From assembly GCA_004322275.1 (NCBI GenBank), contig SCTA01000034.1:1-64000 (forward strand): a stretch of DNA of 64,000 nucleotides. The letters run 5' to 3'. Shown piece by piece: positions 1 through 64,000 of this stretch. The notes beneath the pieces were generated by a model that had not been told where the DNA came from, searched no databases, and was given only the letters and a program-made list of their open reading frames with translations. Position 1 is the stretch's first letter; every line of letters starts with the position of its first letter. This stretch comes from a bacterium. GTDB taxonomy: Bacteria > Desulfobacterota > Deferrisomatia > Deferrisomatales > BM512. The translations under genes and the position numbers were made by a program.

Positions 1-180
1 GTGAAGGAGAACCACCCTTTCGCGATCCTGGCGTGGGTAATTTTACCGGACCATTTGCATTGCATATGGCGGCTCCCGGAAGGGGATGACGATTTTTCCA
101 TCCGGTGGCAATTGATAAAAGCGAGGTTCACGAGAAGCCGGGTAGGTCGGCTTGAGGGACGAAAGCCGACATTACATTAA
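1..180 (+). pseudogene. REP-associated tyrosine transposase (RAYT) fragment
   Basis: An open frame enters from the left edge and runs 59 codons to a TAA at 178-180. It contains the HUH signature of the REP-associated Y1 transposase family: a PDHLHCIW block (residues 16-23), followed by an LPEGDDDFSIRW-like stretch and an IKARFTRSR stretch typical of these proteins. The family normally continues 60 or more residues to the catalytic tyrosine. Here the frame instead runs straight into a REP-like hairpin (146-170) and stops, so the catalytic half is gone. I infer a decayed remnant. The upstream part lies outside the window, so an intact N-terminus cannot be excluded. Confidence 0.75.
146..170. 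repeat. REP-like hairpin truncating the RAYT frame
   Basis: GTCGGCTT (146-153) pairs perfectly with AAGCCGAC (163-170) across a 9-nt loop, preceded by GTAG and followed by ATTA. This resembles the extragenic palindromes that RAYT enzymes recognise and sits exactly where the RAYT coding similarity ends. The following 181-269 stretch shows no gene. Confidence 0.6.
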
Positions 181-269
181 CTGTTTTGACTTGTTTTGGA
201 TTGTCGCCTTTCGCTGCGCTCAAAGCGGGGGGAGTTGGGGCAGTATGCTTAATTATTGCGTGAAGATTT

Positions 270-1493
270 TCAGGAATGAGCCCTGTTTTCGCGCAGAAAC
301 GCCGCCAGCACCACCGCGAAAGCCGCGCCGATGGAGGCCAGCAGAAAGACCGTCGAGAAGGTCTTTGAGGCGTTCGCCATCGACCCGGCGACTGCCGGTC
401 CGATTATCTGCCCCATAGCGAGGCAGAAGGTGACGAAGGAAAAGGCTGAGGCCGCTCTCTCCATCGGGAAGGTGTCGGCCACCGCAGAGGAGATGATCGC
501 GGGAATCGACCAGGCAGAGAGCCCGAAGAGGGCCACGGAGACGAAGAGGGGTATCTCGCCGGTGGTTTTAGCGGCGAGGTAGAAGGAGAGCGACTGGACC
601 GCGAAGACCGTCGCAAGTCCCCACTTCCTGCCGAAGCGGTCGGAAAAGCTTCCGAAAAGAGGCCCCGAGAAGAAGCCGAAGATTCCCACCACTGCCCAGA
701 ACCTTCCAGCCGTGGCCTCAGCCATCCCCCTTTCCGAGACGAGGCTGGTGACGAGGAAGGTCACGTAGACGACGTGGGTAATACCGAAGGTGAAGTAGAG
801 CGCCGACAGGTGGAGAAGGGGCCTTAGCAGGGAGCGCTTTTCCGGCGCTTTGGCAATCTGCGCGCCAGCTGGCGCCTTTGGCTCTCCCGCGGGCGAAAGC
901 CCCTTTTGCGAAGGGTCGTCTCTTATAATCAGCCCCGCAGTCACCGCCACGAGAAAGATCACCCCGCCGAGCGTGCCCCAGCTCCACCGCCATCCTCCCG
1001 AGCCCTTCAGGACGTTCATCCAGGGCACCAGATACCCCGCGAAAATTATAGCCATGCTGTTGCCCATCAGCATCAGCCCCGTCGCCCTCCCGCGCAAGGA
1101 TCGGTGAAACCACCTCCCCACCACCACCATCACCGGTATGTTGGCGATTCCGCTGCCGATTCCCGTAAGGAAATAAAGGACGAGGACGGCGAAAAAGGTG
1201 GTCGCTACGCCCATGCCGAACATTGTCAGGGCGACCAGAGTGAGCCCCCCGGCGATGGTGTGACGGGCGCCCGCCCTTCGGAGGATAAAGGGGGCGATCG
1301 CGACGCCGAGGAGGTAGCCGCAGAAATTGCCGGTGCCGACGTATCCCATCCTGTCGTATTCGAGGAGCAGCTCCTTCCCCATCGACGGCAGCAAAAGCCC
1401 GTAGGAAAAGCGCGCGAGCCCGATGCAGGCGAAGATGGTAAGGCAACCCGCCAGCACGATCATCCACCCATAGTGAAACCCCGGTTTTTTCAT
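270..1493 (-). CDS. MFS transporter, YbfB/YjiJ-like
   Basis: A 407-residue inner-membrane protein with about 12 hydrophobic segments. The first helix region carries GLARFSYGLLLPSM (residues 25-38), characteristic of the YbfB/YjiJ branch of the major facilitator superfamily. A polar central loop (about 192-222) separates the two six-helix halves, and the second half has the motif-A-like SDRFGRK (283-289) between its second and third helices. Substrate is not known for this branch; roles in exporting or importing small molecules are inferred only. It is transcribed alone, divergently from the PAS gene at 1637. No strong ribosome-binding site is visible ahead of the ATG, so the start is the longest reasonable one. 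Confidence 0.85.
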   Translation of the reverse strand: MKKPGFHYGWMIVLAGCLTIFACIGLARFSYGLLLPSMGKELLLEYDRMGYVGTGNFCGYLLGVAIAPFILRRAGARHTIAGGLTLVALTMFGMGVATTFFAVLVLYFLTGIGSGIANIPVMVVVGRWFHRSLRGRATGLMLMGNSMAIIFAGYLVPWMNVLKGSGGWRWSWGTLGGVIFLVAVTAGLIIRDDPSQKGLSPAGEPKAPAGAQIAKAPEKRSLLRPLLHLSALYFTFGITHVVYVTFLVTSLVSERGMAEATAGRFWAVVGIFGFFSGPLFGSFSDRFGRKWGLATVFAVQSLSFYLAAKTTGEIPLFVSVALFGLSAWSIPAIISSAVADTFPMERAASAFSFVTFCLAMGQIIGPAVAGSMANASKTFSTVFLLASIGAAFAVVLAAFLRENRAHS

Positions 1494-1636
1494 CCGCGCA
1501 TTATGCTTCCAGCGGTGGCGGTTCTCAAGCCAGGAATGTAGAATTGAGGGAAGAGGAGGCGGTCCGTAAAACCCGCCTTGCTCACTTCGCGCGTCTTGTC
1601 ATATCGTTAGCCGAAGACTTAACCGGAGATGAAGCC

Positions 1637-2125
1637 ATGAAGATGAAACAAGTATGCGCCTGGTGCTGCAAAACGATTGAAGAAGGAGATTCCGGAGCAG
1701 AAATAACTCACGGAATTTGCCAGGAGTGCTTCGGGTATTTCTCACGGGATGAGTGCGAAACGCTGCAGGGGTTTCTGGACAGGCTGGAAGCGCCCGTTCT
1801 GCTTGTGGATGGCAACGTCTCCATACTGGGAGCCAACCGGAGCGCGCTGAAATTTCTCAAAAAAGAACCGCCGGAGATTAAGGGCTCTCTGGCCGGAGAC
1901 GTTATTGAGTGCGCTTACGCCCGCCATCCGGAGGGCTGCGGCAAGACCCTTCACTGCAGCGGCTGCGTAATAAGGAATACGGTAACGGCAACGAACGGGG
2001 ACGGGCGCGGCAGATGGCGGGTCGAGGGCTATCAGGAGCTTCAGGGGGCCGCTGAGGCGGCAAGTATCTACGTCAGCACGGAAAAAATCGGCGACGTTAT
2101 ATTTCTCAAGGTCGAGACGAGGTAA
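1637..2125 (+). CDS. Small PAS-domain protein with cysteine clusters
   Basis: A 162-residue soluble protein. I chose the ATG at 1637 because GGAG lies at 1625-1628 with 8-nt spacing, and the protein then begins directly with a cysteine knuckle. The N-terminus has a CAWCC cluster and about 20 residues later HGICQEC, a C-x2-C...C-x2-C pattern likely to bind zinc. A PAS-like domain follows (about 45-150), with an LVDGN...NRSALKFL sensor core and an internal GCGKTLHCSGC segment of the kind seen in many deltaproteobacterial PAS proteins. No output domain is present, so it may act as a sensor that docks on a partner. Function unknown. Confidence 0.75.
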   Translation: MKMKQVCAWCCKTIEEGDSGAEITHGICQECFGYFSRDECETLQGFLDRLEAPVLLVDGNVSILGANRSALKFLKKEPPEIKGSLAGDVIECAYARHPEGCGKTLHCSGCVIRNTVTATNGDGRGRWRVEGYQELQGAAEAASIYVSTEKIGDVIFLKVETR

Positions 2126-2142
2126 CGAAGCGCCGGACCGGC

Positions 2143-2601
2143 CTAAAACGCCCCCATTTGCCGGTACCCCTCGTAGACCGCTATCCCGGCGGCGGTGGAG
2201 AGGTTGAGGGAGCGGACTTTTCCCCAGATGGGGATGAGGAAGGTGTTTTCGGGGTAGCGGGAGAGTATTTCCGGCGGGAGCCCTTTGGTTTCGCAGCCGA
2301 AGACCAGCCTCGCGCCGTCACGGTAGGGGGCCTTCGTGTAAACCTTCGCCGCCCGCGCCGAGAAGAGGATCACCGGCCCGTCGCCCGATGCGGCGAGCGC
2401 GGCGTCGAAGCTCTCGTGATGGAATACCTCTACGTCCTTCCAGTAATCCAGCCCCGCCCTTCTAAGGCTCTTTTCGTCGGTGCGAAACCCGAGAGGGTGA
2501 ACGAGGTGAAGGGCGCTTCCGGTCGCGCCGCACATGCGGGCTATGTTGCCGGTGTTCGGCGGTATTTCCGGATTTACAAGAATTACGTGCAGTTTTTGCA
2601 A
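2143..2601 (-). CDS. trmL: tRNA (cytidine/uridine-2'-O)-methyltransferase TrmL
   Basis: SPOUT-fold RNA 2'-O-methyltransferase that modifies the wobble position 34 of certain leucine tRNAs using S-adenosylmethionine. All three SpoU motifs are visible: an NPEIPPNTGNIARMCGATG motif near the start, LVFGCETKGLP in the middle, and IPIWGKVRSLNLSTAAGIA near the end. I favour the TTG at 2601 as the start (about 152 residues, close to the E. coli enzyme). It lies 10 bp after the upstream acetyltransferase stop, with AGGA at suitable spacing, and the protein then begins LQKLHVILVNP as in homologues. A longer frame to 2664 would overlap the upstream gene. It forms the end of a three-gene minus-strand operon. 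Confidence 0.88.
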   Translation of the reverse strand: MQKLHVILVNPEIPPNTGNIARMCGATGSALHLVHPLGFRTDEKSLRRAGLDYWKDVEVFHHESFDAALAASGDGPVILFSARAAKVYTKAPYRDGARLVFGCETKGLPPEILSRYPENTFLIPIWGKVRSLNLSTAAGIAVYEGYRQMGAF

Positions 2602-2611
2602 ACTCTTCCTC

Positions 2612-3115
2612 TCAGCCGGAGATCTTCTTGCGAAGGAGAATCTCGTCAACCCCTTCGGTGACAAGCCCTTTCAGCGAAGCAATTTCCTGATAGCCGTGGC
2701 GGGCGTAAAAGCGCCTCGCGCCCTCGTTGAAATGGGTGACGATGACCCAGGCGTTCTGCCCGTGGGTTTTCGCCCCTGCTTCAAACCATTCAAGCAGGGT
2801 TTTCCCGACGCCGAAGTTCCGGTGAGAGCCGGTGAGAGCGATAAGTTCGAGATACGGCCCCCGCAGCCACGGATAACGGACGCAGATTACGCCCGCCAGC
2901 TCCTTTCCGGTATGTACCTCGAAACGGTGAAGGGAGGGGTCTTCTCTCAGCAGGTACTCTTCCAGCCTCTTCGCGCTGTAGCCAAGAGAGCGCCACGGGT
3001 CCATCGCTCCCAATTCGACGCCGAGAATTTCAGCGGATTTTTTGTGCATCGGCAAAAGGGTGCAGTTCGAGAGGTATTTGACCTCATGCGAGAAAGGGGG
3101 TTTTGTCCCTGTCAT
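2612..3115 (-). CDS. GNAT family N-acetyltransferase
   Basis: A 167-residue GNAT-fold acetyltransferase. The acetyl-CoA pyrophosphate-binding motif A is visible as HRNFGVGKTLLEWF (Q/R-x-x-G-x-G/A type), preceded by a beta-strand segment YLELIALTGS and followed by an RRFYARHGYQEI motif-B region. The substrate cannot be read from sequence. Its start codon overlaps the stop of the upstream polysaccharide deacetylase by 4 bp (ATGA), and trmL follows within 10 bp, so the three genes are almost certainly cotranscribed. Cotranscription alone does not indicate a common pathway. Confidence 0.82.
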   Translation of the reverse strand: MTGTKPPFSHEVKYLSNCTLLPMHKKSAEILGVELGAMDPWRSLGYSAKRLEEYLLREDPSLHRFEVHTGKELAGVICVRYPWLRGPYLELIALTGSHRNFGVGKTLLEWFEAGAKTHGQNAWVIVTHFNEGARRFYARHGYQEIASLKGLVTEGVDEILLRKKISG

Positions 3116-3963
3116 GGCGTGTCCTTTTTCGGCGGCGCGTCGTAGCGGAAGTTGTCGCCGGGGCTGAGTTCATAACAGTCTCCGGCGATTTTTGGAGTTC
3201 CTTTTTGAAGGAGTTCGCTCACGGTGACGAAAGAGTAGCCTCGCCTGAGAAGTTCGGGCGCGAAGAGGGGAAGCGCCTCTGCGGTGTTTAATCCCCTGCC
3301 GTTGGCGTGAAGGACTACTATCGCCCCCGGCTTCGCCCGCGAAACAATCTCTCCCGCTATCGCCTCCGCACTCGCCGCCGGTGAGGGGTCTCCCGGCACC
3401 ACGCTCCACTGCACCGCGTAGAGCCCACGGCGGGCCAGAAAATCGAGCGCTTTTGCGTCGCACGCGCCGAAGGGGAAGCGAAAGAGGCGGGGCAGGGCTG
3501 GAACCTTGTCCGTGGCCTCCGAGCGCGAAAGCTCTTCGCGAAGGAGCGCATATTCCTCCTGCGCGCGCGTAACCTCGCTCTCCATCTCCCCGCTGTGCAG
3601 GGTGCGAAGGTTCCTGTGGCTCCAGCCGTGGTTTCCGATCTCGAAAAGAGGGTCGGCCATGAGCTTTTTGCTTTCCTCCGGGTGGGAGCGCAGCCACTTG
3701 CCGCCCGCGAAGAAAGTCGCACGGATTTTCTCTCTCCGGAGATATTCTACGATTTTTGAATCGTACCCCGAGCGCTCGCTCCCTCCTTCGCAGAGGTCAA
3801 AGGTGAGCGCTATGACTTTCTCGCCGTTTTTCGGAGTCACCGAGCGGATCGAGCCGCGAAACTCCGGGGCAAGCGGCGGCAAAACCGGATCGGCAGCAGC
3901 CGCAAAGACCGGCAGAAGCGCCAGCGCGAGACCCAGCTTCCTGCATAAGGGGAAAGTGTTCAT
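3112..3963 (-). CDS. Secreted polysaccharide deacetylase (NodB domain)
   Basis: A 283-residue exported carbohydrate esterase-4 enzyme expected to remove N- or O-acetyl groups from a cell-envelope polysaccharide. Residues 1-24 form a signal peptide with an AAAAD cleavage region. NodB motifs are in order: TFDLCEGG (54-61, motif 1), NHGWSH (111-116, metal-binding His-x3-His), RFPFGACD (162-169, motif 3) and VVLH (216-219, motif 5). Motif 1 differs from the canonical TFDDG: the usual second Asp is replaced by Leu-Cys-Glu, a variant that occurs in a subset of these enzymes. It is the first gene of the minus-strand operon with the acetyltransferase and trmL, and overlaps the former by 4 bp. Confidence 0.85.
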   Translation of the reverse strand: MNTFPLCRKLGLALALLPVFAAAADPVLPPLAPEFRGSIRSVTPKNGEKVIALTFDLCEGGSERSGYDSKIVEYLRREKIRATFFAGGKWLRSHPEESKKLMADPLFEIGNHGWSHRNLRTLHSGEMESEVTRAQEEYALLREELSRSEATDKVPALPRLFRFPFGACDAKALDFLARRGLYAVQWSVVPGDPSPAASAEAIAGEIVSRAKPGAIVVLHANGRGLNTAEALPLFAPELLRRGYSFVTVSELLQKGTPKIAGDCYELSPGDNFRYDAPPKKDTP

Positions 3964-4022
3964 GGGGGCATTATATACGGGCGCAGGCGGTGAGGGTACC
4001 GTTAAGGGAGGGAACGCGCCTC

Positions 4023-4203
4023 AGGGCTTGTCCGTAAATAAAACCTTCGTTCTCGCATCCGTCTTTTGGCCCGATTTTGCCGCTCATCAATCGCAAAACC
4101 TCGACGTAGAACAACTACGCCTGCGGTTTTGCTCAATCTTCGCGACAAAATCGCTCTCAAAATCCGGCGCGATTTCCGAAAGGCCTATTTACGGACAAGC
4201 CCT
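4023..4203. repeat. 181-bp element with 18-bp perfect terminal inverted repeats
   Basis: The ends AGGGCTTGTCCGTAAATA (4023-4040) and TATTTACGGACAAGCCCT (4186-4203) are exact reverse complements. Internally GCAAAACC...CTACGCC...GGTTTTGC forms a second partial palindrome. There is no plausible gene in the interval 3964-4247. A short palindrome with nearly the same arms (AGGGCTTATCCG/CGGACAAACCCT) occurs alone at 24621-24648, and a single arm (GGACAAGCCCT) near 44556. A non-autonomous mobile or palindromic intergenic element is likely. Confidence 0.7.
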
Positions 4204-4247
4204 TAGATAGACCAAAAGGGCGAATTCACGGCAAGCGGAGGAAAAAG

Positions 4248-5882
4248 CTATTGTGTCTGCATGTTATTCAGTTTGCTGAGCGTCTCCCTGGCGTCTTTTT
4301 GCCACGGGTCCATGCGGAGGGCGAAGCTGCACAAATCCATGGAATCCTTATATTGCCCCGTCAACATGGATATCTTGCCGAGAAGAGCGATGAATCTGGG
4401 ATTGTCAGGGAATTGATGCACAGCATTTTTTGAATGGACCATTGCCTCGTCATAATTCGACATGCCGATAAGAGACTTCGCAATGAAATAATCCATGTAT
4501 GGATTTAAAGGGTCTTTTGCTTTTAAAAAGGTAAAAACATCGTATGCCTCCTGGTAGCGGTTATTCTCCATCAACGCCAGACCGTAATTGCGTATCGTGA
4601 ATTTTTGATCCGGCGTTACTTCAGTTACTGCCTTTCCCCAGAAACTTATGTTGTTTTTCCAGATTGCGCTTCTCTCGTAATTGTACAAACTAAATGCGAT
4701 TGCAACAGCGGTTATGGCGGATGCGATCTGTATTCTGCTGAGCCTGCCGTTGATAAGGCTGTTCAATTTTAGCAGCATGTAGCCTATACAAAAGGAGAAG
4801 CCCATCAGAGGTATGTATAGATACCTGTCGGCTATTAACGTGCCTGCAAAAAGCATATAAAATCCGGAGGTGGGAAGCATGAACAGGAAATACCATATGA
4901 TTCCGAAAGTGGCTATGCGGTGTTTATTGAACGAAAGTATCATGGCTGCCGCGATGATCAGGATAACAAGCCATGATGCAATAACGGCCGGATCGCTAAA
5001 GGTATATTTAATCGGAAGGTTGTAAAATGTTTTCAGGTTGAACGGGAACACGGTGTTTATGATGTAGTTCACCACCATCGTCGGTGCGGTGGCAAAACGG
5101 AGATCCCAGGTTGACCCGAAAAAAGATTCTTTTACTACTACGGCGCTTCTGGCAAGCCAAAAGCCTATTGCAATGGCAATGTAAGGAAGAATGTAGCTTT
5201 TGCGTGATGAAGAGCGGGTCAGAGTCAGAACCATGAGAACCGGAAGCAAAATAGCCACTATTTTTGCAAAAACGGCAATGGCGAAGCTTATTAAGGAAAG
5301 ATAATAAAGTACCGGCTTTTGACCTTTGGAAAATTTCAGGTAAAGCAGCAAGCTGGAAAGAAGGAATATTCCGCATATTAAATCGGCGCGGGCGCTGATC
5401 CATGCGATCGGCTCAAGATTAGCGGGATGAACGCAGAAAAGGACCGCTGAAGCAAAGGCAGCCCCGGTATTTTTCAGGAAATTTTCAATCGTCAGGAACA
5501 GCAAAACGCAAACCGTAGCGTGCAGCAGCAGATTTACGAGGTGATACCCGGCGGGGTTATCGCCGGAGATGAGATAATTCAGCATGAACGAAGCAGTGGT
5601 TATCGGCCTGTAATAAGGATTATCAAAGGACGGGTCGGTGCCCACGGCGTCGCTGGAGCCGAATATCGTGAAAAAATTGGAGACGTCGTGCAGGAATATG
5701 TTGTTTACTATGAAAGGAATGTCATCCCAGACAAAACCGTAAGAGAGCGTGTAGAAATAGGAAATCACGGCAATGAAAAATACTGCTGAACACAGTAAAA
5801 GCGGTTTGTATTTGGCTGTGCTGAGGCTTAAGCGAGGAGTTTCTATGGAATATTCCGTATTTTCAGCGCTTTGAGTAATCAT
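4248..5882 (-). CDS. TMTC-like membrane glycosyltransferase with C-terminal TPR repeats
   Basis: A 544-residue multispanning membrane protein. After a polar N-terminus, the first helix (about 27-47) is followed by VWDD (51-54), the luminal acidic motif seen in GT-C-fold mannosyl- and arabinosyltransferase-like proteins. About ten further hydrophobic segments follow, including a conserved FCVHPANLEPIAWISARADL loop typical of the TMTC/DUF1736 group. The last 110 residues form roughly three TPR-like repeats (YQEAYDVF..., YDEAMVHSKNAV..., YKDSMDLCSFAL...). The likely role is transfer of a lipid-linked sugar in the envelope. Its coding sequence is distinctly more AT-rich than the flanking genes, which suggests acquisition by transfer. 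Confidence 0.8.
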   Translation of the reverse strand: MITQSAENTEYSIETPRLSLSTAKYKPLLLCSAVFFIAVISYFYTLSYGFVWDDIPFIVNNIFLHDVSNFFTIFGSSDAVGTDPSFDNPYYRPITTASFMLNYLISGDNPAGYHLVNLLLHATVCVLLFLTIENFLKNTGAAFASAVLFCVHPANLEPIAWISARADLICGIFLLSSLLLYLKFSKGQKPVLYYLSLISFAIAVFAKIVAILLPVLMVLTLTRSSSRKSYILPYIAIAIGFWLARSAVVVKESFFGSTWDLRFATAPTMVVNYIINTVFPFNLKTFYNLPIKYTFSDPAVIASWLVILIIAAAMILSFNKHRIATFGIIWYFLFMLPTSGFYMLFAGTLIADRYLYIPLMGFSFCIGYMLLKLNSLINGRLSRIQIASAITAVAIAFSLYNYERSAIWKNNISFWGKAVTEVTPDQKFTIRNYGLALMENNRYQEAYDVFTFLKAKDPLNPYMDYFIAKSLIGMSNYDEAMVHSKNAVHQFPDNPRFIALLGKISMLTGQYKDSMDLCSFALRMDPWQKDARETLSKLNNMQTQ

Positions 5883-6040
5883 GACTAAAAGCTATATCAT
5901 TCCCGGGCGCAAAAAAATCGGTTTTAAACACCAAAATTGTAGGGGATAACACCTACCACTAAGTGAATTTCCTTACACCCCCCCCGGGGCGCTGGCTCGG
6001 CCCCTTGCCTGTTTTCCCGCCGTTTACGAAAAACAACAAA

Positions 6041-6069
6041 TTGAGCGCGACAAAAAAATCCTGTACAAT
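6041..6069 (+). promoter_or_regulatory. Sigma-70-like promoter in the 5883-6271 gap
   Basis: TTGAGC (6041-6046) and TACAAT (6064-6069) are separated by 17 bp, giving a predicted transcript start near 6076 and a leader of roughly 195 nt before the secreted-protein gene. The leader contains an imperfect hairpin around 6079-6118 (CCAAAAT pairing with ATTTTGG, enclosing CACC/GGTG). Apart from a run of eight Cs near 5980, the rest of the 389-bp gap shows no gene. Confidence 0.45.
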
Positions 6070-6271
6070 CGGGCACAAGCCAAAATCATCATCACCATTT
6101 AAGGTGGTTAAATTTTGGAATCTCTCTGTTCCATCCGCCTGCTGATAAGAGATGAATGGGCGAGAGTATGGCGAGCGGTTTTTGTTTCAATGATGAATCC
6201 CCAGTGCAGCAAGGCTGAGAATTTTTTCCGGCGCCAATTCCGGCGCAGGGAATTCCACGGGAGGAAGTGTT

Positions 6272-7702
6272 ATGAAACAAATCGGCGGGTTAAAAAGATT
6301 TTTTCGCCAATGCCTCGGAGTCGGAACTGTTCTTTTACTGGCTGCTCCGTCCTACTCAGCGGACTTTATCAACCGCTGGAGCGATTTCCAGTCTGATTCG
6401 TTCAAGAGCGACACGATTCATATCCCGAGTCCGGACCCGCTTAAGGCCCAGTACTTTGTTGCGGGAACAGCGGTAGATTGCACCGGCTCCTACGCGGCCC
6501 TTATAGGGTTAGACGCCAATGGCGATCCGGCAGGGATGGGGGCAAAACAGTATTTTTCCGGTCAGGGCGTTACTCTGGGCGAGATACAGTCGGGTCCGAA
6601 CATGGGAAAGATTCTTTTCGTGGGGGCGAGGAGCGCTCCCTACGGGTACGGGTCCAACTGGGTCGGGATCATTGATCCCAATGACCCCGACGGCGCCGGG
6701 CCCCTGATCGCCGGCTACGTGGTCGATCAAACCGAATTCGGATTCTACGGAGCGTTTAAACACGTCGCGATGGCGGGTAATTATGCCTTCCTGGTTTCAC
6801 AGTATGGGGAGGTCGTGAAACTGGATCTAAGCAACCTCTCGGTAGCCGACCAGGGAACTTTTCCCGTCTTTCCCGTTAAAACCGTGGGCGTTTATAACGG
6901 CGCCGGTACTCCATATCTCTACCTGGCGGGAACCTCTTTCGTTCTCAGGATCGCACAAGATACGCTCGATCCGGTATCAATGATAACCGTCGATAATCTT
7001 GCATCCCAGATCAGAATCTATGGAATCAGCGTGTCGTCAACCGATGGCTCGATGATTCTGGCTGGCTACTACACTACCCCCTACACGGACATCGACGGCT
7101 GGTTTATGAGGCTTACTTCGGCATGGGAAAAAACGTATGAGCGCGGGATCGGCGGCCCCGGCTCCGAATGGTGCAGTACGGTAGCAACTTACAGCAATTC
7201 CGACCTTGATCATATTCTCGGGTGCAGCTCAACCAGTTACACGCCTGTAAGTAACTACAACCCGGTTGCGATCAAGTTCAAGGAAACAAACCAGCAGCGC
7301 AGCAACATCAACGTAACCTGGGAAAAGAAATTTATCATGCCTTATTCAGCCGAGGTCGAGGGCAAAGGCATCGCAACCTCCGACGGCGGAGCAATGCTGA
7401 CCAGCAAAACCAGTGATGCAGGGGGGGGGGAGATCGGCACCCTGTTTGTAAAAACAGACGGCAGCGGCAACGTGCTTGCCACAGATTGGAACGGTAATCC
7501 TGTTGCGAATCCCTTCATTGCCGATTTGACCAGTGATCTTACCGTATACCAGCTTACTACCCCTTCGACTATTACCGTCACGGGTGTCACAGCGTCCGGC
7601 TTTGACCCGCTTCAGGCGGCCCAGGACCCGACCGATGCGGCGTCAGACGTGACAGCCGCTGGGTTCAGCCGCATTGCCAACATTTCTCCTCCCGCCCCTT
7701 GA
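6272..7702 (+). CDS. Secreted protein, probable beta-propeller-like fold
   Basis: A 476-residue protein with an N-terminal signal peptide (hydrophobic stretch about 13-28, cleavage after SYSA). GGGAGGAAG precedes the ATG. The mature part has no motif I recognise. It is rich in Gly, Asp, Tyr and Ser, and short strands with recurring phrases (YLYLAGTSFVLRI, GSMILAGYYTTPY, DGGAMLTSKTS) resemble the blades of secreted propeller proteins that bind surfaces or sugars; this fold is inference. A run of ten Gs at 7431-7440 lies in frame and encodes GGG. It appears monocistronic, with a long leader upstream and a perfect hairpin just downstream. Confidence 0.7.
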   Translation: MKQIGGLKRFFRQCLGVGTVLLLAAPSYSADFINRWSDFQSDSFKSDTIHIPSPDPLKAQYFVAGTAVDCTGSYAALIGLDANGDPAGMGAKQYFSGQGVTLGEIQSGPNMGKILFVGARSAPYGYGSNWVGIIDPNDPDGAGPLIAGYVVDQTEFGFYGAFKHVAMAGNYAFLVSQYGEVVKLDLSNLSVADQGTFPVFPVKTVGVYNGAGTPYLYLAGTSFVLRIAQDTLDPVSMITVDNLASQIRIYGISVSSTDGSMILAGYYTTPYTDIDGWFMRLTSAWEKTYERGIGGPGSEWCSTVATYSNSDLDHILGCSSTSYTPVSNYNPVAIKFKETNQQRSNINVTWEKKFIMPYSAEVEGKGIATSDGGAMLTSKTSDAGGGEIGTLFVKTDGSGNVLATDWNGNPVANPFIADLTSDLTVYQLTTPSTITVTGVTASGFDPLQAAQDPTDAASDVTAAGFSRIANISPPAP

Positions 7703-7714
7703 GTAAGACTCATC

Positions 7715-7739
7715 GGAGGGCCCTCAATGAGGGCCCTCC
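7715..7739 (+). terminator. Perfect 11-bp hairpin after the secreted-protein gene
   Basis: GGAGGGCCCTC pairs exactly with GAGGGCCCTCC around an AAT loop, 12 bp after the stop codon. It is not followed by a clear T run, so it may be a weak terminator or an mRNA-stabilising structure. Confidence 0.5.
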
Positions 7740-7871
7740 ACCTCTCCTCCTCCGAAATCCCTCCATCTCCAAACTATTTTCACTACCCCCTTTCCCTTCC
7801 TTGAATGGGCGGGCGGAGTCGATTATGATTCGCCTACGATTTTTTACATTCCATTACGGGAGGTAGCGAAG

Positions 7872-8660
7872 CTGGATTTCTGCGCTCTCGCAAGCGGCAG
7901 CAAGGGAAATGCTGTTTTCGCGGGGTCTGGAGGCCGCGGCGTGCTCATCGACGCCGGGCTTTCGGCCACCGAGCTTCTCCGGAGGATGGCTCTCGCGGGG
8001 CTTGACCCCCTCTCGCTCGACGGCCTTGTGGTCACCCACGAGCACCGCGATCATACCTGCGGCGTGGGGGTTCTGGCGAGAAAGCTGGGCCTCAAGCTCT
8101 TCGCGCCGGAGGGGGTGGCGGGGGAGATTTCGAGGGTCTACGGGCAGAACGCCCTTCGGGGGCTGAAAATTCACGAATTTTTGCCGGGAGAGGTCTTCGA
8201 GGCAGGGGCGCTTGAGTTTTCTTCCTTTCCCACCTCTCACGACGCCCACGCCTCGGTGGGGTTTTGCGTGCGGGACGGGGAAAAGAGCCTCGGCTTCGCC
8301 ACCGATCTCGGGATAGCGCCTTCGGCGGTGGCGGAGTGCCTCTGCGGGTGCGATATAATCTACCTCGAAGCGAACCACGACGAGGATATGCTGGCCTCCG
8401 GGCCCTATCCGTCCTTTCTGAAGCGGCGCATCTTCTCGGATGTGGGACACCTCTCGAACGCGGGCGCGGGAGAACTGCTGTCGAGGATCATCCACAAGGA
8501 CCTTTCGACGGTGGTGCTGGCGCACCTTTCGGAGGTGAACAACAAACCCTCGCTCGCCTACGACGCGGCGATGGCGGCGCTGGACGCGGCGGGGGCGGGG
8601 AGGGACGTTACCCTTCTGGTGGCCAGACAGGACAGGCCCGGAAGAGTGGTAAAGGTTTGA
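7872..8660 (+). CDS. MBL-fold metallo-hydrolase, YycJ-like, with a CTG start
   Basis: A 262-residue metallo-beta-lactamase-fold hydrolase. The family opens with a conserved strand ending in a SGSKGN-type loop, and here CALASGSKGNAVF is encoded upstream of the first standard start (GTG at 7941). The only codon that fits is CTG at 7872, preceded by GGGAGG (7858-7863) at 8-nt spacing; no in-frame ATG, GTG or TTG is found nearby upstream. The metal-binding motif THEHRDH gives His56, His58, Asp60 and His61, with FATDLG and VVLAHLS supplying further ligands. Relatives include WalJ/YycJ-type nucleases acting on nucleic acid or cyclic phosphodiesters. A repeat element begins at its stop codon. Confidence 0.8.
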   Translation: MDFCALASGSKGNAVFAGSGGRGVLIDAGLSATELLRRMALAGLDPLSLDGLVVTHEHRDHTCGVGVLARKLGLKLFAPEGVAGEISRVYGQNALRGLKIHEFLPGEVFEAGALEFSSFPTSHDAHASVGFCVRDGEKSLGFATDLGIAPSAVAECLCGCDIIYLEANHDEDMLASGPYPSFLKRRIFSDVGHLSNAGAGELLSRIIHKDLSTVVLAHLSEVNNKPSLAYDAAMAALDAAGAGRDVTLLVARQDRPGRVVKV

Positions 8661-8785
8661 AAAACTGCTGCGAGCCCCGTTTTCTGTGTCGCGTGCTCGC
8701 TCAAGGGCTCGCCGTAGTGCCGCTACTGCCTCGCCCTTTCGCTGCGCGTCTCCTTGAAACCGGGGCTTCTCGCGACGTTTTTCGA
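8656..8785 (+). repeat. Intergenic hairpin repeat R1 (type A)
   Basis: Starts within the stop codon of the preceding gene with TTTGAAAAACTGCTGCGAGC and ends with GCTTCTCGCGACGTTTTTC. The two halves are imperfect inverted repeats (GCGAGCCCCGTTTTC against GAAACCGGGGCTTCTCGC), with TCGCTGCGCGTCTCCTTG inside. It is related to the elements at 13959, 17814 (inverted), 35235, 54728 and 62662. Confidence 0.75.
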
Positions 8786-8821
8786 TATTGGGCATGATAT
8801 GGTTTTTCTGGGGAGTTATTC

Positions 8822-10120
8822 ATGATTGAAAGATATACGAACCCGGAGATGGGCGCCATCTGGACGGACGAAAACCGCTTCAGAAAGTGGCTGGACGTTG
8901 AGATTTACGCCTGCGAGGCGTGGAACGTGCTGGGGAAGGTGCCGGACGACGCCCTCGCGACGATAAAGGAACGCGCCGATTTCAACACCGCCCGCATACT
9001 TGAGATCGAGGCGACGGTGAAGCACGACGTAATCGCCTTTCTGACCAACGTGGCGGAGTACGTCGGCCCCTATTCGCGCTTCGTCCACATGGGGCTCACC
9101 TCTTCGGACGTTCTGGACACCTCTTTCGCTATGCTGCTGGTGCAGGCCACGGACCTCATTATTATAGAAGCCGACAAGTGCCGCGAGGCGATCAGGTCCC
9201 GCGCCTTCGAGTTCAAGATGACGCCGCAGATGGGGCGCAGCCACGGAATCCACGCCGAGCCGATCACCTTCGGGATGAAGATGGCTCTCTGGTACGACGA
9301 GATGAGCCGCAACCTCGACCGCCTCCGCAGGGCGAGGGCTATAATAGCCGTGGGCAAGATCTCCGGCGCGGTGGGCACCTTCGCCAACATCGAGCCCTTC
9401 GTCGAGGAGCACGTCTGCGAGCGCGCCGGGCTCCGATACGCGAACGTCTCCACCCAGGTGGTCTCCCGCGACCATCACGCCGAGTACTTTTCCCTCCTCG
9501 CGGTGGTCGCTTCCTCCATAGAGAAATTTTCCGTCGAGGTGCGCCACCTGCAGCGCACCGAGGTTCTGGAAGCCGAGGAGTTTTTCTCCAAGGGGCAGAA
9601 GGGCTCCTCGGCGATGCCCCACAAGCGAAACCCCATCGCGACCGAAAACCTCACAGGCTGCGCCCGCCTCATGCGTTCCTACGCCGGGGCCGCGCTGGAG
9701 AACGTCGCCCTCTGGCACGAGCGCGACATAAGCCATTCGAGCGTCGAGCGGGTCATCGGCCCCGACGCCACCATCCTCCTCCACTACATGCTCCGGCGCT
9801 TCACCGGCGTCATAAAAAACCTGCTCGTCTACCCCGAGAACATGCAAAAGAACATCGACAGGACGGGCGGGCTCCCCGACAGCCAGAGGGTGCTTCTCGC
9901 TCTCGTGGAAAAGGGCGTCTCCCGCGAGGACGCCTACTCCTTCGTCCAGAGAAACGCCATGCGCGTCTGGCTGGAGGGCGCCGACTACAAAAAACTCCTC
10001 AAGGAAGACCCCGGCGTTTCGGGTGTTCTTTCCGCCGGAGAGATAGACGAACTCTTCGACATCGGCTACCACCTTAAGCACGTCGATACCATATTCCGCC
10101 GCGTCTTCGGCGAGGCGTGA
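8822..10120 (+). CDS. purB: Adenylosuccinate lyase
   Basis: A 432-residue cytosolic enzyme of the fumarase/aspartase superfamily. It cleaves SAICAR to AICAR and adenylosuccinate to AMP, releasing fumarate in both purine steps. The superfamily signature GSSAMPHKRNP is at 261-271 and carries the flexible catalytic loop serine. Histidines of the active site are visible at TVKHDV (His68) and GRSHGIH (about 141). Length matches the short bacterial/B. subtilis-type enzyme. It begins the purB-purL-purQ operon, with purL starting 10 bp downstream. Confidence 0.96.
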   Translation: MIERYTNPEMGAIWTDENRFRKWLDVEIYACEAWNVLGKVPDDALATIKERADFNTARILEIEATVKHDVIAFLTNVAEYVGPYSRFVHMGLTSSDVLDTSFAMLLVQATDLIIIEADKCREAIRSRAFEFKMTPQMGRSHGIHAEPITFGMKMALWYDEMSRNLDRLRRARAIIAVGKISGAVGTFANIEPFVEEHVCERAGLRYANVSTQVVSRDHHAEYFSLLAVVASSIEKFSVEVRHLQRTEVLEAEEFFSKGQKGSSAMPHKRNPIATENLTGCARLMRSYAGAALENVALWHERDISHSSVERVIGPDATILLHYMLRRFTGVIKNLLVYPENMQKNIDRTGGLPDSQRVLLALVEKGVSREDAYSFVQRNAMRVWLEGADYKKLLKEDPGVSGVLSAGEIDELFDIGYHLKHVDTIFRRVFGEA

Positions 10121-10130
10121 GGCTTTCAAG

Positions 10131-13100
10131 ATGAGCGACGAAAGAAAACCCGCAAGAATAGAGGTCGCGGTCAAGCCCGGCCTGCGCGACGCGAGGGCAA
10201 AGAGCGCCGTCCGCGACATAGGGGAATTTCTTCACCTGAAGGTTGACGGAGCGCGCACCCTGGACGTCTTCACGGTGGACCTCGGCCTCACCGGCGAGGA
10301 AACCGGGCTGGTCGCGAGGGAGGCGTTTTCCGACCCGGTAATCCAGACCGCCTCGCCGCTTCCCGGCCTCGGCGTCGAAATCTTTCCCGATTTCGACTGG
10401 GCGCTGGAGATAGGCTACCTTCCCGGCGTAACCGACAACCTCGGCAGAACCGCCAAGGAAGCGGTGGAGATGCTCCTGGGGAGAACCTTCCCCCACGACG
10501 CGCAGGTCTACACCTCGGTCCAGTACCTTTTCGCGGCCAAAAGCCTCCTTCTCGGTGATATCGAGAAGATAGCCTCCGGCCTCCTCGGAAACCCCCTCAT
10601 CCAGCGCTTTCGGATACTGGATCGCAACGAGTACGACAGGGACGGCGGCTTTAGCCCCGAGGTGCCTAAGGTGCGCGGGCTCAGCCAGCCGAAGGTCGTG
10701 CCGGTGAATCTGGAGGTGGGCGACGTGGAGCTTATGAAGATCTCCCGCGACGGCCTTCTTGCGCTAACCCTCACCGAGATGAAATCCATCCGCGATTACT
10801 TCAGGCTGGAGGGGGTCCGGAGCGAGAGGGCGAAGTTCGGCCTTCCCGTGGACCGTCCCACCGACGCCGAGCTCGAATGCCTCGCCCAGACCTGGTCGGA
10901 GCACTGCAAGCACAAGATCTTCAACGCGAAGATTTTTTACGAAGAGGGCGGGAAGACCGAGGCTATCGACTCGATCTTCAAGACCTATATAGTAGGGGCC
11001 ACGAAGACCGTGCGCGAGCGCCACGGCGAGCGCGATTACTGCCTCTCGGTCTTCAAGGACAACGCCGGAGTAATCAGGTTCAACGCGGACTACTCCCTGT
11101 GTTTCAAGGTGGAGACCCACAACTCCCCCTCCGCCCTCGACCCTTACGGCGGGGCGCTCACCGGCATCGTCGGCGTCAACCGCGACCCGATGGGCACCGG
11201 CATGGGGGCGCAGCTGGTCTTCAACGTCGATACCTTCTGCTTCGCCGATCCCTTCCACGAGGGCGCTCTTCCCCCGCGCCTCCTCCACCCTCGCCGCATC
11301 TACGAGGGAGTGGTCACCGGCGTGGAGCACGGCGGAAACAAGAGCGGAATACCGACCATCAACGGGACCGTGGTCTTCGACGACCGTTTTCTGGGCAAGC
11401 CCCTGGTCTTTTGCGGTACGGCGGGCATAATACCGATGACCTTGCAGGGCGAGGAGGGGCACGGCAAGCGCACCCGGCCCGGCGACCTGATCGTCATGGC
11501 GGGCGGGCGCATCGGCAAGGACGGCATCCACGGCGCGACCTTCTCCTCGGAGGAACTTCACGAGGGAAGCCCCGCCACCGCCGTGCAGCTCGGCGACCCG
11601 ATAACGCAAAAGCGCCTCTACGACTTTTTGCTCATCGCCCGCGACAGGGGGCTCTATTCCTCCATAACCGACAACGGCGCGGGTGGGCTCAGCTCCTCCA
11701 TCGGCGAGATGGCGGAGCAGACGAACGGCGCGCGCCTCCACCTCGACCGTGCTCCCCTCAAGTATCCCGGTCTCCACCCCTGGGAGATACTGGTCTCCGA
11801 GTCGCAGGAGCGCATGAGTATCGCCGTGCGGCCCGAAAAGCTCGAAGAATTCATGGCTCTGGCCGAAAAGATGAAGGTCGAGGCGGTCGTCATGGGCGAA
11901 TTCACCTCCGAAGGGGCCTTCCACATCCTCTACGGCCAAAATACCGTCGCGTACATCCCGCTCCACTTTCTCCACGAAGGGCTTCCGCCGATGGAGCTTC
12001 GGGCGAAGTGGGTAAAGCCGGTCCACCCGGAGCCCTCCTTCGAGTGCCCCGAGGACCTCACGGCGGACCTCACCGCCCTTTTGTCCAGGCTGAACGTCTG
12101 CTCCAAGGAGTCGATAGTCCGCCGCTACGACCACGAGGTTCAGGGCGGGTCCGTGGTGAAGCCCTTCGTCGGCGCGGCCAACGACGGCCCCTCCGACGCG
12201 GCGGTAAACCGCCCGATACTGGAATCCTTCGAGGGAGTGGTGACGGCCAACGGCATCGCTCCCCGCTACTCCGACATCGACACATACCACATGACCGCGC
12301 TTGTCGTGGACGAGGCGGTGAGAAACGCGATCTCGGTCGGCGGCACCCTTGACCATCTCGCCGGGCTCGACAACTTCTGCTGGTGCGACCCGGTTCAGAG
12401 CGAAAAGACCCCCGACGGCGAGTACAAGCTCGCCCAGCTCGTCCGCTCCTGCAAGGCGCTTTACGAGACGGTGGTCGCCTACGGGATTCCGCTGGTTTCC
12501 GGCAAGGATTCGATGAAGAACGATTACCAGATCGGCGGGACGAAGATTTCCATTCCGCCGACCCTGCTTTTCAGCGTAATAGGGAAGGTGAAGGACGCCA
12601 GGAAGTGCGTGACGATGGACGCCAAGCGCCCCGGCGACGCGGTCTATCTCCTCGGCGTGACCCGCCCCGAGATGGGCGGCTCCGAATACTTCGCCATGAA
12701 GGGATTCGTCGGCAACACCGTTCCCGTCGTCCGCATAGAAGAAAATCTCAAACTCTACCGCGCCCTCGAAAAGGCCATCCAGGAAGGACTCGTAGCCTCA
12801 TGCCACGACGCCTCCGACGGCGGCCTCGGGGTGGCGATTGCCGAAACCGCCTTCTCCGGCGGACTGGGCATCGACGTCGATCTCGCGAAGGGAGCGAGCG
12901 AAGGGCTGACCCGCGCCGACCAGCTTCTCTTCTCGGAATCGGCAGGGCGCTTTGTCTGCACCGTGAGGCCCGAAAACATCGCCCGCTTCGAGGAGCTTTT
13001 CTCGGGGCTTCCCGCGAAAAGGGCTGGAGAGGTGACGGGAGGCGAAAGGGTGGTTCTTAGCTCAGGCGGCAAGGTACTGGCCGACGCACTCTACGGCGAC

Positions 13101-13139
13101 CTCAAGGAAGCCTGGCAAAAGACCCTGGCGGAGATTTAA
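10131..13139 (+). CDS. purL: Phosphoribosylformylglycinamidine synthase, long PurL form with PurS-like N-terminus
   Basis: Synthetase subunit of FGAM synthase, converting FGAR, ATP and glutamine-derived ammonia to FGAM in the fourth purine step. At 1002 residues it is longer than the roughly 740-residue PurL that works with a separate PurS, and shorter than the roughly 1290-residue fused enzyme. The extra N-terminus (1-165) appears to hold two PurS-like repeats: RIEVAVKPGLRDARAK... (8-75) and WALEIGYLPGVTDNLGRTA... (about 90-165). The catalytic halves follow, with TWSEHCKHK near 250, ETHNSPSALDPYGGA near 330 and SGKDSMKND near 790. The glutaminase is the separate purQ, 2 bp downstream. No stand-alone purS is present. 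Confidence 0.95.
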   Translation: MSDERKPARIEVAVKPGLRDARAKSAVRDIGEFLHLKVDGARTLDVFTVDLGLTGEETGLVAREAFSDPVIQTASPLPGLGVEIFPDFDWALEIGYLPGVTDNLGRTAKEAVEMLLGRTFPHDAQVYTSVQYLFAAKSLLLGDIEKIASGLLGNPLIQRFRILDRNEYDRDGGFSPEVPKVRGLSQPKVVPVNLEVGDVELMKISRDGLLALTLTEMKSIRDYFRLEGVRSERAKFGLPVDRPTDAELECLAQTWSEHCKHKIFNAKIFYEEGGKTEAIDSIFKTYIVGATKTVRERHGERDYCLSVFKDNAGVIRFNADYSLCFKVETHNSPSALDPYGGALTGIVGVNRDPMGTGMGAQLVFNVDTFCFADPFHEGALPPRLLHPRRIYEGVVTGVEHGGNKSGIPTINGTVVFDDRFLGKPLVFCGTAGIIPMTLQGEEGHGKRTRPGDLIVMAGGRIGKDGIHGATFSSEELHEGSPATAVQLGDPITQKRLYDFLLIARDRGLYSSITDNGAGGLSSSIGEMAEQTNGARLHLDRAPLKYPGLHPWEILVSESQERMSIAVRPEKLEEFMALAEKMKVEAVVMGEFTSEGAFHILYGQNTVAYIPLHFLHEGLPPMELRAKWVKPVHPEPSFECPEDLTADLTALLSRLNVCSKESIVRRYDHEVQGGSVVKPFVGAANDGPSDAAVNRPILESFEGVVTANGIAPRYSDIDTYHMTALVVDEAVRNAISVGGTLDHLAGLDNFCWCDPVQSEKTPDGEYKLAQLVRSCKALYETVVAYGIPLVSGKDSMKNDYQIGGTKISIPPTLLFSVIGKVKDARKCVTMDAKRPGDAVYLLGVTRPEMGGSEYFAMKGFVGNTVPVVRIEENLKLYRALEKAIQEGLVASCHDASDGGLGVAIAETAFSGGLGIDVDLAKGASEGLTRADQLLFSESAGRFVCTVRPENIARFEELFSGLPAKRAGEVTGGERVVLSSGGKVLADALYGDLKEAWQKTLAEI

Positions 13140-13141
13140 CG

Positions 13142-13960
13142 ATGACGATTAAGCCCAGAGCACTGGTAATTACCGGGAACGGAATCAACTGCGAACGCGA
13201 ATCCGCCCACGCCTGCAGGCTGGCGGGGATGGAAGCCGACATAGCGCACATGTCCGCCATCTTCGCGGGAGAGGTTCGGCTCCGGGACTATAACTTCATA
13301 CACCTTCCCGGCGGCTTTCTCGACGGCGACGACCTCGGCAGCGCGAAGGCCGGGGCGGTGCGTTTCAAGTACGGCGCCGTGAAAGAGAACTCCGGTACGG
13401 CGCGCTTCGAGGACGAACTCCTCGACTTCGTAAGCCGGGGGGGGCTGGTGCTCGGCGTCTGCAACGGCTTTCAGCTCATGGTGAAACTGGGGCTTTTGCC
13501 CTTCACCGGGGGGAAGCTGGTGCAGGAAGTGAGCCTCATGCACAACGACTCGGGCCGCTTCGAGGACAGGTGGGTCAGGATGAAGGCGGACCCCAAAAGT
13601 CCCTGCGTTTTCACGAAGGGAATCGATACTCTCTACTTCCCGGTGCGCCACGGAGAGGGTAAATTCGTGCCCGGCGGCGACGAGGCGAAAAAGAAGATTG
13701 TGGACAACAGCCTCGCCGTTCTTAGGTATATTGATTCCGAAGGGAACGCAACCGGGGAGTATCCCTTCAACCCGAACGGAAGTTTCGACGCGATAGCGGG
13801 AATCTGCGATCCGACGGGGAGGCTCTTCGGCCTCATGCCCCACCCCGAGGCCTTCGTCCACCGCACCCAGCACCCGCGCTGGACGAGGGAGGAGTTGCCC
13901 GAGGAAGGGCAGGGGCTCAAGCTTTACAGGAACGCGGCGGAGTACATCAGAAATAGTTAA
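13142..13960 (+). CDS. purQ: FGAM synthase glutaminase subunit PurQ
   Basis: A 272-residue class I glutamine amidotransferase that supplies ammonia to PurL. The nucleophile elbow is LVLGVCNGFQLM (Cys about 106), and the catalytic His-x-Glu is in LMPHPEAFVH (about 232-237). It opens with ALVITGNGINCERES, as in the long PurQ type that pairs with roughly 1000-residue PurL rather than the 227-residue Bacillus type. It is cotranscribed with purL, whose stop lies only 2 bp upstream. A hairpin repeat (13959-14101) begins at its stop codon and probably ends this transcription unit. Confidence 0.95.
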   Translation: MTIKPRALVITGNGINCERESAHACRLAGMEADIAHMSAIFAGEVRLRDYNFIHLPGGFLDGDDLGSAKAGAVRFKYGAVKENSGTARFEDELLDFVSRGGLVLGVCNGFQLMVKLGLLPFTGGKLVQEVSLMHNDSGRFEDRWVRMKADPKSPCVFTKGIDTLYFPVRHGEGKFVPGGDEAKKKIVDNSLAVLRYIDSEGNATGEYPFNPNGSFDAIAGICDPTGRLFGLMPHPEAFVHRTQHPRWTREELPEEGQGLKLYRNAAEYIRNS

Positions 13961-14101
13961 GGTTTTTGAAAAACTACCGCGAGCCCCGCTTTCTACGTCG
14001 CGTGCTCGCTCAAGGCCTCGCCGTAGCGATGCTGCTGACTCGACCCCTCGCTGCGCGGCTCCTTGAAACCGTGGCTTCTCGTTACGTTTTTCAAAAACCT
14101 T
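13959..14101 (+). repeat. Intergenic hairpin repeat R2 (type A)
   Basis: The outer arms AAGGTTTTTGAAAAAC (13959-13974) and GTTTTTCAAAAACCTT (14086-14101) are perfect reverse complements, and the left arm overlaps the purQ stop codon. The interior shares GCGAGCCCCG, CGTCGCGTGCTCGCTCAAG and CTCGCTGCGCG with R1. The resulting stem could act as a bidirectional terminator between purQ and purF. Confidence 0.8.
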
Positions 14102-14153
14102 GTGGGATGGGGTTCGCAGTTAAAAATTGACGGCTGCAATGCCGGAGGACTCT

Positions 14154-15545
14154 ATGTTCGACAAACTCCATGAAGAATGCGGCGTCTTTGGAATCTACAA
14201 CCATTCCGAGGCGGCCAATCTCACCTATCTCGGCCTTCACCAGCTCCAGCACAGGGGGCAGGAGAGCGCGGGCATAGTAACCTCCGACGGGCTTAAGATG
14301 CACGTCCATCTAGGGATGGGGCTCGTCTCCGAGATCTTCGACGAGCGCACCCTCTCCGAACTCCCCGGAAGCCACGCCATAGGCCACGTCCGTTACTCCA
14401 CCACCGGCTCCTCCGTAATAAAGAACGCCCAGCCCTTCTTCGTAGAGTGCGCCCACGGCCCGATAGCCTTCGCCCATAACGGCAACCTGGTCAACGCGGC
14501 CTGCCTCAAGCGCGAGCTTGAGGATTCCGGCTCGATCTTCCAGTCCACGATGGATACCGAGGTCGTCGCCCACCTCTACGCCCGCTCCCGGAAAGTAAAG
14601 CTCCACGAGCGCGTGATAGACGCCCTCTCCAGGGTGCGCGGCGCTTACTCCATAGTAGCCCTGGTCGAAACCCGCCTCATCGCCGTGCGCGACCCGCTCG
14701 GCTTTCGCCCCCTCGTCCTCGGAAGGCTTCGCGACGCTTACGTCGTGGCCTCCGAGACCTGCGCGCTGGACCTCATCGAGGCCGAGTTCATCCGCGAGAT
14801 AGAGCCGGGCGAGATGATAATGATAAGCAGGAAAGGGATAGAGTCCTTCCGCCCCTTCCCCGAGACGCGGCCGCGCCAGTGCATCTTCGAGTTCATCTAC
14901 TTCGCGAGGCCCGATTCGACCATCTTCGGCCATCAGGTCTACCCGGTGCGAAAGTCTTTCGGCAGGGAGCTGGCGAGGGAGCATCCCGTCGAGGCCGACG
15001 TGGTGGTGCCGGTGCCCGATTCGGGCATCGTCGGCGCTCTGGGCTTTTCGGAGGAGTCGAAGATTCCCTTCGAGATGGGGCTCATGAGAAACCATTACGT
15101 CGGCAGAACCTTCATCGAACCCGAGCAGTCCATCCGCCACTTCGGGGTAAAGCTCAAGCTCAACGCGGTGAAGGGGGTCATCGAGGGCAAGAGGGTCGTC
15201 GTGGTGGACGACTCCATCGTGCGCGGCACGACCAGCCGGAAGATAATAAAGATGATACGCGAAGCCGGAGCGAAAGAGGTGCATATGCGCATAACCTCCC
15301 CTCCCACGGCGCACCCCTGCTTCTTCGGCATCGACACTCCCTCCGAGAACCAGCTCATCGCGCACACCCATACGTTAAAAGAAATAGCCCGGTATCTTAC
15401 CGCCGATTCGGTGGAGTACCTGAGCGTCGACGGGATGCGCAAGGCAGTGAACGACGGGGCCTTTAATTTCTGCGACGCCTGTTTTACGGGAAATTATCCC
15501 GTGAAACCGGATGGTTCCGACATAGTGCAGTTAGGGTTGTTCTAA
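14154..15545 (+). CDS. purF: Amidophosphoribosyltransferase
   Basis: Commits PRPP to purine synthesis by making 5-phosphoribosylamine from PRPP and glutamine. I chose the ATG at 14154, preceded by GGAGG with 5-nt spacing. This puts the glutaminase nucleophile at Cys9 ([13 protein letters not shown]), consistent with the short propeptide that is removed to expose an N-terminal cysteine. The N-terminal Ntn domain has HLGMGLV and GHVRYSTTG. The C-terminal phosphoribosyltransferase domain has the PRPP loop [13 protein letters not shown]. About 463 residues, normal length. Cysteine-rich C-terminal stretches ([13 protein letters not shown]) suggest the Fe-S-containing Bacillus type. pyrE follows after 28 bp. 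Confidence 0.95.
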
Positions 15546-15573
15546 CAGACAAATCCTAAAGGGAGTTATAAAG

Positions 15574-16134
15574 TTGGAGAATCTGGAAAAGCTGAGGAGC
15601 GAGCTCCTCGCCCTGATACGGGAAAAATCCTACGAGCAGAGGCAGGTTACTCTGGCCTCGGGACGAATCAGCGATTTTTACGTGGACGGCAAGCAGACCT
15701 CCCTTCATCCGCGCGGCGCTTACCTCGTCGGCAGGCTCTTTCTGGAACTCCTCGGACGCTTCGGAGAGGTTGACGCCGTAGGAGGCCCCACGCTCGGCGC
15801 CGACCCCATCGCCACCTCCATCGCCCTCGTCTCCGGCCTTGAGGGGCGCCCCCTTCCCGCCTTCATAGTGCGCAAGGAGCCCAAGGGCCACGGCACCAGA
15901 AGGTGGGTCGAGGGAAAAAAGAACCTCCCGGAGGGGTGCAGGGTCGTTGTGGTGGAAGATGTGGTGACCACCGGCGGCTCGGGCCTTTCGGCCGTGGACA
16001 AGGTCGAGGAGGAAGGGTACAAGGTCGCCGGGCTGATGGCCCTCGTCGATCGCGAGGAGGGGGCGCGGGAAGCGATCGAGGCGAGGGGACTTCGCTTCGA
16101 GAGCCTTTTTACCAAGACAGAGGTTCGCGGCTGA
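15574..16134 (+). CDS. pyrE: Orotate phosphoribosyltransferase
   Basis: Transfers ribose-5-phosphate from PRPP to orotate to form OMP in pyrimidine synthesis. The 186-residue protein has the PRPP-binding motif VVVVEDVVTTGGSGLSAV (about residues 127-144), a FYVDGKQTSL substrate loop, and the conserved FIVRKEPKGHGT flexible loop. The start is a TTG at 15574, with AAGGGAG 8 nt or so upstream; no ATG lies nearby. It is close behind purF, so purine and pyrimidine PRPP users appear to be cotranscribed. The next gene starts 23 bp downstream. Confidence 0.93.
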   Translation: MENLEKLRSELLALIREKSYEQRQVTLASGRISDFYVDGKQTSLHPRGAYLVGRLFLELLGRFGEVDAVGGPTLGADPIATSIALVSGLEGRPLPAFIVRKEPKGHGTRRWVEGKKNLPEGCRVVVVEDVVTTGGSGLSAVDKVEEEGYKVAGLMALVDREEGAREAIEARGLRFESLFTKTEVRG

Positions 16135-16157
16135 CAAAAAGCCAAAGGGGGCTATGG

Positions 16158-16520
16158 ATGAACAGTTGCATATTCTGCAGGATAATCGCCGGTGAAATTC
16201 CCTCGAAGATGCTCTGGCAGGATGAAAATGCGGTGGCCTTCCGGGACATAAACCCCCAGGCCCCGACGCACATCCTCATCGTGCCCAGAAAGCACATAGT
16301 CACCTTCGCGGATTTCACCGCCGCCGACGCGGCCATTCTTACCAGCATGGCCGCGGCCGCCCGCGAGACGGCGAAAGCCGACGGAGTGCTGGAATCGGGC
16401 TACCGCCTTATCGTCAACAACGGACCCGACGGCGGGCAGGAAGTCATGCACGTCCACATGCACCTTTTCGGCGGAAGAAACATCGGACCGATGGTGAGAA
16501 AACCCAAGACTGACGGTTGA
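16158..16520 (+). CDS. HIT family nucleotide-binding protein (HinT-like)
   Basis: A 120-residue histidine-triad hydrolase of the HINT branch, which cleaves phosphoramidates such as adenosine 5'-phosphoramidate. The active-site triad HVHMHLFGG lies near residues 97-105. The N-terminal CIFCRII supplies two cysteines of the zinc site seen in many members. The ATG at 16158 was chosen because it gives the standard MNSCIFCRI opening; another ATG four bases earlier is out of frame. It lies at the end of the purF-pyrE cluster and just ahead of a tRNA gene. Confidence 0.92.
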   Translation: MNSCIFCRIIAGEIPSKMLWQDENAVAFRDINPQAPTHILIVPRKHIVTFADFTAADAAILTSMAAAARETAKADGVLESGYRLIVNNGPDGGQEVMHVHMHLFGGRNIGPMVRKPKTDG

Positions 16521-16560
16521 CAGGGGTGCCCCGTTAGAGCATAATACCGCCTCTTTTGCA

Positions 16561-16637
16561 GGGCCCATAGCTCAGCTGGCTAGAGCTGCCGGCTCATAAC
16601 CGGTCGGTCCCAGGTTCGAATCCTGGTGGGCCCACCA
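16561..16637 (+). tRNA. tRNA with CAU anticodon (Met elongator or Ile2)
   Basis: A 77-nt cloverleaf. The acceptor stem GGGCCCA (16561-16567) pairs with TGGGCCC (16627-16633), and CCA is encoded at 16635-16637. D-stem GCTC/GAGC, anticodon loop CTCATAA and T-arm CCAGG-TTCGAAT-CCTGG are all intact. The CAT anticodon fits elongator methionine. The GGGCCCA acceptor and CTCATAA loop also resemble the lysidine-modified isoleucine tRNA, and sequence alone does not settle this. Confidence 0.93.
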
Positions 16638-16691
16638 TCAAATACCGCGCATTACGCGCTTTAGATCTTTAGGTTAAGGGAGTTGGAAGGA

Positions 16692-17810
16692 TTGATCCTT
16701 CGCGACATCGCAGGCGAGGTAATGAGACTCGCCCCGCCCGGACTGGCCGAATCGTGGGATCGGTGCGGTCTTGAGGTGGGGGACCCCGGAGCACAGATAC
16801 GCTCCGCCCTCGTCGCACTTTCTCCCACCAAAGGCGCCCTTCTTGAGGCGCAGAAAATCCGCGCAGACCTCCTCCTCACCCACCACCCGCTTCTTTTCAA
16901 GCCCCTCGCCAGCATCGACCAAAGCACGCCGCAGGGACAGATAATCTCCGCACTCATCAAGGACAAGATAGCCCTACTCAGCGCCCACACCAACCTCGAC
17001 CGCGCCGAAGGCGGAGTCAACGACTGCCTTGCAGAGGCGCTTGGCCTTCAGGGAGTCCGTGGGCTGGGAGAGGGAGAGCCCCTTCTGAAGGTCGCCGTCA
17101 CCGTGCCCGTCGGCTACGAGGAGCGGGTAAGGAAGGCGATGGACGAGGCCGGGGCGGGGAGCATCGGCGCGTACCGGGGATGCTTTTTTCTCGGAAGGGG
17201 TGTCGGAACCTTCACCCCTCTCGCCGGGTCGAACCCCTTCATAGGCGAGCCGGGTTCCCCCGAGAGAGTGGACGAGGTGAGGATCGAGGGGATTGTCCCA
17301 AAATCTCTTTCGGGGAGGGTTACGGGGGCAATAGCCCGCGCCCACCCCTACGAAGCGCCCGCCATAGACCTCTATCTCCTCGCGGGAAGTTCCGATTACG
17401 GCTGTACCGGCAGGATGGGGACCCTCGAAAAAGCGGTCAGCCTTGAGAAATTCGCCGGCACGGCGATGAAAGCTCTTGGCGCGCCGGGCGTGCGCTTCGC
17501 GGGGCAAAAAGAGAAAAAGATATTAAGAGTCGCGGTGTGCGGGGGCTCCGCCGCTTCGCTCTGGCCGTCCGCAATGGCCGCCGGGGCGGATATTCTCGTC
17601 ACCGGCGACGTCGGCTACCACGCCGCGCAGGAGGCCGCCGACGCGGGGTTCGCGATTCTTGACGCGGGCCACGCATCAACCGAAACGGTAGTGCTTTCGC
17701 CTCTGGCCGAGAAGCTCAGAAACTACGCGAAAGCATCTAAAAGTAAAATAAAGGTCTCGGTTTTCAGCGAAGGGGAGCCATTCTCCTTCGCAGTCGCCAA
17801 GAATCAATAG
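16692..17810 (+). CDS. Nif3-like dinuclear metal-centre protein
   Basis: A 372-residue member of the Nif3/YqfO family, which forms hexameric toroids with a di-metal site; older annotation as GTP cyclohydrolase type 2 is uncertain. N-terminal metal ligands are in LLTHHPLLFK, and the C-terminal half has GDVGYHAAQEA and DAGHASTE. Between the halves lies the extra domain with a P-II-like fold that defines the longer YqfO form. Two TTG starts are possible. I prefer 16692, since GGGAG at 16678-16682 is 9 nt away, whereas 16683 directly abuts it. A repeat element follows immediately. Confidence 0.85.
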   Translation: MILRDIAGEVMRLAPPGLAESWDRCGLEVGDPGAQIRSALVALSPTKGALLEAQKIRADLLLTHHPLLFKPLASIDQSTPQGQIISALIKDKIALLSAHTNLDRAEGGVNDCLAEALGLQGVRGLGEGEPLLKVAVTVPVGYEERVRKAMDEAGAGSIGAYRGCFFLGRGVGTFTPLAGSNPFIGEPGSPERVDEVRIEGIVPKSLSGRVTGAIARAHPYEAPAIDLYLLAGSSDYGCTGRMGTLEKAVSLEKFAGTAMKALGAPGVRFAGQKEKKILRVAVCGGSAASLWPSAMAAGADILVTGDVGYHAAQEAADAGFAILDAGHASTETVVLSPLAEKLRNYAKASKSKIKVSVFSEGEPFSFAVAKNQ

Positions 17811-17813
17811 GAG

Positions 17814-17943
17814 CTATTGAAAAACGTCGCGAGAAGACCCGGTTTCAAGGAGCCGCGCAGCGAGGGGGCGAGGCAGTAGCAGCGCTACGGCGAGCCCCTG
17901 AGCGAGCACGCGACACAGAAAACGGGTTTCGCAGCAGTTTTTA
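17814..17943 (-). repeat. Intergenic hairpin repeat R3 (type A, inverted)
   Basis: Same element as R1 in the opposite orientation. It opens with TTGAAAAACGTCGCGAGAAG, passes through CAAGGAGCCGCGCAGCGAGG and CGAGCACGCGACACAGAAAA, and closes with TTTCGCAGCAGTTTTTAG. It begins just after the nif3-like stop codon. Confidence 0.75.
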
Positions 17944-17983
17944 GAGGAATCAATAGATTGCTCCCCAAAGGAGCGAAAGGCGC

Positions 17984-18715
17984 ATGGAGGGTATCTTGAG
18001 CGTGAAAGTAATGGAACTTTTGGGCGAGCTTCAGACCCTGTCGGATCGGATGGACAAGATGGAAGCGCGGCGCAGGGAGGCCCTGGCCGAAAAAGAGAGG
18101 ATCGAGGAGCGCCTTGAGGAGGCCCGCCACGGCGCCGAACAAAAAACAGAGGAGCACCACGCCCTCGACATCGAGCGCAGGAAAAAGGAGCTTCTGCTTC
18201 GCTCCGAAAAAGAGCGCCAGCAGAGGATAAAAGGGCGCGTGGGAGAGGTGAAGACGAGCAGGGAATATCAGGCCGTCATCTCCGAGACAAACGCCTCCAA
18301 GCAGACCATCACCACCCTCGAAGAGGCTGTCCTGAAGGATATGGAGGCGCTGGAGGCTCTGGAGGAAGAGGTCAGGAAGTGGGAAGAGAAGGTGGCGAGG
18401 ATAGAGGCCGACGCCGAGGCCGCGCGCGCCAGGTTCGACTCCATCTGCGAGGACACCGAGAGCCAGATAGCCGCGGGTAAAGAGGCGGAGAAGGCGATAC
18501 TTGCCGAACTTCCCCCCGAGGTCGTGACCAAGTACAAACTGATTCGCTCCCGCCTTGGCGGCGTCGCCGTCGCGGAGGCGAAGGACGAGGCCTGCACTGC
18601 GTGCTTCATGCGCATCCCCCCACAGCGTTTTATAGAGGTAATGCGGGGGCTTACGGTGGTGCAGTGCCCAAACTGTTACAGAATACTGATTCCGGCGAGG
18701 AAAGCCGGAGAGTAA
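17984..18715 (+). CDS. Coiled-coil protein with C4 zinc ribbon
   Basis: A 243-residue protein of the family often annotated as a C4-type zinc ribbon domain (DUF164). Residues 5-175 are strongly heptad-like and charged (LTDRMDKMEARRREALAE-like stretches), forming a long antiparallel coiled coil. The C-terminal part has CTACFMRIPP and, about 25 residues later, CPNCYRIL: a Cys4 ribbon. Relatives associate with nucleic acids or with flagellar export in other bacteria. No partner is obvious here, and the function remains inferred. The RNase P RNA gene begins 8 bp after its stop, so the two may share a promoter. Confidence 0.82.
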   Translation: MEGILSVKVMELLGELQTLSDRMDKMEARRREALAEKERIEERLEEARHGAEQKTEEHHALDIERRKKELLLRSEKERQQRIKGRVGEVKTSREYQAVISETNASKQTITTLEEAVLKDMEALEALEEEVRKWEEKVARIEADAEAARARFDSICEDTESQIAAGKEAEKAILAELPPEVVTKYKLIRSRLGGVAVAEAKDEACTACFMRIPPQRFIEVMRGLTVVQCPNCYRILIPARKAGE

Positions 18716-18722
18716 TCCCTTT

Positions 18723-19110
18723 GAAAGGGACCGCACAGGCGCGGGCAACCGCTCCGGAAATCTAGATCCGGGGAGGAAAGTCCGGGCTCCGCAGGGCAGG
18801 ATGCTGGATAACGTCCAGTCGGGGCGACCCGAAGGAAAGTGCCACAGAAAATATACCGCCCCTAAGGAGAAATCCGAAGGGGTAAGGGTGAAATGGCGAG
18901 GTAAGAGCTCACCGCGGACCGGGCGACCGGGACGGCAGGGCAAACCCCATCCGGAGCAAGGCCAAATAGAGGGACGTACGAGGGCTGCCCGCCCCATGTC
19001 CCCGGGTAGGCTGCTTGAGGTCCGGAGCAATCCGGATCCCAGAGGAATGGTTGCCGCCCCCTTCGGGGGGAGACAGAACCCGGCTTACAGCGCCCGTGCG
19101 CGTCTCTTTC
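18723..19110 (+). ncRNA. rnpB: RNase P RNA, bacterial class A
   Basis: Catalytic RNA of RNase P, which matures tRNA 5' ends. Universally conserved blocks are in order: GAGGAAAGTCCGGGCTCC near 18772, GCCACAGAAAATATACCGCC near 18840, GGTGAAATGGCGAGGTAAGA near 18887, AGAGGAATGGTTGCC near 19041 and ACAGAACCCGGCTTA near 19073. The ends pair as helix P1: GAAAGGGACCGCACAGGCGC at 18723 against GCGCCCGTGCGCGTCTCTTTC-like sequence ending at 19110. The following T-rich run may help termination. Confidence 0.97.
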
Positions 19111-19132
19111 ATTCATTTTATATGTTTTTGTT

Positions 19133-19162
19133 TTGACAATTGCTCCAGCAAGTTACTATCAT
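19133..19162 (+). promoter_or_regulatory. Sigma-70-like promoter ahead of the thioredoxin genes
   Basis: A consensus TTGACA (19133-19138) and TATCAT (19157-19162) with an 18-bp spacer lie between rnpB and the first TlpA-like gene, giving a leader of about 35 nt with GGGAGGA as ribosome-binding site. Confidence 0.5.
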
Positions 19163-19203
19163 TCGGTGGGTTTATTGACATAAATTTTTGCGGGAGGATT
19201 TAC

Positions 19204-19725
19204 ATGTTGAAATACCTGTGGAGATTGGCGGTAGTCACCGCCTTTGTTGCCATATCCGGCGTCGCCCTGGCCAGTGAAGAGTGGGTCGGCAAGAAGGCGG
19301 ACGATTTCACCCTTAAAGACACCAAGGGCGTTGAGCTAAACCTCTCCTCCCTCGCGGGCAAGGTGGTCTGGGTGAATTTCTGGGGCCTTCGCTGCGGCCC
19401 CTGCATAAGGGAACTTCCCGCCCTCGAAAAACTCAACAAAACCTACGCCGACAAGGGACTCGTCATCATCGGCATCAACGCCGACGGCGTCGATGACGGT
19501 TTCATAACAAAATCCTTCGCGGACCGCGACGACCTCAAAGGCGCGGGCGTCACCTTTCATCTCGTCTCCGACGTGGATTTCAAGATGGTCGACGCATTTT
19601 CGCTGATGGGCGCGCCGTTAAATGTTATAATCGACAAAACCGGCGTCATCCGCTTCTACCACGAAGGCTACGAGGCGGGCGACGAGGCCAATTACGAAAA
19701 GGTGATCAAAGAGCTTCTGGAGTAG
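19204..19725 (+). CDS. TlpA-like periplasmic thiol-disulfide oxidoreductase
   Basis: A 173-residue exported thioredoxin-fold protein. The ATG at 19204 has GGAGG 6 nt upstream and gives a clean signal peptide (1-24, ending VALAS). The active site is GLRCGPC, with Cys64 and Cys67; the usual WCxPC tryptophan is replaced by Arg. A FTLKDTKGVELNLSSLAGK stretch typical of the AhpC/TSA-TlpA family precedes it, and the cis-proline loop MGAPLNVII follows. Likely reduces disulfides in the periplasm, for example in apocytochromes, but no cytochrome-maturation genes are adjacent. A second TlpA-like gene lies 62 bp downstream. Confidence 0.87.
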   Translation: MLKYLWRLAVVTAFVAISGVALASEEWVGKKADDFTLKDTKGVELNLSSLAGKVVWVNFWGLRCGPCIRELPALEKLNKTYADKGLVIIGINADGVDDGFITKSFADRDDLKGAGVTFHLVSDVDFKMVDAFSLMGAPLNVIIDKTGVIRFYHEGYEAGDEANYEKVIKELLE

Positions 19726-19787
19726 CATACGAGTCCCGGCAAATCATGCAGGCTTAATTTAACGTGGGGGAACTGGGGAGTTTTACT

Positions 19788-20354
19788 ATGCGACGCAACA
19801 TTACGGGATGGATGACTGCCGCTATTGTCGCACTCTTTTGCGCCCTCTCCCATGCGGGAGAAGGCTCGGCCCTTTTCATAGACGAAGAGGGGAAGGGTGA
19901 TTCCGCACCGGATTTCACGCTCGAAGACTACGCGACCGCCGGACAGGTTTCCCTGGGCTCCTATTTGGGGAAAAAGGTGGTCATGCTTGAATTCTGGGCG
20001 ACCTGGTGCGACATCTGCAAGGAAGAGATACCCGCCCTGGTGAAGATTCAGAACGACTGGAAGGACAAGAACTTCCAGATTCTGGCGATTACCCTGAGCC
20101 CCGGAGACCCCGGCGACCGCAAGAAAATCCAGAAGCAGGTGGAGAAGCACGGGATAAATTACCCCCTTCTGCTCGACACCGAATACAAGGTCGCCCAAGA
20201 GCTTTACAAGCTCAAGGGGCCCATCCCGCTCAAGCTCATCATCGACTGCGCCGGCAAGCTCCGCAAGGAATACGTCGGCGACGCGATGTCCAAGGACGAC
20301 GGCTTTATCTTCATGCTCGAAGCGCTCACTCAGGAGCCCTCCTGCGGGAAGTAG
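19788..20354 (+). CDS. Second TlpA-like thioredoxin-fold protein
   Basis: A 188-residue exported protein in tandem with the preceding thioredoxin. The ATG at 19788 follows GGGGAG with 7-nt spacing. Residues 1-23 form a signal peptide. The redox site is WATWCDICKEE (Cys74, Cys77), and PIPLKLIID contains the expected cis-proline. It resembles the redoxin/TlpA branch but is only loosely similar to its neighbour, so this is not a recent duplication. The two could act on different partners, or one could recharge the other. A strong terminator follows. Confidence 0.85.
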   Translation: MRRNITGWMTAAIVALFCALSHAGEGSALFIDEEGKGDSAPDFTLEDYATAGQVSLGSYLGKKVVMLEFWATWCDICKEEIPALVKIQNDWKDKNFQILAITLSPGDPGDRKKIQKQVEKHGINYPLLLDTEYKVAQELYKLKGPIPLKLIIDCAGKLRKEYVGDAMSKDDGFIFMLEALTQEPSCGK

Positions 20355-20372
20355 GCCCGGTTAAGTTGCAAA

Positions 20373-20411
20373 GCGCGGCCCGCCCGGCACAAGGGCGGGC
20401 CGTTTTTTTTG
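20373..20411 (+). terminator. Rho-independent terminator after the TlpA pair
   Basis: CGGCCCGCCC pairs with GGGCGGGCCG around a GGCACAA-type loop and is followed by eight Ts. It ends the two-gene thioredoxin unit and lies 14 bp before trmFO. Confidence 0.9.
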
Positions 20412-20424
20412 GAGAAAATCCGGT

Positions 20425-21783
20425 ATGAGCGAAGAAAAGAGTGAAGGTTTCGACGCAAAAGCGCCCGTGGAGGTCGTCGGGGGCGGGCTCGCCGGAGTGG
20501 AGGCGGCAATCCAGCTTGCCCGCCGGGGTGTTCGGGTCCGCCTCGTCGAGATGAAACCGGTCAAATTTACCGAAGCCCACAAAAATCCCGACCTCGCCGA
20601 GTTGGTCTGCTCGAATTCCCTTAAGTCGATGGGTCTCACGCAGGCTTCCGGGCTTTTGCAGGAGGAGATGAGGGCGCTGGGTTCGGTGGTGATTGAAGCG
20701 GCCCTTGAAAACCGCGTCGCGGCGGGGCAGGCCCTCGCCGTGGACCGGGCGAAATTTTCCCGCCGGATAACGGAGATGGTCCAAAACGAACCGCTGATCG
20801 AACTGGTCAGGGAAGAAGCCGTCGAGATACCCCGCGACAGATACTCCATCATCGCCACCGGCCCGCTGACCTCCGCTCCCCTCGCAAAAAAGCTGGAAGA
20901 ATTGGCAGGCTCGGGCGAACTCTACTTCTACGACGCAATGGCCCCCATAATAGAGGGCGGCACCATCGACGAAACAGTCGCCTTTCGGGCTTCGCGCTAC
21001 GGGAAGGGGGGGGACGATTACCTGAACTGCCCGATGACCAAAGAGGAGTTCGACCTCTTTTTCGCGGCTCTGCTGGAGGCGAAAAAGGTTCCGACGAGGG
21101 GCTGCGAGGAGGAAAAGGTCTTTTCGGCCTGCCAGCCCATAGAGACCCTCGCGGCCAGCGGCTCCAAGACCCTGCGCTTCGGGCCGATGAAGCCGGTAGG
21201 CCTTCTGGATCCCCGTAGCGGCGAGCGACCCTTCGCCGCCGTCCAGCTTCGGCGCGAGGACGCCGAGGGGCAGAGGTGGAGCATGGTCGGCTTCCAGACC
21301 AAGCTGGTTTACGGCGAGCAGGAGCGGGTTTTCAGGCTTATCCCCGGCCTTCGGGACGCACAGTTCCTCAGGCTCGGGAGCCTCCACCGGAACACCTACG
21401 TGGACGGCCCGAGGGTCCTTGACGGCTACCTGCGGCTTAGAAAAGCGCCCTGGGCCATGCTTGCGGGGCAGATTACCGGCGTCGAGGGGTATCTCGAAAG
21501 CTCGGCGATGGGGCTTTGGGCGGGGCTGAACCTCGCCCTGCGGCTTACCGGAAACACGCCGTCGATTCCCCCGCCTGAAACAGCCCTCGGAGCGCTCATT
21601 GAGCACGTAACCCACGCGCCCGGCAAGAAATTCGAGCCGATGAACATGAATTTCGGCATCCTCCCCCCTCTGGGGACGCGCATGCGCGACAAGGAGGAGT
21701 CAAAGCGGCTGCGTTCCGTCCGCGCCCTGGAAGCTCTGGAGATGTGGAGGAACACCCTTCAGGAGCCCTGCCCGGCTTCGTAA
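20425..21783 (+). CDS. trmFO: Methylenetetrahydrofolate-tRNA (uracil-5-)-methyltransferase
   Basis: Flavoprotein that makes 5-methyluridine at position 54 of the tRNA T-loop using methylene-tetrahydrofolate and FAD. The 452-residue protein has the N-terminal FAD-binding motif VVGGGLAGVEAAIQLARRG (about 13-31), the conserved ELVCSNSLKSMGLT segment, and the IATGPLTSAPLAKKL and YFYDAMAPIIEG blocks typical of TrmFO rather than GidA. TrmFO replaces TrmA in Firmicutes and many deltaproteobacteria, which supports the taxonomic guess. Its 3' end overlaps the convergent epimerase gene by 25 bp. Confidence 0.95.
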   Translation: MSEEKSEGFDAKAPVEVVGGGLAGVEAAIQLARRGVRVRLVEMKPVKFTEAHKNPDLAELVCSNSLKSMGLTQASGLLQEEMRALGSVVIEAALENRVAAGQALAVDRAKFSRRITEMVQNEPLIELVREEAVEIPRDRYSIIATGPLTSAPLAKKLEELAGSGELYFYDAMAPIIEGGTIDETVAFRASRYGKGGDDYLNCPMTKEEFDLFFAALLEAKKVPTRGCEEEKVFSACQPIETLAASGSKTLRFGPMKPVGLLDPRSGERPFAAVQLRREDAEGQRWSMVGFQTKLVYGEQERVFRLIPGLRDAQFLRLGSLHRNTYVDGPRVLDGYLRLRKAPWAMLAGQITGVEGYLESSAMGLWAGLNLALRLTGNTPSIPPPETALGALIEHVTHAPGKKFEPMNMNFGILPPLGTRMRDKEESKRLRSVRALEALEMWRNTLQEPCPAS

Positions 21784-22664
21784 TCCCCGCAAAGCCGCGC
21801 AAACCCCTCGGCGAGGGATATTTCAGCCCTCCAGCCGAGCAGCCTTTCCGCCCTTCCGGGATCGCCGTAAAACCGCGCTACGTCAAAGGAACGAGAGGGG
21901 GCGCTTGCCACCGAAACCTCTTTACGCGAGACCTTGGCGGCGAGTCCGACAAGTTCCCCCAGCGTACAGGGAGAGCCTGTGAGCAGGTGTACCGGCGGAA
22001 GGTTCCTTTCGCCCGCTTCCAGAAGGTTGACGAGGGCCAGAACGCCCCTCGCGGTGTCGTCCACATGGGTGAAATCGAAGAGGTTTTCCTCCCCCTCGAC
22101 CCGTATCTCTCCGCCGAAGGCTGCGGCGCGGGCGAAGGCCGGAACGACCCTGTCGGGGTAGTCGAGCACGCTGCCGTAGACGTTGGAGAAGCGGACCACG
22201 GCGGTCGAAAGACCCTTTTCCCTCGCCTCCATCGTCAGTTTTTCGCCCTCGGCCTTCGTTCTGCCGTAGAGGTTGACCGGACGAAGGGGAGAGTCCTCTT
22301 TAACCGGCAGCTTTTTTGCTTCCCCGTAGACCTCGCGGGAGCTGGCGAAGAGAACCCAGGGGCGCAGGGGAGAGGAGAGGGAGGTTTCGAGGAGGTTTTT
22401 TGTGCCGCCGACGTTGGTGGAAATGCATGCGGCCGGGTCTTTCTCGCCCCAGAGGACGCGGGAGACCGCAGCGAGGTGGATAACTCCGCAAACGCCCACA
22501 AGCGCTCTTTCGACCGCTTCCGGGTCGCGCACGTCGCCCTTTCGGGGACCGCTTCCGCGTATATCGAGCCCGAAGACCTCGAACCCCGCCCCTCTTAGCG
22601 AAGTTTCGACCGCCCTGCCGATAAGCCCTTCCGAGCCGGTAACGAGTATTTTTCTTTTGTTCAC
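21759..22664 (-). CDS. NAD-dependent epimerase/dehydratase
   Basis: A 301-residue extended short-chain dehydrogenase/reductase that probably converts a nucleotide sugar. The Rossmann motif TGSEGLIGRAV (8-18) binds NAD(P), and the catalytic tyrosine-lysine pair is YGRTK (near residues 140-144). A DVRDPEAVERAL stretch and a VIHLAAVSRVLWG strand are typical of the UDP-glucose 4-epimerase-like group. The exact sugar is not readable. It stands alone, converging on trmFO with a 25-bp overlap. Confidence 0.85.
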   Translation of the reverse strand: MNKRKILVTGSEGLIGRAVETSLRGAGFEVFGLDIRGSGPRKGDVRDPEAVERALVGVCGVIHLAAVSRVLWGEKDPAACISTNVGGTKNLLETSLSSPLRPWVLFASSREVYGEAKKLPVKEDSPLRPVNLYGRTKAEGEKLTMEAREKGLSTAVVRFSNVYGSVLDYPDRVVPAFARAAAFGGEIRVEGEENLFDFTHVDDTARGVLALVNLLEAGERNLPPVHLLTGSPCTLGELVGLAAKVSRKEVSVASAPSRSFDVARFYGDPGRAERLLGWRAEISLAEGFARLCGDYEAGQGS

Positions 22665-22836
22665 GATCCTGAGGGCCCTGCGGACAATCCCGCGAAAAGG
22701 GGAGCGTAACGGCGACAGACCGGCAAGGTAAACCCTCCTGGAAATTTTGACAAGAACTCTGCACCTCGCGCTTCTTGTTCTTTTAGTGTAAAATTGCCGA
22801 AGAAAGCACCACCACGTTTATAAGGAGAAACAAGCC

Positions 22837-23427
22837 GTGAAAAAGGGCTGGATAGTTCTAATCGTAATAGCAGTACTAATACTGGGGGTCTTCGGCTGGC
22901 TTAAGGGAACCTACAACGGTTTCGTTTCCGCCCAGGAAAACGTCTCCCAGCTCTGGGCCGACGTGGAAAGCTCCTACCAGCGGCGCGCCGACCTGATTCC
23001 GAATCTCGTGGAAACCGTAAAAGGCTACGCAAGCCACGAAAAAGAAGTCTTCACCAACGTCACCGAGGCCAGAAGCAAGGCCGGGTCCATAAGGGTCGAT
23101 CCCGAAAAGCTCACGCCGGAGTCTATAAAGGCCTTTCAGGAGGCTCAGGGCGCCGTTTCCGGCGCGCTTACAAGGCTGCTGGCGGTGGCGGAAAACTACC
23201 CGGTGCTTAAGGCCAATGAAAACTTCCGCGACCTCCAGACCCAGCTCGAAGGGACGGAGAACAGGATAAACGTCGCCCGCAGCCGCTTCAACGAGGGGGC
23301 GCGCCTCTACAACACAAAAATCAGGAGTTTCCCGGCCAACATGCTGGCGGGGATGTTCGGTTTCGCCGCCAAGTCCTATTTCCAGGCCGAAGAAGGCGCA
23401 TCCGCCGCTCCGAAGGTCAAGTTTTAA
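22837..23427 (+). CDS. LemA family membrane protein
   Basis: A 196-residue protein with one N-terminal membrane helix (about 4-22) and a helical outside domain. The family hallmark VSQLWADVESSYQRRADLIPN is clear at about 38-58. The gene starts at a GTG with AAGGAG about 10 nt upstream. LemA proteins are widespread but poorly understood; they are often encoded with TPM-domain proteins, exactly as here. Its last base overlaps the next start, so translation is coupled. An envelope-maintenance role is inferred from this recurring pairing. Confidence 0.92.
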   Translation: MKKGWIVLIVIAVLILGVFGWLKGTYNGFVSAQENVSQLWADVESSYQRRADLIPNLVETVKGYASHEKEVFTNVTEARSKAGSIRVDPEKLTPESIKAFQEAQGAVSGALTRLLAVAENYPVLKANENFRDLQTQLEGTENRINVARSRFNEGARLYNTKIRSFPANMLAGMFGFAAKSYFQAEEGASAAPKVKF

Positions 23428-24179
23428 TGGGCCGTGGCCGTAAGGCGCTCCTCGCGATACTTCTGCTCGCTCTCGCCTCGCTCGGGACCTTAGCCCTCGC
23501 CGCGTTCCAGATACCGGAAAGCCCAAGCGGACGGGTGAGCGACTACGCGGGGCTCCTTAAACCCGAAGAGGCGCGCGAACTCGAAGCGCAGCTTGCCAGG
23601 ATAGAAACCTCGAACTCAAACCAGTTCACGATCGCGATCTTTCCCGGCCTTGAGGGCGAGAGCCTCGAAGACCTCTCAATCCGCATAGGCGACAAATGGA
23701 AGATAGGCCAGAAGGGGCGGGACAACGGCCTCATGCTGCTCATCTTCATGGCCGAAAAAAAGGTCCGCGTCGAGGTGGGCAAGGGACTCGAAGGCGCAAT
23801 AACGGATCTTTATTCCGGGCGGGTCATAAGGGAGATCGTCGCCCCCGCCTTTCGCGACGGCAAGCCCGGAGAAGGGCTCTCGAAGGCGATGAAAGCCTTC
23901 GACGAAGCTTCAAGGGGCGAGTTTACCGCCCTGCCGAAGAAAGAGAAGAAGGACAACAGTTTTCCGGTCATCTTTTTCCTGCTATTCTTCATTTTCCTCT
24001 TTATCTCCGGTCTTCGCAGGAGAGGCTCCAATGAAGTGCTCGGAAGGAGAGGCGGCGGAATGTGGATGGGCGGGCCTTTCATCGGCGGAGGCAGGGGAGG
24101 CGGCGGCTTCGGAGGTTTCGGCGGCTTTGGCGGAGGCGGCGGCGGTTTCGGCGGCGGCGGCTCCAGCGGAGGATGGTAG
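23427..24179 (+). CDS. TPM-domain membrane protein, YgcG-like
   Basis: A 250-residue protein with a signal peptide (1-30), a TPM phosphatase-like domain (about 37-165, starting SDYAGLLKPEEARELEAQL and containing KVRVEVGKGLEGAI), one transmembrane helix (about 175-192) and a glycine-rich tail of FGG repeats (about 215-250). The domain order is that of YgcG/UPF0603 proteins. It overlaps lemA by one base. Some TPM proteins aid photosystem or respiratory complex assembly in plastids, but a bacterial role is not established. Confidence 0.9.
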   Translation: MGRGRKALLAILLLALASLGTLALAAFQIPESPSGRVSDYAGLLKPEEARELEAQLARIETSNSNQFTIAIFPGLEGESLEDLSIRIGDKWKIGQKGRDNGLMLLIFMAEKKVRVEVGKGLEGAITDLYSGRVIREIVAPAFRDGKPGEGLSKAMKAFDEASRGEFTALPKKEKKDNSFPVIFFLLFFIFLFISGLRRRGSNEVLGRRGGGMWMGGPFIGGGRGGGGFGGFGGFGGGGGGFGGGGSSGGW

Positions 24180-24181
24180 CC

Positions 24182-24622
24182 ATGCAGCTCTTCAAAGAAA
24201 AATTCCTTAGCAGGGAAGAGAGCCTGAGAGTCGAAGTGGCCATCGAAGCGGCTGAAAAATCCACCTGCGGCGAGATTCGCGTAGTAATAGCCAGATCCGC
24301 CCCGGAGGAGGTCTTCGCCGCCGCGACGAAAACCTTCGCAAAGATAGGAATGCAAAAGACCGCGAAGCGAAACGGCGTCCTCATCTATATCGCCGTCAAC
24401 CGCAAGCGTTTTGCCGTAATCGGGGACGAGGGGATTGACGTCCACATGGGGCAGGAGGGGTGGGACAGGACCAGAGACATTCTGGCGGAGAATTTCAAGG
24501 CCGGCAAGAAGGCCGAGGGGATAATCGAGGCCGTGGGGGAGGTGGCGAAGGTGCTTTCGGAGTACTTTCCGCCCGAGGAATGCGACCGTAACGAGCTGTC
24601 CAACAAGCCGCTGGAAGTATAG
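24182..24622 (+). CDS. Second TPM-domain protein
   Basis: A 146-residue stand-alone TPM domain without a signal peptide or tail. I chose the ATG at 24182, 2 bp after the preceding stop, with GGAGGAT overlapping the end of that gene. Core motifs are STCGEIRVVIAR, KRNGVLIYIAVNRKRFAVIGD and a GWDRTRDILAENFK helix. Together with lemA and the YgcG-like gene it forms a three-gene unit found repeatedly in bacteria. Its function is unknown; it may pair with the membrane-bound TPM protein. Confidence 0.85.
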   Translation: MQLFKEKFLSREESLRVEVAIEAAEKSTCGEIRVVIARSAPEEVFAAATKTFAKIGMQKTAKRNGVLIYIAVNRKRFAVIGDEGIDVHMGQEGWDRTRDILAENFKAGKKAEGIIEAVGEVAKVLSEYFPPEECDRNELSNKPLEV

Positions 24623-24648
24623 GGCTTATCCGGATACGGACAAACCCT
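24621..24648. repeat. Solo palindrome related to the 4023-4203 element
   Basis: AGGGCTTATCCG (24621-24632) and CGGACAAACCCT (24637-24648) differ by one mismatch from perfect inversion and match the arms of the 181-bp element at 4023. The left arm overlaps the stop codon of the TPM gene. It may be an internally deleted copy. Confidence 0.55.
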
Positions 24649-24725
24649 TGGATTGATGTTTTCGCCTTTAACCAGCCTTTGGGGCAAGGCCCTTTTGATC
24701 CTTTGGATCGATTCAGTTGTGGACG

Positions 24726-25643
24726 ATGGAAAAAGAAGAAAGATACGTGGGCTCGCTCCTCGGCCTTGCCGTTGGCGACGCCCTTGGCCTTGCCGTGGAA
24801 TTCAAGCTGCCCGGAACCTTCACTCCCCTCACGAAGATAACCGGCGGCGGCCCCTTCAGCCTTCCCGCGGGGGCTTTCACCGACGATACCTCCATGGCGC
24901 TCTGCCTCGCGGAGAGCCTCGTCAAGACGGGCGGCTTCGACCCTCTCGACCAGCTCGAACGCTACCGCCGCTGGTGGAGGGAGGGGCATTTCAGCTGCAC
25001 GGGGGCCTGTTTCGACATCGGCAACACCACCCTGCGCGCCCTGGAATGGTACGAACGCACCGGTGAGCCCATCCCCTGCGATCCTCAGGGGAGAGGCAAC
25101 GGATCCTTGATGCGCCTCGCGCCGGTTCCCCTCTACTTCGCCCGGGATCCCGCCGAGGCGGTGCATATTTCGGGAGAAAGCTCAAAGACCACCCACGGGG
25201 CGAGGGAGTGCGTAGACGCCTGCCGCTACTTCGCCGCGCTCATCATGGGCGCGCTCCTTGGCGCATCCAAAGAGGAGCTGTTAAAGCCCCTCTACGAGCC
25301 CTTTCCCGGCATCTGGGACAAAGAGCCCCTGCACTTCGAGATCGAAGCCGTCGCAAAAGGCTCTTTTCTCGGCAAAAATCCTCCCGAAATCCGCGGCACG
25401 GGCTACGTTGCCACCTCCCTCGAAGCCGCTCTCTGGGCCTTTTGCTCCACCGGCTCTTTCCGGGAAGGGTGCCTCGCGGCCGCCAATCTCGGAGAGGACG
25501 CCGACACCACCTCCGCCATCTTCGGCCAGCTCGCCGGGGCTTATTACGGCGCAAGCGGGATTCCCGAGAGCTGGCAGGCGAAGATTTTCATGGGGGAGAA
25601 GATTGAGGAGCTCGCCCTCGGCCTGATGGCCGGACCATCATAG
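24726..25643 (+). CDS. ADP-ribosylglycohydrolase family protein
   Basis: A 305-residue all-helical hydrolase of the DraG/ARH family, which removes ADP-ribose from proteins or nucleic acids using two magnesium ions. Metal-binding motifs are visible: FTDDTSMALCLAE (about 55-67), GRGNGSLMRLAPV (about 120-132) and the C-terminal GEDADTTSAIFGQ. The ATG at 24726 is preferred over an upstream TTG, as it starts directly with EKEERYVGSLLGLAVGDALG, the family opening. The usual reversal of DraT-type nitrogenase ADP-ribosylation cannot be claimed, because no nif or draT genes are nearby. It is flanked by repeats on both sides. Confidence 0.88.
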   Translation: MEKEERYVGSLLGLAVGDALGLAVEFKLPGTFTPLTKITGGGPFSLPAGAFTDDTSMALCLAESLVKTGGFDPLDQLERYRRWWREGHFSCTGACFDIGNTTLRALEWYERTGEPIPCDPQGRGNGSLMRLAPVPLYFARDPAEAVHISGESSKTTHGARECVDACRYFAALIMGALLGASKEELLKPLYEPFPGIWDKEPLHFEIEAVAKGSFLGKNPPEIRGTGYVATSLEAALWAFCSTGSFREGCLAAANLGEDADTTSAIFGQLAGAYYGASGIPESWQAKIFMGEKIEELALGLMAGPS

Positions 25644-25668
25644 GCATCCGGCGCATCCTTTCAGCCCT

Positions 25669-25794
25669 GACGGCTTCGGCTTTTGACGCGGGGCTTCGTC
25701 GCTACTCGCTCGCGCTCCTCGCCGTAGGCACGCTACTGTCTTCGTCGCGCTCGCTGCGGGCTCCTCGCCCGGCGGCAAAATCCTTTGCCGTATG
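25669..25794. repeat. Intergenic repeat with GACGGCTTCGGCTTTTG end
   Basis: It opens with GACGGCTTCGGCTTTTG and closes with TTTGCCGTATG, with TCGCTCGCGCTCCTCGCCG and CTCGCTGCGGGCTCCTCG inside, loosely like the interior of the R1-R7 family. A shortened relative (GGCTTCGGCTTTTGCCGTATG-like, about 45600-45620) follows the diguanylate cyclase gene and looks like the two ends joined. Confidence 0.55.
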
Positions 25795-25817
25795 AAAAAC
25801 CAGAAACGAGTAAAGTT

Positions 25818-25966
25818 GGGTGTGTTAGCCGCGAAGCGGCGTAACGCACCAATAATATCCCAATGCTGACTTCGTCATTCCCGCGCGCGCATAGAATCCG
25901 GAAGCGCCGCCACCAACCTCTGGACTCCCGTTCGCGGGAGTGACGGGTGCTTGTGCGTTACGCCTC
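25818..25966. repeat. Composite of REP-like palindromes
   Basis: A REP-like hairpin at 25820-25850 (GTTAGCCGC-GAA-GCGGCGTAAC) is followed by a degenerate GTCATTCCCGCG...GCGGGAGTGACGG repeat and then GTGCGTTACGCC (25953-25964), which is the exact inverse of GGCGTAACGCAC (25838-25849). No gene is visible between 25644 and the riboswitch. Confidence 0.6.
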
Positions 25967-26061
25967 CGGCCGCCAGCCTGCACCCCCAGCGTCTCAATCC
26001 GTATATTTCGGCAATTCTCACCAATTCGCCTGTACGCCCTTTATCTCTCCTTTGATTTGCG

Positions 26062-26208
26062 CTAGTATCCGAAGCGCTCCGAGCGAAGCGGGACTAAAGG
26101 CTTTACGCCTATGTCCGCCAGCCGATGGGTCGTGAGGGAAACCCCGCGGCCTCCCGCGTTTTGGAAAGGAGTGACGGTAGCCTTTCGGCGAGACCATGTC
26201 TCGTTGCC
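26062..26208 (+). promoter_or_regulatory. Moco/Tuco-type riboswitch upstream of tupA
   Basis: The leader has the conserved stretches of the molybdenum/tungsten cofactor RNA motif: CTCCGAGCGAAGC near 26078, GATGGGTCGTGAGGGAAACC near 26124, CGCGGCCTCCCGCG near 26145 and GGAAAGGAGTGACGGTAGCC near 26163, followed by TTTCGGCGAGACC. A strong terminator starts directly after the motif, and the next gene is a tungstate-binding protein. I infer an off-switch in which cofactor binding favours termination. Recognition is from remembered consensus, not a covariance search. Confidence 0.8.
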
Positions 26209-26249
26209 AAGGCCCTTCCCTGCGCGGGAAGGGCCTTTTTGCGTTTTTT
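26209..26249 (+). terminator. Riboswitch-linked rho-independent terminator
   Basis: AAGGCCCTTCCC (26209-26220) and GGGAAGGGCCTT (26226-26237) form a perfect 12-bp stem with a TGCGC loop, followed by T runs at 26236-26240 and 26244-26249. It ends 34 bp before tupA and is therefore well placed as an expression platform. Confidence 0.88.
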
Positions 26250-26283
26250 GGTTTTGCAAACATTAACACTGAAAGGAAAAAAG

Positions 26284-27132
26284 ATGAAAAAACAGGCAAT
26301 GGCGCTAGTTCTCCTTCTGGCCTCGCTCCTTGCGTTCCCCGTGGGCGGGGCGCTGGCCGCCGAAAAGAACCTGATACTCGCGACGACGACGAGCACGCAG
26401 GATTCCGGCCTTCTGGACCTCCTTCTCCCGGCTTTCGAGAAGGACACCGGCTATTTCGTCAAAACGATAGCCGTGGGCAGCGGACAGGCGATGGCTATGG
26501 GCGAGAAGGGCGAGGCCGACGTGCTTCTCGTCCACTCCCCCGCGGCGGAAAAGAAGTTCATGGAAGGGGAGTTCGGCGTCGACAGAAAGCTCGTAATGCA
26601 CAACGATTTCGTCCTCGTCGGCCCGCCGAGCGATCCCGCGAAGGTCTCGGGCGCGAAGCTGACCGCCGAGGCCCTGAAGAAGATCTCAGAGAGCGGCAGC
26701 CTCTTTCTCTCCCGCTCCGACAAGTCCGGCACCCACTCCAAGGAACTCGCGCTCTGGAAGGTCGCCGGAATCGCCCCCGACGGCCAGAAGTGGTACCAGC
26801 AGACGGGGCTCGGGATGGGGCAGACCCTTTCCGTCGCCTCCGAGAAGGAAGGCTACACCCTCGCGGACAGGGGAACCTTCCTTTCGATGAAGAAGAACCT
26901 TTCCCTCGCCGTTCTGGTCGAGGGAGAGTCCAACCTCCTCAACGTCTACCACGTCATCAGCGTAAACCCCGCCAAGTGGCCGAAGGTAAACGCCGAAGGC
27001 GCGAAGGCTTTCAACGATTTCATGGTATCTGGCGGAGCGCAGGAGATGATAAAGACCTTCGGCGCGGAAAAGTACGGCCAGCCCCTCTTCACCCCCGACG
27101 CAGGGAAAAAGGTGGAAGAACTGGGAAAATAG
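26284..27132 (+). CDS. tupA: Tungstate ABC transporter substrate-binding protein
   Basis: A 282-residue periplasmic protein that captures tungstate (or molybdate) for the TupBC transporter. The signal peptide (1-25) ends GGALAA. The TupA signature TTTSTQDSGLLD is at 34-45 and contributes oxyanion ligands. Further conserved parts are VGSGQAMAMGEKGEADVLLVH and SRSDKSGTHSKE. The ATG at 26284 follows GAAAGGAAAAAAG. Specificity for tungstate over molybdate is inferred from this signature. Expression is probably controlled by the riboswitch and terminator directly upstream. Confidence 0.93.
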   Translation: MKKQAMALVLLLASLLAFPVGGALAAEKNLILATTTSTQDSGLLDLLLPAFEKDTGYFVKTIAVGSGQAMAMGEKGEADVLLVHSPAAEKKFMEGEFGVDRKLVMHNDFVLVGPPSDPAKVSGAKLTAEALKKISESGSLFLSRSDKSGTHSKELALWKVAGIAPDGQKWYQQTGLGMGQTLSVASEKEGYTLADRGTFLSMKKNLSLAVLVEGESNLLNVYHVISVNPAKWPKVNAEGAKAFNDFMVSGGAQEMIKTFGAEKYGQPLFTPDAGKKVEELGK

Positions 27133-27213
27133 TCCTGAACATGCTGTAAGATTGTAAGGGCGAACGGTTTCCGGCGGACAAACGGACAGCGAGACAGGTA
27201 AACGGCGCGACAG

Positions 27214-27909
27214 ATGGAGCTTATCTTCGACGGGCTTCTAAAGGCCCTGACTCTTATCTTCTCCCTCGACCCGGAGGTGATGGGGATTTCGTTGCTGTCG
27301 CTCAAGATCTCGGGGCTGGCGACGCTCATCAGCCTTGTCCTGGGTGTTTCGGGCGGCACGGCGCTCGCCCTTACGCGCTTTCCCGGAAGGCAGATAATAA
27401 TAAGCCTCGTAAACACAGGGATGGGAGTCCCGCCCGTGGTGGTGGGACTCTTCATCTCGATTCTTCTCTGGCGGAGCGGCCCTCTGGGGGCGCTCGGCCT
27501 TCTCTACACCCCTGCCGCCATGATTATCGCACAAACCGTCATCGCCACCCCCATAGTGATGGGCATCTCCCTTTCGGCTATACAGAACCTCAACCCCAGG
27601 CTTCGTTTTCAGATACTGGCCCTCGGGGCCACGCGGGTACAGATGGTGTGGCTGCTGGTAAGAGAGGCCAAGCTCCCTCTTCTCGCGGCGGTGATGGCCG
27701 GATTCGGAGGGGTAATCTCCGAGATAGGCGCGTCGATAATGGTCGGCGGCAACATCAAGGGCTATTCGCGGGTGCTCACCACCGCTACGGTAATGGAGAC
27801 CTCGCGCGGCAACTTCGAGACGGCCATAGCTCTCGGCATCATCCTTCTGGTCCTCGCCTTCGGCGTAAACGCAGCCCTGACCTTCATCCAGCAATGGGAG
27901 AAGCGCTGA
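27214..27909 (+). CDS. tupB: Tungstate ABC transporter permease
   Basis: A 231-residue inner-membrane permease with five to six hydrophobic helices. The EAA-type loop that contacts the ATPase is visible around ALGATRVQMVWLLVREAKLPLLAAV. GVPPVVVGLFISILLWRSGPLG is typical of TupB. It lies 81 bp after tupA and overlaps tupC by the last base of its stop codon, so translation of the permease and ATPase is coupled. Confidence 0.92.
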   Translation: MELIFDGLLKALTLIFSLDPEVMGISLLSLKISGLATLISLVLGVSGGTALALTRFPGRQIIISLVNTGMGVPPVVVGLFISILLWRSGPLGALGLLYTPAAMIIAQTVIATPIVMGISLSAIQNLNPRLRFQILALGATRVQMVWLLVREAKLPLLAAVMAGFGGVISEIGASIMVGGNIKGYSRVLTTATVMETSRGNFETAIALGIILLVLAFGVNAALTFIQQWEKR

Positions 27910-29003
27910 TGGAGGCGAAAAAGGCGCTTACGGTGACGGGGCTTCGCCTGTCGCGCGGCGGCGCTCCGGTTCTCGACATACCCTCTCTGGAGGTGTTCGA
28001 GGGCGAGACCCTGGCCCTCGTCGGCCCCAACGGAGCGGGCAAATCGACCCTTCTGCTCTGCCTCGCCGGGCTTCAAAAGCCGGACGGCGGGGAGATACGT
28101 CACCATTCGCATATTGTTTCCGCGACCCCGGCGTCGCTCGAATACCGCAGGAGGATAGCGGTGGTGTTTCAGGAGCCGCTGCTTCTTCGCGATACCGTTT
28201 ACGGCAACGTGGCCACCGGTCCGCGGCTCAGAAATCTTCCGAAGGCCGAGACGGACAGGAGGGTTATGGAGAACCTTGAGAGGTTTTCCATAACTCACCT
28301 TAGGGACCGCCGCGCGAGGACCCTTTCGGGGGGGGAGGCGCAGAGAACCAGCCTCGCCCGCGCCTTCGCGGTAAACCCCGAGATAATCTTCCTCGACGAA
28401 CCCTTTTCCGCGCTCGACCCGCCAACACGAGAAGCTCTGCTGAGGGACCTGGGCAAGAGCCTCAAGGAAACCCGCACCACCGCCCTTTTCGCGACCCACG
28501 ACAGGGTGGAGGCGCTCCAGCTCGGAGACAGGATGCTCGTCATGCGCGGGGGGCGCGTAGCCCAGCTCGGCTCCCCCGACGAGGTGCTGAACCGCCCCGC
28601 CGACGAGTTCGTCGCTTCCTTCGTGGGGATGGAGACCCTCCTTCGCGGCACGGTGATAGAGGCGGGAGGGGGCTATTTCACCCTCGACGTCAAGGGCAGG
28701 GAAATAGACGTGGTGGGCGACGCCGCCGTGGGCGAGGCGGCTCTCATAGGAATACGCCCCGAGAACGTCACCCTTCACGTTTCCGCTGAAAAAGCCCAGT
28801 CCAGCGCCAGAAACCGTCTCGAAGGAAAAATTTTGAAGATAATACCGCAGGGGCCCCTCGCGAAGGTCGAGGTCGATTGCGGTTTTACCCTGACGGCTCT
28901 CGTCACCTCGCGGTCGCTGGAGGAACTGGCGGTAAGGGAAGGGGCCCAGGCGGGGGTATCTTTCAAGACCGCCGGAATTCACGTTCTGAAAAGAGGTGTA
29001 TAA
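27909..29003 (+). CDS. tupC: Tungstate ABC transporter ATP-binding protein with TOBE-like C-terminus
   Basis: A 364-residue ATPase that powers tungstate import. Walker A GPNGAGKST is at 39-47, the ABC signature is LSGGEAQRTSLARA and Walker B is IIFLDEPFSALD. Residues from about 240 on form a second domain with GIRPENVTLH and GKILKIIPQGPLAKVEVDCG, a TOBE/Mop-like oxyanion-binding fold, allowing feedback by internal tungstate or molybdate. The start ATG is fused to the tupB stop. A stand-alone Mop-like gene follows 36 bp downstream. Confidence 0.93.
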   Translation: MEAKKALTVTGLRLSRGGAPVLDIPSLEVFEGETLALVGPNGAGKSTLLLCLAGLQKPDGGEIRHHSHIVSATPASLEYRRRIAVVFQEPLLLRDTVYGNVATGPRLRNLPKAETDRRVMENLERFSITHLRDRRARTLSGGEAQRTSLARAFAVNPEIIFLDEPFSALDPPTREALLRDLGKSLKETRTTALFATHDRVEALQLGDRMLVMRGGRVAQLGSPDEVLNRPADEFVASFVGMETLLRGTVIEAGGGYFTLDVKGREIDVVGDAAVGEAALIGIRPENVTLHVSAEKAQSSARNRLEGKILKIIPQGPLAKVEVDCGFTLTALVTSRSLEELAVREGAQAGVSFKTAGIHVLKRGV

Positions 29004-29039
29004 TTGCTTTCGGGGTAAACGTTTCAAAAGGAGGCAAAA

Positions 29040-29249
29040 ATGAAGCTCAGCGCCCGAAACCAGCTTGCAGGCAAGATAACGTCCATCGAAGAGGGCCTCA
29101 TAACCGCGAAGGTCAAGATTAAACTCGGCGGCGGTGAAATACTCACCTCGATAATCTCGAAAGAGAGCGTCGTCGAACTCGGCCTGAAGAAGGGGGACGA
29201 GGTTCTTGCGGTGATCAAATCCACCGAGGTGATGATAGCCAAGCCTTAG
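29040..29249 (+). CDS. Mop-like molybdopterin/oxyanion-binding protein
   Basis: A 69-residue single TOBE domain protein (LSARNQLAGKITSIEEG... VKIKLGGGEILTSIISKESV... LKKGDEVLAVIKSTEVMIA), the hallmark of molbindins that store or buffer molybdate or tungstate in the cytoplasm as oligomers. AAGGAGGC precedes its ATG. It follows tupC closely and likely shares its transcript, completing a riboswitch-tupABC-mop unit for metal oxyanion homeostasis. Confidence 0.92.
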   Translation: MKLSARNQLAGKITSIEEGLITAKVKIKLGGGEILTSIISKESVVELGLKKGDEVLAVIKSTEVMIAKP

Positions 29250-29399
29250 GCCGGTAATTTCCCGGAGGCCGGACACCCTTCGGGAAATTCCACGGTTCCG
29301 ATAGGGTTTATCTGTTCCAACCGGCAGGGTTTCGGTTGTATAATCCCCGGAGTCGGCTTAGGGGCCGGTTCGCCCCGGTACGCCGCCGAGGGGGTTTTC

Positions 29400-30284
29400 A
29401 TGCTCGCGGAAGTAGTAGTAATAGTTTCTGTGCTCCTCCAGTTTGTCGCCGCAATACTGGCTCTTCGCCTTATACGCACCACAAATACCCGCCTTGCCTG
29501 GTCTCTCATCGCCATCGCCCTCATCGGAATGGAGATTCGCCGCATTATGAGTCTCGCGGCGATTCACATGGGACAAGGCGCCGAAGCCCATCTTCAGCTC
29601 GAATATGAACTCATTGGTCTTGTCACCTCCGCCAGCCTACTCGGAGGCATAGCCGCGATAAAGCCGATCTTCATAGCAATAGCGCGGATGCAAGAAAAGA
29701 TACAGAGAAGCGAAGAGCGCTACAGAACCGTCGTAACCCAGTCTCTGGAAGGAATCCTTATCTTTGAAGCCGACACCGCGAGGGTGGTTGAATCCAATCC
29801 GGCCTTTCAGGAAATGATCGGGTACACCGCCGAAGAATTGAAGAAAATGAACGCCTTCGACCTCATCGCCCACGACAGGGCGGAGATCCGGGAAAATATT
29901 GAAAAAATAATAAGCATGGGCTCTCTCGGAATCGGGGAGCGCAGTTACATGCGGAAAAACGGCTTGAAGCTCTCCGTGCTGGCAAGCGCTTCTCTTCTCG
30001 AACGCAAAGACGGCAGGCCCCTTATTTGCGTCGTCGCCCACGATCTTACCGAGATAAAAAACGCAAAGCTGAGACTCGAAAGCACCATAAGCGAACTCGA
30101 AGACGCTCTGGACAGCGTAAAAACCCTCGAAGGACTCCTCCCCATCTGCGCCAACTGCAAGAAAATCCGGCAGACCGCCGGGAACTGGGTAGGAATAGAA
30201 ACCTACGTCAAAGACCACTCAAACGCCGATTTCACCCACTCGATCTGTCCCGACTGCATCTCCGAGCTTTATCCGGGAATGTAG
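29400..30284 (+). CDS. Membrane-anchored PAS sensor with C-terminal cysteine motif
   Basis: A 294-residue protein with three N-terminal hydrophobic helices (about 3-90), a PAS domain (about 105-225, YRTVVTQSLEGILIF... NPAFQEMIGYTAEELKK), a coiled coil (about 226-255) and a C-terminal motif LLPICANCKKIR ... HSICPDCISELYP. This paired C-x2-C arrangement occurs at the ends of many deltaproteobacterial signalling proteins and probably binds zinc or a partner. No kinase or cyclase output is present. It stands between the mop gene and a membrane protein; the role is unknown. Confidence 0.8.
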   Translation: MLAEVVVIVSVLLQFVAAILALRLIRTTNTRLAWSLIAIALIGMEIRRIMSLAAIHMGQGAEAHLQLEYELIGLVTSASLLGGIAAIKPIFIAIARMQEKIQRSEERYRTVVTQSLEGILIFEADTARVVESNPAFQEMIGYTAEELKKMNAFDLIAHDRAEIRENIEKIISMGSLGIGERSYMRKNGLKLSVLASASLLERKDGRPLICVVAHDLTEIKNAKLRLESTISELEDALDSVKTLEGLLPICANCKKIRQTAGNWVGIETYVKDHSNADFTHSICPDCISELYPGM

Positions 30285-30327
30285 GCGGCTCACACGGCGG
30301 GAATTTATATTTGATTAAGGGGCGACG

Positions 30328-31911
30328 ATGAACCCGGGAAGCTCTCTGGACCGAGAGGAGAAGAAACTTTTTTACCTGGCCCTCGGTCTTTCCTTCCTGG
30401 CGTCCATGGCCGCAGTTTGGGGCGTTCCTCTCCTCCCCATGCAGGACGCGCCGCATCACATCTTTGAATCGATGGTTCTGTCCACTTACGACGATCCTTC
30501 ATACAATTGGAAAGATTACTATCAGGCCGGTTTCACCTTCGGCCCCTACTCCCTTCTCTACAACCTGCTCTGGTTCTTTATGAAGTTCCTCTCCCCGGTC
30601 GGCTCCGGGAAGATGTTTGTGACGCTCTCCTTGTTTGTGACGCTCTATCTGGCGGTAAAGATCGCAAGAGAAAGCCCGGAGGTGAAATCGCCCTGGCCGC
30701 TTCTGCTGGTTTTCCCTCTCTTCTTTACGCATATGTATTATTACGGCTTCATGCCGATTCTCCTCGGCGCCCCCGTCACCCTGCTCCTCCTTTCAGACGT
30801 GGAGAACCTTAAAAAAAGAAACTATTCGCCCAAAGAGTGGTGTGTAACGGGGATACTTTTGTATGCGCTGTTCGCCTCGCACCCCTCCAGCATTCTGGCT
30901 TTCTTTTTGCTCGGGTCGCTCTCATCCCTGTCGGCGCTGCCCGACAAGCGGGGGTTCTGGAGGTCTCTTGCGCCCGCCGCCGCTCTCCTTGTCTGTTTCG
31001 CAATCTGGTATCTGGTTTTTTTCAGGCCTGCGGACGAGGCGACGGGCGTTCCGGCGACTTATTTCTGGAGGAGCTTCTCAGGCAATCTTGCCTCCTTGAT
31101 CCTGCCCTTTACGGGGATGAAGTTATTTAACGGGATCAGTTTTCCGGATCTCATATTGTGGCTTTTGATATTTTTCGGCGCTCTTTTTCTGGTTTTCAGG
31201 GAGAGGGAAGAGGTGACGAAGCCCGGCTCGACCTCGCTCTTTTTAGCCGTATCCGTCGCCTGGTTTTTGCTAATGCCCTTCCGGTTCGGAAGATACGCCT
31301 TCTTCAACGTAAGGATGTCGCCTTACGTTTACTGGTTCCTGGCGCTACTGCTTACCCGGCTTCGGCTGAGCCGGCAATGGGGAGCGACCCTCCTCGCCGT
31401 CTGTCTCGCCCTTACCGGGTTAACCTGGAAAAGAAATCTGGACATCTCTTCCGAAAAGGAAGAACTGCTCCCCCTCTTGTCTCTCATGGAAAAGAACCGC
31501 CTGCTCATGCCGGTAAAATTCAACCCTTACAGCAGACATATCGATTCTGATTTTTTCGATATTCACGTTCATGATCCGATTTATTACCACCTGCTTGTGG
31601 GAGGAGGGGCCGACACAAATCTCTTCCTCAGCCCCATGAGGCCGGTCAGTTTTAAAAAAGATTCGATGTTTGCGGAGGATTTCGAGCCGAGAGTTTTGTA
31701 CGATTTTGACGAGAACGACCCCGAGGCTTACACTATAGAACCACAGTACGCCAGGGCCCTTGCAAACTGGAGCGGCACGGTCGATTATCTTCTTATCCGC
31801 GGAAAAACCGACAGGCTGATCTCATATCTGAGCGACGGTTTCACCCTTCCCGTCAGACAAAACGGTATGTGGTTTTTAATCGCGAGGGACCAGTCGCTTC
31901 TCAGGGATTAA
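30328..31911 (+). CDS. Multispanning membrane protein of unknown function
   Basis: A 527-residue protein with about ten hydrophobic segments in residues 10-370, then a soluble C-terminal domain of about 150 residues (from KRNLDISSEKEELLPLL). An early loop PMQDAPHHIFESM contains an acidic-histidine cluster where GT-C glycosyltransferases place catalytic residues, and the C-terminus is probably periplasmic. I therefore suspect a lipid-sugar-using transferase, but no family motif is certain. Its GGGCGACG upstream region contains only a weak ribosome-binding site. Confidence 0.7.
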   Translation: MNPGSSLDREEKKLFYLALGLSFLASMAAVWGVPLLPMQDAPHHIFESMVLSTYDDPSYNWKDYYQAGFTFGPYSLLYNLLWFFMKFLSPVGSGKMFVTLSLFVTLYLAVKIARESPEVKSPWPLLLVFPLFFTHMYYYGFMPILLGAPVTLLLLSDVENLKKRNYSPKEWCVTGILLYALFASHPSSILAFFLLGSLSSLSALPDKRGFWRSLAPAAALLVCFAIWYLVFFRPADEATGVPATYFWRSFSGNLASLILPFTGMKLFNGISFPDLILWLLIFFGALFLVFREREEVTKPGSTSLFLAVSVAWFLLMPFRFGRYAFFNVRMSPYVYWFLALLLTRLRLSRQWGATLLAVCLALTGLTWKRNLDISSEKEELLPLLSLMEKNRLLMPVKFNPYSRHIDSDFFDIHVHDPIYYHLLVGGGADTNLFLSPMRPVSFKKDSMFAEDFEPRVLYDFDENDPEAYTIEPQYARALANWSGTVDYLLIRGKTDRLISYLSDGFTLPVRQNGMWFLIARDQSLLRD

Positions 31912-31945
31912 ACTTGCGTCAGTTCGCACCGCGCGCTCGCGCCCC

Positions 31946-32521
31946 TTATTTTCCCCTGATCAGATTGTCGATGGCGTCGGCCGCGTGGGGAAGGGCGTCG
32001 CGGAAGAGATCCTTTATCTCTATTTCGATTACGGCGCTCTTCCCGCTGACAAGGTCGTCGATAACAAGCCTGTAGGAGGCTTCCATCACGACTCCGTGCA
32101 TGGGAGCGACCACGGTGTCGCGGTAGAGGATTACGCCGGTGAGGAGGTAGCGGGGCTCTTCTTCGAGGCCCAGCTTTTCCCTTACCTCCGCCGGAGATTT
32201 GCCCTTCAGTTCGAGAGCCGTCTTTTCGGCCTGGCCGGGGGTGGGGAGAAAGGTGTAAAGGGGCGTGATTACGCCCCTGCGTGAAAGCTCCTCACCAAGC
32301 CGGGCTTCGTCGTCCCCGCGCGCTATGTGGTAGGATTTTTCCGTGACGGCGAAGGGGGATAAAATGGCGGTTTTGGCTCCGCGCTCGAAATCCCGAAGGT
32401 CGCCGCTCGTCACCTCGGCCCGCTTCACGCCGGTTCCCGCCACCATCATCTGTCCGACTATCATTCCGCACCCGGTCAGCGCGGCCAGCGAAAAAATCAG
32501 GATTATTCCGGCTAAACGCAT
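31946..32521 (-). CDS. Lipoprotein of unknown function
   Basis: A 191-residue protein with a lipobox LTGC (Cys18) at the end of the signal peptide, so it should be lipid-anchored. The mature part has a mixed alpha-beta pattern (TAILSPFAVTEKSYHIARGDD, YLLTGVILYRDTVVAPMHG, SYRLVIDDLVSGKSAVIEIEI) reminiscent of small outer-membrane lipoproteins that bind partners, such as the curli/CsgG-like or TolB-N-like folds; this comparison is tentative. It lies 13 bp downstream of a small cytochrome lipoprotein on the same strand, likely one operon. Confidence 0.7.
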   Translation of the reverse strand: MRLAGIILIFSLAALTGCGMIVGQMMVAGTGVKRAEVTSGDLRDFERGAKTAILSPFAVTEKSYHIARGDDEARLGEELSRRGVITPLYTFLPTPGQAEKTALELKGKSPAEVREKLGLEEEPRYLLTGVILYRDTVVAPMHGVVMEASYRLVIDDLVSGKSAVIEIEIKDLFRDALPHAADAIDNLIRGK

Positions 32522-32534
32522 ATTGGCAACGCTC

Positions 32535-32756
32535 CTATCTTCCGGGTATGGAGAAGTGGCAGGAGAGGCAGTTGTCTTCCTTTTTGTGGTCTTTTATTCC
32601 GGCGATATCGTGGCAGGAGATGCATTCGCCGCTGGACTTAATCCCGCGGTGTTCGGGACTATCCGGACGCCTCGGGGCCATCGGGCCGACGCGCCGCTGG
32701 CCGCAGCTCGTCGCCGCAAGGGCAAGCGCCAGAAGAACCGGTAACAGTCTTTTCAT
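32535..32756 (-). CDS. Small diheme c-type cytochrome lipoprotein
   Basis: A 73-residue lipoprotein. I chose the internal ATG at 32756 because it starts a clean signal peptide with lipobox ATSC (Cys18). The mature protein has two CxxCH heme c motifs: CISCH and CLSCH, spaced about 16 residues apart, with several lysines and histidines that could be axial ligands (HDIAGIKDHKK). Tiny multiheme carriers of this kind are common in anaerobic electron-transfer chains. It is the first gene of a two-gene unit with the lipoprotein at 31946. Confidence 0.75.
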   Translation of the reverse strand: MKRLLPVLLALALAATSCGQRRVGPMAPRRPDSPEHRGIKSSGECISCHDIAGIKDHKKEDNCLSCHFSIPGR

Positions 32757-32851
32757 CGAACCGTCCTCCGCCAGTGAAGAGGCTGTTCTTAAAATTATAA
32801 CCTGTTTCGTCTCTAAAATGCTTTGTAGCACATGTAAGGTCTAAGCGCAGG

Positions 32852-32890
32852 CAAAAAAAACCGGCCCGGGAAATCCCGGACCGGCTTTTT
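32852..32890 (-). terminator. Terminator after amt, usable in both directions
   Basis: CCGGCCCGGGA (32861-32871) pairs with TCCCGGACCGG (32874-32884), with one mismatch and an AA loop. Reading on the minus strand it is followed by eight Ts after the amt stop, and on the plus strand by five Ts. Confidence 0.82.
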
Positions 32891-32913
32891 GCGTTTCGGT
32901 TTTGAGTCGTGAC

Positions 32914-34512
32914 TTAGTTGGAGACCGGGGTCTCGGAAACCTTGTCGGTGACGACGCCGGAGTAACCGTTGACGCCCATCTCGGGAATGTCGAGACCTTC
33001 GATCTCCTCTTCCTTCGAGGTGCGAAGGCCGATGGTCTTGTCGATCAGCTTGAAGACGATGAAGCCGATGACGCCGACGTAGATTATGTTAGCTCCCACG
33101 CCGATGACCTGGGCGAAGAACTGGCTTGCGTCGCCGTAGAAGAGGCCCTTGACGGGACCGGCTACGCCGTTCCAGCCGTCGCCGTAGGTGCCGTCGGCGA
33201 AGAGGCCGAGGGCGATGCAGCCCCACGCGCCGTTTACGCCGTGAACCGCTACGGCGCCTACCGGGTCGTCAACCTTGAGCTTCTGGTCGATGAAGAAGAC
33301 CGCTTCGACGACCAGCACGCCCGCGACGAGGCCGATTATGCAGGCGCTTATCGAATTTACGAAGCCGCAGGGGGCGGTTATCGCCACGAGTCCGGCCAGA
33401 AGGCCGTTGCACATCATCGAGGGATCCGGCTTCTTGGTCTTGAAAAGCCACATGTAGAGGATTGCGGCGATTGCGCCGGTGGCGGAGGCGAGCATGGTGT
33501 TGACGGCGACCACCGCGATGCGAAGGTCGGTGCCCGCAAGGGTCGAGCCGGGGTTGAAGCCGAACCAGCCGAAGGCCAGGATAAAGGTGCCGATAATCGC
33601 CATGGGGATGTTGTGGCCGGGTATGGCGTTGGCGCTCCCGTCCTTGTTGTACTTGCCGAGGCGGGGACCGAGAATCCAGGCTCCGACGAGGGCCAATACG
33701 CCGCCGGTCATGTGGACTACCGAGGAGCCGGCGAAATCGACGTGGCCGTGGCCGATGCCGAAGTTCTTGCCGAGGGTGGCCAGCCAGCCGCCGCCCCAGA
33801 CCCAGTTGCCGTAGATCGGGTAGATGATGGTGCCTACGAAGATGCCGTAGACCATGAAGGAAGAGAACTTCCAGCGCTCGGCCATCGAGCCGGTCGGGAT
33901 GGTCGCCGTGGTGTCCATGAAGACCATCTGGAAGAGGAACATGGCGAAGATGGCTACGTCGTAAGTATGTCCCGTCAGGCAGAACCCGGTCATTCCGAAG
34001 AGGCCGAAGTCCTTGCCGAAGAGGTTGATGGTGAATTCGCTGTTGAGCCCGTCGAAGCCGCCCAGAGTAGCCAGGGAGCCGACGCCGCCGAACATCAGGG
34101 CGAAACCGCAGAGGTAAAAGCCGATCATGCCGAGGGGGTAGATCATGAAGTTCATCGACATGGTGTGCGCGACGTTCTTGGCGCGGGTGAAGCCGCCCTC
34201 GACCATCGCGAAACCGGCCTGCATGAACATGACGAGGAAGCCGGTGATGAGAACCCACATCATGTTGATGGCTATCTTGTTGTGGCCGACCGCGTTTGCG
34301 ATGTCCAGAGTGGAGGTCTCTCCGGTCTTTACGTCGTAGGCCATGCCGGTGGAACCGCCGTTCGGGTCCGAGGTGCGGGCCGAAGGCGCTTCTATGGTTA
34401 TCGTGGATGAGGGGGCCGAGGCCATCTCCTCGGCCAGGGCGACGCCTGTGAACAGGAAGATTCCCGTCAACAGTGCCAGTATTATTTGGTTTACCAATTT
34501 TAAGCGGCGCAT
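32914..34512 (-). CDS. amt: Ammonium transporter
   Basis: A 532-residue Amt/Rh channel for ammonium uptake in the inner membrane. Eleven or so transmembrane segments are evident. Conserved channel parts include FVMFMQAGFAMVEGGFTRAKN, the DFAGSSVVHMTGG histidine-containing pore segment and HGVNGAWG near the C-terminus. A signal-peptide-like start precedes about 60 extra residues (TITIEAPSARTSDPNGG...) before the first channel helix, longer than E. coli AmtB. It is divergent from a P-II gene 383 bp away, the classic amt-glnK partnership, and a sigma-54-like promoter lies upstream. Confidence 0.95.
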   Translation of the reverse strand: MRRLKLVNQIILALLTGIFLFTGVALAEEMASAPSSTITIEAPSARTSDPNGGSTGMAYDVKTGETSTLDIANAVGHNKIAINMMWVLITGFLVMFMQAGFAMVEGGFTRAKNVAHTMSMNFMIYPLGMIGFYLCGFALMFGGVGSLATLGGFDGLNSEFTINLFGKDFGLFGMTGFCLTGHTYDVAIFAMFLFQMVFMDTTATIPTGSMAERWKFSSFMVYGIFVGTIIYPIYGNWVWGGGWLATLGKNFGIGHGHVDFAGSSVVHMTGGVLALVGAWILGPRLGKYNKDGSANAIPGHNIPMAIIGTFILAFGWFGFNPGSTLAGTDLRIAVVAVNTMLASATGAIAAILYMWLFKTKKPDPSMMCNGLLAGLVAITAPCGFVNSISACIIGLVAGVLVVEAVFFIDQKLKVDDPVGAVAVHGVNGAWGCIALGLFADGTYGDGWNGVAGPVKGLFYGDASQFFAQVIGVGANIIYVGVIGFIVFKLIDKTIGLRTSKEEEIEGLDIPEMGVNGYSGVVTDKVSETPVSN

Positions 34513-34620
34513 ACTCCTTGCTCCTGTCTTTGAAGAAGTTAAAATTTCCGGGGAGGTCTCCGGCCCCGCTTGCGGCCCCGCGAGTTAAAGGCCGGTTCGC
34601 TCCCTCTGGAAATGTTTATC

Positions 34621-34637
34621 TTCAAGAGTCGTGCCAA
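34621..34637 (-). promoter_or_regulatory. Sigma-54-like promoter for amt
   Basis: On the minus strand TTGGCAC-N5-TTGAA reads from 34637 to 34621, matching the -24/-12 consensus TGGCAC-N5-TTGCA except for one base, with the required 10-nt spacing between GG and the GA/GC step. The predicted start lies about 100 nt ahead of the amt ATG. Confidence 0.6.
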
Positions 34638-34831
34638 CCGGTGCAACAAGCGGAAAGTATAGAATAAAAGCGAAGTTTTGCAAGAAAGGAGGAGAAACGG
34701 AAATGAAATAGATTACAAAATTGACACGTAAAAGTTTAAAAAGTACAAAAATGGAACCTAATCTTCACTCTTCCGGCGCGGCGCGGCGCGGACGCCGCCG
34801 GTCGAAGCGGAAAACCCGCCACCTGTCCGCG

Positions 34832-35234
<403 letters not shown>

Positions 35235-35370
35235 CGGCTGAAAAAACTGCTGCGAGCCCCGTTTTCGGCGTCGCGTGCTCGCTCGAAGCTCGCCTAACAC
35301 ACGGTTATGTCTCGCTTCTCGCTGCGCGTCTCCTTGTAAACGGCCCTCTCGCGACGTTTTTAAACAGCCG
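35235..35370 (+). repeat. Intergenic hairpin repeat R4 (type B)
   Basis: It directly follows the glnB stop. Ends CGGCTG (35235-35240) and CAGCCG (35365-35370) are inverted. The core shares GCGAGCCCCGTTTTC and CGTCGCGTGCTCGCTCGAA with R1, but the middle is the variant CTCGCCTAACAC.CGGTTATGTCTCG also found in R5. Confidence 0.78.
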
Positions 35371-35438
35371 CATAGCGGGCGAACGTATCGGTATGAATTT
35401 CGACACCGCTAAAACACCAGTGAACAAAGGCGGAAAAT

Positions 35439-35465
35439 TTCCCCGGAGCGGCAGGCTCCGGGGAA
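35439..35465. other. Perfect 11-bp hairpin before the acetyltransferase gene
   Basis: TTCCCCGGAGC (35439-35449) pairs with GCTCCGGGGAA (35455-35465) across a GGCAG loop, 36 bp ahead of the start codon at 35502. No T run follows, so it is more likely a leader structure than a terminator. Confidence 0.45.
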
Positions 35466-35501
35466 GCCGCATCTTCGCATCGGCAAAAAAAGAGGTAGAA
35501 A

Positions 35502-36023
35502 ATGGATTTCCGGATACGGCCCGCGACCTCGGAGGATATCGAGGATCTCGCCAAGCTGCTTAGCGTTCTTTACGCGATAGAAAAAGATTTCACCCCCGAC
35601 AGGAGGAAGCAGCTCAAGGGGCTGACCATGATGCTGGGGGCCTCGGAGGAGAGAATCGTCCTCGTCGCGGAGCGCCAGTCGGCCATCATTGGAATGGTGA
35701 CCGGGCAGATAACCATATCCACGGCGGAGGGAGGTCTTTCGGCCATCATTGAAGACCTCGTCGTGCAGGCCCCCTTCAGGGGGAAAGGTGTCGGCAAAAA
35801 GCTCCTTCTGGCCGTGGAAAACTGGGCCAGGTCGATGGGCGTCGTCAGGGTTACCCTGCTGGCGGACAAAGACAATCTGCCCGCAGCCGACTTTTACGAC
35901 AAGGCGGGCTGGGGGAAGACGAACATGATCTGCCGGAAAAAAGAGAGCTTCCACTCGGAAGCGGAAGAATCGAGAATGCACCACCAGTCCCAGGGAAGAG
36001 CGAAAAGGGCGCATAACGCCTGA
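35502..36023 (+). CDS. GNAT family N-acetyltransferase with basic tail
   Basis: A 173-residue acetyltransferase. Motif A is QAPFRGKGVGKKLLLAVENWA (with R-G-x-G-V-G), typical for acetyl-CoA binding, followed by ADKDNLPAADFYDKAGW (motif B). The last 25 residues (SEAEESRMHHQSQGRAKRAHN) form a polar, basic tail not usual for the family. A good AGAGGTAGAAA site precedes the ATG. The substrate is unknown. Confidence 0.83.
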   Translation: MDFRIRPATSEDIEDLAKLLSVLYAIEKDFTPDRRKQLKGLTMMLGASEERIVLVAERQSAIIGMVTGQITISTAEGGLSAIIEDLVVQAPFRGKGVGKKLLLAVENWARSMGVVRVTLLADKDNLPAADFYDKAGWGKTNMICRKKESFHSEAEESRMHHQSQGRAKRAHNA

Positions 36024-36203
36024 TAAACCAACCCTTTTTGTGAAACGGCGACGGTGTACGGTAAAAGCAGCCGGAATGTTGCCCTTCACATTAAGTGAAA
36101 ACAAAAACTTTAAGGGTTGCCAAAACAATTTTGAATGATAAATTAGTAGCGAAGGGAAACCTTCGATTATTTTTATTTAATTTTGATTTCGAGGGTTGTT
36201 GCG

Positions 36204-38204
36204 GTGACCGATTCCGGCGCGAAGGAGAGGTTTGTCTCTTCTTCCGGTGAGGCAGAGGGCAGGAGTGAAAATCCTGAAGACCTCAAAGGGGTTCCTTTAC
36301 TTGTAAAACTTCTGACAAGCTCCTCCCTCCCTTTTGGAATATGTTATCCCGACGGCAGACTCTGCGAATTCAACGACGCCGCCCTGAACCTCCTCGGCTA
36401 CACCCGCGAAGAACTCTCCTCCCTCAACTGGATACGCGACCTTACTCCTCCGGAATGGCTCGCCCAGAGCCAGAAACACCTTCAGGAACTAGAAAAAACC
36501 GGAGTTCCGGTTCGCTACGAGAAAGAATACATAAAAAAAGGCGGCAAGAGGGTTCCGGTAGAGCTCCTTGTGCACCAAAAGCGCGACGCGGAGGGGAAAA
36601 CTCTCTACTATTATACCTTCATTCTGGACATCAGCAGGCAGAAAGAGGCCCAAAGGAAGCTGCAGGACGCCAACGAGCGCTTCCGCCAACTCCTCCTCGC
36701 CTCCCCCTCGGTCCTTTACACCATGCGGTCGGACGGCGACTTCGGTCTTACTTTCGTAAGTGAGAACGTTGCCGGCATGCTCGGCTACCACGCCAGAAAA
36801 TACACCTCCGAGCCGGGTTTCTGGATTGAATCGGTTCACCCGGAGGATCTGCCGGAGGTCCTGGGGGGGCTTACGGAACTAAAAAAGAGCAGTCACATCG
36901 TCCTGGAGTACCGCTTGAGGCGAAGGGACGGCCGGTACATCTGGGTGCGCGACGAGAGGGAGCTCCTTCCTGGCGCACAGGGGGATTCCCCCTACGTCGT
37001 CGGCTCGCTCTCCGACGTGACCAAAGAGAAGATGGAGGAGGCCAGACGCTTCGAGGCCGAACGCAATCTGTGGCAGTACCAGAAGAACGAAAGCCTCGGG
37101 ATAATGGCGGGCGGAATCGCCCACGATTTCAACAATATCCTGACCGGCATACTCGGCAACGCGGAACTGGCCCTCGGCCTCCTCGATCCCGGGTCCGGCG
37201 TCAGGGAGAACATAGAGGCGGTCATAGCGTCGAGCAGGCGGGCCGCCGAACTGACGGACAAGATGCTCGCCTATTCCGGCAGGGGGAGTTTTCACCTCGC
37301 GCCGCTCTCCCTCGCCAGAGTGGTGCGCGAGTCCAGCGACGTGCTGCGCTCTTTCGCGCCTCTGAAGTGCTCTATCCGCTACCTGCTCGACGAAGACGCG
37401 CCGCGCATAAACGCCGACCCGGACAAGCTCCGTCAGCTTCTGACCAATCTCGTGTCCAATTCCGCCGAAGCTCTCGAAAGCGTGGGGGGTACGATTACCG
37501 TTGCCGTGCGCGCTCTCCATCTCACGGGAGAGACCCAGGGCGACACTTTTATGACCGATGGTCTTCCCGAGGGAGACTACGTGGCGCTTGAGGTCTCCGA
37601 CACCGGTTGCGGCATAGATAAAAAAATAGTCGCCAACATCTTCGACCCCTTCTTTACCACGAAGTTCGCGGGAAGAGGACTCGGCCTCTCGGCGGTTATC
37701 GGAATAGCAAAAGCCCACGGAGCGGCGGTGAGGGTGAAAAGCGAGACGGGAAAAGGCGCAACCTTCGAGGTGCTTTTTCCCGCGCTCCCACGGCTTGTTC
37801 AGGATCTTCCCGGGACGCCCGGCCCGGAATCGAACTGGAAGGGAAGCGGAGCGATTCTCGTTATCGACGACGAGGAGATAGTTCGCACCATCCTGGAGCG
37901 GATGCTCACAACCGCCGGCTTCGAGGTCGTGACGGCGAAAAACGGCCTTGAGGGGCTGGAAAAGTTTAAGGCTCGCCAAGGGGATTTCCGCGTCGTCCTG
38001 CTGGATATGGGGATGCCGGAGATGAACGGCGCGGAAGTCTTCAAGAGACTTCGCGCCCTAAAGCCTGACGTAAAAGTTATCCTCGTGACCGGCCTTCGCA
38101 TCGACGACGTGGCCAGGGAATTCCGGGAGGGAGGTCTCGTCGGCATGGTTCAAAAACCCTTCCACTACAAGGATCTGATAAACCAGATACGCTGCTGTCT
38201 CTGA
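36204..38204 (+). CDS. PAS-PAS hybrid histidine kinase with receiver domain
   Basis: A signalling protein of about 666 residues, lacking obvious membrane helices. Two PAS domains (about 40-160 and 165-285) precede an HWE/HisKA-like kinase: H-box GGIAHDFNNILTG (His near 307), N-box NLVSNSAEAL, G1 VSDTGCGID and G2 GRGLGLSAV. A receiver domain closes the protein (IDDEEIVRTILERM... VVLLDMGMP, phospho-Asp near 600). GTG at 36204 is preferred for its GAGG at 9-nt spacing; TTG at 36183 would add 7 residues. It lies upstream of hcp. Since no DNA-binding regulator follows, any link to hcp control is only positional. Confidence 0.9.
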   Translation: MTDSGAKERFVSSSGEAEGRSENPEDLKGVPLLVKLLTSSSLPFGICYPDGRLCEFNDAALNLLGYTREELSSLNWIRDLTPPEWLAQSQKHLQELEKTGVPVRYEKEYIKKGGKRVPVELLVHQKRDAEGKTLYYYTFILDISRQKEAQRKLQDANERFRQLLLASPSVLYTMRSDGDFGLTFVSENVAGMLGYHARKYTSEPGFWIESVHPEDLPEVLGGLTELKKSSHIVLEYRLRRRDGRYIWVRDERELLPGAQGDSPYVVGSLSDVTKEKMEEARRFEAERNLWQYQKNESLGIMAGGIAHDFNNILTGILGNAELALGLLDPGSGVRENIEAVIASSRRAAELTDKMLAYSGRGSFHLAPLSLARVVRESSDVLRSFAPLKCSIRYLLDEDAPRINADPDKLRQLLTNLVSNSAEALESVGGTITVAVRALHLTGETQGDTFMTDGLPEGDYVALEVSDTGCGIDKKIVANIFDPFFTTKFAGRGLGLSAVIGIAKAHGAAVRVKSETGKGATFEVLFPALPRLVQDLPGTPGPESNWKGSGAILVIDDEEIVRTILERMLTTAGFEVVTAKNGLEGLEKFKARQGDFRVVLLDMGMPEMNGAEVFKRLRALKPDVKVILVTGLRIDDVAREFREGGLVGMVQKPFHYKDLINQIRCCL

Positions 38205-38316
38205 AAATCCCTCCGGTAGTACTGCTCCTCCTGCTGTTTTTATTCGCCCGCTGGACTTCGGCGGTTCCCGTGTAAAACTTGAATCCGAAAGGTTTGAACA
38301 GGAGGCGGACACGCCT

Positions 38317-38332
38317 GTTACCGTTCGGAAAC
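38317..38332. promoter_or_regulatory. Palindromic site 1 upstream of hcp
   Basis: GTTACC-GTTC-GGAAAC, a 16-bp inverted repeat with one mismatch. It has the same arm and spacer lengths as two further sites nearer hcp and is centred about 212 bp before the predicted start. Confidence 0.45.
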
Positions 38333-38400
38333 GGTTTGCGTCCTTAAAAACGGGTTAAATATTTTTCTGCCTCCGGGAATGATTCAAACCAGCCTTTTTG

Positions 38401-38416
38401 GTTACCTGCGGGTAAC
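38401..38416. promoter_or_regulatory. Palindromic site 2 upstream of hcp
   Basis: GTTACC-TGCG-GGTAAC, a perfect inverted repeat (arms GTTACC/GGTAAC), centred about 128 bp before the predicted sigma-54 start, at a distance typical for an enhancer-binding activator. Confidence 0.6.
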
Positions 38417-38431
38417 GCCGCAATTTATAGC

Positions 38432-38447
38432 GTTGCCATGCGGTAAC
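38432..38447. promoter_or_regulatory. Palindromic site 3 upstream of hcp
   Basis: GTTGCC-ATGC-GGTAAC, one mismatch from site 2 and exactly 31 bp (three helical turns) downstream of it, so the two lie on the same DNA face. Confidence 0.6.
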
Positions 38448-38510
38448 GTTTCGACGCCCTAAAAACAGTCTAAACCCGTAAGGTATTGCAATTACAGGTA
38501 AATATATATT

Positions 38511-38526
38511 TGGCACGGCAAGTGCA
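38511..38526 (+). promoter_or_regulatory. Sigma-54 promoter for hcp
   Basis: TGGCAC (38511-38516), five bases, then GTGCA (38522-38526), preceded by a T. Only one base differs from TGGCAC-N5-TTGCA, with exact 10-nt spacing between GG and GC. The transcript should begin near 38537, giving a leader of about 80 nt. The 411-bp gap between the kinase and hcp holds only this regulatory region. Confidence 0.8.
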
Positions 38527-38615
38527 ATTTAGATGTTTTAGAGACATCGGCAATTCATAAACTTTCGGCGCTGCGAGTCATGCGCCGGGGAAAACTTCAA
38601 ACGAGGAGAAAAGAG

Positions 38616-40250
38616 ATGTTCTGCCAGCAATGTGAACAGACGATAGGCGGCAAGGCCTGCGAAAAGAAAGTCGGCGCCTGCGGCAAAACCCACGAGGTAA
38701 GCGCCCTTCAGGATCTCTTAACCTACTGCGTACGCGGTCTCTCCCATTTTGCGGTCGAGGCGCGAAAGATCGGGATCAGCGACCCCTCCGTCGGAAGATT
38801 TATCTCCGAGGCGCTTTTTTCGACCCTGACCAACGTCGATTTCGACCCGAAACGCTTCGAGCAGCTTATCAATCAGGCTGTCGGCCTCCGCGAGTCGCTG
38901 AAGGCGAAGATCGCGCAGAAAGGCGGAAAGACCTCCTTCGCCGACCCCGCAGCCGCCTTCATGCCCGCAGGCACTCTGGAAGGGCTTATAAAGCAGGGCG
39001 AGGACGCCGGGCTCCCCATCGACTGGGATGCCGGGGCCGATATCGCCTCCCTCCAGGAGATTACCCTTCTCGGCCTTCGCGGAGTCGCGGCCTACGCCGA
39101 CCACGCCGCCATACTCGGTCAGGTTGACGACGCGGTTTACGCGGCGATGGAAGATAAGCTCTCGAAGATTACCGACCGCTCGCTGGGCCTCACCGAGTGG
39201 ATAGGGATAACCCTCGACACCGGCAAGGTAAACCTCCGGGCCATGGAGCTACTCGACGCCGCCAACACCGGCACCTACGGCCACCCGGTGCCCACCCCCG
39301 TCCCCCTCGGCCACAAGGCGGGCAAGGCGATACTCATCTCCGGCCACGACCTCAAGGACCTCGAAGAATTGCTCAAGCAGACCGAAGGGAAGGGGATAAA
39401 CATCTACACCCACGGCGAGATGCTGCCCACCCACGGCTACCCCGGCCTCAAGAAGTACCCCCACCTCTACGGTAACTACGGCACCGCGTGGCAGAACCAG
39501 AGAAAGGAATTCGCCCAGTTTCCCGGCGCGATTCTCATGACCACCAACTGCCTCATGGAGCCGGTGGACGCTTACAAGGCCAACATCTTCACCACCGGGC
39601 TGGTCGGCTGGCCCGGCGTGACCCACGTTAAGAACGGGGATTTCGGCCTTGTCGTCAAGAAGGCCCTCGAAATGGACGGCTTCGCCTCCGACCTCGACAA
39701 GGATTCCGTGCTTGTCGGTTTCGCGAGAAACACCGTCCTCGGCGTAGCGGACAAGGTGATAGAAGGCGTCAAATCCGGCGCGATAAAGCACTTCTTCCTC
39801 GTCGGCGGGTGCGACGGCGCTAAGCCCGGCCGCAACTACTACACCGAATTCGTCGAAAAGGCCCCCAAAGACACGATAATCCTTACGCTCGCCTGCGGAA
39901 AGTACCGCTTCTTCGACAAGAAGATAGGCGACATCGGCGGCATACCGCGCCTTCTTGACGTAGGCCAGTGCAACGACGCCTACTCCGCCGTGCAGATAGC
40001 CACCGCCCTCGCCGGGGCCTTCAACTGCGGCGTAAACGACCTCCCCCTCTCGATAATCTGCAGCTGGTACGAGCAGAAGGCGGTCGCCATCCTTCTTACC
40101 CTGCTCAGCCTCGGCATAAAGGGAATCCGCCTCGGGCCCTCCATGCCCGCTTTCATCTCGCCGAACGTCCTCGACGTACTCGTCCAGAACTTCGACATAA
40201 AGCCGATAGGCAACGTAGACGAAGATATAAAAGCCTGTCTGGCGAAGTAA
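38616..40250 (+). CDS. hcp: Hybrid cluster protein (hydroxylamine reductase)
   Basis: A 544-residue cytoplasmic metalloprotein with a [4Fe-4S] (or [2Fe-2S]) cluster and the hybrid Fe-S-O cluster. It reduces hydroxylamine in vitro and, in several bacteria, acts on nitric oxide under nitrosative stress. The ATG at 38616 is chosen because it begins MFCQQCEQT and has AGGAG 8 nt upstream. N-terminal cysteines are Cys3, 6, 15 and 22. Hybrid-cluster regions with TTNCLMEP, GGCDGAKPGRNYY and IICSWYEQKA follow. Upstream palindromes plus a sigma-54 promoter imply activation by an enhancer-binding protein. A terminator follows. Confidence 0.96.
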   Translation: MFCQQCEQTIGGKACEKKVGACGKTHEVSALQDLLTYCVRGLSHFAVEARKIGISDPSVGRFISEALFSTLTNVDFDPKRFEQLINQAVGLRESLKAKIAQKGGKTSFADPAAAFMPAGTLEGLIKQGEDAGLPIDWDAGADIASLQEITLLGLRGVAAYADHAAILGQVDDAVYAAMEDKLSKITDRSLGLTEWIGITLDTGKVNLRAMELLDAANTGTYGHPVPTPVPLGHKAGKAILISGHDLKDLEELLKQTEGKGINIYTHGEMLPTHGYPGLKKYPHLYGNYGTAWQNQRKEFAQFPGAILMTTNCLMEPVDAYKANIFTTGLVGWPGVTHVKNGDFGLVVKKALEMDGFASDLDKDSVLVGFARNTVLGVADKVIEGVKSGAIKHFFLVGGCDGAKPGRNYYTEFVEKAPKDTIILTLACGKYRFFDKKIGDIGGIPRLLDVGQCNDAYSAVQIATALAGAFNCGVNDLPLSIICSWYEQKAVAILLTLLSLGIKGIRLGPSMPAFISPNVLDVLVQNFDIKPIGNVDEDIKACLAK

Positions 40251-40268
40251 GGTTTATTCGCTGAACGT

Positions 40269-40301
40269 AAAAAAGCCCCGTGGAGACGCGGGGCTTTTTG
40301 C
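40269..40301 (+). terminator. Terminator after hcp
   Basis: AAAAAGCCCCG and CGGGGCTTTTT form a stem with a loop of about 8 nt, ending in five Ts, 16 bp or so after the hcp stop. It separates hcp from etfB, so the two are probably distinct units. Confidence 0.85.
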
Positions 40302-40408
40302 ATTTGCCGCCTCGAAGGTCAATTCTTGCGGGCCGTGTCATAATTAAGTATCTTACAGCACGTTGTTTCAGCGTTTCTTTTCCGGTCAATCTCTTCCGGG
40401 AGCGAGCT

Positions 40409-41227
40409 TTGCGCATAGTAGTCTGCATTAAACAGGTGCCTTCGAGCACGAAGGTGAACATAGACCCCGAGACGAAGACCCTGATGCGCGGGGGGGTGGG
40501 CGCGATGCTGAACCCCTTCGACGAATTCGCCATAGAGGAGGGAGTGCGCCTCGCCGAGAAGCACGGCGGGGAGTGCATAGCCCTCACGATGGGGCCGCCG
40601 CAGGCCACCGACATACTGCGGACGGCGCTGGAGCAGGGGTGCGACAAGGGGTATCTCGCTTCCGACCGCGCCTTCGCGGGTTCCGATACCCTCGCCACCT
40701 CGCGCACCCTCGCGAGCGCGATACGCGCGATAGAAAAACGCGATGGGCCGGTTGACCTCGTCATCTGCGGCCAGCAGGCCATCGACGGCGACACCGGGCA
40801 GGTGGGGCCGAGCCTCGCCGTCCGCATGAACCTCCCGCCGCTGTCCTACGTCTCGAAGGTCCGCGAAGTGGACCTGGAGAAGCGGGAAATCACAGTCGAA
40901 CGGATGCTTGAGCGCGGCACGCAGGTGGTCCGTAGCGAGCTTCCGGCGGTTCTTACGGTGGTAAAGGCGATAAACCTCCCGCGCTTTCCCTCCCTCCTCG
41001 CCAAACGCAAGGCCAGGACAAGACCGGTTGAAAAGCTGACCCTGGCCGATCTGGATATCACCGAGGCGGATACCGGCCTCAAGGGCTCGCCCACGCGGGT
41101 GGTAAAGATATTTCCCCCGGAGGAGCGCAAGATAGCCTCGGTGGTCTACACCGGCGACCCCAAGGAATCCGCCGGAAAGCTCGCCCTTGACCTTGCGAAG
41201 CTGCTCGGCCACGGGGGCGCGTCATGA
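40409..41227 (+). CDS. etfB: Electron transfer flavoprotein beta subunit
   Basis: A 272-residue EtfB, the AMP/FAD-binding small subunit of electron-transfer flavoprotein. The TTG at 40409 follows GGGAG with 6-nt spacing and gives RIVVCIKQVPSS, the family opening. Signatures NPFDEFAIEEGVRLAEKHGG, CGQQAIDGDTGQVGP and the LPAVLTVVKAINLPRFPSL region are all present. etfA overlaps by 4 bp. The partner has two Fe-S clusters, so the pair probably links flavin chemistry to ferredoxin rather than acting as a simple housekeeping Etf. Confidence 0.95.
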   Translation: MRIVVCIKQVPSSTKVNIDPETKTLMRGGVGAMLNPFDEFAIEEGVRLAEKHGGECIALTMGPPQATDILRTALEQGCDKGYLASDRAFAGSDTLATSRTLASAIRAIEKRDGPVDLVICGQQAIDGDTGQVGPSLAVRMNLPPLSYVSKVREVDLEKREITVERMLERGTQVVRSELPAVLTVVKAINLPRFPSLLAKRKARTRPVEKLTLADLDITEADTGLKGSPTRVVKIFPPEERKIASVVYTGDPKESAGKLALDLAKLLGHGGAS

Positions 41228-42411
41228 CCGCCCTCGCCATAGACCGCGACCTTTGCACCCTCTGCGGAACCTGCGTCGGCGTTTGCCCGGTGGACGCCCT
41301 CGCGATAAAGGGCGACAAGCTCGAAGTCAATGAGAACTGCACCCTTTGCGGGACCTGCGTGGGAGTCTGCCCGGTCAACGCCCTCTCGATACCGGAAGAG
41401 GCCGCGAAGGAAAGCGCTTTTTCCGGGCGCGGGATACTCGTCTACGCCGAACGCGGGGACGGGGGAATCACAAGCGCGACCTTCGAGCTTATCGGTAAGG
41501 CGGCGGAGCTTTCCGCCACCCTCGGAACCCCCGTTTCGGCGCTTCTTCTGGGCCACGGCGCGGCTCACCTTGCAAGCGAGCTGTTCGCCTACGGGGCCGA
41601 CAGGGTTTACCTCTCGGAGGACCCGCAGTTCGCCGATTACCGTACCGAGGTATGCGGCGAGACCGCGCTGGCCATCGTCGAAAAATTCAAGCCCGAGGCG
41701 GTGCTCCTCAGCGCCACCGTAGAGGGGCGCGATCTCGGCAGCTTTCTGGCTAGCAGGCTGAATACCGGCCTAACCGCCGACTGCACCGAGCTCGCCATCG
41801 ACCCGGAGACGAGAAACCTCCTCCAGACCCGCCCCGCCTTCGGCGGAAACATAATGGCGACGATACTTTGCGCCAAAAACCGCCCGCAGATGGCCACGGT
41901 GAGGCCGAAGGTTTTCGCGATGCCCGAGAGGCGGGAGCGGACCGGCGAAATCGTAACCTGCGAACCCGTCCGGATACCCCATCCGCGCACAGAAGTGCTG
42001 GAGTACATACCCTTCGAGGGCGGCGTGGATATCTCCGAGGCGGAGGTAATCGTTTCGGGAGGGCAGGGGCTTCGCAAGGCGGAGAACTTCGCGCTGCTAA
42101 GGGAGCTCGCGGAGGTTCTCGGCGGGACCATCGGCGCTTCGCGTTCGGCGGTGGACGCGGGCTGGGTAGCGCACGAGCGGCAGGTGGGACAGACAGGAAA
42201 GACCGTCCGCCCGGTAATCTACGTCGCTTGCGGAATCTCCGGGGCGATACAGCACCTCGCCGGGATGAACCAGTCGGACATCATAATAGCCATAAACACC
42301 GACCCCGAGGCCCCGATAATGAAGGTGGCCAATTACGCGGTCGTGGGCGATCTGTCGATTGTCGTCCCGGAGTTGACGCGGCAACTCAAAGAACTTCTCA
42401 AAGGCCGTTGA
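41224..42411 (+). CDS. etfA: Electron transfer flavoprotein alpha subunit with N-terminal ferredoxin domain
   Basis: A 395-residue EtfA. Residues 1-60 form an extra 2x[4Fe-4S] ferredoxin module: [16 protein letters not shown] and [16 protein letters not shown], an almost identical tandem repeat also visible at DNA level (41258-41393). The remainder is EtfA-like, with [11 protein letters not shown]-binding [41 protein letters not shown] and a C-terminal [16 protein letters not shown]. Such ferredoxin-fused EtfA occurs in anaerobes, with dehydrogenases or possible electron bifurcation. The dehydrogenase partner is not in the window. Overlaps etfB by ATGA. Confidence 0.95.
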
Positions 42412-42453
42412 AAAAAGGCTCGCAATAGTTTTTCAAGGCTCTTCAATAAAAAC

Positions 42454-42483
42454 GGGGCGACAGACCATAAGGTTTGCCGCCCC
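42454..42483. terminator. Bidirectional hairpin between etfA and a convergent gene
   Basis: GGGGCG (42454-42459) and CGCCCC (42478-42483) pair, with weak internal pairing of ACC/GGT; TTT follows on the plus strand. It lies between convergent etfA and the small secreted-protein gene. Confidence 0.5.
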
Positions 42484-42503
42484 TTTACAGAGAACGTGCG
42501 ACG

Positions 42504-42953
42504 CTATTTTTTCTTCCCGCCGCCCTTTTTGGCGCCGCCGTTCTTCTCTTCCTTTGCTTTCCCCTTGTTTTTGGATTCGTTGGCGTACTTGCCGCTTTTC
42601 AGTCCGTGAAACTCCGGGGAACCGGGTTTTATGCCGAGGTTCTGGGCCATTACCCCCCAGCCCTTGTGCTTGTTTACCTTGTATTCCTGTATAACAACTT
42701 CGACCGGTTTTTTCGTGACATTGCTGATCTGTAAGACCATGTAGGCGTCCCCCGGCGACCCCACCGCGGAGAGCACGGCGTCGATCTTCGGAGCGCCCGC
42801 GCCGAACTGGGCCCCCACGTTCACCCTGAAAGCCCCGAGATCCGCGTTGGCGTTGACGTTTATCGAGGTAATCAGATCGGAGAAATCGTCAGCCAGAGCG
42901 GCTGCGGGAAAGGCAAGGGTGAGCACGAACAAGATTGCGAACAGCTTTTTCAT
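42504..42953 (-). CDS. Small secreted protein with Lys/Gly-rich tail
   Basis: A 149-residue exported protein. Signal peptide 1-21 (ending AAALA). The mature part has an N-terminal domain with NVNANADLGAFRVNVGAQFGAG, and a KGWGVMAQNLGIKPGSPEFHGLK motif, then an unstructured tail of Lys, Glu, Gly and Asn (SKNKGKAKEEKNGG..., ending KKK). A domain with the PGSPEFHGLK phrase is seen in several anaerobe secreted proteins but has no known role. The basic tail could bind nucleic acid, LPS or a mineral surface. Function unknown. Confidence 0.7.
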   Translation of the reverse strand: MKKLFAILFVLTLAFPAAALADDFSDLITSINVNANADLGAFRVNVGAQFGAGAPKIDAVLSAVGSPGDAYMVLQISNVTKKPVEVVIQEYKVNKHKGWGVMAQNLGIKPGSPEFHGLKSGKYANESKNKGKAKEEKNGGAKKGGGKKK

Positions 42954-43165
42954 TTCAATCCTCTCTTAAAAAGATACCCTGATTTTCTTATCGGCAACTA
43001 CCGGTTTTTCAATAACCCAAATTCGGGTAAGATGATTTTAATTTTTCAGGCGGATTTTTAAAAATTGATTTTGCCCTCTGAAAAAGTCCGATTAAACTGA
43101 AAAGCGTAACGATCATTTCGCCCGCCGGGCACTCTTGCCGGCGTGGCCAAGACCGGAGGTTTAAA

Positions 43166-43486
43166 ATGGCTGAACGCGATGTGCAGGCTGAACTGGAAAA
43201 TCTCAAGTCCGAGATGTCCAAACTCCGCGCCGATTTCGCCGGAGTCGCCGCCGCGCTGAAGGGCGCGGGCGCGGCCGAGGCTGCTTCCCTGAGGGAGAGC
43301 ACCGGCGAATTCGCCGCTTCCCTGAAGGAACAGCTTCGCCACGCCATGGAAGAGGCGAAGGCCAAGGGGAAGAAGTCCGTCGAGGCCGTCGAGCATCAGG
43401 TGGGCGAGCACCCCTTCATAACGATTCTCGCGGCCTTCGGCATCGGCTTTCTGGTCGCCAAGGTTCTGGACAGGAACAGATCCTGA
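43166..43486 (+). CDS. YqjD/ElaB-like (DUF883) membrane-anchored protein
   Basis: A 106-residue protein: N-terminal heptad helix (LENLKSEMSKLRADFAGVAAAL), a second amphipathic stretch (SLKEQLRHAMEEAKAKGKKSVEAVEHQ) and a C-terminal hydrophobic anchor (FITILAAFGIGFLVAKVLDRNRS). That architecture matches the DUF883/YqjD group, whose members tether ribosomes to the inner membrane in E. coli. Followed closely by two small genes resembling yqjE and yqjK, so a yqjDEK-like cluster is likely. Confidence 0.82.
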   Translation: MAERDVQAELENLKSEMSKLRADFAGVAAALKGAGAAEAASLRESTGEFAASLKEQLRHAMEEAKAKGKKSVEAVEHQVGEHPFITILAAFGIGFLVAKVLDRNRS

Positions 43487-43515
43487 AAGCTCTCGCCGAA
43501 CTCTTTCTGGCGGTG

Positions 43516-43758
43516 ATGGACCTCCTCGAACTGGAGGGGGTCCTTCTCCGGCGCGCCGTGCTTCGCCTTGCGACGGCTCTCGCTCTTTTGTCCCTTTTCG
43601 CCCTTTTGCTCGCGGTGGGCGCGGGTTTCATGGTGTGGGGTTTCTACCTTTACGCGGCGAAAGCGCTGGGACAGCCTGCGGGCGCTTTTCTCACCGGTCT
43701 TGTCTTCCTCCTTCTCTCCGGAGCGCTCCTGTGGACAGCCAGAAAACTCGTCCGTTGA
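43516..43758 (+). CDS. YqjE-like small membrane protein
   Basis: About 80 residues with two strong hydrophobic helices (roughly 18-42 and 55-75) separated by a short loop, and an N-terminal amphipathic segment (DLLELEGVLLRRAVLRLATAL). It matches the phage-holin-III/YqjE size and pattern. The ATG at 43516 is taken; a GTG directly before it would add one residue. The next gene overlaps its end by 28 bp. Confidence 0.7.
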   Translation: MDLLELEGVLLRRAVLRLATALALLSLFALLLAVGAGFMVWGFYLYAAKALGQPAGAFLTGLVFLLLSGALLWTARKLVR

Positions 43759-43952
43759 CCGTCGAAGAGGCGAGGGAGCGGCTGATAGAGGCCGCCGGGC
43801 GCGCGAGCCCCAGGGAGTGGATACGTCAAAATCCTCCCGAAGCTCTGGCCGCGGCCTTCCTTGCCGGGCTCAGCGCGGGAGGGAGCAAAACCTCCACCTG
43901 CTCCGGTGCGCAGAGGTACGTGGATTTTATCTTTCGCATGCTGAACGAATAG
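43731..43952 (+). CDS. Small YqjK-position protein
   Basis: A 73-residue protein starting at GTG 43731, with CCGGAG 7 nt upstream. The stretch LTVEEARERLIEAAGRASPREWIRQNPPEALAAAFLAGLSAGG contains an amphipathic helix and a short hydrophobic stretch, as in YqjK/YqjE companions. No catalytic motif. It overlaps the preceding gene by 28 bp, so it is probably translationally coupled in the three-gene cluster. Confidence 0.6.
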   Translation: MDSQKTRPLTVEEARERLIEAAGRASPREWIRQNPPEALAAAFLAGLSAGGSKTSTCSGAQRYVDFIFRMLNE

Positions 43953-43960
43953 CGCAGCCG

Positions 43961-44395
43961 TCAGGCCAGAGTCACCCGGTCGGCGGTCCAGTAGGGGTGG
44001 AGCGGGAAGCGGACCTTCCCTATGCAGCGGAAGCTCTGCACGGGGCCGGGGTATTGCCTGCACATCAGCGGCTTTTGCCCGTTTATCAGGCAGGCGGCGA
44101 GACCCGAAGAAGCGCGGGAGAGATAGGGGCACCTCTTTTCGCGAATTCCCGTAGAGGGGTCGAGCCAGATTTCTCCCATGGGACCCACGCGGGAAAGAAG
44201 ATCCTCCCTCCCCTCGCTTTTCCACGCCGCAACGTCGCTCTCGCTCGCCAGAAGCGTTCCGCCCCAGCGCTCGCAGCAGGCCCCGCACTGCCTGCAAGAG
44301 GCGTAATCGCCCCCGCCCCGAAGCCGTTTCGCGAAACCGGCCAGAACCGTAGTGGAAAGACGCATAACCATGACGCTCCCCTCGGTCAAATTCAT
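43961..44395 (-). CDS. YkgJ-like cysteine-cluster protein
   Basis: A protein of 136-144 residues (start uncertain between 44395 and the downstream ATG near 44371). It carries the zinc/iron-binding cluster CRQCGACCERWGG and further cysteines in EKRCPYLSR, CLINGQKPLMCRQYP and FRCIGK, the pattern of the YkgJ/UPF0153 family. Biological role unknown; some relatives affect flagellar or metal-related pathways. It converges on the yqjDEK-like cluster. Confidence 0.78.
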   Translation of the reverse strand: MNLTEGSVMVMRLSTTVLAGFAKRLRGGGDYASCRQCGACCERWGGTLLASESDVAAWKSEGREDLLSRVGPMGEIWLDPSTGIREKRCPYLSRASSGLAACLINGQKPLMCRQYPGPVQSFRCIGKVRFPLHPYWTADRVTLA

Positions 44396-44568
44396 ACAAT
44401 CCGGCTCTATGAAAATATTTTTACACTCTCTCCGCCGGGGTCAAGGGGGGAAATAAATTCCTAATGTTTTCGGGGTGTTTTTCCGTAAAAACATTGTGGT
44501 GATGAAAAGAGGCAAAAAAAGTATAATATGGCGAACGGTCACCAAAACGGACGGGGACAAGCCCTTAA

Positions 44569-45597
44569 ATGGACGACAGCGAACTTACAAGACTAAAGCA
44601 GGAGTTTTCGGCGCTCGTCGATATCGGCAAGGCGCTGACCTCGACCCTTGGAAGGCGCGAGCTAATCTCCATAATCATGGAGAAGGTCACGGAGCTTCTC
44701 CATCCCAAGGTATGGTCCCTCCTGCTCATTGACGAGCGGACCGGCGACCTCGTCTTCGAGATCGCCGTCTCTCCGACGCCCAGAAAGCTCACCGGCAAGC
44801 GCATGCCGCGCGGCGAAGGCATCGCCGGGTGGGTCGCCGTCAACGGAGAGCCGATACTCATCCGGGACGTCTCCAAGGACGCGCGTTTCACCAGAAGATT
44901 CGACAAATCCATAGGTTTCGAGACCCGCTCGATAATCTGCGTGCCCCTCAAATTCGGCAAAAAGATCACCGGCGTCATCGAATTCGTCAACAGCGTCGAA
45001 GACAAGGAATTCGGCGAACAGGACCTTGAGCTTCTCTCCACCGTCGCCGACTTCGTCGCCATCGCCATAGAAAACGCCAAAAACTTCGCCATCATTCAGG
45101 AACTGGTCATCACCGACGACCTGACCGGCCTTTACAACACCCGCCACATACTCTCCTGCCTCGACAAGGAAGTCGAGCGGGCGAAGCGCTTCAAGACCTC
45201 CGTCTCCTTCATCTTCCTCGACATCGACCGTTTCAAGAGGATAAACGACACCTACGGCCACCTTGTCGGCAGCAAGCTCATCTCGGAGGTCGGCAAGTTC
45301 ATAAGCCAGATGATGAGAAAGACGGACATGGCGGCGCGTTACGGAGGCGACGAATTCGTTGTAATCCTGCCGAACACCGCCAAAGAGGGCGCAGTAATCT
45401 TCACGGAAAAGCTTCACGAGTCGATGCGCCACCGCATCTTTCTCGCGAGCGAGGGGATGGACATAAGGATTACCGCGAGTTTCGGCGTGGCCACCTATCC
45501 CGACGACGCGGATTCAAAGCTTTCGCTGGTCAACGTGGCGGACAAGCTGATGTACCAAGTCAAGGAAACTACGCGCGACGGCGTTAAGTCAGCCTAG
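44569..45597 (+). CDS. GAF-GGDEF diguanylate cyclase
   Basis: A 342-residue soluble enzyme that makes cyclic di-GMP from GTP. The N-terminal GAF sensor domain spans about 10-165 (LTSTLGRRELISIIMEKVTELLH... SLLLIDERTGDLVFEIAV). The GGDEF domain (about 175-340) has an intact active site RYGGDEF (near 258-264) and an inhibitory I-site RKTD five residues before it, so product feedback is expected. No transmembrane helices. ATG at 44569 follows a weak ribosome-binding site. A short repeat fragment (about 45600-45620) follows its stop. Confidence 0.93.
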   Translation: MDDSELTRLKQEFSALVDIGKALTSTLGRRELISIIMEKVTELLHPKVWSLLLIDERTGDLVFEIAVSPTPRKLTGKRMPRGEGIAGWVAVNGEPILIRDVSKDARFTRRFDKSIGFETRSIICVPLKFGKKITGVIEFVNSVEDKEFGEQDLELLSTVADFVAIAIENAKNFAIIQELVITDDLTGLYNTRHILSCLDKEVERAKRFKTSVSFIFLDIDRFKRINDTYGHLVGSKLISEVGKFISQMMRKTDMAARYGGDEFVVILPNTAKEGAVIFTEKLHESMRHRIFLASEGMDIRITASFGVATYPDDADSKLSLVNVADKLMYQVKETTRDGVKSA

Positions 45598-45700
45598 GAC
45601 GGCTTCGGCTTTTGCCGTATGTAGAATAATCCCTGAAAAACTTGTAAGATTATGTGGAAAAGCCATTCGCAGTATGGGTGTGCCGGTAATGCGGGAGTTT

Positions 45701-46696
45701 TCAGCAGATGCGGGGGAGTAATTCTCCGGCTGGGGCATCAACCAACCTTCTGGAACCCAGAATCGTCCGGGCGACCACGCGGGGCGTTCCGGCCCTGACT
45801 TCTCCGATTATCTCGGCCCTTTCGCCGTATCTGCACCCTCTGATTATCCCCAGAGCCTTTTCCTTCAACTCCCCCGGAATGATCACCAGCATGCACCCCT
45901 CGTTGGCGACGTGCAGGGGGTCGTAGCCCAAAAGGTCGCAGGCGGAGCGGACTCCTGCCTCCAGCGGGATTAGGTTGTCGTCTATCTCTATCTCCACCCC
46001 GGACTGGGAGGCGATCTCGTTTAGCGCCTCGGCAACCCCTCCGCGCGTGGGGTCGCGAAGGACGTGGGGGAGTGCGCCGCCGGTCAGGAGGGCCCTCGTT
46101 ATCCCGCAAAGCGGCGCGGCGTCGCTCAGTATCTCCGTGGAAAAGGATATCCCCTCCCGCTTCGAGAGGACCGCAATGCCGTGGCTGCCCGCTACGCCGG
46201 TTATAATCACGGCGTCGCCCGGCCTCGCGTTTTCACCGGCTATTTCGACTCCCTCCGGGATGACCCCAACCCCCGCAGTGTTCAGGAAGGGGCCGCAGCC
46301 CGCCTCGACAACCTTGGTATCCCCCGCGACTATCGCGACGCCCGCCTCCTCGGCCCGTAGAGCCATCGCTTTGACTATCTTGCGAAGGTCGCCCAGGGGA
46401 AAACCCTCCGGAAGTATGAAACCGGTAGTCAGGTAGAGGGGAGTCGCGCCGGACATGGCGAGGTCGTTGACGGTGCCGCACACGGCGAGATCGCCGATGT
46501 TGCCTCCTGGAAACTCCCAGGGATCGACGACGAAGGAATCGGTGGTGAGGGCGACCCTGCCGGGGGGGAGAGTCACGGCGGCGTAGTCGTTCAGCTTCGC
46601 CAGCTCGGGGCTCTTGAAATTCTCAAGGAAGATATCCTTGATGAGGGAGCGCATCTTCGTCCCGCCGCCGCCGTGAGCCCGGTTTATCCTGTCCAT
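45701..46696 (-). CDS. hypE: Hydrogenase maturation protein HypE
   Basis: A 331-residue enzyme that dehydrates the carbamoylated C-terminal cysteine to thiocyanate, providing cyanide for the NiFe-hydrogenase iron centre. The PurM-like ATP fold includes LTTDSFVVDPWEFPGGNIG and TKVVEAGCGPFLNTAG. Its C-terminus is PRIC, as needed for the modified Cys. Third gene in the minus-strand order hypC-hypD-hypE, only 1 bp after hypD. No hypA, hypB or hypF is in the window. Confidence 0.95.
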   Translation of the reverse strand: MDRINRAHGGGGTKMRSLIKDIFLENFKSPELAKLNDYAAVTLPPGRVALTTDSFVVDPWEFPGGNIGDLAVCGTVNDLAMSGATPLYLTTGFILPEGFPLGDLRKIVKAMALRAEEAGVAIVAGDTKVVEAGCGPFLNTAGVGVIPEGVEIAGENARPGDAVIITGVAGSHGIAVLSKREGISFSTEILSDAAPLCGITRALLTGGALPHVLRDPTRGGVAEALNEIASQSGVEIEIDDNLIPLEAGVRSACDLLGYDPLHVANEGCMLVIIPGELKEKALGIIRGCRYGERAEIIGEVRAGTPRVVARTILGSRRLVDAPAGELLPRIC

Positions 46697-46697
46697 T

Positions 46698-47795
46698 TTA
46701 GACCCCTCTGTAGCGGAAGTGGGCCCCGCAGGCGCCCTCGGAGGAGACCATGCAGGCGCCGACGGGAGATTCGGGGGTGCAGGCGACGCCGAAGAGCGGG
46801 CATTCGGCGGGAGGTATTATCCCGCGCAAGACTTCGGCGCAACGGCAGCCGGGGGGCTCCTTCGAGTCAATCTCGACCCCCTTCAGAAACTTTTTCCTGG
46901 CGTCAAATTCTGAATACTCTTCGGAGGGCTCGTAGCCGCTCCGGGGAAGTTCGCCGAGGCCGCGCCAGCCCGCGTCCACCAGCGTGAAGGCCGCGCGGAG
47001 CAGTTCCTTCGCAGGGAGGTTGCCCTTTGCGCTGACGGCGCGGGGGTAGCCGTTCTCGACCACGGCCCTTCCCTCCTTCGCCTGAGCGAGGATCATCACG
47101 AGACCCGCCAGCACGTCCACCGGCTCGAACCCGGCGACGACGCAGGGGACCTTGTATTTTTCGGCCACGGGGAGGTAGATGTCGGAGCCGAGCACCATCG
47201 AGGCGTGGCCGGGGCAAAGGAATGCGCCGATTCTTACCGCCGGGTCGAGGAGCAGGGCTTCCAGCGCGGGCATCAGGGCCTTGTGGGCGCTGAGGACCGA
47301 GAAATTTTTAAGACCCTCTTTTTTAGCGACGGTGAGGGAGTGGGCGACGGTGGGGGAGGTGGTCTCGAACCCCAGTCCGAGAAAAACGACCTCTTTGCCG
47401 GGGTTTTTTCGGGCGAGAGCAAGCGCGTCGGTGGCGGAATAGACGGGCGCGATCAGGCACCCCTCGGCCTTTGCCGCCGCGAGGTTCTTTTTGGTGCCGG
47501 GCACCCGGAGGGCGTCGCCGTAGGTCGCGAGAATTACCTTTTCATTTTCCGCCAGCCACAGGGCCTCGTCGAAGGCTTTTACCGGGGTGACGCAGACGGG
47601 GCAGCCGGGGCCCGAAAGGAGGGTTACGGCGGGGGGCAGCAGGCCGCGAAGGCCCATCCTGGCGATGGCCACGGTGTGGGTGCCGCAGACCTCCATTACG
47701 GAGACGGGCGGGCCGTCGTAGCTTCGGATCCTGTCGAGGAGCTTCCCCGCAAGTTCCCGGTCGCGGAAAAAATCAGAGGATGGAGCCATCGTCAA
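46698..47795 (-). CDS. hypD: Hydrogenase maturation protein HypD
   Basis: A 365-residue [4Fe-4S] scaffold on which the Fe(CN)2CO unit is assembled with HypC. Family motifs are visible: VMEVCGTHTVAIARMGLRGLLP near the start, the SGPGCPVCVTP motif, CPGHASMVLGSDIY, and the C-terminal iron-sulfur cysteines in EPPGCRCAEVLRGII...CPLFGVACTPESPVGACMVSSEGACGAHFRY. Overlaps hypC by 23 bp and abuts hypE, so it is part of one operon. Confidence 0.95.
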   Translation of the reverse strand: MTMAPSSDFFRDRELAGKLLDRIRSYDGPPVSVMEVCGTHTVAIARMGLRGLLPPAVTLLSGPGCPVCVTPVKAFDEALWLAENEKVILATYGDALRVPGTKKNLAAAKAEGCLIAPVYSATDALALARKNPGKEVVFLGLGFETTSPTVAHSLTVAKKEGLKNFSVLSAHKALMPALEALLLDPAVRIGAFLCPGHASMVLGSDIYLPVAEKYKVPCVVAGFEPVDVLAGLVMILAQAKEGRAVVENGYPRAVSAKGNLPAKELLRAAFTLVDAGWRGLGELPRSGYEPSEEYSEFDARKKFLKGVEIDSKEPPGCRCAEVLRGIIPPAECPLFGVACTPESPVGACMVSSEGACGAHFRYRGV

Positions 47796-48003
47796 CCATC
47801 CGGCGCATCATTTCTATGGTTTCCTCGGCCTCGGCGGGGCTCACCTTGTGGAGGGCGAAGCCCGCGTGGACGATGATGTAATCGCCTTCCTTCGGCTCTT
47901 CGAGGAGGGCGACCGAGATCTCGCGGCTGGAGCCGCCGAAATCGGCCAGCGCCATAAGGTTTTCGTCGATGGAAATTATTTTTCCGGGTACGGCTACGCA
48001 CAT
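47773..48003 (-). CDS. hypC: Hydrogenase maturation chaperone HypC
   Basis: A 76-residue HypC/HupF chaperone. Its required second residue Cys is present (MCVAVPGKIISI), and the domain continues with ALADFGGSSREISVALL and DYIIVHAGFALHKVSPAEAEETI. It carries the Fe(CN)2CO unit to the hydrogenase precursor together with HypD. Two bases or so separate it from no upstream gene; its promoter probably lies between 48003 and the HU gene. Confidence 0.95.
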   Translation of the reverse strand: MCVAVPGKIISIDENLMALADFGGSSREISVALLEEPKEGDYIIVHAGFALHKVSPAEAEETIEMMRRMVDDGSIL

Positions 48004-48060
48004 GGGCTGTTTATGCTTCCAGACAGGTTAGGGGAGGCTGTTGGCTAAAAGGAAAATACA

Positions 48061-48083
48061 CCCTGCCCCCCAAAGGGGGAGGG
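48061..48083 (-). terminator. Hairpin between HU and hypC
   Basis: CCCTGCCCCC-CAAA-GGGGGAGGG, a near-perfect stem of about nine pairs, lies 33 bp after the HU stop on the minus strand. A moderately T-rich stretch (GTATTTTCCTTTT) follows in the direction of HU transcription. Confidence 0.5.
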
Positions 48084-48115
48084 ATATTTTGCGAAGTGAC
48101 GGCTTGCGGACGTTT

Positions 48116-48391
48116 TTAGGAGTCGACGCGGAATTTAAGCTCTTTACCGACCTTGAAGAAGGGGAGCTTCTTTTCCGGAACCTCTATCTTCGTTCCGGTC
48201 TTGGGATTGCGGCCCGTGTAGGCGTCGTATTGTTTGTTTACGAAGCTGCCGAACCCCCTGATCTCGATCCGCTCGTCCCTGAGGATGGCCTCAATATTGG
48301 CGTCAAAGAAGGTGTTTACAACCTCTTTGGCGGCCTTCATAGAGAGCCCGCCCTTTTCGGCCACGGTCTTGATGAGTTCTGACTTGTTCAT
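48116..48391 (-). CDS. HU/IHF family nucleoid DNA-binding protein
   Basis: A 91-residue histone-like protein. The ATG at 48391 begins MNKSELIKTVAEKGGLS, the standard HU start; a longer frame adds 12 residues that do not match the family. The arm GRNPKTGTKIEVPEKKLPFFKVGKELK has the DNA-intercalating proline (NPKTG). HU bends DNA and helps compact the nucleoid. A tRNA-Arg gene lies just upstream on the same strand. Confidence 0.94.
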   Translation of the reverse strand: MNKSELIKTVAEKGGLSMKAAKEVVNTFFDANIEAILRDERIEIRGFGSFVNKQYDAYTGRNPKTGTKIEVPEKKLPFFKVGKELKFRVDS

Positions 48392-48443
48392 CCAAGTCTC
48401 CTCTTCACGGTGACTATAGGGAGACATCCAATAAAAAAATCCG

Positions 48444-48520
48444 TGGTGCCCCCGGCAGGACTCGAACCTGCGGCCCCAGGATTAGGAATCCTGTGCTCTA
48501 TCCACCTGAGCTACGAGGGC
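48444..48520 (-). tRNA. tRNA-Arg (CCT)
   Basis: On the minus strand a 77-nt cloverleaf runs from 48520 to 48444, starting GCCCTCG and ending CGGGGGC-A-CCA, with CCA encoded. Anticodon loop TTCCTAA gives CCT, reading AGG. T-arm GCAGG-TTCGAGT-CCTGC and D-stem GCTC/GAGC are intact. Confidence 0.94.
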
Positions 48521-48655
48521 GTTCACGCCCGACTACGGGAATGCTAGATTGCGACTGGTCTAAAGTCAAGTTTCTTTTAAGGTTTTCGCTTCCTCTAGAC
48601 TTCCTCGCCGGGTTGACTTAACATCATCGAAAGCATACTCGTCAAAAGGACCCAA

Positions 48656-49522
48656 ATGATCGATCTGCACCTCCACACCACTTACTCGGACGGTTCGCTC
48701 ACGCCCACCGAACTTCTTGAGCGCGCCGCCGTCCGTTGCGTGGAGGCCCTTGCGGTTACTGATCACGACACCTGCGCCGGCAACGCCGAAGCCGCCGAAG
48801 CGGGGGCGCGCCTCGGGATCGAGGTGATCTCCGGCGTGGAGCTCTCCGTCGCTTTCGAGGGGGTCGGGCTTCACCTTCTCGGTTATGGAATCGACTGCAT
48901 CACCGAGAGCGCGAAAAAGGTCTTTTCGAGGCTCGAAGACGCCAGAAACGACCGCCTCGTGAAGATGATCTGCAGGCTCAACGAACTCGGAGCCCCCATC
49001 TCCTCCGAGCAGGTGCGGAAAGAAGCGGGCGGAAACATCGTCGGCAGGCTCCACATCGCGCGCCTGATGGTCAGAAAACGCCTCGTCCCCTCCCTTCAGG
49101 CCGCCTTCACCCAGTACCTCGGCAGGGGGGGGCTCGCCTATATCGACCGCGTGCGGCTGACCCCGGAAGAAGCCTTCGAGGCTATACGGGACATGGGCGG
49201 CGTGGTGGTAATGGCCCACCCCGGCGTCATCGAGCGCGAGAACCCCGGAGTGCTCGACCGCGCCCTCGATTGCCTCCTCGGCCTCGGCCTTGACGGGATA
49301 GAGGCGCGCTACAGCAGGCACACCCCCGAGCAGACAGCGAGATACCTCGAAATCGCCGACAAACACTCCCTCCTATCCACCGGCGGCAGCGACTTTCACT
49401 CGCCCACCCCCGAGAGGATAGAGATAGGGAGGGGGTTCGGCACCCTCAGCGTCCCCTACGAGTCCTTTCTGGCCCTCCGAAGGGCGGTAGAGGCGAAGAG
49501 AAAGCTCCCGTTACCCTCTTAA
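48656..49522 (+). CDS. PHP-domain phosphoesterase (YciV/RNase AM-like)
   Basis: A 288-residue metal-dependent phosphoesterase. It opens with IDLHLHTTYSDGSLTP (PHP motif 1) and has AVTDHDTCAGN (motif 2), HIARLMV, and GSDFHSP near the end. This matches the family that degrades 3',5'-nucleoside bisphosphates (pAp) and trims short RNA ends. The ATG at 48656 follows a weak site; the protein length is normal for the group. Confidence 0.9.
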   Translation: MIDLHLHTTYSDGSLTPTELLERAAVRCVEALAVTDHDTCAGNAEAAEAGARLGIEVISGVELSVAFEGVGLHLLGYGIDCITESAKKVFSRLEDARNDRLVKMICRLNELGAPISSEQVRKEAGGNIVGRLHIARLMVRKRLVPSLQAAFTQYLGRGGLAYIDRVRLTPEEAFEAIRDMGGVVVMAHPGVIERENPGVLDRALDCLLGLGLDGIEARYSRHTPEQTARYLEIADKHSLLSTGGSDFHSPTPERIEIGRGFGTLSVPYESFLALRRAVEAKRKLPLPS

Positions 49523-49594
49523 TCCTTTCACTTATTACCCGTTTGATTTTTTCGCAAATCCCTGTATCAATAACCACAAAGGTAATGTTTCGAG

Positions 49595-49610
49595 GCGCGG
49601 AAAGCCGCGC
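49595..49610 (+). other. Hairpin in the leader of the ThiF-like gene
   Basis: GCGCGG-AAAG-CCGCGC forms a 6-bp stem directly before the ribosome-binding site GGGAG (49611-49615). It could influence translation of the downstream gene. No THI-box (TPP riboswitch) consensus was seen. Confidence 0.4.
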
Positions 49611-49622
49611 GGGAGCTTTTGT

Positions 49623-50426
49623 TTGAGGATTTTTATAAACGAACGCGAGGCCAAGGTTGTCCCCGGCTCTCTTGCCGGAGCGGTAAGAGACCTTTTAAAG
49701 CCGGGAGCGGATATTATAGTCGTCAACGGCTTTCCCGCCGGGGCGGATACCCCTCTTCGGGAGGGCGACAGGGTCGTCCTTATAAAGAGGGGGGAGATTC
49801 CGCCATCCCACGAGCTTGAGGCGCTCCTCGCGGCCCGCCACACCCCCGGAATCTATGCGAAACTTAAAAAAGCCCGCGTCGGGATAGCGGGGCTCGGGGG
49901 GCTCGGCAGCCACGCGGCGACGGCGCTGGTCCGGGTGGGCGTAGGGCAACTGGTACTCGCGGATTTCGACGTGGTGGAGCCCTCTAATCTCGGTAGGCAG
50001 GCGTACTACGCCGACCAGATAGGGCTGGAGAAGACGGAGGCGCTAAGCCGGAACCTTCAGAGAATAAACCCTTACGCAAACCTCACCCTTCACACGGCGA
50101 GAATCGACTGTGACAACGCCGCCCGCCTCTTCGCGGGGTGCGACGTGGTTATCGAGGCGCTCGACCGCGCCGAGGAGAAGACTATGCTCATAGAGGCGCT
50201 TCTCTCGGCCCTTCCCTCGGCGGAGATTATCGCCGCTTCCGGCCTCGCCGGTCACGGGACCTCCGAAACCATTCGCGTTCACAAACTCGGGAAAAGGCTT
50301 TACGTAGTGGGCGACCTCGAAAGCGAAGCCCGTCCCTTCATGGGGCTGATGGCCCCCCGCGTGGGCGTGGCGGCGCACATTCAGGCCAATCTGGCGGTCA
50401 GATTGCTTCTCGGAGAAGAATACTAG
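49623..50426 (+). CDS. ThiS-like plus ThiF-type adenylyltransferase fusion
   Basis: A 267-residue protein. Residues 1-65 resemble a ThiS/MoaD sulfur-carrier fold (INEREAKVVPGSLAGAVRDLL... DIIVVNGFPAG... GDRVVLIKRGEIP), but the usual C-terminal Gly-Gly is missing (single Gly, then fusion). From 85 on it is a ThiF/MoeB-like E1 domain: GIAGLGGLGSHAATALVRVG (ATP motif), LADFDVVEPSNLGRQAYY and EALDRAEEKTMLIEALL. The start is TTG at 49623 with GGGAG 7 nt upstream. Likely role: activating a ThiS in thiazole synthesis; the fused domain may regulate or mimic the substrate. Confidence 0.82.
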   Translation: MRIFINEREAKVVPGSLAGAVRDLLKPGADIIVVNGFPAGADTPLREGDRVVLIKRGEIPPSHELEALLAARHTPGIYAKLKKARVGIAGLGGLGSHAATALVRVGVGQLVLADFDVVEPSNLGRQAYYADQIGLEKTEALSRNLQRINPYANLTLHTARIDCDNAARLFAGCDVVIEALDRAEEKTMLIEALLSALPSAEIIAASGLAGHGTSETIRVHKLGKRLYVVGDLESEARPFMGLMAPRVGVAAHIQANLAVRLLLGEEY

Positions 50427-50465
50427 GGGACGGACTTCACTTTAAAGACCGGTTTACGGCGGTTT

Positions 50466-51494
50466 TCAGCAGCAGTCACCGGCGGCGGGGGTTTCCAACA
50501 GCTTGTCCAGAAAGGGCAGGGCGTGCTCCGCCACCTCTTTTGCACTCCTTTTTTCCATGCAGAGAAGAATTGTCCCCCCGAAACATTTCTCCTTACAGTC
50601 CCCGCAGGGGGGCTTGTAGGGGTCCTCCCCATGCTCCCCCGAAGGGTATCTCCAGGAGTTCTGCGAAGTGCCGGGGATGATGAAGGTCGGGGTTCCCACC
50701 GCCACGGCGATGTGGCGGGGCGCGGAGCAATTGCCGAGGTGAAAGTCCGCCGAGGCGATCAGGGAGGAGAGGGTTCTGAGGGTTGTCTCGGGCGACGCCA
50801 CGACGGTGCCCCCGGATTTTTCCTCAAGCGAAAGCGCCGTATCGCGTTCGCCCGGCCCCCAGAGGGCCACTCCGGTAGCGCCGTATCTTTCGGAGACGAT
50901 TTTGCACAGGTTCGCGTAGCCGTCCGCCGACCACCTGCGATAGGCGTGCTTGTGCGTGGCGTCCACGGTGAAGAGTTTTTTGTTCCCGCTCTTCTTCAGG
51001 ATATCTTTCCGGCAGGCTTCTCCCCAGAGCTTCTCCTCGGGAGTCAGGAATATTTCCGGCCTGTCCAGGCCGCTCTCCAGTCCGATAGCCGAAAGAAGGG
51101 TCTTTTTCGTTTCGACGGCGTATCCGCTGCTCCTTTTCACCCTTTCGGTGTAAGAGGCGGAACGCCATTTGGAATAAAACCCCGCGCGCACTTTCGCCCC
51201 GGAAAAAAAAGAGAAGATTTCGGTTCCCGGAGTGCATAAGGCGTCTATCGAGGTGTCGAAGCTGTGGCGGCGAAGGTCGCGGATGAGGCTAAACTGCCCC
51301 GGAAGACCTTTCGAGGGGAAATAGGTGAAGACCTTGTCGATGCCGGGGTTATTTAACAAAATCGCATCGTTCGGAGCCTGAGTCAGAAAGCCGACGAAGG
51401 CCCCCGGACGAAGTTCCTTGATTATCCGCGCAAGCGCAGTCGCCAGAACGACGTCTCCAAGAGCCCTCAGCTGGATTATTAAAAAACGCTCCAA
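50466..51494 (-). CDS. Glycosyltransferase family 9 (heptosyltransferase-like)
   Basis: A 342-residue GT-B fold enzyme likely to add heptose or another sugar to lipopolysaccharide inner core. The N-terminus LIIQLRALGDVVLATALARIIKELRP is the GT9 motif (RxGDxVLATP type), and the C-terminal half contains FHLGNCSAPRHIAVAVGTPTFIIPGTS, the nucleotide-sugar-binding region. Cysteines cluster near the end (PPCGDCKEKCFGG), which is unusual. It stands alone between convergent thiF and the copper ATPase. Confidence 0.85.
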   Translation of the reverse strand: MERFLIIQLRALGDVVLATALARIIKELRPGAFVGFLTQAPNDAILLNNPGIDKVFTYFPSKGLPGQFSLIRDLRRHSFDTSIDALCTPGTEIFSFFSGAKVRAGFYSKWRSASYTERVKRSSGYAVETKKTLLSAIGLESGLDRPEIFLTPEEKLWGEACRKDILKKSGNKKLFTVDATHKHAYRRWSADGYANLCKIVSERYGATGVALWGPGERDTALSLEEKSGGTVVASPETTLRTLSSLIASADFHLGNCSAPRHIAVAVGTPTFIIPGTSQNSWRYPSGEHGEDPYKPPCGDCKEKCFGGTILLCMEKRSAKEVAEHALPFLDKLLETPAAGDCC

Positions 51495-51588
51495 CTCCCG
51501 CGTCCTCCGTTAAGTCAGCGCTTTGCCCGCAAAGACCCGATTTTAGCACGGTACGGAAAAACGGACCATCGTGTGAAAAAGTTTTCCC

Positions 51589-54168
51589 TCATTTGCCGGT
51601 CCTGAAGCGTTTCATCGAGAGCGAATTGGTTACCACCGACACCGAGGAGAAGGCCATCGCCGCGCCCGCGACGACAGGGTGCAGCCGCCATCCGAAGAGG
51701 GGGACGAAAACGCCCGCTGCGAGCGGGATGCCCACGATGTTGTAGATGAAGGCCCAGAAGAGGTTCTGCTTGATCTTCCGCATGGTGTAACGGGAGAGCG
51801 CTATGGTTCTCGGCACGTCGCGCACATCGCCCCGGACGAGAACTATGGAGGCCGACTCTATGGCGATGTCGGTGCCGGTGCCTATGGCTATGCCCACGTC
51901 GGCGCGGCTGAGGGCGGGGGCGTCGTTTATCCCGTCGCCGACCATCGCCACGGATTTGCCCTCCCCCTTAAGCTCTCTTATAACCATCTCCTTATCGGCG
52001 GGCAGTACCTCGGCGATTATCCGCGAAACACCGGCGGCTTTTCCTATGGCTTCGGCGGTGGCCCGGTTGTCGCCGGTGAGAAGAACCACTTCGATACCCA
52101 TGTCTTCCAGCCCCAGGACGGCTTCTTTCGCATGGTCCTTCAGTGTGTCGGCGACGGCGAAGACAGCGACGGCCCTCCCGTCCACACCAAGGAGAAGGGT
52201 GGATTTCCCTTCTCTTTGAAAGTTATCCACGGCGGTCTCAACGGGCGAGGGGTCTACCCCCTTTTCAGCCAGAAACCCCTTCGTTCCGACCAGTAGCTTC
52301 TTGCCTTCCACCACGCCTTCGACGCCCTTGCCGGGGTGGGCGAGAAAGCCGGAAACGGGCGAAAGAGCGCCGGTCCGGGCTTTGAGGATCGCCTTCGCGA
52401 GGGGGTGCTCGGAGGGGCTCTCGGCGCTTGCCCCGAGGCGCAACGCCTCCTCTTCGGAATAACCCTCCGCCGTGCTGATTCCCACCAGTTCGGGTTTTCC
52501 GATAGTCAGGGTTCCCGTCTTGTCGAAGACTACGACGCCGACATCGCCCGCGAGCTGGAGCGCTTCCGCGCCCTTTATGAGGATGCCCCTCTTCGCGCCG
52601 ATGCCGGTGCCCATCATCACCGCAGTGGGGGTTGCGAGCCCCAGTGCGCAGGGGCAGGCTATGATGAGCACTGCGACGAAGGATTTCAGCGATTCCGCCA
52701 CGTCGCCGGTGACTGCGAGCCAGACGGCGAAGGAGACGGCCGCGATGAGTATTACGGCGGGCACGAAGACGGCGGAGACCTTGTCCGCGAGGTTCTGTAT
52801 GGGGGCCTTCGACCCCTGCGCCTCTTCGACGAGGCGCACTATCTGCCGAAGCGCCGTATCGGCTCCGACCTTTCTGGCCTCGAAGAGAAAGGCCCCGCTC
52901 AGGTTGACCGTCGCGCCGGTGACGGAATCTTCGGGGGCTTTGTCCACGGGGAGCGATTCGCCGGTGAGCATCGACTCGTCAATGGTGGAATTCCCCTCGA
53001 CTATGACGCCGTCAACCGGAATCTTTTCGCCGGGGCGCACGCGGACTCTGTCTCCGACAACCACCTCCTCGACGGGAATTTCGACCTCGACGCCCTCCCT
53101 GACAACCCTCGCACTCTTGGCCCCGAGGTCGAGAAGGGCCTTAATCGCCCTGCCCGCCTTCGCTTTCGCGCCCGCCTCCAGCGTCTTTCCGAGGAGGATG
53201 AAGGCTATGAGGAGCCCGGCGGTTTCGTAGTAGAGGTGATCGTGACCTCCCAGCGTCTGCTGGAGGGAGTAGAGATAGGCGGTGCCGGTGCCTATCGCCA
53301 CGAGGCTATCCATGTTGGGCGAGAGGTTTCGCATCGCTTTTGTCCCGACGCGAAAGAAGTTCGACCCCGCAAGCATTATCGGGGTGCAAAGTAAAAGCTG
53401 GATTATCGCCAGAGTACGGTGGGAGAGGCCGAGCGTTATCCCGAACATCTGTCCCATCGCGACGAAAAAGAGGGGGAGGGCGAAAATCCAGGCGACTACG
53501 AGGCGTTTTTTGAAAACCTCTTCGGCCAGTTCGCTTTGCAGCCCGTTTTTGGCGTTCTTCAGGGCGACCTCGTAGCCCGCCTTCTTCACCGCCTCACGGA
53601 GAATCGTCTCTCCGGCGGTTTTAGGGTCGTAGTTTACGAACGCCTTCCCAGCCGCGAAGTTAACGTTGGCCTTCGACACGCCGGGGACCTTTCGGAGCGA
53701 TTTTTCGACGGTGGCGGCGCAGGAGGCGCAGCTCATCCCGATTATTTCGAGGACGGCGAGGCTCTGCGCTTTCGCCGGAAGAGTCTTTTCCTCTTCCATC
53801 TCGGCCGGTTCCTCGGCCGCTTCCCGGTACTTCGCCAGCACGCCCTCGGGGTCGCCCTGAAACTTCTCGTTGCACCGGGGGTTGCAGAAATAGTAGCGCT
53901 CGCCCTTGTAGTCGAAGACGCCGCCCTTCGGGGCGTCCTCGTCGATGGTCATCCGGCAGACCGGGTCTATGGAAAAACCCTCTTTCTCCGCAGGCAGGGC
54001 GGAGGGCGGCTTCAGATATTTCTCCGGATTATCGCTGAACTTTTCTCTACAACTGGCGTTGCAGAAATAATATGTTTTACTATTATGCACAGCCACGCCG
54101 CCGGGAGGGCTGGCGGTATCGACCTCCATCCCGCAGACGGGGTCGATGGCTTTTGAGGTTTCGTTCAT
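51589..54168 (-). CDS. Copper-exporting P-type ATPase with two YHS domains and one HMA
   Basis: An 859-residue P1B-type ATPase. Two YHS domains lead: DPVCGMEVD ... [11 protein letters not shown] (about 8-50) and DPVCRMTID ... [11 protein letters not shown] (about 67-108). Then a heavy-metal domain [14 protein letters not shown] (CASC, Cys147/Cys150) and the eight-helix core. CPC motif [11 protein letters not shown] (near 500), phosphorylation DKTGTLT (near 550), and [10 protein letters not shown] hinge are intact. Most similar to CopA-type exporters of Cu(I); the extra YHS pair may load metal. Transcribed divergently from ogt. Confidence 0.94.
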
Positions 54169-54233
54169 TAATCGCTCCTTAAACTCGCACGCATTTTCGA
54201 TGCTGCAAAGAACCCTGCGGATACTTAAAAATC

Positions 54234-54725
54234 ATGAACATTCTACATGAAAATCACGCGGTTATCATCGACACCCCCATAGGGCTCGTCAGGGTATCGG
54301 CCAGAGGGGACAAAATAGTCGCGCTTGAGTTTGTCGAAAAGGGAAAGGCCGGTACGCCGCCGGAAGGTGTGCTGGCCGAGGCCGCGCGCCAGCTTCGGGA
54401 ATATTTTTCCCTGAAGCGCAAGTCCTTCGAGATGGACCTCGATTTCTCGCTGGCCTCCACTCCCTTTCGCGAGCGCGTCTGGGAGACGGTGTCCATGATT
54501 CCCTACGGGGAGACGCTCACCTACGGCGATATCGCGCGGGAACTTGAAACCAGCCCCCGCGCCGTCGGCGGCGCGATGAGGGCGAACCCCATTCCCATAA
54601 TCCTTCCCTGCCACCGCGTCGTGGGCGGTTCGGGCACCGGCGGCTACTCCGGCGAGTGGGAGCGGGGGAAAGCCCTTTCGGTAAAGGAAAAGCTCCTTGG
54701 GATGGAGAATCCGAAGCGCAAATAA
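54234..54725 (+). CDS. ogt: Methylated-DNA-protein-cysteine methyltransferase
   Basis: A 163-residue DNA-repair protein that takes the methyl group from O6-methylguanine onto its own cysteine. The active-site motif ILPCHRVVG (Cys126) is intact, preceded by the RAVGGAMRANP recognition helix and arginine finger. Length matches Ogt. Placed directly upstream of a hairpin repeat and divergent from the copper ATPase. Confidence 0.95.
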   Translation: MNILHENHAVIIDTPIGLVRVSARGDKIVALEFVEKGKAGTPPEGVLAEAARQLREYFSLKRKSFEMDLDFSLASTPFRERVWETVSMIPYGETLTYGDIARELETSPRAVGGAMRANPIPIILPCHRVVGGSGTGGYSGEWERGKALSVKEKLLGMENPKRK

Positions 54726-54727
54726 CG

Positions 54728-54872
54728 CGGGAGGCTGTTGAAAACTGTTGCGAGCCCCGTTTTCTACGTCGCGTGCTCGCTCGAATCTCGCCTAACACCC
54801 GGTTATGTCTCGTTTCTCGCTGTGCGTCTCCTTGAAAACGGGGCTTCTCTCGACGTTTTCAAAAGCCTCCCG
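54728..54872 (+). repeat. Intergenic hairpin repeat R5 (type B)
   Basis: Outer arms CGGGAGGCT (54728-54736) and AGCCTCCCG (54864-54872) are perfect inverses, 3 bp after the ogt stop. The core shares TGTTGCGAGCCCCGTTTTC, CGTCGCGTGCTCGCTCGAA and the CTCGCCTAACAC.CGGTTATGTCTCG variant with R4. Confidence 0.8.
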
Positions 54873-54874
54873 AT

Positions 54875-55546
54875 TCAAACCTTTCTTCCAGCCCAGACAA
54901 CTCTTCCAAGAATTTTAAAGGCAGTCTCCGCGTCGTTGGGATCGACGGTGAAGGGCGGATAGGAGCAGTTGTCGCTCAGGACACTCACCCTCCCGTCGGG
55001 CGTGAATTGAAGGCGCTTCACCAGCAGGGCCGAGCCGGAGCGTATCAGGTGTATTCCGTCGCGGGGATTTTTCGCCAGCCCGAGGTTCACGAGAAGCACG
55101 TCGTCCTTTCCCAGAGTCGGCTCCATCGATTCGCCCGTCATCGTTATCAGCGCCAGGTCGGAGGGGTTGGCGCGAAGCACCCCCGTCACCCACTCGCGCT
55201 TGAAGGCGAGAGAGTCCGCCACCTCCTCGCCTTCCAGAAAAGAGCCGCCCCCGCCGGAGGCGGTGACGTTGTAGAGGGGAAGGTAGACGTAGCCGCCTTT
55301 TTCCTCTTCCCCGGATCCTCCGCGCATCCTCCCTTCGCCCGTCAGCAGCCAGCGCGGGTTTATCGAGAACTTTTGGGCGATCAGCGCGAGCACTTCTCCG
55401 TCGGGGGAGGATTCGCCGCGCTCGTAGCGGGCGAGGGTGTTTTTGTGGACGCCAAGGGCCTTTGCGAAGGCCGAAAGGGTAAGCTCCCCCCGCGCCTTTC
55501 GTATCCTCGTCCCGAACCCCTCCCGCGTCTCTTCGCTCATCGTCAT
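54875..55546 (-). CDS. Phage-type repressor with S24 peptidase domain
   Basis: A 223-residue LexA/CI-like transcriptional repressor. N-terminal helix-turn-helix (about 12-65): IRKARGELTLSAFAKALGVHKNTLARYERGE. The C-terminal S24 domain has the serine in MTGESMEPTL (Ser140) and the general base Lys177 in LLVKRLQ, so RecA-stimulated self-cleavage is possible; a likely cleavage site lies in NVTASGG. Upstream, AT-rich palindromes at 55572-55640 are probable operators. Start may be at 55546 or two codons later. Part of a phage-like module. Confidence 0.9.
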   Translation of the reverse strand: MTMSEETREGFGTRIRKARGELTLSAFAKALGVHKNTLARYERGESSPDGEVLALIAQKFSINPRWLLTGEGRMRGGSGEEEKGGYVYLPLYNVTASGGGGSFLEGEEVADSLAFKREWVTGVLRANPSDLALITMTGESMEPTLGKDDVLLVNLGLAKNPRDGIHLIRSGSALLVKRLQFTPDGRVSVLSDNCSYPPFTVDPNDAETAFKILGRVVWAGRKV

Positions 55547-55571
55547 CGCAAACCCCCCTCGTAAAGCGTAA

Positions 55572-55640
55572 ATGGTTCATATTAAAATTTAATAAACCAA
55601 AAATGTTTTAATAAAACAAATTATGGTTGCAAGGAACCAT
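55572..55640. promoter_or_regulatory. AT-rich operator cluster for the S24 repressor
   Basis: Three palindromes in 69 bp: TGGTTCATATTAAA/TTTAATAAACCA (55572-55598, imperfect), TGTTTTAATAAAACA (55604-55618, perfect) and ATGGTT-GCAAGG-AACCAT (55623-55640). This stretch is much more AT-rich than neighbouring DNA and lies directly between the two repressor genes. Confidence 0.6.
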
Positions 55641-55648
55641 ATATAGTG

Positions 55649-56140
55649 TTAGCGTAGCTTTGTCAAGGGGAACTCCGCTCTCCATTCGAGCCAGGGTTCC
55701 TCGCCGGAGGACTCCTGTTTTTTGTTCTCGCGCACCCCGCCGGTCCGGGTCATCGAATCGGCCACCGCGCCGAGGAGTTTTATTTCCCTCTCGTCGAGTC
55801 CGATGAGGGTCTTGACGGCCTGTTTGAAGGCTGGGGACTCCTTGAGTTTCTGGAGAAGCAAAATCTCCTCACGGCCAAGTTCGACGCCGGTGGAGGTTTC
55901 GACGAGGGATTCTTCATAGGGGCGCCCTTCGCCGTAGGCCAGCCATTGCCACCTGATATTATGGCGTCTGGCTGCCTCGGCGAGGCGGGAGGGGGGTATT
56001 TTGTTCCCTTTTCTTTGCACCCAGTCGCAGATTGCCGAGGGGCCGACGCCGAAAAAACCGGCGGCCTCTCTCTTGGTCTTAAAGCCCAGAAGGTTCCGGA
56101 GGTTCTCCAGAATCCGGCTGGCGGCGAGCATCTCGTTCAT
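55649..56140 (-). CDS. CI-type helix-turn-helix repressor
   Basis: A 163-residue DNA-binding protein with an N-terminal HTH (about 8-70): ILENLRNLLGFKTKREAAGFFGVGPSAICDWVQRKGN and WQWLAYGEGRPY, typical of phage CI-like regulators. The C-terminal part (about 80-163) is helical (LLLQKLKESPAFKQAVKTLIGLDEREIKLLGAV) without S24 residues. Sits upstream of the S24 repressor on the same strand. Repeats at 56220-56300 upstream of it probably are its operators. Confidence 0.82.
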   Translation of the reverse strand: MNEMLAASRILENLRNLLGFKTKREAAGFFGVGPSAICDWVQRKGNKIPPSRLAEAARRHNIRWQWLAYGEGRPYEESLVETSTGVELGREEILLLQKLKESPAFKQAVKTLIGLDEREIKLLGAVADSMTRTGGVRENKKQESSGEEPWLEWRAEFPLTKLR

Positions 56141-56219
56141 TGAAAGCCTCTTCGCGGGGTCTTTGCCCGGCTAAAAAGATAATTGAAAGGGCGCTTGTTC
56201 GCCGGGTGTTATTTTCTTG

Positions 56220-56300
56220 TTCGCCAAAAGCGAACGAAGTAAGTTGAATTAAGTAAAGTACGCCAAAAGAGTATACACAAAAATTCACTAAAAGCAAACA
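56220..56300. promoter_or_regulatory. Three 17-bp operator-like repeats
   Basis: GTTCGCCAAAAGCGAAC (56220-56236, perfect arms GTTCGC/GCGAAC), GTACGCCAAAAGAGTAT (56259-56275) and ATTCACTAAAAGCAAAC (56284-56300) share a central AAAAG and similar arms. A further half-site (TTGTTCGCC) is near 56196. They fill the space between the divergent repressor gene (55649) and the small gene at 56353. Confidence 0.6.
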
Positions 56301-56352
56301 CGTAGAGCGGGTTTCGCCGTCCGGACTGGAGCGGCCTGCGGGGAGGGAAACC

Positions 56353-56625
56353 ATGTCTGAAGAAAATCCGGGAACCAGGGAGGAACAGGGCCCCCCTTGC
56401 GAGGAGTGCCGGGGGGGCCAAAGGTGCGAGGCGCTCGAAGAGATGGCCGAGGAGAGGGAGAGGGCCGGGCTCCGGGAGAAGGTTGAGGCGCTCCTCGGCT
56501 GCAGGGGTTTTTTGTGGGACGTTCTTCTCGACGGGGAGTGGAGCGCCTGCTCAAGGCCGCTCATCCGCCTTCTGGTGCGCGCCTACGGAGCGGAAGCCGT
56601 AAAAAGGGCGTTCGACGGCAAGTAG
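56353..56625 (+). CDS. Small phage-module protein
   Basis: A 90-residue acidic protein starting at ATG 56353, with GGGGAGGG 6 nt upstream. Cysteines in PPCEECRGGQRCEALEEM could bind zinc, followed by a helical region. No family recognised. It is the first gene divergent from the CI-like repressor, in the position of cro or an early lytic gene, so it is probably repressed by one of the two regulators. Confidence 0.6.
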   Translation: MSEENPGTREEQGPPCEECRGGQRCEALEEMAEERERAGLREKVEALLGCRGFLWDVLLDGEWSACSRPLIRLLVRAYGAEAVKRAFDGK

Positions 56626-56650
56626 GCGGCAAGAATTCGGCAAGGAAAGA

Positions 56651-56820
56651 ACAGGAGGTTGTTAAAAGCGTCGCGATGACAGACTAGGTTACAAGAGACG
56701 CTTAAGGAAAAACTATCGGCGCGGTTTTTGTGTTCCCGGCGAGGAATCCCGTAGCAAGAGGGCGAGACAGTAGCAGCGCTACGGCGAGCCCTTGAGCGAG
56801 GACATGACGACGCCGGGGAC
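56651..56820 (-). repeat. Degenerate hairpin repeat R6 (type A)
   Basis: Starts TTGTTAAAAGCGTCGCGA and contains GAGACAGTAGCAGCGCTACGGCGAGCCCTTGAGCGAG, matching inverted R1/R3 in its right half; the closing arm is missing or altered. It separates the 90-residue gene from the next gene. Confidence 0.55.
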
Positions 56821-56854
56821 GGAAAGGCTGCGCCGGACAAAAGGGGGGGGAAAG

Positions 56855-57256
56855 ATGGAGAGAACGCTGAAGGACAGAGGGCTGCCGCGAGGTGAAACCT
56901 CTTACGGCGCGCTGACCGACCACCGCTTCTGGGACGGCAAAGCGCATTACTGGACGGGAATGGCGGTAAAGGGAATGGAAGATCAGGACCCTTTAAACTT
57001 CAACTGCTGCCCGGATCTCGAAGAGTACGAGGGCGAGGAGGTGAAACTGAGCGGGCGGGAGCTTCGCGGCCTTCGCGAGAGGCTCAGGAGCCGGGGACAC
57101 ACCCACCGCGCCGCGGGGTGCAAAATCGGGATGGGGGTCAGCCAGTTTCGCCAGCGGCTCTACGGGCAGAGACCCTTTTTGAGAAACGAATACCGGCAGC
57201 TTTGCGACCTTGCCGGAATAATGCATTCGAGGGGCGGCTGGGAGGAGGAAGAGTGA
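56855..57256 (+). CDS. Small phage-module protein, possible HTH
   Basis: A 133-residue protein starting at ATG 56855, after a run of Gs (GGGGGGGG near 56843) that can serve as ribosome-binding site. The C-terminal half (GHTHRAAGCKIGMGVSQFRQRLYGQRP) looks like a helix-turn-helix. An acidic stretch (DLEEYEGEEVKLS) is in the middle. Function not recognised. Its stop overlaps the next start (TGATG). Confidence 0.6.
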   Translation: MERTLKDRGLPRGETSYGALTDHRFWDGKAHYWTGMAVKGMEDQDPLNFNCCPDLEEYEGEEVKLSGRELRGLRERLRSRGHTHRAAGCKIGMGVSQFRQRLYGQRPFLRNEYRQLCDLAGIMHSRGGWEEEE

Positions 57257-57501
57257 TGCGGCTTGAGGAACGGACGCTGCGCGCCAGTCCCGAGCTTCGG
57301 CGGATGGTCTCGGAGTGCGAGAGGCTGGCCAGGGACGTAAAGATTCACCTCGTCTACCATGAACTGAAAAACGGCGGCTCCGGTCACAATCAGTCGCTAC
57401 GGAGCCTGTCCAGGCGGTTTTCCACCTCCTTTTCGACGGTAAAGCGGGCCTTAAAGAGAATCGAGGAGATGCGGGGGAAAGACAAGACGAAGCTGCACTG
57501 A
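57256..57501 (+). CDS. Small putative winged-helix DNA-binding protein
   Basis: An 81-residue basic protein, translationally coupled to the preceding gene. The segment SLRSLSRRFSTSFSTVKRALKRIEEM is a plausible recognition-helix HTH of the kind found in phage regulators. An early helix ELRRMVSECERLARDVKIHLVYHEL precedes it. A strong terminator follows 10 bp later. Last gene of the module. Confidence 0.65.
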   Translation: MRLEERTLRASPELRRMVSECERLARDVKIHLVYHELKNGGSGHNQSLRSLSRRFSTSFSTVKRALKRIEEMRGKDKTKLH

Positions 57502-57512
57502 AATTCGCCATT

Positions 57513-57542
57513 AAAAAAGGGCCGTGAAAGCGGCCCTTTTTT
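57513..57542. terminator. Bidirectional terminator at the end of the phage-like module
   Basis: AAAAAAGGGCCG (57513-57524) and CGGCCCTTTTTT (57531-57542) form a perfect 12-bp stem with a TGAAAG loop and T runs on both strands. It serves the small genes on the plus strand and the HEAT gene on the minus strand. Confidence 0.92.
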
Positions 57543-57553
57543 TGATCAACCCC

Positions 57554-58861
57554 TTACTGCGGTTTCGGTGGCTCGGCGGTTGCCGCTTCCTGCCATTTTT
57601 CCGGGGAGGGGCCGAGATCCTTGCCGGTGAGAGAGACAAGCGCTATGTGGGCGGCCTCCTTGACCTTGGGGTCCTGATCCCCGAGGCGGGATATTATGAG
57701 CGGCGTCGCCTCGGTGTCCTTGAAGGCTGCCGCGATTCTAACGGCCTCCGCCCTTACGCTGGCGGAGGGGTCGCCGATAAGCCTCCTCACCGCCTGAAGA
57801 TCGTCCTCGGCGAGCTTTTTCAAATCCGGCTCGGTGGATTCTTTCGCCTTCAAAAGCGAATCGATAAGCTTTATCGCAAATTCAAGGCCCACCAGCTTGC
57901 CCTGCTCCTCCGTCGCCGAGAGCTTGTCGCTGAGCATCTTCAGAACCACGCGGTCCTGCGAGGAGGTATCCTTTTTGGCCTGTACGGCCGCCGCAGCTGA
58001 AGACGCTTCGCTCTTCGCCTGGACGGCCTTTTTGATATCCTTCAGGGAGACGGTAATCACCTGGGCTGACGAGGGCGTAGCCGGGGTTGCGGCCTTGGCC
58101 GCTCCGCCCGCGAGGGAACGGACGACGATCTTTCTCGGCGCGGTGGCGGATTTGGGAGCCTCCGCCGCGGCGGGAGGGGGAGCGGGGGCCGGAGTTGCAG
58201 CCTCCTTAACGGGTTCGGCCACGGCGGGTTGCGACGGGGCGGCCGGGATCGAAACGGAAACTTCAACCGCCGGTGCGGGAGCGGTTTCAGGCTGGGCGGC
58301 GGGCGCTTCCGGTTCGGATGCGGCGCTTGCCGTCTCCCTGCCGGGTAGCTCGTACTGTTTCGCCAGCGCCTCGTCAAAGGGAGGCATCTCGATCTTCAGT
58401 TTCTTCAGGGCGTTGGCGAGGGGCGTGCGCGTCTCAGGCTCCTTCACCCTCTGCGCCAGAAAAAGGAGCCCCTTTTTCCCCTCCTCCTTTAGCGCCGCGT
58501 CCTTCGAGGTGGAAGCCGCGACGTAGCCGCCTATGAGCTGATCCATCACCCTCTCGGCGCGGACGCGGATAGTGGCGCTGTCGGTCATTAGCAGCGCCGA
58601 AAGGCCCGCGCCGACCTCCGTCAGAAAGGCGGAAGCTCCCGGCGACATCCCCAGCTCCGGCAAAACCCTTTCGATCTCGCGGGAAAGAAGATTCGCGCCG
58701 TCGCGGCGCACCGAGCCGTCCGGGTCGGTAAGCCGCCCCATGTGGCCCGCCGCCTGCTCCTTCGGCCCTATGTTTTTATAGTCCAGAATGTCCGATTCCA
58801 GCGCAAAGCTCGCGCCGGCGTAAAAAACTGCACAAAAAAGAATCAAAAACCTGCGCATCAT
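57554..58861 (-). CDS. Exported HEAT-repeat protein with Ala/Pro-rich linker
   Basis: About 435 residues. ATG at 58861 is preferred (GAGG 9 nt upstream; signal peptide MRRFLILFCAVFYAGASFA). The N-terminal domain (20-170) and C-terminal domain (about 320-430) contain HEAT-like helices (PDGSVRRDGANLLSREIERVLPEL; DPSASVRAEAVRIAAAFKDTEATPLIISRLGD). Between them a 90-residue linker is almost only Ala, Pro, Glu, Thr (APAPAVEVSVSIPAAPSQPAV...). A scaffold role in the periplasm is inferred. No partner identified. Confidence 0.75.
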   Translation of the reverse strand: MMRRFLILFCAVFYAGASFALESDILDYKNIGPKEQAAGHMGRLTDPDGSVRRDGANLLSREIERVLPELGMSPGASAFLTEVGAGLSALLMTDSATIRVRAERVMDQLIGGYVAASTSKDAALKEEGKKGLLFLAQRVKEPETRTPLANALKKLKIEMPPFDEALAKQYELPGRETASAASEPEAPAAQPETAPAPAVEVSVSIPAAPSQPAVAEPVKEAATPAPAPPPAAAEAPKSATAPRKIVVRSLAGGAAKAATPATPSSAQVITVSLKDIKKAVQAKSEASSAAAAVQAKKDTSSQDRVVLKMLSDKLSATEEQGKLVGLEFAIKLIDSLLKAKESTEPDLKKLAEDDLQAVRRLIGDPSASVRAEAVRIAAAFKDTEATPLIISRLGDQDPKVKEAAHIALVSLTGKDLGPSPEKWQEAATAEPPKPQ

Positions 58862-59010
58862 CGAAGACAACCTCGTGAAACCGAAGGACATAACCTAAAG
58901 CCGAATCATCTCATACAAAATCCCCAAAAAACAACAACCCCCCATAGTATACCTCAAAAAAGGAGAAAAAGCCGCTCCTCAAAAACTGCCCCCGAATATC
59001 CCGGACAAAA

Positions 59011-59043
59011 AGATGCCCCTGCGGCCTTGAGAGCGGCAGGGGC
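59011..59043 (-). terminator. Terminator after the hybrid kinase
   Basis: GCCCCTGC pairs with GCAGGGGC around a loop of about 16 nt, and on the minus strand it is followed by TCTTTTTG. It lies 31 bp after the stop codon of the kinase at 59074. Confidence 0.65.
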
Positions 59044-59073
59044 AGAGCTTTTAGGGCCCGAAGCAACCGAATC

Positions 59074-61197
59074 CTACCCCTTCTTGCTTCCGTTGAGGAG
59101 CCCTTTTAGCGCGTTGGCGAGGGCTTCGCCGCGGTAGGGCTTTGCGACGACGGCGTCGAAGCCGTACTGGCGGTACTGCGACATTACCGGGTCCTGCGAG
59201 TAGCCGGAGGAGACGATGGCCCGGGCTTCGGGGTCGATCTTTTTTATCTCCCTCACGGTTTCTTTTCCGCCCATGCCGCCGCGTATGGTGAGATCGAGTA
59301 TTACGGCGTCGAAGGGGTCTCCCCTCCGGAGGGCGGCGAGGTAGCATTCCACCGCTTTTTCGCCTGTTGTGACTTTCTCGGTGGAGTAGCCGAGGTGGCC
59401 GAGGAGGTCGGCGACGAGATCGAGCACTATTTCGTCGTCGTCCATTATGAGGATGTTGCCGTCGCCGCGCTGGGGCTCGCTCACCGGGGGCTCCGCCGTT
59501 TTTTTAGGCTTTCCCTTGGGTTCGGCGGGGAGGCATATCGTGAATTTCGCGCCGTGGCCGGGAGAATTTGCGGCGACGACGTGGCCGCCGTGGCTCCTGA
59601 CCACGGAGTAAACGGTCGCCAGCCCAAGTCCCATCCCCTCTTCGCGCGTGGAGAAGTAGGGGTCGAAGATCCTGTCCATGTATTCCTGCGGTATGCCCAT
59701 TCCCTCGTCGCCGATTTCTACCTGCACGCAGTGGCGGTTTTCGAGGAAAGGGGGCAGGTCTACGGCTTCTTCGGGACTTATGTTTTTGCAGTCTACCCGC
59801 AGTTCGCCGCCGTCGGGCATCGCCTGCACGGCGTTCATGACGAGGTTTTGCACGATCTGGTCTATCTGTGCCGGGTCCGCGGTTATCGGCCAGAGGTTCT
59901 GGGGAATCGAAAGGGAGTGGGTCACCTTCGAGCCGGAGGAGGCGAAGACCACCGCGTCGTGGATTATCGCCCCTATGGAGATTAGCCGTTTTACCGGCGA
60001 GCCTCCGCGGGAGAAGGTGAGCAGCTGGCGGGTAAGTTCCTGAGCGCGCAGGGCGGCTTTTTCGGCTTCTCCGAGCTTGGGGGTTATGTCCAGCCCCTCC
60101 TTCATGTAGAGACGGGCAAGGGAGATGTTGCCGAGTATGCCGGTGAGGAGGTTGTTGAAATCGTGGGCGATGCCGCCCGCGAGAACACCCACGGATTCGA
60201 GCCTCTGCGCTTTGTTGAACTCTTCCTCAAGCTTCCGCTGGGCTGTAACGTCGCGGAATATTCCCCTGAAAAAGGCGGGGGAGGAGGAATCGTGCGACAT
60301 GGTGACGTTGCCGTCGAGTTCGACCTGTTTTCCGGCACAAGTGAGGAAGACAGTCTCGATCCTGATGTTTTCCGCGCCTTCCCGCAGCCTGTCCATCGCG
60401 CGCAGGTAGTCGCGCCGCGCTTCCGGGGCGATGATGTCCACAATGCTCAACTCGCCGAGCCGGTCGGCCGGGTAGCCGAGTATCTTTTTCCACTGCGAAT
60501 TTACGTAGAGGAACCTGCCGTCGGGGGTAACCGCCTGGATGAGGTCGTTTGCGTTCTCGAAGAGGTCGCGGAAGCGTTTCTCTGAGGCCTCCACAGCCTC
60601 CATCGAGCGTATCCTGTCGGTGATGTCGGCGTAGGCGAGGACGACGTGGGTGACGTTGGAGTTGTCCGCCGCCATTACCGGCGTGCCGATTACCTTGTAT
60701 ATCTTCTCGCCGATTGATATCTCGTTGGTCGTTACCTGTTTTCTCTCCTCGAAGACCTGACAGAGGGTGCATATCTCCGGAGGGCCGCCCTGGCCGCAGA
60801 TAGCCTCGTAGCAGCGGGTTGGGTCGGGCTTTAAGAACATTTTCGAGGCGGTGAGGTTGTAGGATACGATCTTCATCGAACCGTCCACGACTATTATCGC
60901 CACGCCGGTGGAATCGAAGACCGCCTTCAGCTCTTCATGAGTCAGTTTGAGCTTGTCGTTGGTAAGGTGCAGGTTTTCGAGTATCTGCTCGAAGGAGGAG
61001 GCTATCACCCCGATCGGGTCGAATTTGAGCATGTCCATGCCCGCAAGCTCCTCGTCGCCGAGGGGAGCGGTTCCGATGGACCTTAGCATCCGGTTCGTGG
61101 AGGTTCGTATATAGTTATACAGAGCGGCGTTCTCGGCCTTCAGCTCCTCGACGGACAAGGCCGGGGGTGCGCCCGCTTTAGTCTTTTCGTCCTTCAA
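59074..61197 (-). CDS. PAS hybrid histidine kinase with receiver domain
   Basis: A 707-residue soluble hybrid sensor kinase. Two PAS domains: the first (about 90-215) contains a cysteine-rich insertion CYEAICGQGGPPEICTLC, the second (about 220-340) a YVNSQWKKILGYPADRLGE core. The kinase has H-box GGIAHDFNNLLTG (His near 348), N-box NLVMNAVQAM, G1 GDEGMGIP and G2 GMGLGLATVYSVV. The terminal receiver has ILIMDDDEIVLDLVADLL and phospho-Asp in DAVILDLTIRGG. tusA follows directly upstream on the same strand, 46 bp away, so control of sulfur genes is possible. Confidence 0.92.
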   Translation of the reverse strand: MKDEKTKAGAPPALSVEELKAENAALYNYIRTSTNRMLRSIGTAPLGDEELAGMDMLKFDPIGVIASSFEQILENLHLTNDKLKLTHEELKAVFDSTGVAIIVVDGSMKIVSYNLTASKMFLKPDPTRCYEAICGQGGPPEICTLCQVFEERKQVTTNEISIGEKIYKVIGTPVMAADNSNVTHVVLAYADITDRIRSMEAVEASEKRFRDLFENANDLIQAVTPDGRFLYVNSQWKKILGYPADRLGELSIVDIIAPEARRDYLRAMDRLREGAENIRIETVFLTCAGKQVELDGNVTMSHDSSSPAFFRGIFRDVTAQRKLEEEFNKAQRLESVGVLAGGIAHDFNNLLTGILGNISLARLYMKEGLDITPKLGEAEKAALRAQELTRQLLTFSRGGSPVKRLISIGAIIHDAVVFASSGSKVTHSLSIPQNLWPITADPAQIDQIVQNLVMNAVQAMPDGGELRVDCKNISPEEAVDLPPFLENRHCVQVEIGDEGMGIPQEYMDRIFDPYFSTREEGMGLGLATVYSVVRSHGGHVVAANSPGHGAKFTICLPAEPKGKPKKTAEPPVSEPQRGDGNILIMDDDEIVLDLVADLLGHLGYSTEKVTTGEKAVECYLAALRRGDPFDAVILDLTIRGGMGGKETVREIKKIDPEARAIVSSGYSQDPVMSQYRQYGFDAVVAKPYRGEALANALKGLLNGSKKG

Positions 61198-61242
61198 TTC
61201 AAGCTCCAGAATAATCCTGCGTTACGGGAGAAATAACCCGCG

Positions 61243-61494
61243 TTACGGGTTCTGACTTATCTCGATCCTGTAATGGGTGCCTTCCTCCGTGACCTCCGAA
61301 CGGTAGCCCATGTTTTCGGCCGCCGTGGGTATGGTCCCTGTAGCGCTGCGGTTTGTCGTAAGAACGATAATCTTTACTTCGCCGCTCCGAAGGCGGTCGC
61401 GCAGATCGTTTATTTCCTTCAGGGCCGACAGAAGGGTTGAAGGGCAAACCTGGCCCCTTATGTCGAGGACGACTTCTTCAACCTGAACCGTCAT
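61243..61494 (-). CDS. TusA-family sulfur carrier
   Basis: An 83-residue sulfur-relay protein. LDIRGQVCPSTLLSALKEIND has the persulfide cysteine Cys17 in the CPxxL motif. The ferredoxin-like fold continues with VKIIVLTTNRSATGTIPTAAENMG. It is encoded 13 bp after a YeeE/YedE transporter on the same strand, a common pair for thiosulfate or sulfur uptake and delivery. Confidence 0.93.
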   Translation of the reverse strand: MTVQVEEVVLDIRGQVCPSTLLSALKEINDLRDRLRSGEVKIIVLTTNRSATGTIPTAAENMGYRSEVTEEGTHYRIEISQNP

Positions 61495-61507
61495 CTCAAA
61501 ATCCTCC

Positions 61508-62617
61508 TCATCCGCCGGCCTTGCGCGATAAAACTTTCCCGGTGAGGATTCTTACTCCCAGAAAGGCTCCGGGATACAGCCCGATAAAGAAAATAAAAGA
61601 ACTTATTGAAAAAAATGGGAGCCCGCCCAAAAGCTGCCAGACGTTGCAGCCCCCCGCCACCCTGGAGCCTGCCGCCATTGCGGCCCCGCCCAAAAGGGCC
61701 GAAAGATACTGCACCGGCGGCACGCGAAAGTGCCATTCAAAATCCCCGGCGCTCCTTGCTCCGGCGAAACCGCCGGCAACCATAAAGAGCAGAAAGGGCA
61801 ACTGGATGGCGGCGGCAGCGTCCCACACCGGGCCGTTTCCCCAGTTCAGCGCTCCTTTCTGCAGGGGTAATTCCATTACAAGAGAGGACTTGAAAAAAGG
61901 AACCTCCGCGAAGTGCCCGGGCAAGAAAACCGATTCCGCAAACCCCGCGGCCTTGGCGAATAGCGTTGCGGCGGAGAGGGGAATGCCGGTGACCGCTACC
62001 GAGGCCGTTCCCAGAAGGGCGATGACGATGCCCGCCTTCCAGGGTTCGACGTAGCCTCTGGCGAAATTTTTGTGTTTCCACAGCCCCCGTTTGCTCCACC
62101 CCCATAATAGCGCTGTTCCGCCGATTAGGAGAGGGGTGATTATATAAAAAGGGTTAATTCCAAGCAGCTCCGGCAGGGTGGGGGCCGTGGAAAAGAGGGT
62201 GGTTCTGGCCAGTTCCTCGAAGAAGGGGGCCGCCTCGGCGTAAAGGGCGCTTCCGGCGAAGAGCCCGAAAATCGTTGCCAGCTGGAGGCCCTGCCCCGAG
62301 CCCAGTTTCCAGAAAGTCCCCGCGATGCAGGCGCCCGAGAGAACCATGCCGAGGCCGAAGAGAACCCCGCCGATAAGGGAATTCAGAGAGGGCGGATCAA
62401 AGAAGGAGAAAGGGGCGAGGCCGAAAAGCCGCAGACCCTCGAAAACCGGCGCCGAGAGGAGCACCGTCAGGGCGAGGGCGCGCAGCAGCCGCTTTTCGCC
62501 AAAGAGGATGTGGTCGCGGACCATTCCCGCAAGGCAAAAATCCGAACGGTACATCACGTAACCGGATACAAGTCCGATAAGGGCCATCGCGATGGATATC
62601 CTGAGTCCAAGATCCAT
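61508..62617 (-). CDS. YeeE/YedE-type sulfur-compound transporter
   Basis: A 369-residue membrane protein with about nine helices and two pseudo-symmetric halves, each with a Cys-containing loop: LSGACIAGTFWKLGSGQG and VAGGCNVWQLLGGLP. These are the YeeE thiosulfate-channel motifs, where cysteines pass thiosulfate inward. A YRSDFCLAGMVRDHILF loop near the start is also typical. TusA follows 13 bp downstream, supporting a thiosulfate-to-TusA route. No other sulfur genes are in the window. Confidence 0.92.
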   Translation of the reverse strand: MDLGLRISIAMALIGLVSGYVMYRSDFCLAGMVRDHILFGEKRLLRALALTVLLSAPVFEGLRLFGLAPFSFFDPPSLNSLIGGVLFGLGMVLSGACIAGTFWKLGSGQGLQLATIFGLFAGSALYAEAAPFFEELARTTLFSTAPTLPELLGINPFYIITPLLIGGTALLWGWSKRGLWKHKNFARGYVEPWKAGIVIALLGTASVAVTGIPLSAATLFAKAAGFAESVFLPGHFAEVPFFKSSLVMELPLQKGALNWGNGPVWDAAAAIQLPFLLFMVAGGFAGARSAGDFEWHFRVPPVQYLSALLGGAAMAAGSRVAGGCNVWQLLGGLPFFSISSFIFFIGLYPGAFLGVRILTGKVLSRKAGG

Positions 62618-62661
62618 CGGAGTTCTCCTTTATCCCCGCCTTGAACAATGATACCTTCTTT

Positions 62662-62866
62662 AAGAGGGCTGCTGAAAAATGCTCATTGTCCCGGCTTCCT
62701 CTTTCGGCGAAGGGCTGCGTCGTTTCTCGGGCGCGGGTCTTGGCGTATAGACGATACTGCCTGCGACCTCGCGCCCTGCGGACTCCTTGCCCTTCATCCG
62801 AAATAGATTGCCGACCTCTTTTCCTTGAAACCGGAGCTTCTATCGACGTTTTTTAAGCGGCCTCTT
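62662..62866 (+). repeat. Intergenic hairpin repeat R7 (type A, enlarged)
   Basis: Ends AAGAGGGCTGCTGAAAAA and TTTTTTAAGCGGCCTCTT are near-perfect inverses. The interior keeps CCTTGAAACCGGAGCTTCTATCGACG from the family right half but carries extra sequence (GCCCTTCATCCGAAATAGATTGCC), making it about 205 bp. It fills most of the 316-bp gap between yeeE and the Nudix gene. Confidence 0.65.
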
Positions 62867-62933
62867 ATTTACTTTAGCATAAAAGGCTTTGGTTCACAGG
62901 TTTTTCGCCTTTTTGGCGGGTTTTCGGGGTTAC

Positions 62934-63353
62934 ATGAAAGAAAACAGCGAGCCGCTCCACGTTGTCGCCGGAGTGATAATCAGAAGAAGAAAGATTCTCA
63001 TCGCGAGGAGGCTTCCCGGCGGCGCTCACGGCGGGCTCTGGGAGTTTCCCGGGGGCAAGGTGGAGGAGGGCGAGTCGCCGGCGGACGCCCTTCGCCGGGA
63101 ACTCTTTGAGGAGCTTGGAATCGCTGTCAGGGTTCACACCCCGGTTCTGGAGACCCTTCACGCCTACCCGCACCGCACAATCCGTCTCGCCGCCTTCTGG
63201 TGCAGGATAGCGGAGGGGGAGCCCCGGCCTCTGGAGTGCGCGGATGTGGCGTGGGTATCTCCCTCCGGGATGGACCGGTACCTGATGCCGGAAGCCGACC
63301 TGCCGCTGATAAATTTTCTCAGGTCCATGGAGAAGGGGAAAGCGCGGCTTTAA
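62934..63353 (+). CDS. Nudix hydrolase, MutT-like
   Basis: A 139-residue hydrolase likely to sanitise 8-oxo-dGTP. The Nudix box GGKVEEGESPADALRRELFEELGI has the required G-x5-E-x7-REL-x-EE-x-G pattern. LHVVAGVIIRRRKILIARR is the MutT opening strand, and LWEFPGGK is present. ATG at 62934 is chosen; an upstream GTG would add a hydrophobic 15-residue stretch that is not part of the fold. Only a weak ribosome-binding site is seen. Confidence 0.9.
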   Translation: MKENSEPLHVVAGVIIRRRKILIARRLPGGAHGGLWEFPGGKVEEGESPADALRRELFEELGIAVRVHTPVLETLHAYPHRTIRLAAFWCRIAEGEPRPLECADVAWVSPSGMDRYLMPEADLPLINFLRSMEKGKARL

Positions 63354-63499
63354 CCGCCTCTCTCGCCGTCGCGGATGCGCTTGCCGCGGTCTTATCCCGA
63401 AAGGACTCAAGGTATAAAAATTTCGGCCGATAAATTGACTTTGACACGGATACCTGGGGAAACTACGGGCTTTTCGCCCTGGGAGGCAGACCATTCAGT

Positions 63500-63527
63500 T
63501 TGAAAAAACCTTCGACTGCACTAGAAT
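63500..63527 (+). promoter_or_regulatory. Putative promoter for the DUF4382 lipoprotein
   Basis: TTGAAA (63500-63505) and TAGAAT (63522-63527) with a 16-bp spacer; the transcript would start about 32 bp before the ATG at 63567. Confidence 0.35.
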
Positions 63528-63566
63528 AAGTTACAGGCAAGATTTCTACTTCAAGGAGTGAACGCT

Positions 63567-64000
63567 ATGAAGAAATTATATGGTTTTGCGGGTGCCGTGC
63601 TGCTCCTCGGGATGGCCGCTCTTTACGGCTGCGGCGGGAGCGGCGGCTCCGATACGGGCAGACTGACTTTAAAGCTCTCCGACGCCCCGGTGGACGGCGC
63701 GACCCACGTCTGGATCAAGTTCGACGCGATAGAGATAAAGCCCGCCGAGGGAGAGCGGCTGATCTACGACCTCGCCGAGACCCAGCGGATAGACCTTCTC
63801 ACCCTCACAAACGGCGAAACGGCCACCCTGCTCGACGGGATAGAGCTTCCGGCGGGCCAGTACAACTGGATCAGGCTGATGGTCAACACCGCGCCGGAAG
63901 ACCTCTCCGGCGGCCCCTTCTCCGAAGAGAATTTCTGCTACATCGTGATAGGAGAAGACGCTTTCCCCCTCGTCATCCCCAGCGGAGACCAGAGCGGCCT
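63567..64000 (+). CDS. DUF4382-type lipoprotein, 3' end outside window
   Basis: A partial gene: 144 codons are visible and the frame runs off the right edge. AAGGAGTG lies 7 nt upstream of the ATG. Signal peptide with lipobox LYGC (Cys22) followed by GGSGGSD linker. The mature part (RLTLKLSDAPVDGATHVWIKFDAIEIKPAEGERL... QRIDLLTLTNGETATLLDGIELPAGQYNWIRLMV) is the DUF4382 beta-sandwich pattern found in outer-surface lipoproteins of anaerobes. Function unknown. Confidence 0.85.
   Translation, partial: MKKLYGFAGAVLLLGMAALYGCGGSGGSDTGRLTLKLSDAPVDGATHVWIKFDAIEIKPAEGERLIYDLAETQRIDLLTLTNGETATLLDGIELPAGQYNWIRLMVNTAPEDLSGGPFSEENFCYIVIGEDAFPLVIPSGDQSG

Follow-up and report, generated by a model that had tools for sequence, protein, structure and literature searches.

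A PAS-AAA+-Fis sigma-54 activator with GTTACC-N4-GGTAAC operators as the probable regulator of the hybrid cluster protein gene hcp

The hybrid cluster protein gene hcp in the analysed stretch of 64,000 nucleotides (the window) is very probably driven by sigma-54 through a PAS-AAA+-Fis activator that acts on GTTACC-N4-GGTAAC operators, represses its own gene, responds to a nitrogen-oxide signal and replaces a regulator of the HcpR kind. The original prediction had been a sigma-54 promoter with a possibly unusual enhancer-binding protein; the analysis supports this and presents a candidate that is apparently undescribed, as no description of the operator or its activator was found in the open-access literature searched. 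In the proposed mechanism, sigma-54 RNA polymerase would transcribe hcp from the -24/-12 element at 38511-38526, and a one-component PAS-AAA+-Fis protein would bind the operators 79, 110 and 194 bp before the -24 element and remodel the closed promoter complex. The same protein would limit its own synthesis by binding a single operator behind the -10 box of its sigma-70-like promoter. Its PAS domain would sense a nitrogen oxide, most likely NO or nitrite. We infer binding, activation, autorepression and signal from the sequence comparisons.

The hcp control region

The window belongs to a draft genome (G000) of 2,882,786 bases in 45 contigs. Three palindromes and a -24/-12 element had been claimed upstream of hcp; all were confirmed within the 411-bp gap (38205-38615) between a hybrid kinase gene and hcp, one palindrome being perfect and two having one mismatch.

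38317-38332, plus strand: operator 3, GTTACCGTTCGGAAAC, GTTACC-N4-GGAAAC, 1 mismatch, 194 bp before the -24 element, 13.1 bits, rank 3 in the window, the weakest of the three
38401-38416, plus strand: operator 2, GTTACCTGCGGGTAAC, perfect GTTACC-N4-GGTAAC, 0 mismatches, 110 bp before the -24 element, 18.5 bits, rank 1
38432-38447, plus strand: operator 1, GTTGCCATGCGGTAAC, GTTGCC-N4-GGTAAC, 1 mismatch, 79 bp before the -24 element, 18.4 bits, rank 2
38511-38526, plus strand: putative sigma-54 -24/-12 element, TGGCACGGCAAGTGCA, 1 mismatch to TGGCACG-N4-TTGCW
38616-40250, plus strand: hcp, the target gene, encoding the hybrid cluster protein (544 aa); 554 bits with Pfam Prismane and 807 bits with NCBIfam hydroxylamine reductase, for which the cut-off is 367

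Two further details of the prediction were likewise correct: the starts of operators 2 and 1 lie exactly 31 bp apart, and the -24/-12 element deviates from the consensus in a single base. Its GG and GC are correctly spaced for a sigma-54 promoter, which would place the transcript start near 38537. The start codon of hcp is at 38616 (Met-Phe-Cys), not at 38580 as in the longer open reading frame. Sigma-70-like and terminator-like sites were sought in 38150-38650 and none was found.

Three palindromes with at most one mismatch in the gap compare with a mean of 0.0024 in 5000 dinucleotide shuffles; at least one was present in 12 of the 5000 shuffled gaps, two in none. Genome-wide, G000 has six such palindromes, three of them before hcp; two others (C7:50679 and C29:42765) lie inside open reading frames and were set aside. 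At the looser threshold of three mismatches the whole window yielded 16 matches versus 14.7 expected, which is chance level. A position weight matrix derived from 40 distinct palindrome sites, all outside G000 (training scores from 9.3, median 23.6 bits), placed the hcp operators at ranks one to three of the 64-kb window, followed by 7.0 bits at rank four; operator 3 falls towards the bottom of this training range. By itself, the -24/-12 pattern is weaker evidence, because it is no commoner than expected (six matches with up to two mismatches in the window, 6.2 expected) or than its reversed control (TGGCACR-N5-TGCW and the reversed pattern each occur six times in G000). Support for the putative element at 38511-38526 rests on position and conservation.

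Several neighbours of hcp deserve mention. The gene directly upstream (36183-38204) encodes a PAS-PAS-histidine kinase-receiver hybrid. It was rejected as the sensor: no tie to the operators was found, and in the related genomes G002 and G004 it is not located beside hcp. An electron transfer flavoprotein pair follows hcp (40280-42411), its alpha subunit carrying two 4Fe-4S stretches; it may be an electron route. Another one-mismatch -24/-12 match, TGGCACGACTCTTGAA, was observed at 34621-34636 (minus strand), some 110 bp upstream of an amtB-like gene (32914-34512, minus strand) with a P-II-like gene (34896-35234) nearby, both named from sequence. The window also contains a molybdenum/tungsten cofactor riboswitch (26065-26187, 57.3 bits) and a bacterial RNase P RNA (18733-19103, 309.5 bits).

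The candidate activator

A genome search for the same palindrome, proposed as a check of the original prediction, revealed a fourth site of G000 with one mismatch or better at C15:14493-14508, 18 bp before the ATG of a sigma-54 activator gene.

G000:C15:13107-14474, minus strand: PAS-AAA+-Fis sigma-54 activator, 455 aa, assigned by Pfam domains, with the palindrome before its own start

The AAA+ sigma-54 activation domain (PF00158) scored 230 bits and the Fis-type DNA-binding domain (PF02954) 42.9 bits. The sensor region matched PAS_4 and PAS_10 and had no GAF match; a receiver (Response_reg) match was not found in the protein. The loop motif reads GSFTGA, versus GAFTGA in the other five proteins aligned. 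In the draft assembly the activator gene and hcp lie on separate contigs.

The promoter of the activator gene has the form TTGACC-N17-TATCTT, and the operator follows 2 bp after the end of the -10 box. Identical hexamers with identical spacing were observed for the ortholog in G002 (locus L112), where the -10 box ends 3 bp before the operator. Other ortholog loci had a weaker sigma-70 match at variable position, and in most the operator was located just before the ribosome site. The close succession of -10 box and operator in G000 and L112 suggests autorepression, that is, a repression of the activator gene by its own product through the single operator. A structure model of the PAS domain (pLDDT 86) came closest to those of SMU_1151c and PF0695, with PAS domains of the heme and flavin types ranking lower; the model thus does not point to one ligand.

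The next gene after the activator in G000 codes for a protein of 342 aa, presumably UroD-like, a name given from its look; no Pfam, NCBIfam or PDB-sequence match was obtained. In G002 and G004 the gene is situated between activator and hcp. Coordinates of the gene across the three genomes are L036:4041-5069 (minus strand), L074:3833-4861 and L075:4279-5307. Among 297 genomes of the phylum, 181 encoded relatives of the protein at E <= 1e-30.

Conservation of activator, operators and promoter

G002 and G004, members of the same family but another genus, possess an orthologous activator with 60% identity. In both, a single strand carries the activator gene, then the operators and the -24/-12 element, then the UroD-like gene and finally hcp; the palindromes mark the promoter of this UroD-like/hcp operon and lie some 1.2 kb upstream of hcp itself. 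Palindromes directly before hcp occur at one of 27 hcp loci, that of the window. Conservation upstream of hcp in relatives, which had been suggested as a test, was thus observed at the operon promoter of G002 and G004, not directly before hcp.

Of the 39 genomes in the relatives set, 28 gave an Hcp match, in some cases weak, and four encoded the activator at E <= 1e-120. Among 395 phylum genomes six encoded the activator at E <= 1e-115, namely G000, G002, G004 and three of family f28. A profile search of genome contigs with the PAS alignment retrieved 63 loci; L111-L132, 22 in all, reached 7e-27 or better, and the match after them stood at 1e-8. These include the loci of G004 (L111), G002 (L112) and G206, Trichlorobacter thiogenes (L124); with G000 and G106 they form a set of 24 loci, 21 with a readable 3' side. 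Sites with up to two mismatches were present within about 100 bp before the activator at 20 of the 24 loci (0.09 expected) and just after its stop codon at 16 of the 21 (0.16 expected). Most orthologous loci have -24/-12 elements downstream of the operators, and the branch of the tree with all 21 full-length activators has a support of 0.969. The comparison establishes, at the level of sequence, that regulator, operator and promoter are linked and that this linkage is conserved.

The window, L111 and L112 all have a distance of 79 bp from the start of the proximal operator to the -24 element; in the latter two the proximal operator of the hcp operon is degenerate (7.4 and 7.7 bits). Tandem operators are spaced by 31 bp in the window, 33 bp in L111 and L112, 31 bp in L116, 32 bp in L118 and 30 bp in L124. 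Distances from the proximal operator to the -24 element followed a period of 10.5-11 bp (R 0.78-0.81, n = 16), and those of all sites gave R 0.76 at 10.5 bp (n = 29); both values are descriptive only, given the relatedness of the sequences and a period that had not been set in advance.

Genes downstream of the activator

Downstream genes were readable in 20 of the 24 loci; L114, L115, L123 and L126 end too soon. Nitrogen-oxide genes or the hcp partner followed in 18 of these 20: the UroD-like gene with hcp in two loci and the UroD-like gene alone in G000, nap in six (L110, L119, L122, L124, L129, L132), a cytochrome c gene with narG in four (L120, L121, L128, L130), nrfHA-like genes in two (L125, L127), and in L116, L118 and L131 genes for multiheme proteins akin to nitrite reductase or to hydroxylamine/hydrazine enzymes, none of which reached its curated cut-off. 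From this regulon content we infer a response to nitrogen oxides. NapA, NrfA and NarG were not detected over the cut-off in G000, G002 and G004; therefore, the activator would not serve nitrate respiration by those enzymes there, and NO or nitrite is favoured over nitrate as the signal.

Exceptions were present as well. The two remaining loci, L113 and L117, have downstream genes unrelated to nitrogen oxides; in L117 (9350-16375) activator and operator precede succinyl-CoA synthetase/citrate lyase-like and succinate dehydrogenase-like genes. G035 (L108) has neither an operator nor nap or hcp in the vicinity of its activator gene. L113 and L114 have a three-mismatch site only before the activator gene and none after it, and the downstream site of L122 has three mismatches. 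At narG of G106 no operator was found. The activator frame of L121 is apparently broken by a frameshift before narG, either an assembly error or decay. L128 lacks the downstream operator and carries an exact HcpR box, TTGACTCAAGTCAA, 79 bp after the activator stop codon and before the cytochrome c-narG operon, possibly a swap of the GTTACC operator for the HcpR box in the direction opposite to the hcp case. Thirteen further one-mismatch sites in G002, G004, G106 and G206 were away from the two positions at the activator, and all were set aside; the eight examined as loci are in or overlap an open reading frame, and L188 alone had a one-mismatch -24/-12 match, about 540 bp off on the other strand. 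Against the proposed control of hcp speak the location of activator and gene on different contigs, direct operators at a single one of 27 hcp loci, the weak operator 3, the GSFTGA loop and the exceptions G035, L113, L114, L117 and L128.

Alternative regulators of hcp

Most relatives would lead one to expect HcpR, a CRP/FNR-type regulator, at hcp. In excerpts of PMC1274295, HcpR is predicted to control hcp and, in Geobacter and Desulfuromonas, also nrf and nar. A TTGA-N6-TCAA box of the HcpR type is located 98 to 116 bp upstream of the start of hcp in seven order-level relatives (G005-G011) and in G003 of the same family, the eight nearest hcp-bearing relatives outside G000, G002 and G004, and all eight encode 2 to 8 HTH_Crp_2 proteins each. 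Such proteins number zero in G000, G001, G002 and G004, G001 also having no Hcp match, and in the hcp gap of the window the best TTGAC-N4-GTCAA match has three mismatches and TGTGA-N6-TCACA does not occur within three. Control of hcp by HcpR is thus extremely improbable in G000, and the claim that the palindrome is distinct from an HcpR/FNR-type box was borne out. We read the distribution as a takeover of hcp by the activator family in the G000 lineage, where it would have displaced an HcpR-like regulator of the CRP/FNR type. G106 and G206 have the activator together with two HTH_Crp_2 proteins; thus, both kinds of regulator can coexist. A chance or non-regulatory origin of the palindromes would fit the window count at three mismatches and the commonness of the -24/-12 pattern by itself; given the shuffles, the conservation, the position and the independent matrix, its probability is practically negligible.

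Other sigma-54 activators have to be weighed against the PAS-AAA+-Fis protein. NorR, named among the checks of the original prediction, has GAF as its sensor domain. The candidate has PAS instead and reached 357.7 bits with the NorR equivalog, cut-off 476, over residues 131-449 only; the three GAF-type activators of G000 that were scored lie over the NifA cut-off and likewise below that of NorR. An attribution to NorR is not supported. An exact inverted repeat GATGT-N7-ACATC, the NorR2 consensus of Vibrionales according to excerpts of PMC1274295, where NorR2 is predicted to activate hcp, is present at 38532-38548, the only match in the window with up to one mismatch. One such match versus 0.53 expected is within chance, and the repeat is located after the -12 element at the inferred transcript start, not upstream of the promoter, where NorR sites are expected; the GT-N7-AC core has one match in the gap, and the conserved operators are of another kind. 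Activation by a NorR is thus very improbable. The link to nitric oxide or nitrogen status held in so far as a candidate sigma-54 activator with a putative nitrogen-oxide regulon emerged. The part on nitrogen status is not supported: NtrC sites read TGCACC-N5-GGTGCA, and the best match in the hcp gap has four mismatches. G000 encodes about 16 strong Sigma54_activat proteins, and a hybrid kinase gene stands directly before hcp, so that a response regulator or NifA-type protein might use the palindromes. However, a palindrome closer than three mismatches was found at none of the genes of 14 other activators of G000 in the same positions (of 15, L014 was left out, as no proper frame was recovered), and the operator travels with the PAS-AAA+-Fis family across about 20 genomes; use by another activator is quite improbable.

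Comparison with known systems

Control of hcp by the PAS-AAA+-Fis activator would present a clear candidate case in which one family of regulators has supplanted another for a shared target. In a wider reading, this family would be a main nitrogen-oxide switch of Desulfuromonadia and relatives, driving nap, nar or nrf in nitrate ammonifiers, and would have been kept for hcp, after loss of the CRP/FNR-type regulator, in a sister lineage in which no NapA, NrfA or NarG was detected, with NO or nitrite, not nitrate, sensed by PAS; here the chances appear evenly balanced. No account of the switch-on of nitrate ammonification in Geobacteraceae-type bacteria was found in the open-access literature searched, and a regulator with a recognisable operator makes this control directly testable, also in cultivable carriers of the activator such as Trichlorobacter thiogenes, Oryzomonas japonica and Geomesophilobacter sediminis. 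For Hcp-Hcr of such bacteria a conversion of NO to N2O has been proposed, according to an excerpt of PMC11633192.

The HcpR regulon of delta-proteobacteria, as far as described in excerpts of PMC1274295 and PMC5701242, resembles the present one in its target genes hcp, nrf and nar. HcpR differs in belonging to the CRP/FNR family and in using a TTGAC-N4-GTCAA box without sigma-54; neither the box nor such a regulator was found in G000. Among known sigma-54 regulators of nitrite genes, the closest within the phylum is, by excerpts of PMC5701242 and PMC4641369, NrfR (DVU0621) of the NrfS-NrfR system of Desulfovibrio, tied to nitrite/nitrate reduction. NrfR is a two-component response regulator, whereas the present activator has a PAS domain and no receiver; the comparison of the two covers their domains. 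The NorR2-hcp-hcr arrangement of Vibrionales, in the excerpts of PMC1274295, shares three features: a gene for a sigma-54 activator ahead of hcp, palindromes in tandem upstream of a sigma-54 promoter, and one lone site in front of the activator gene, interpreted there as negative autoregulation. It differs from the present system in the sensor, here PAS, and in the operator, GATGT-N7-ACATC versus GTTACC-N4-GGTAAC; the regulon here includes nap, nar and nrf, and activator and hcp are apart in G000. By its predicted mode of action the activator works like NorR2, yet domain, score and operator all set it apart from NorR.
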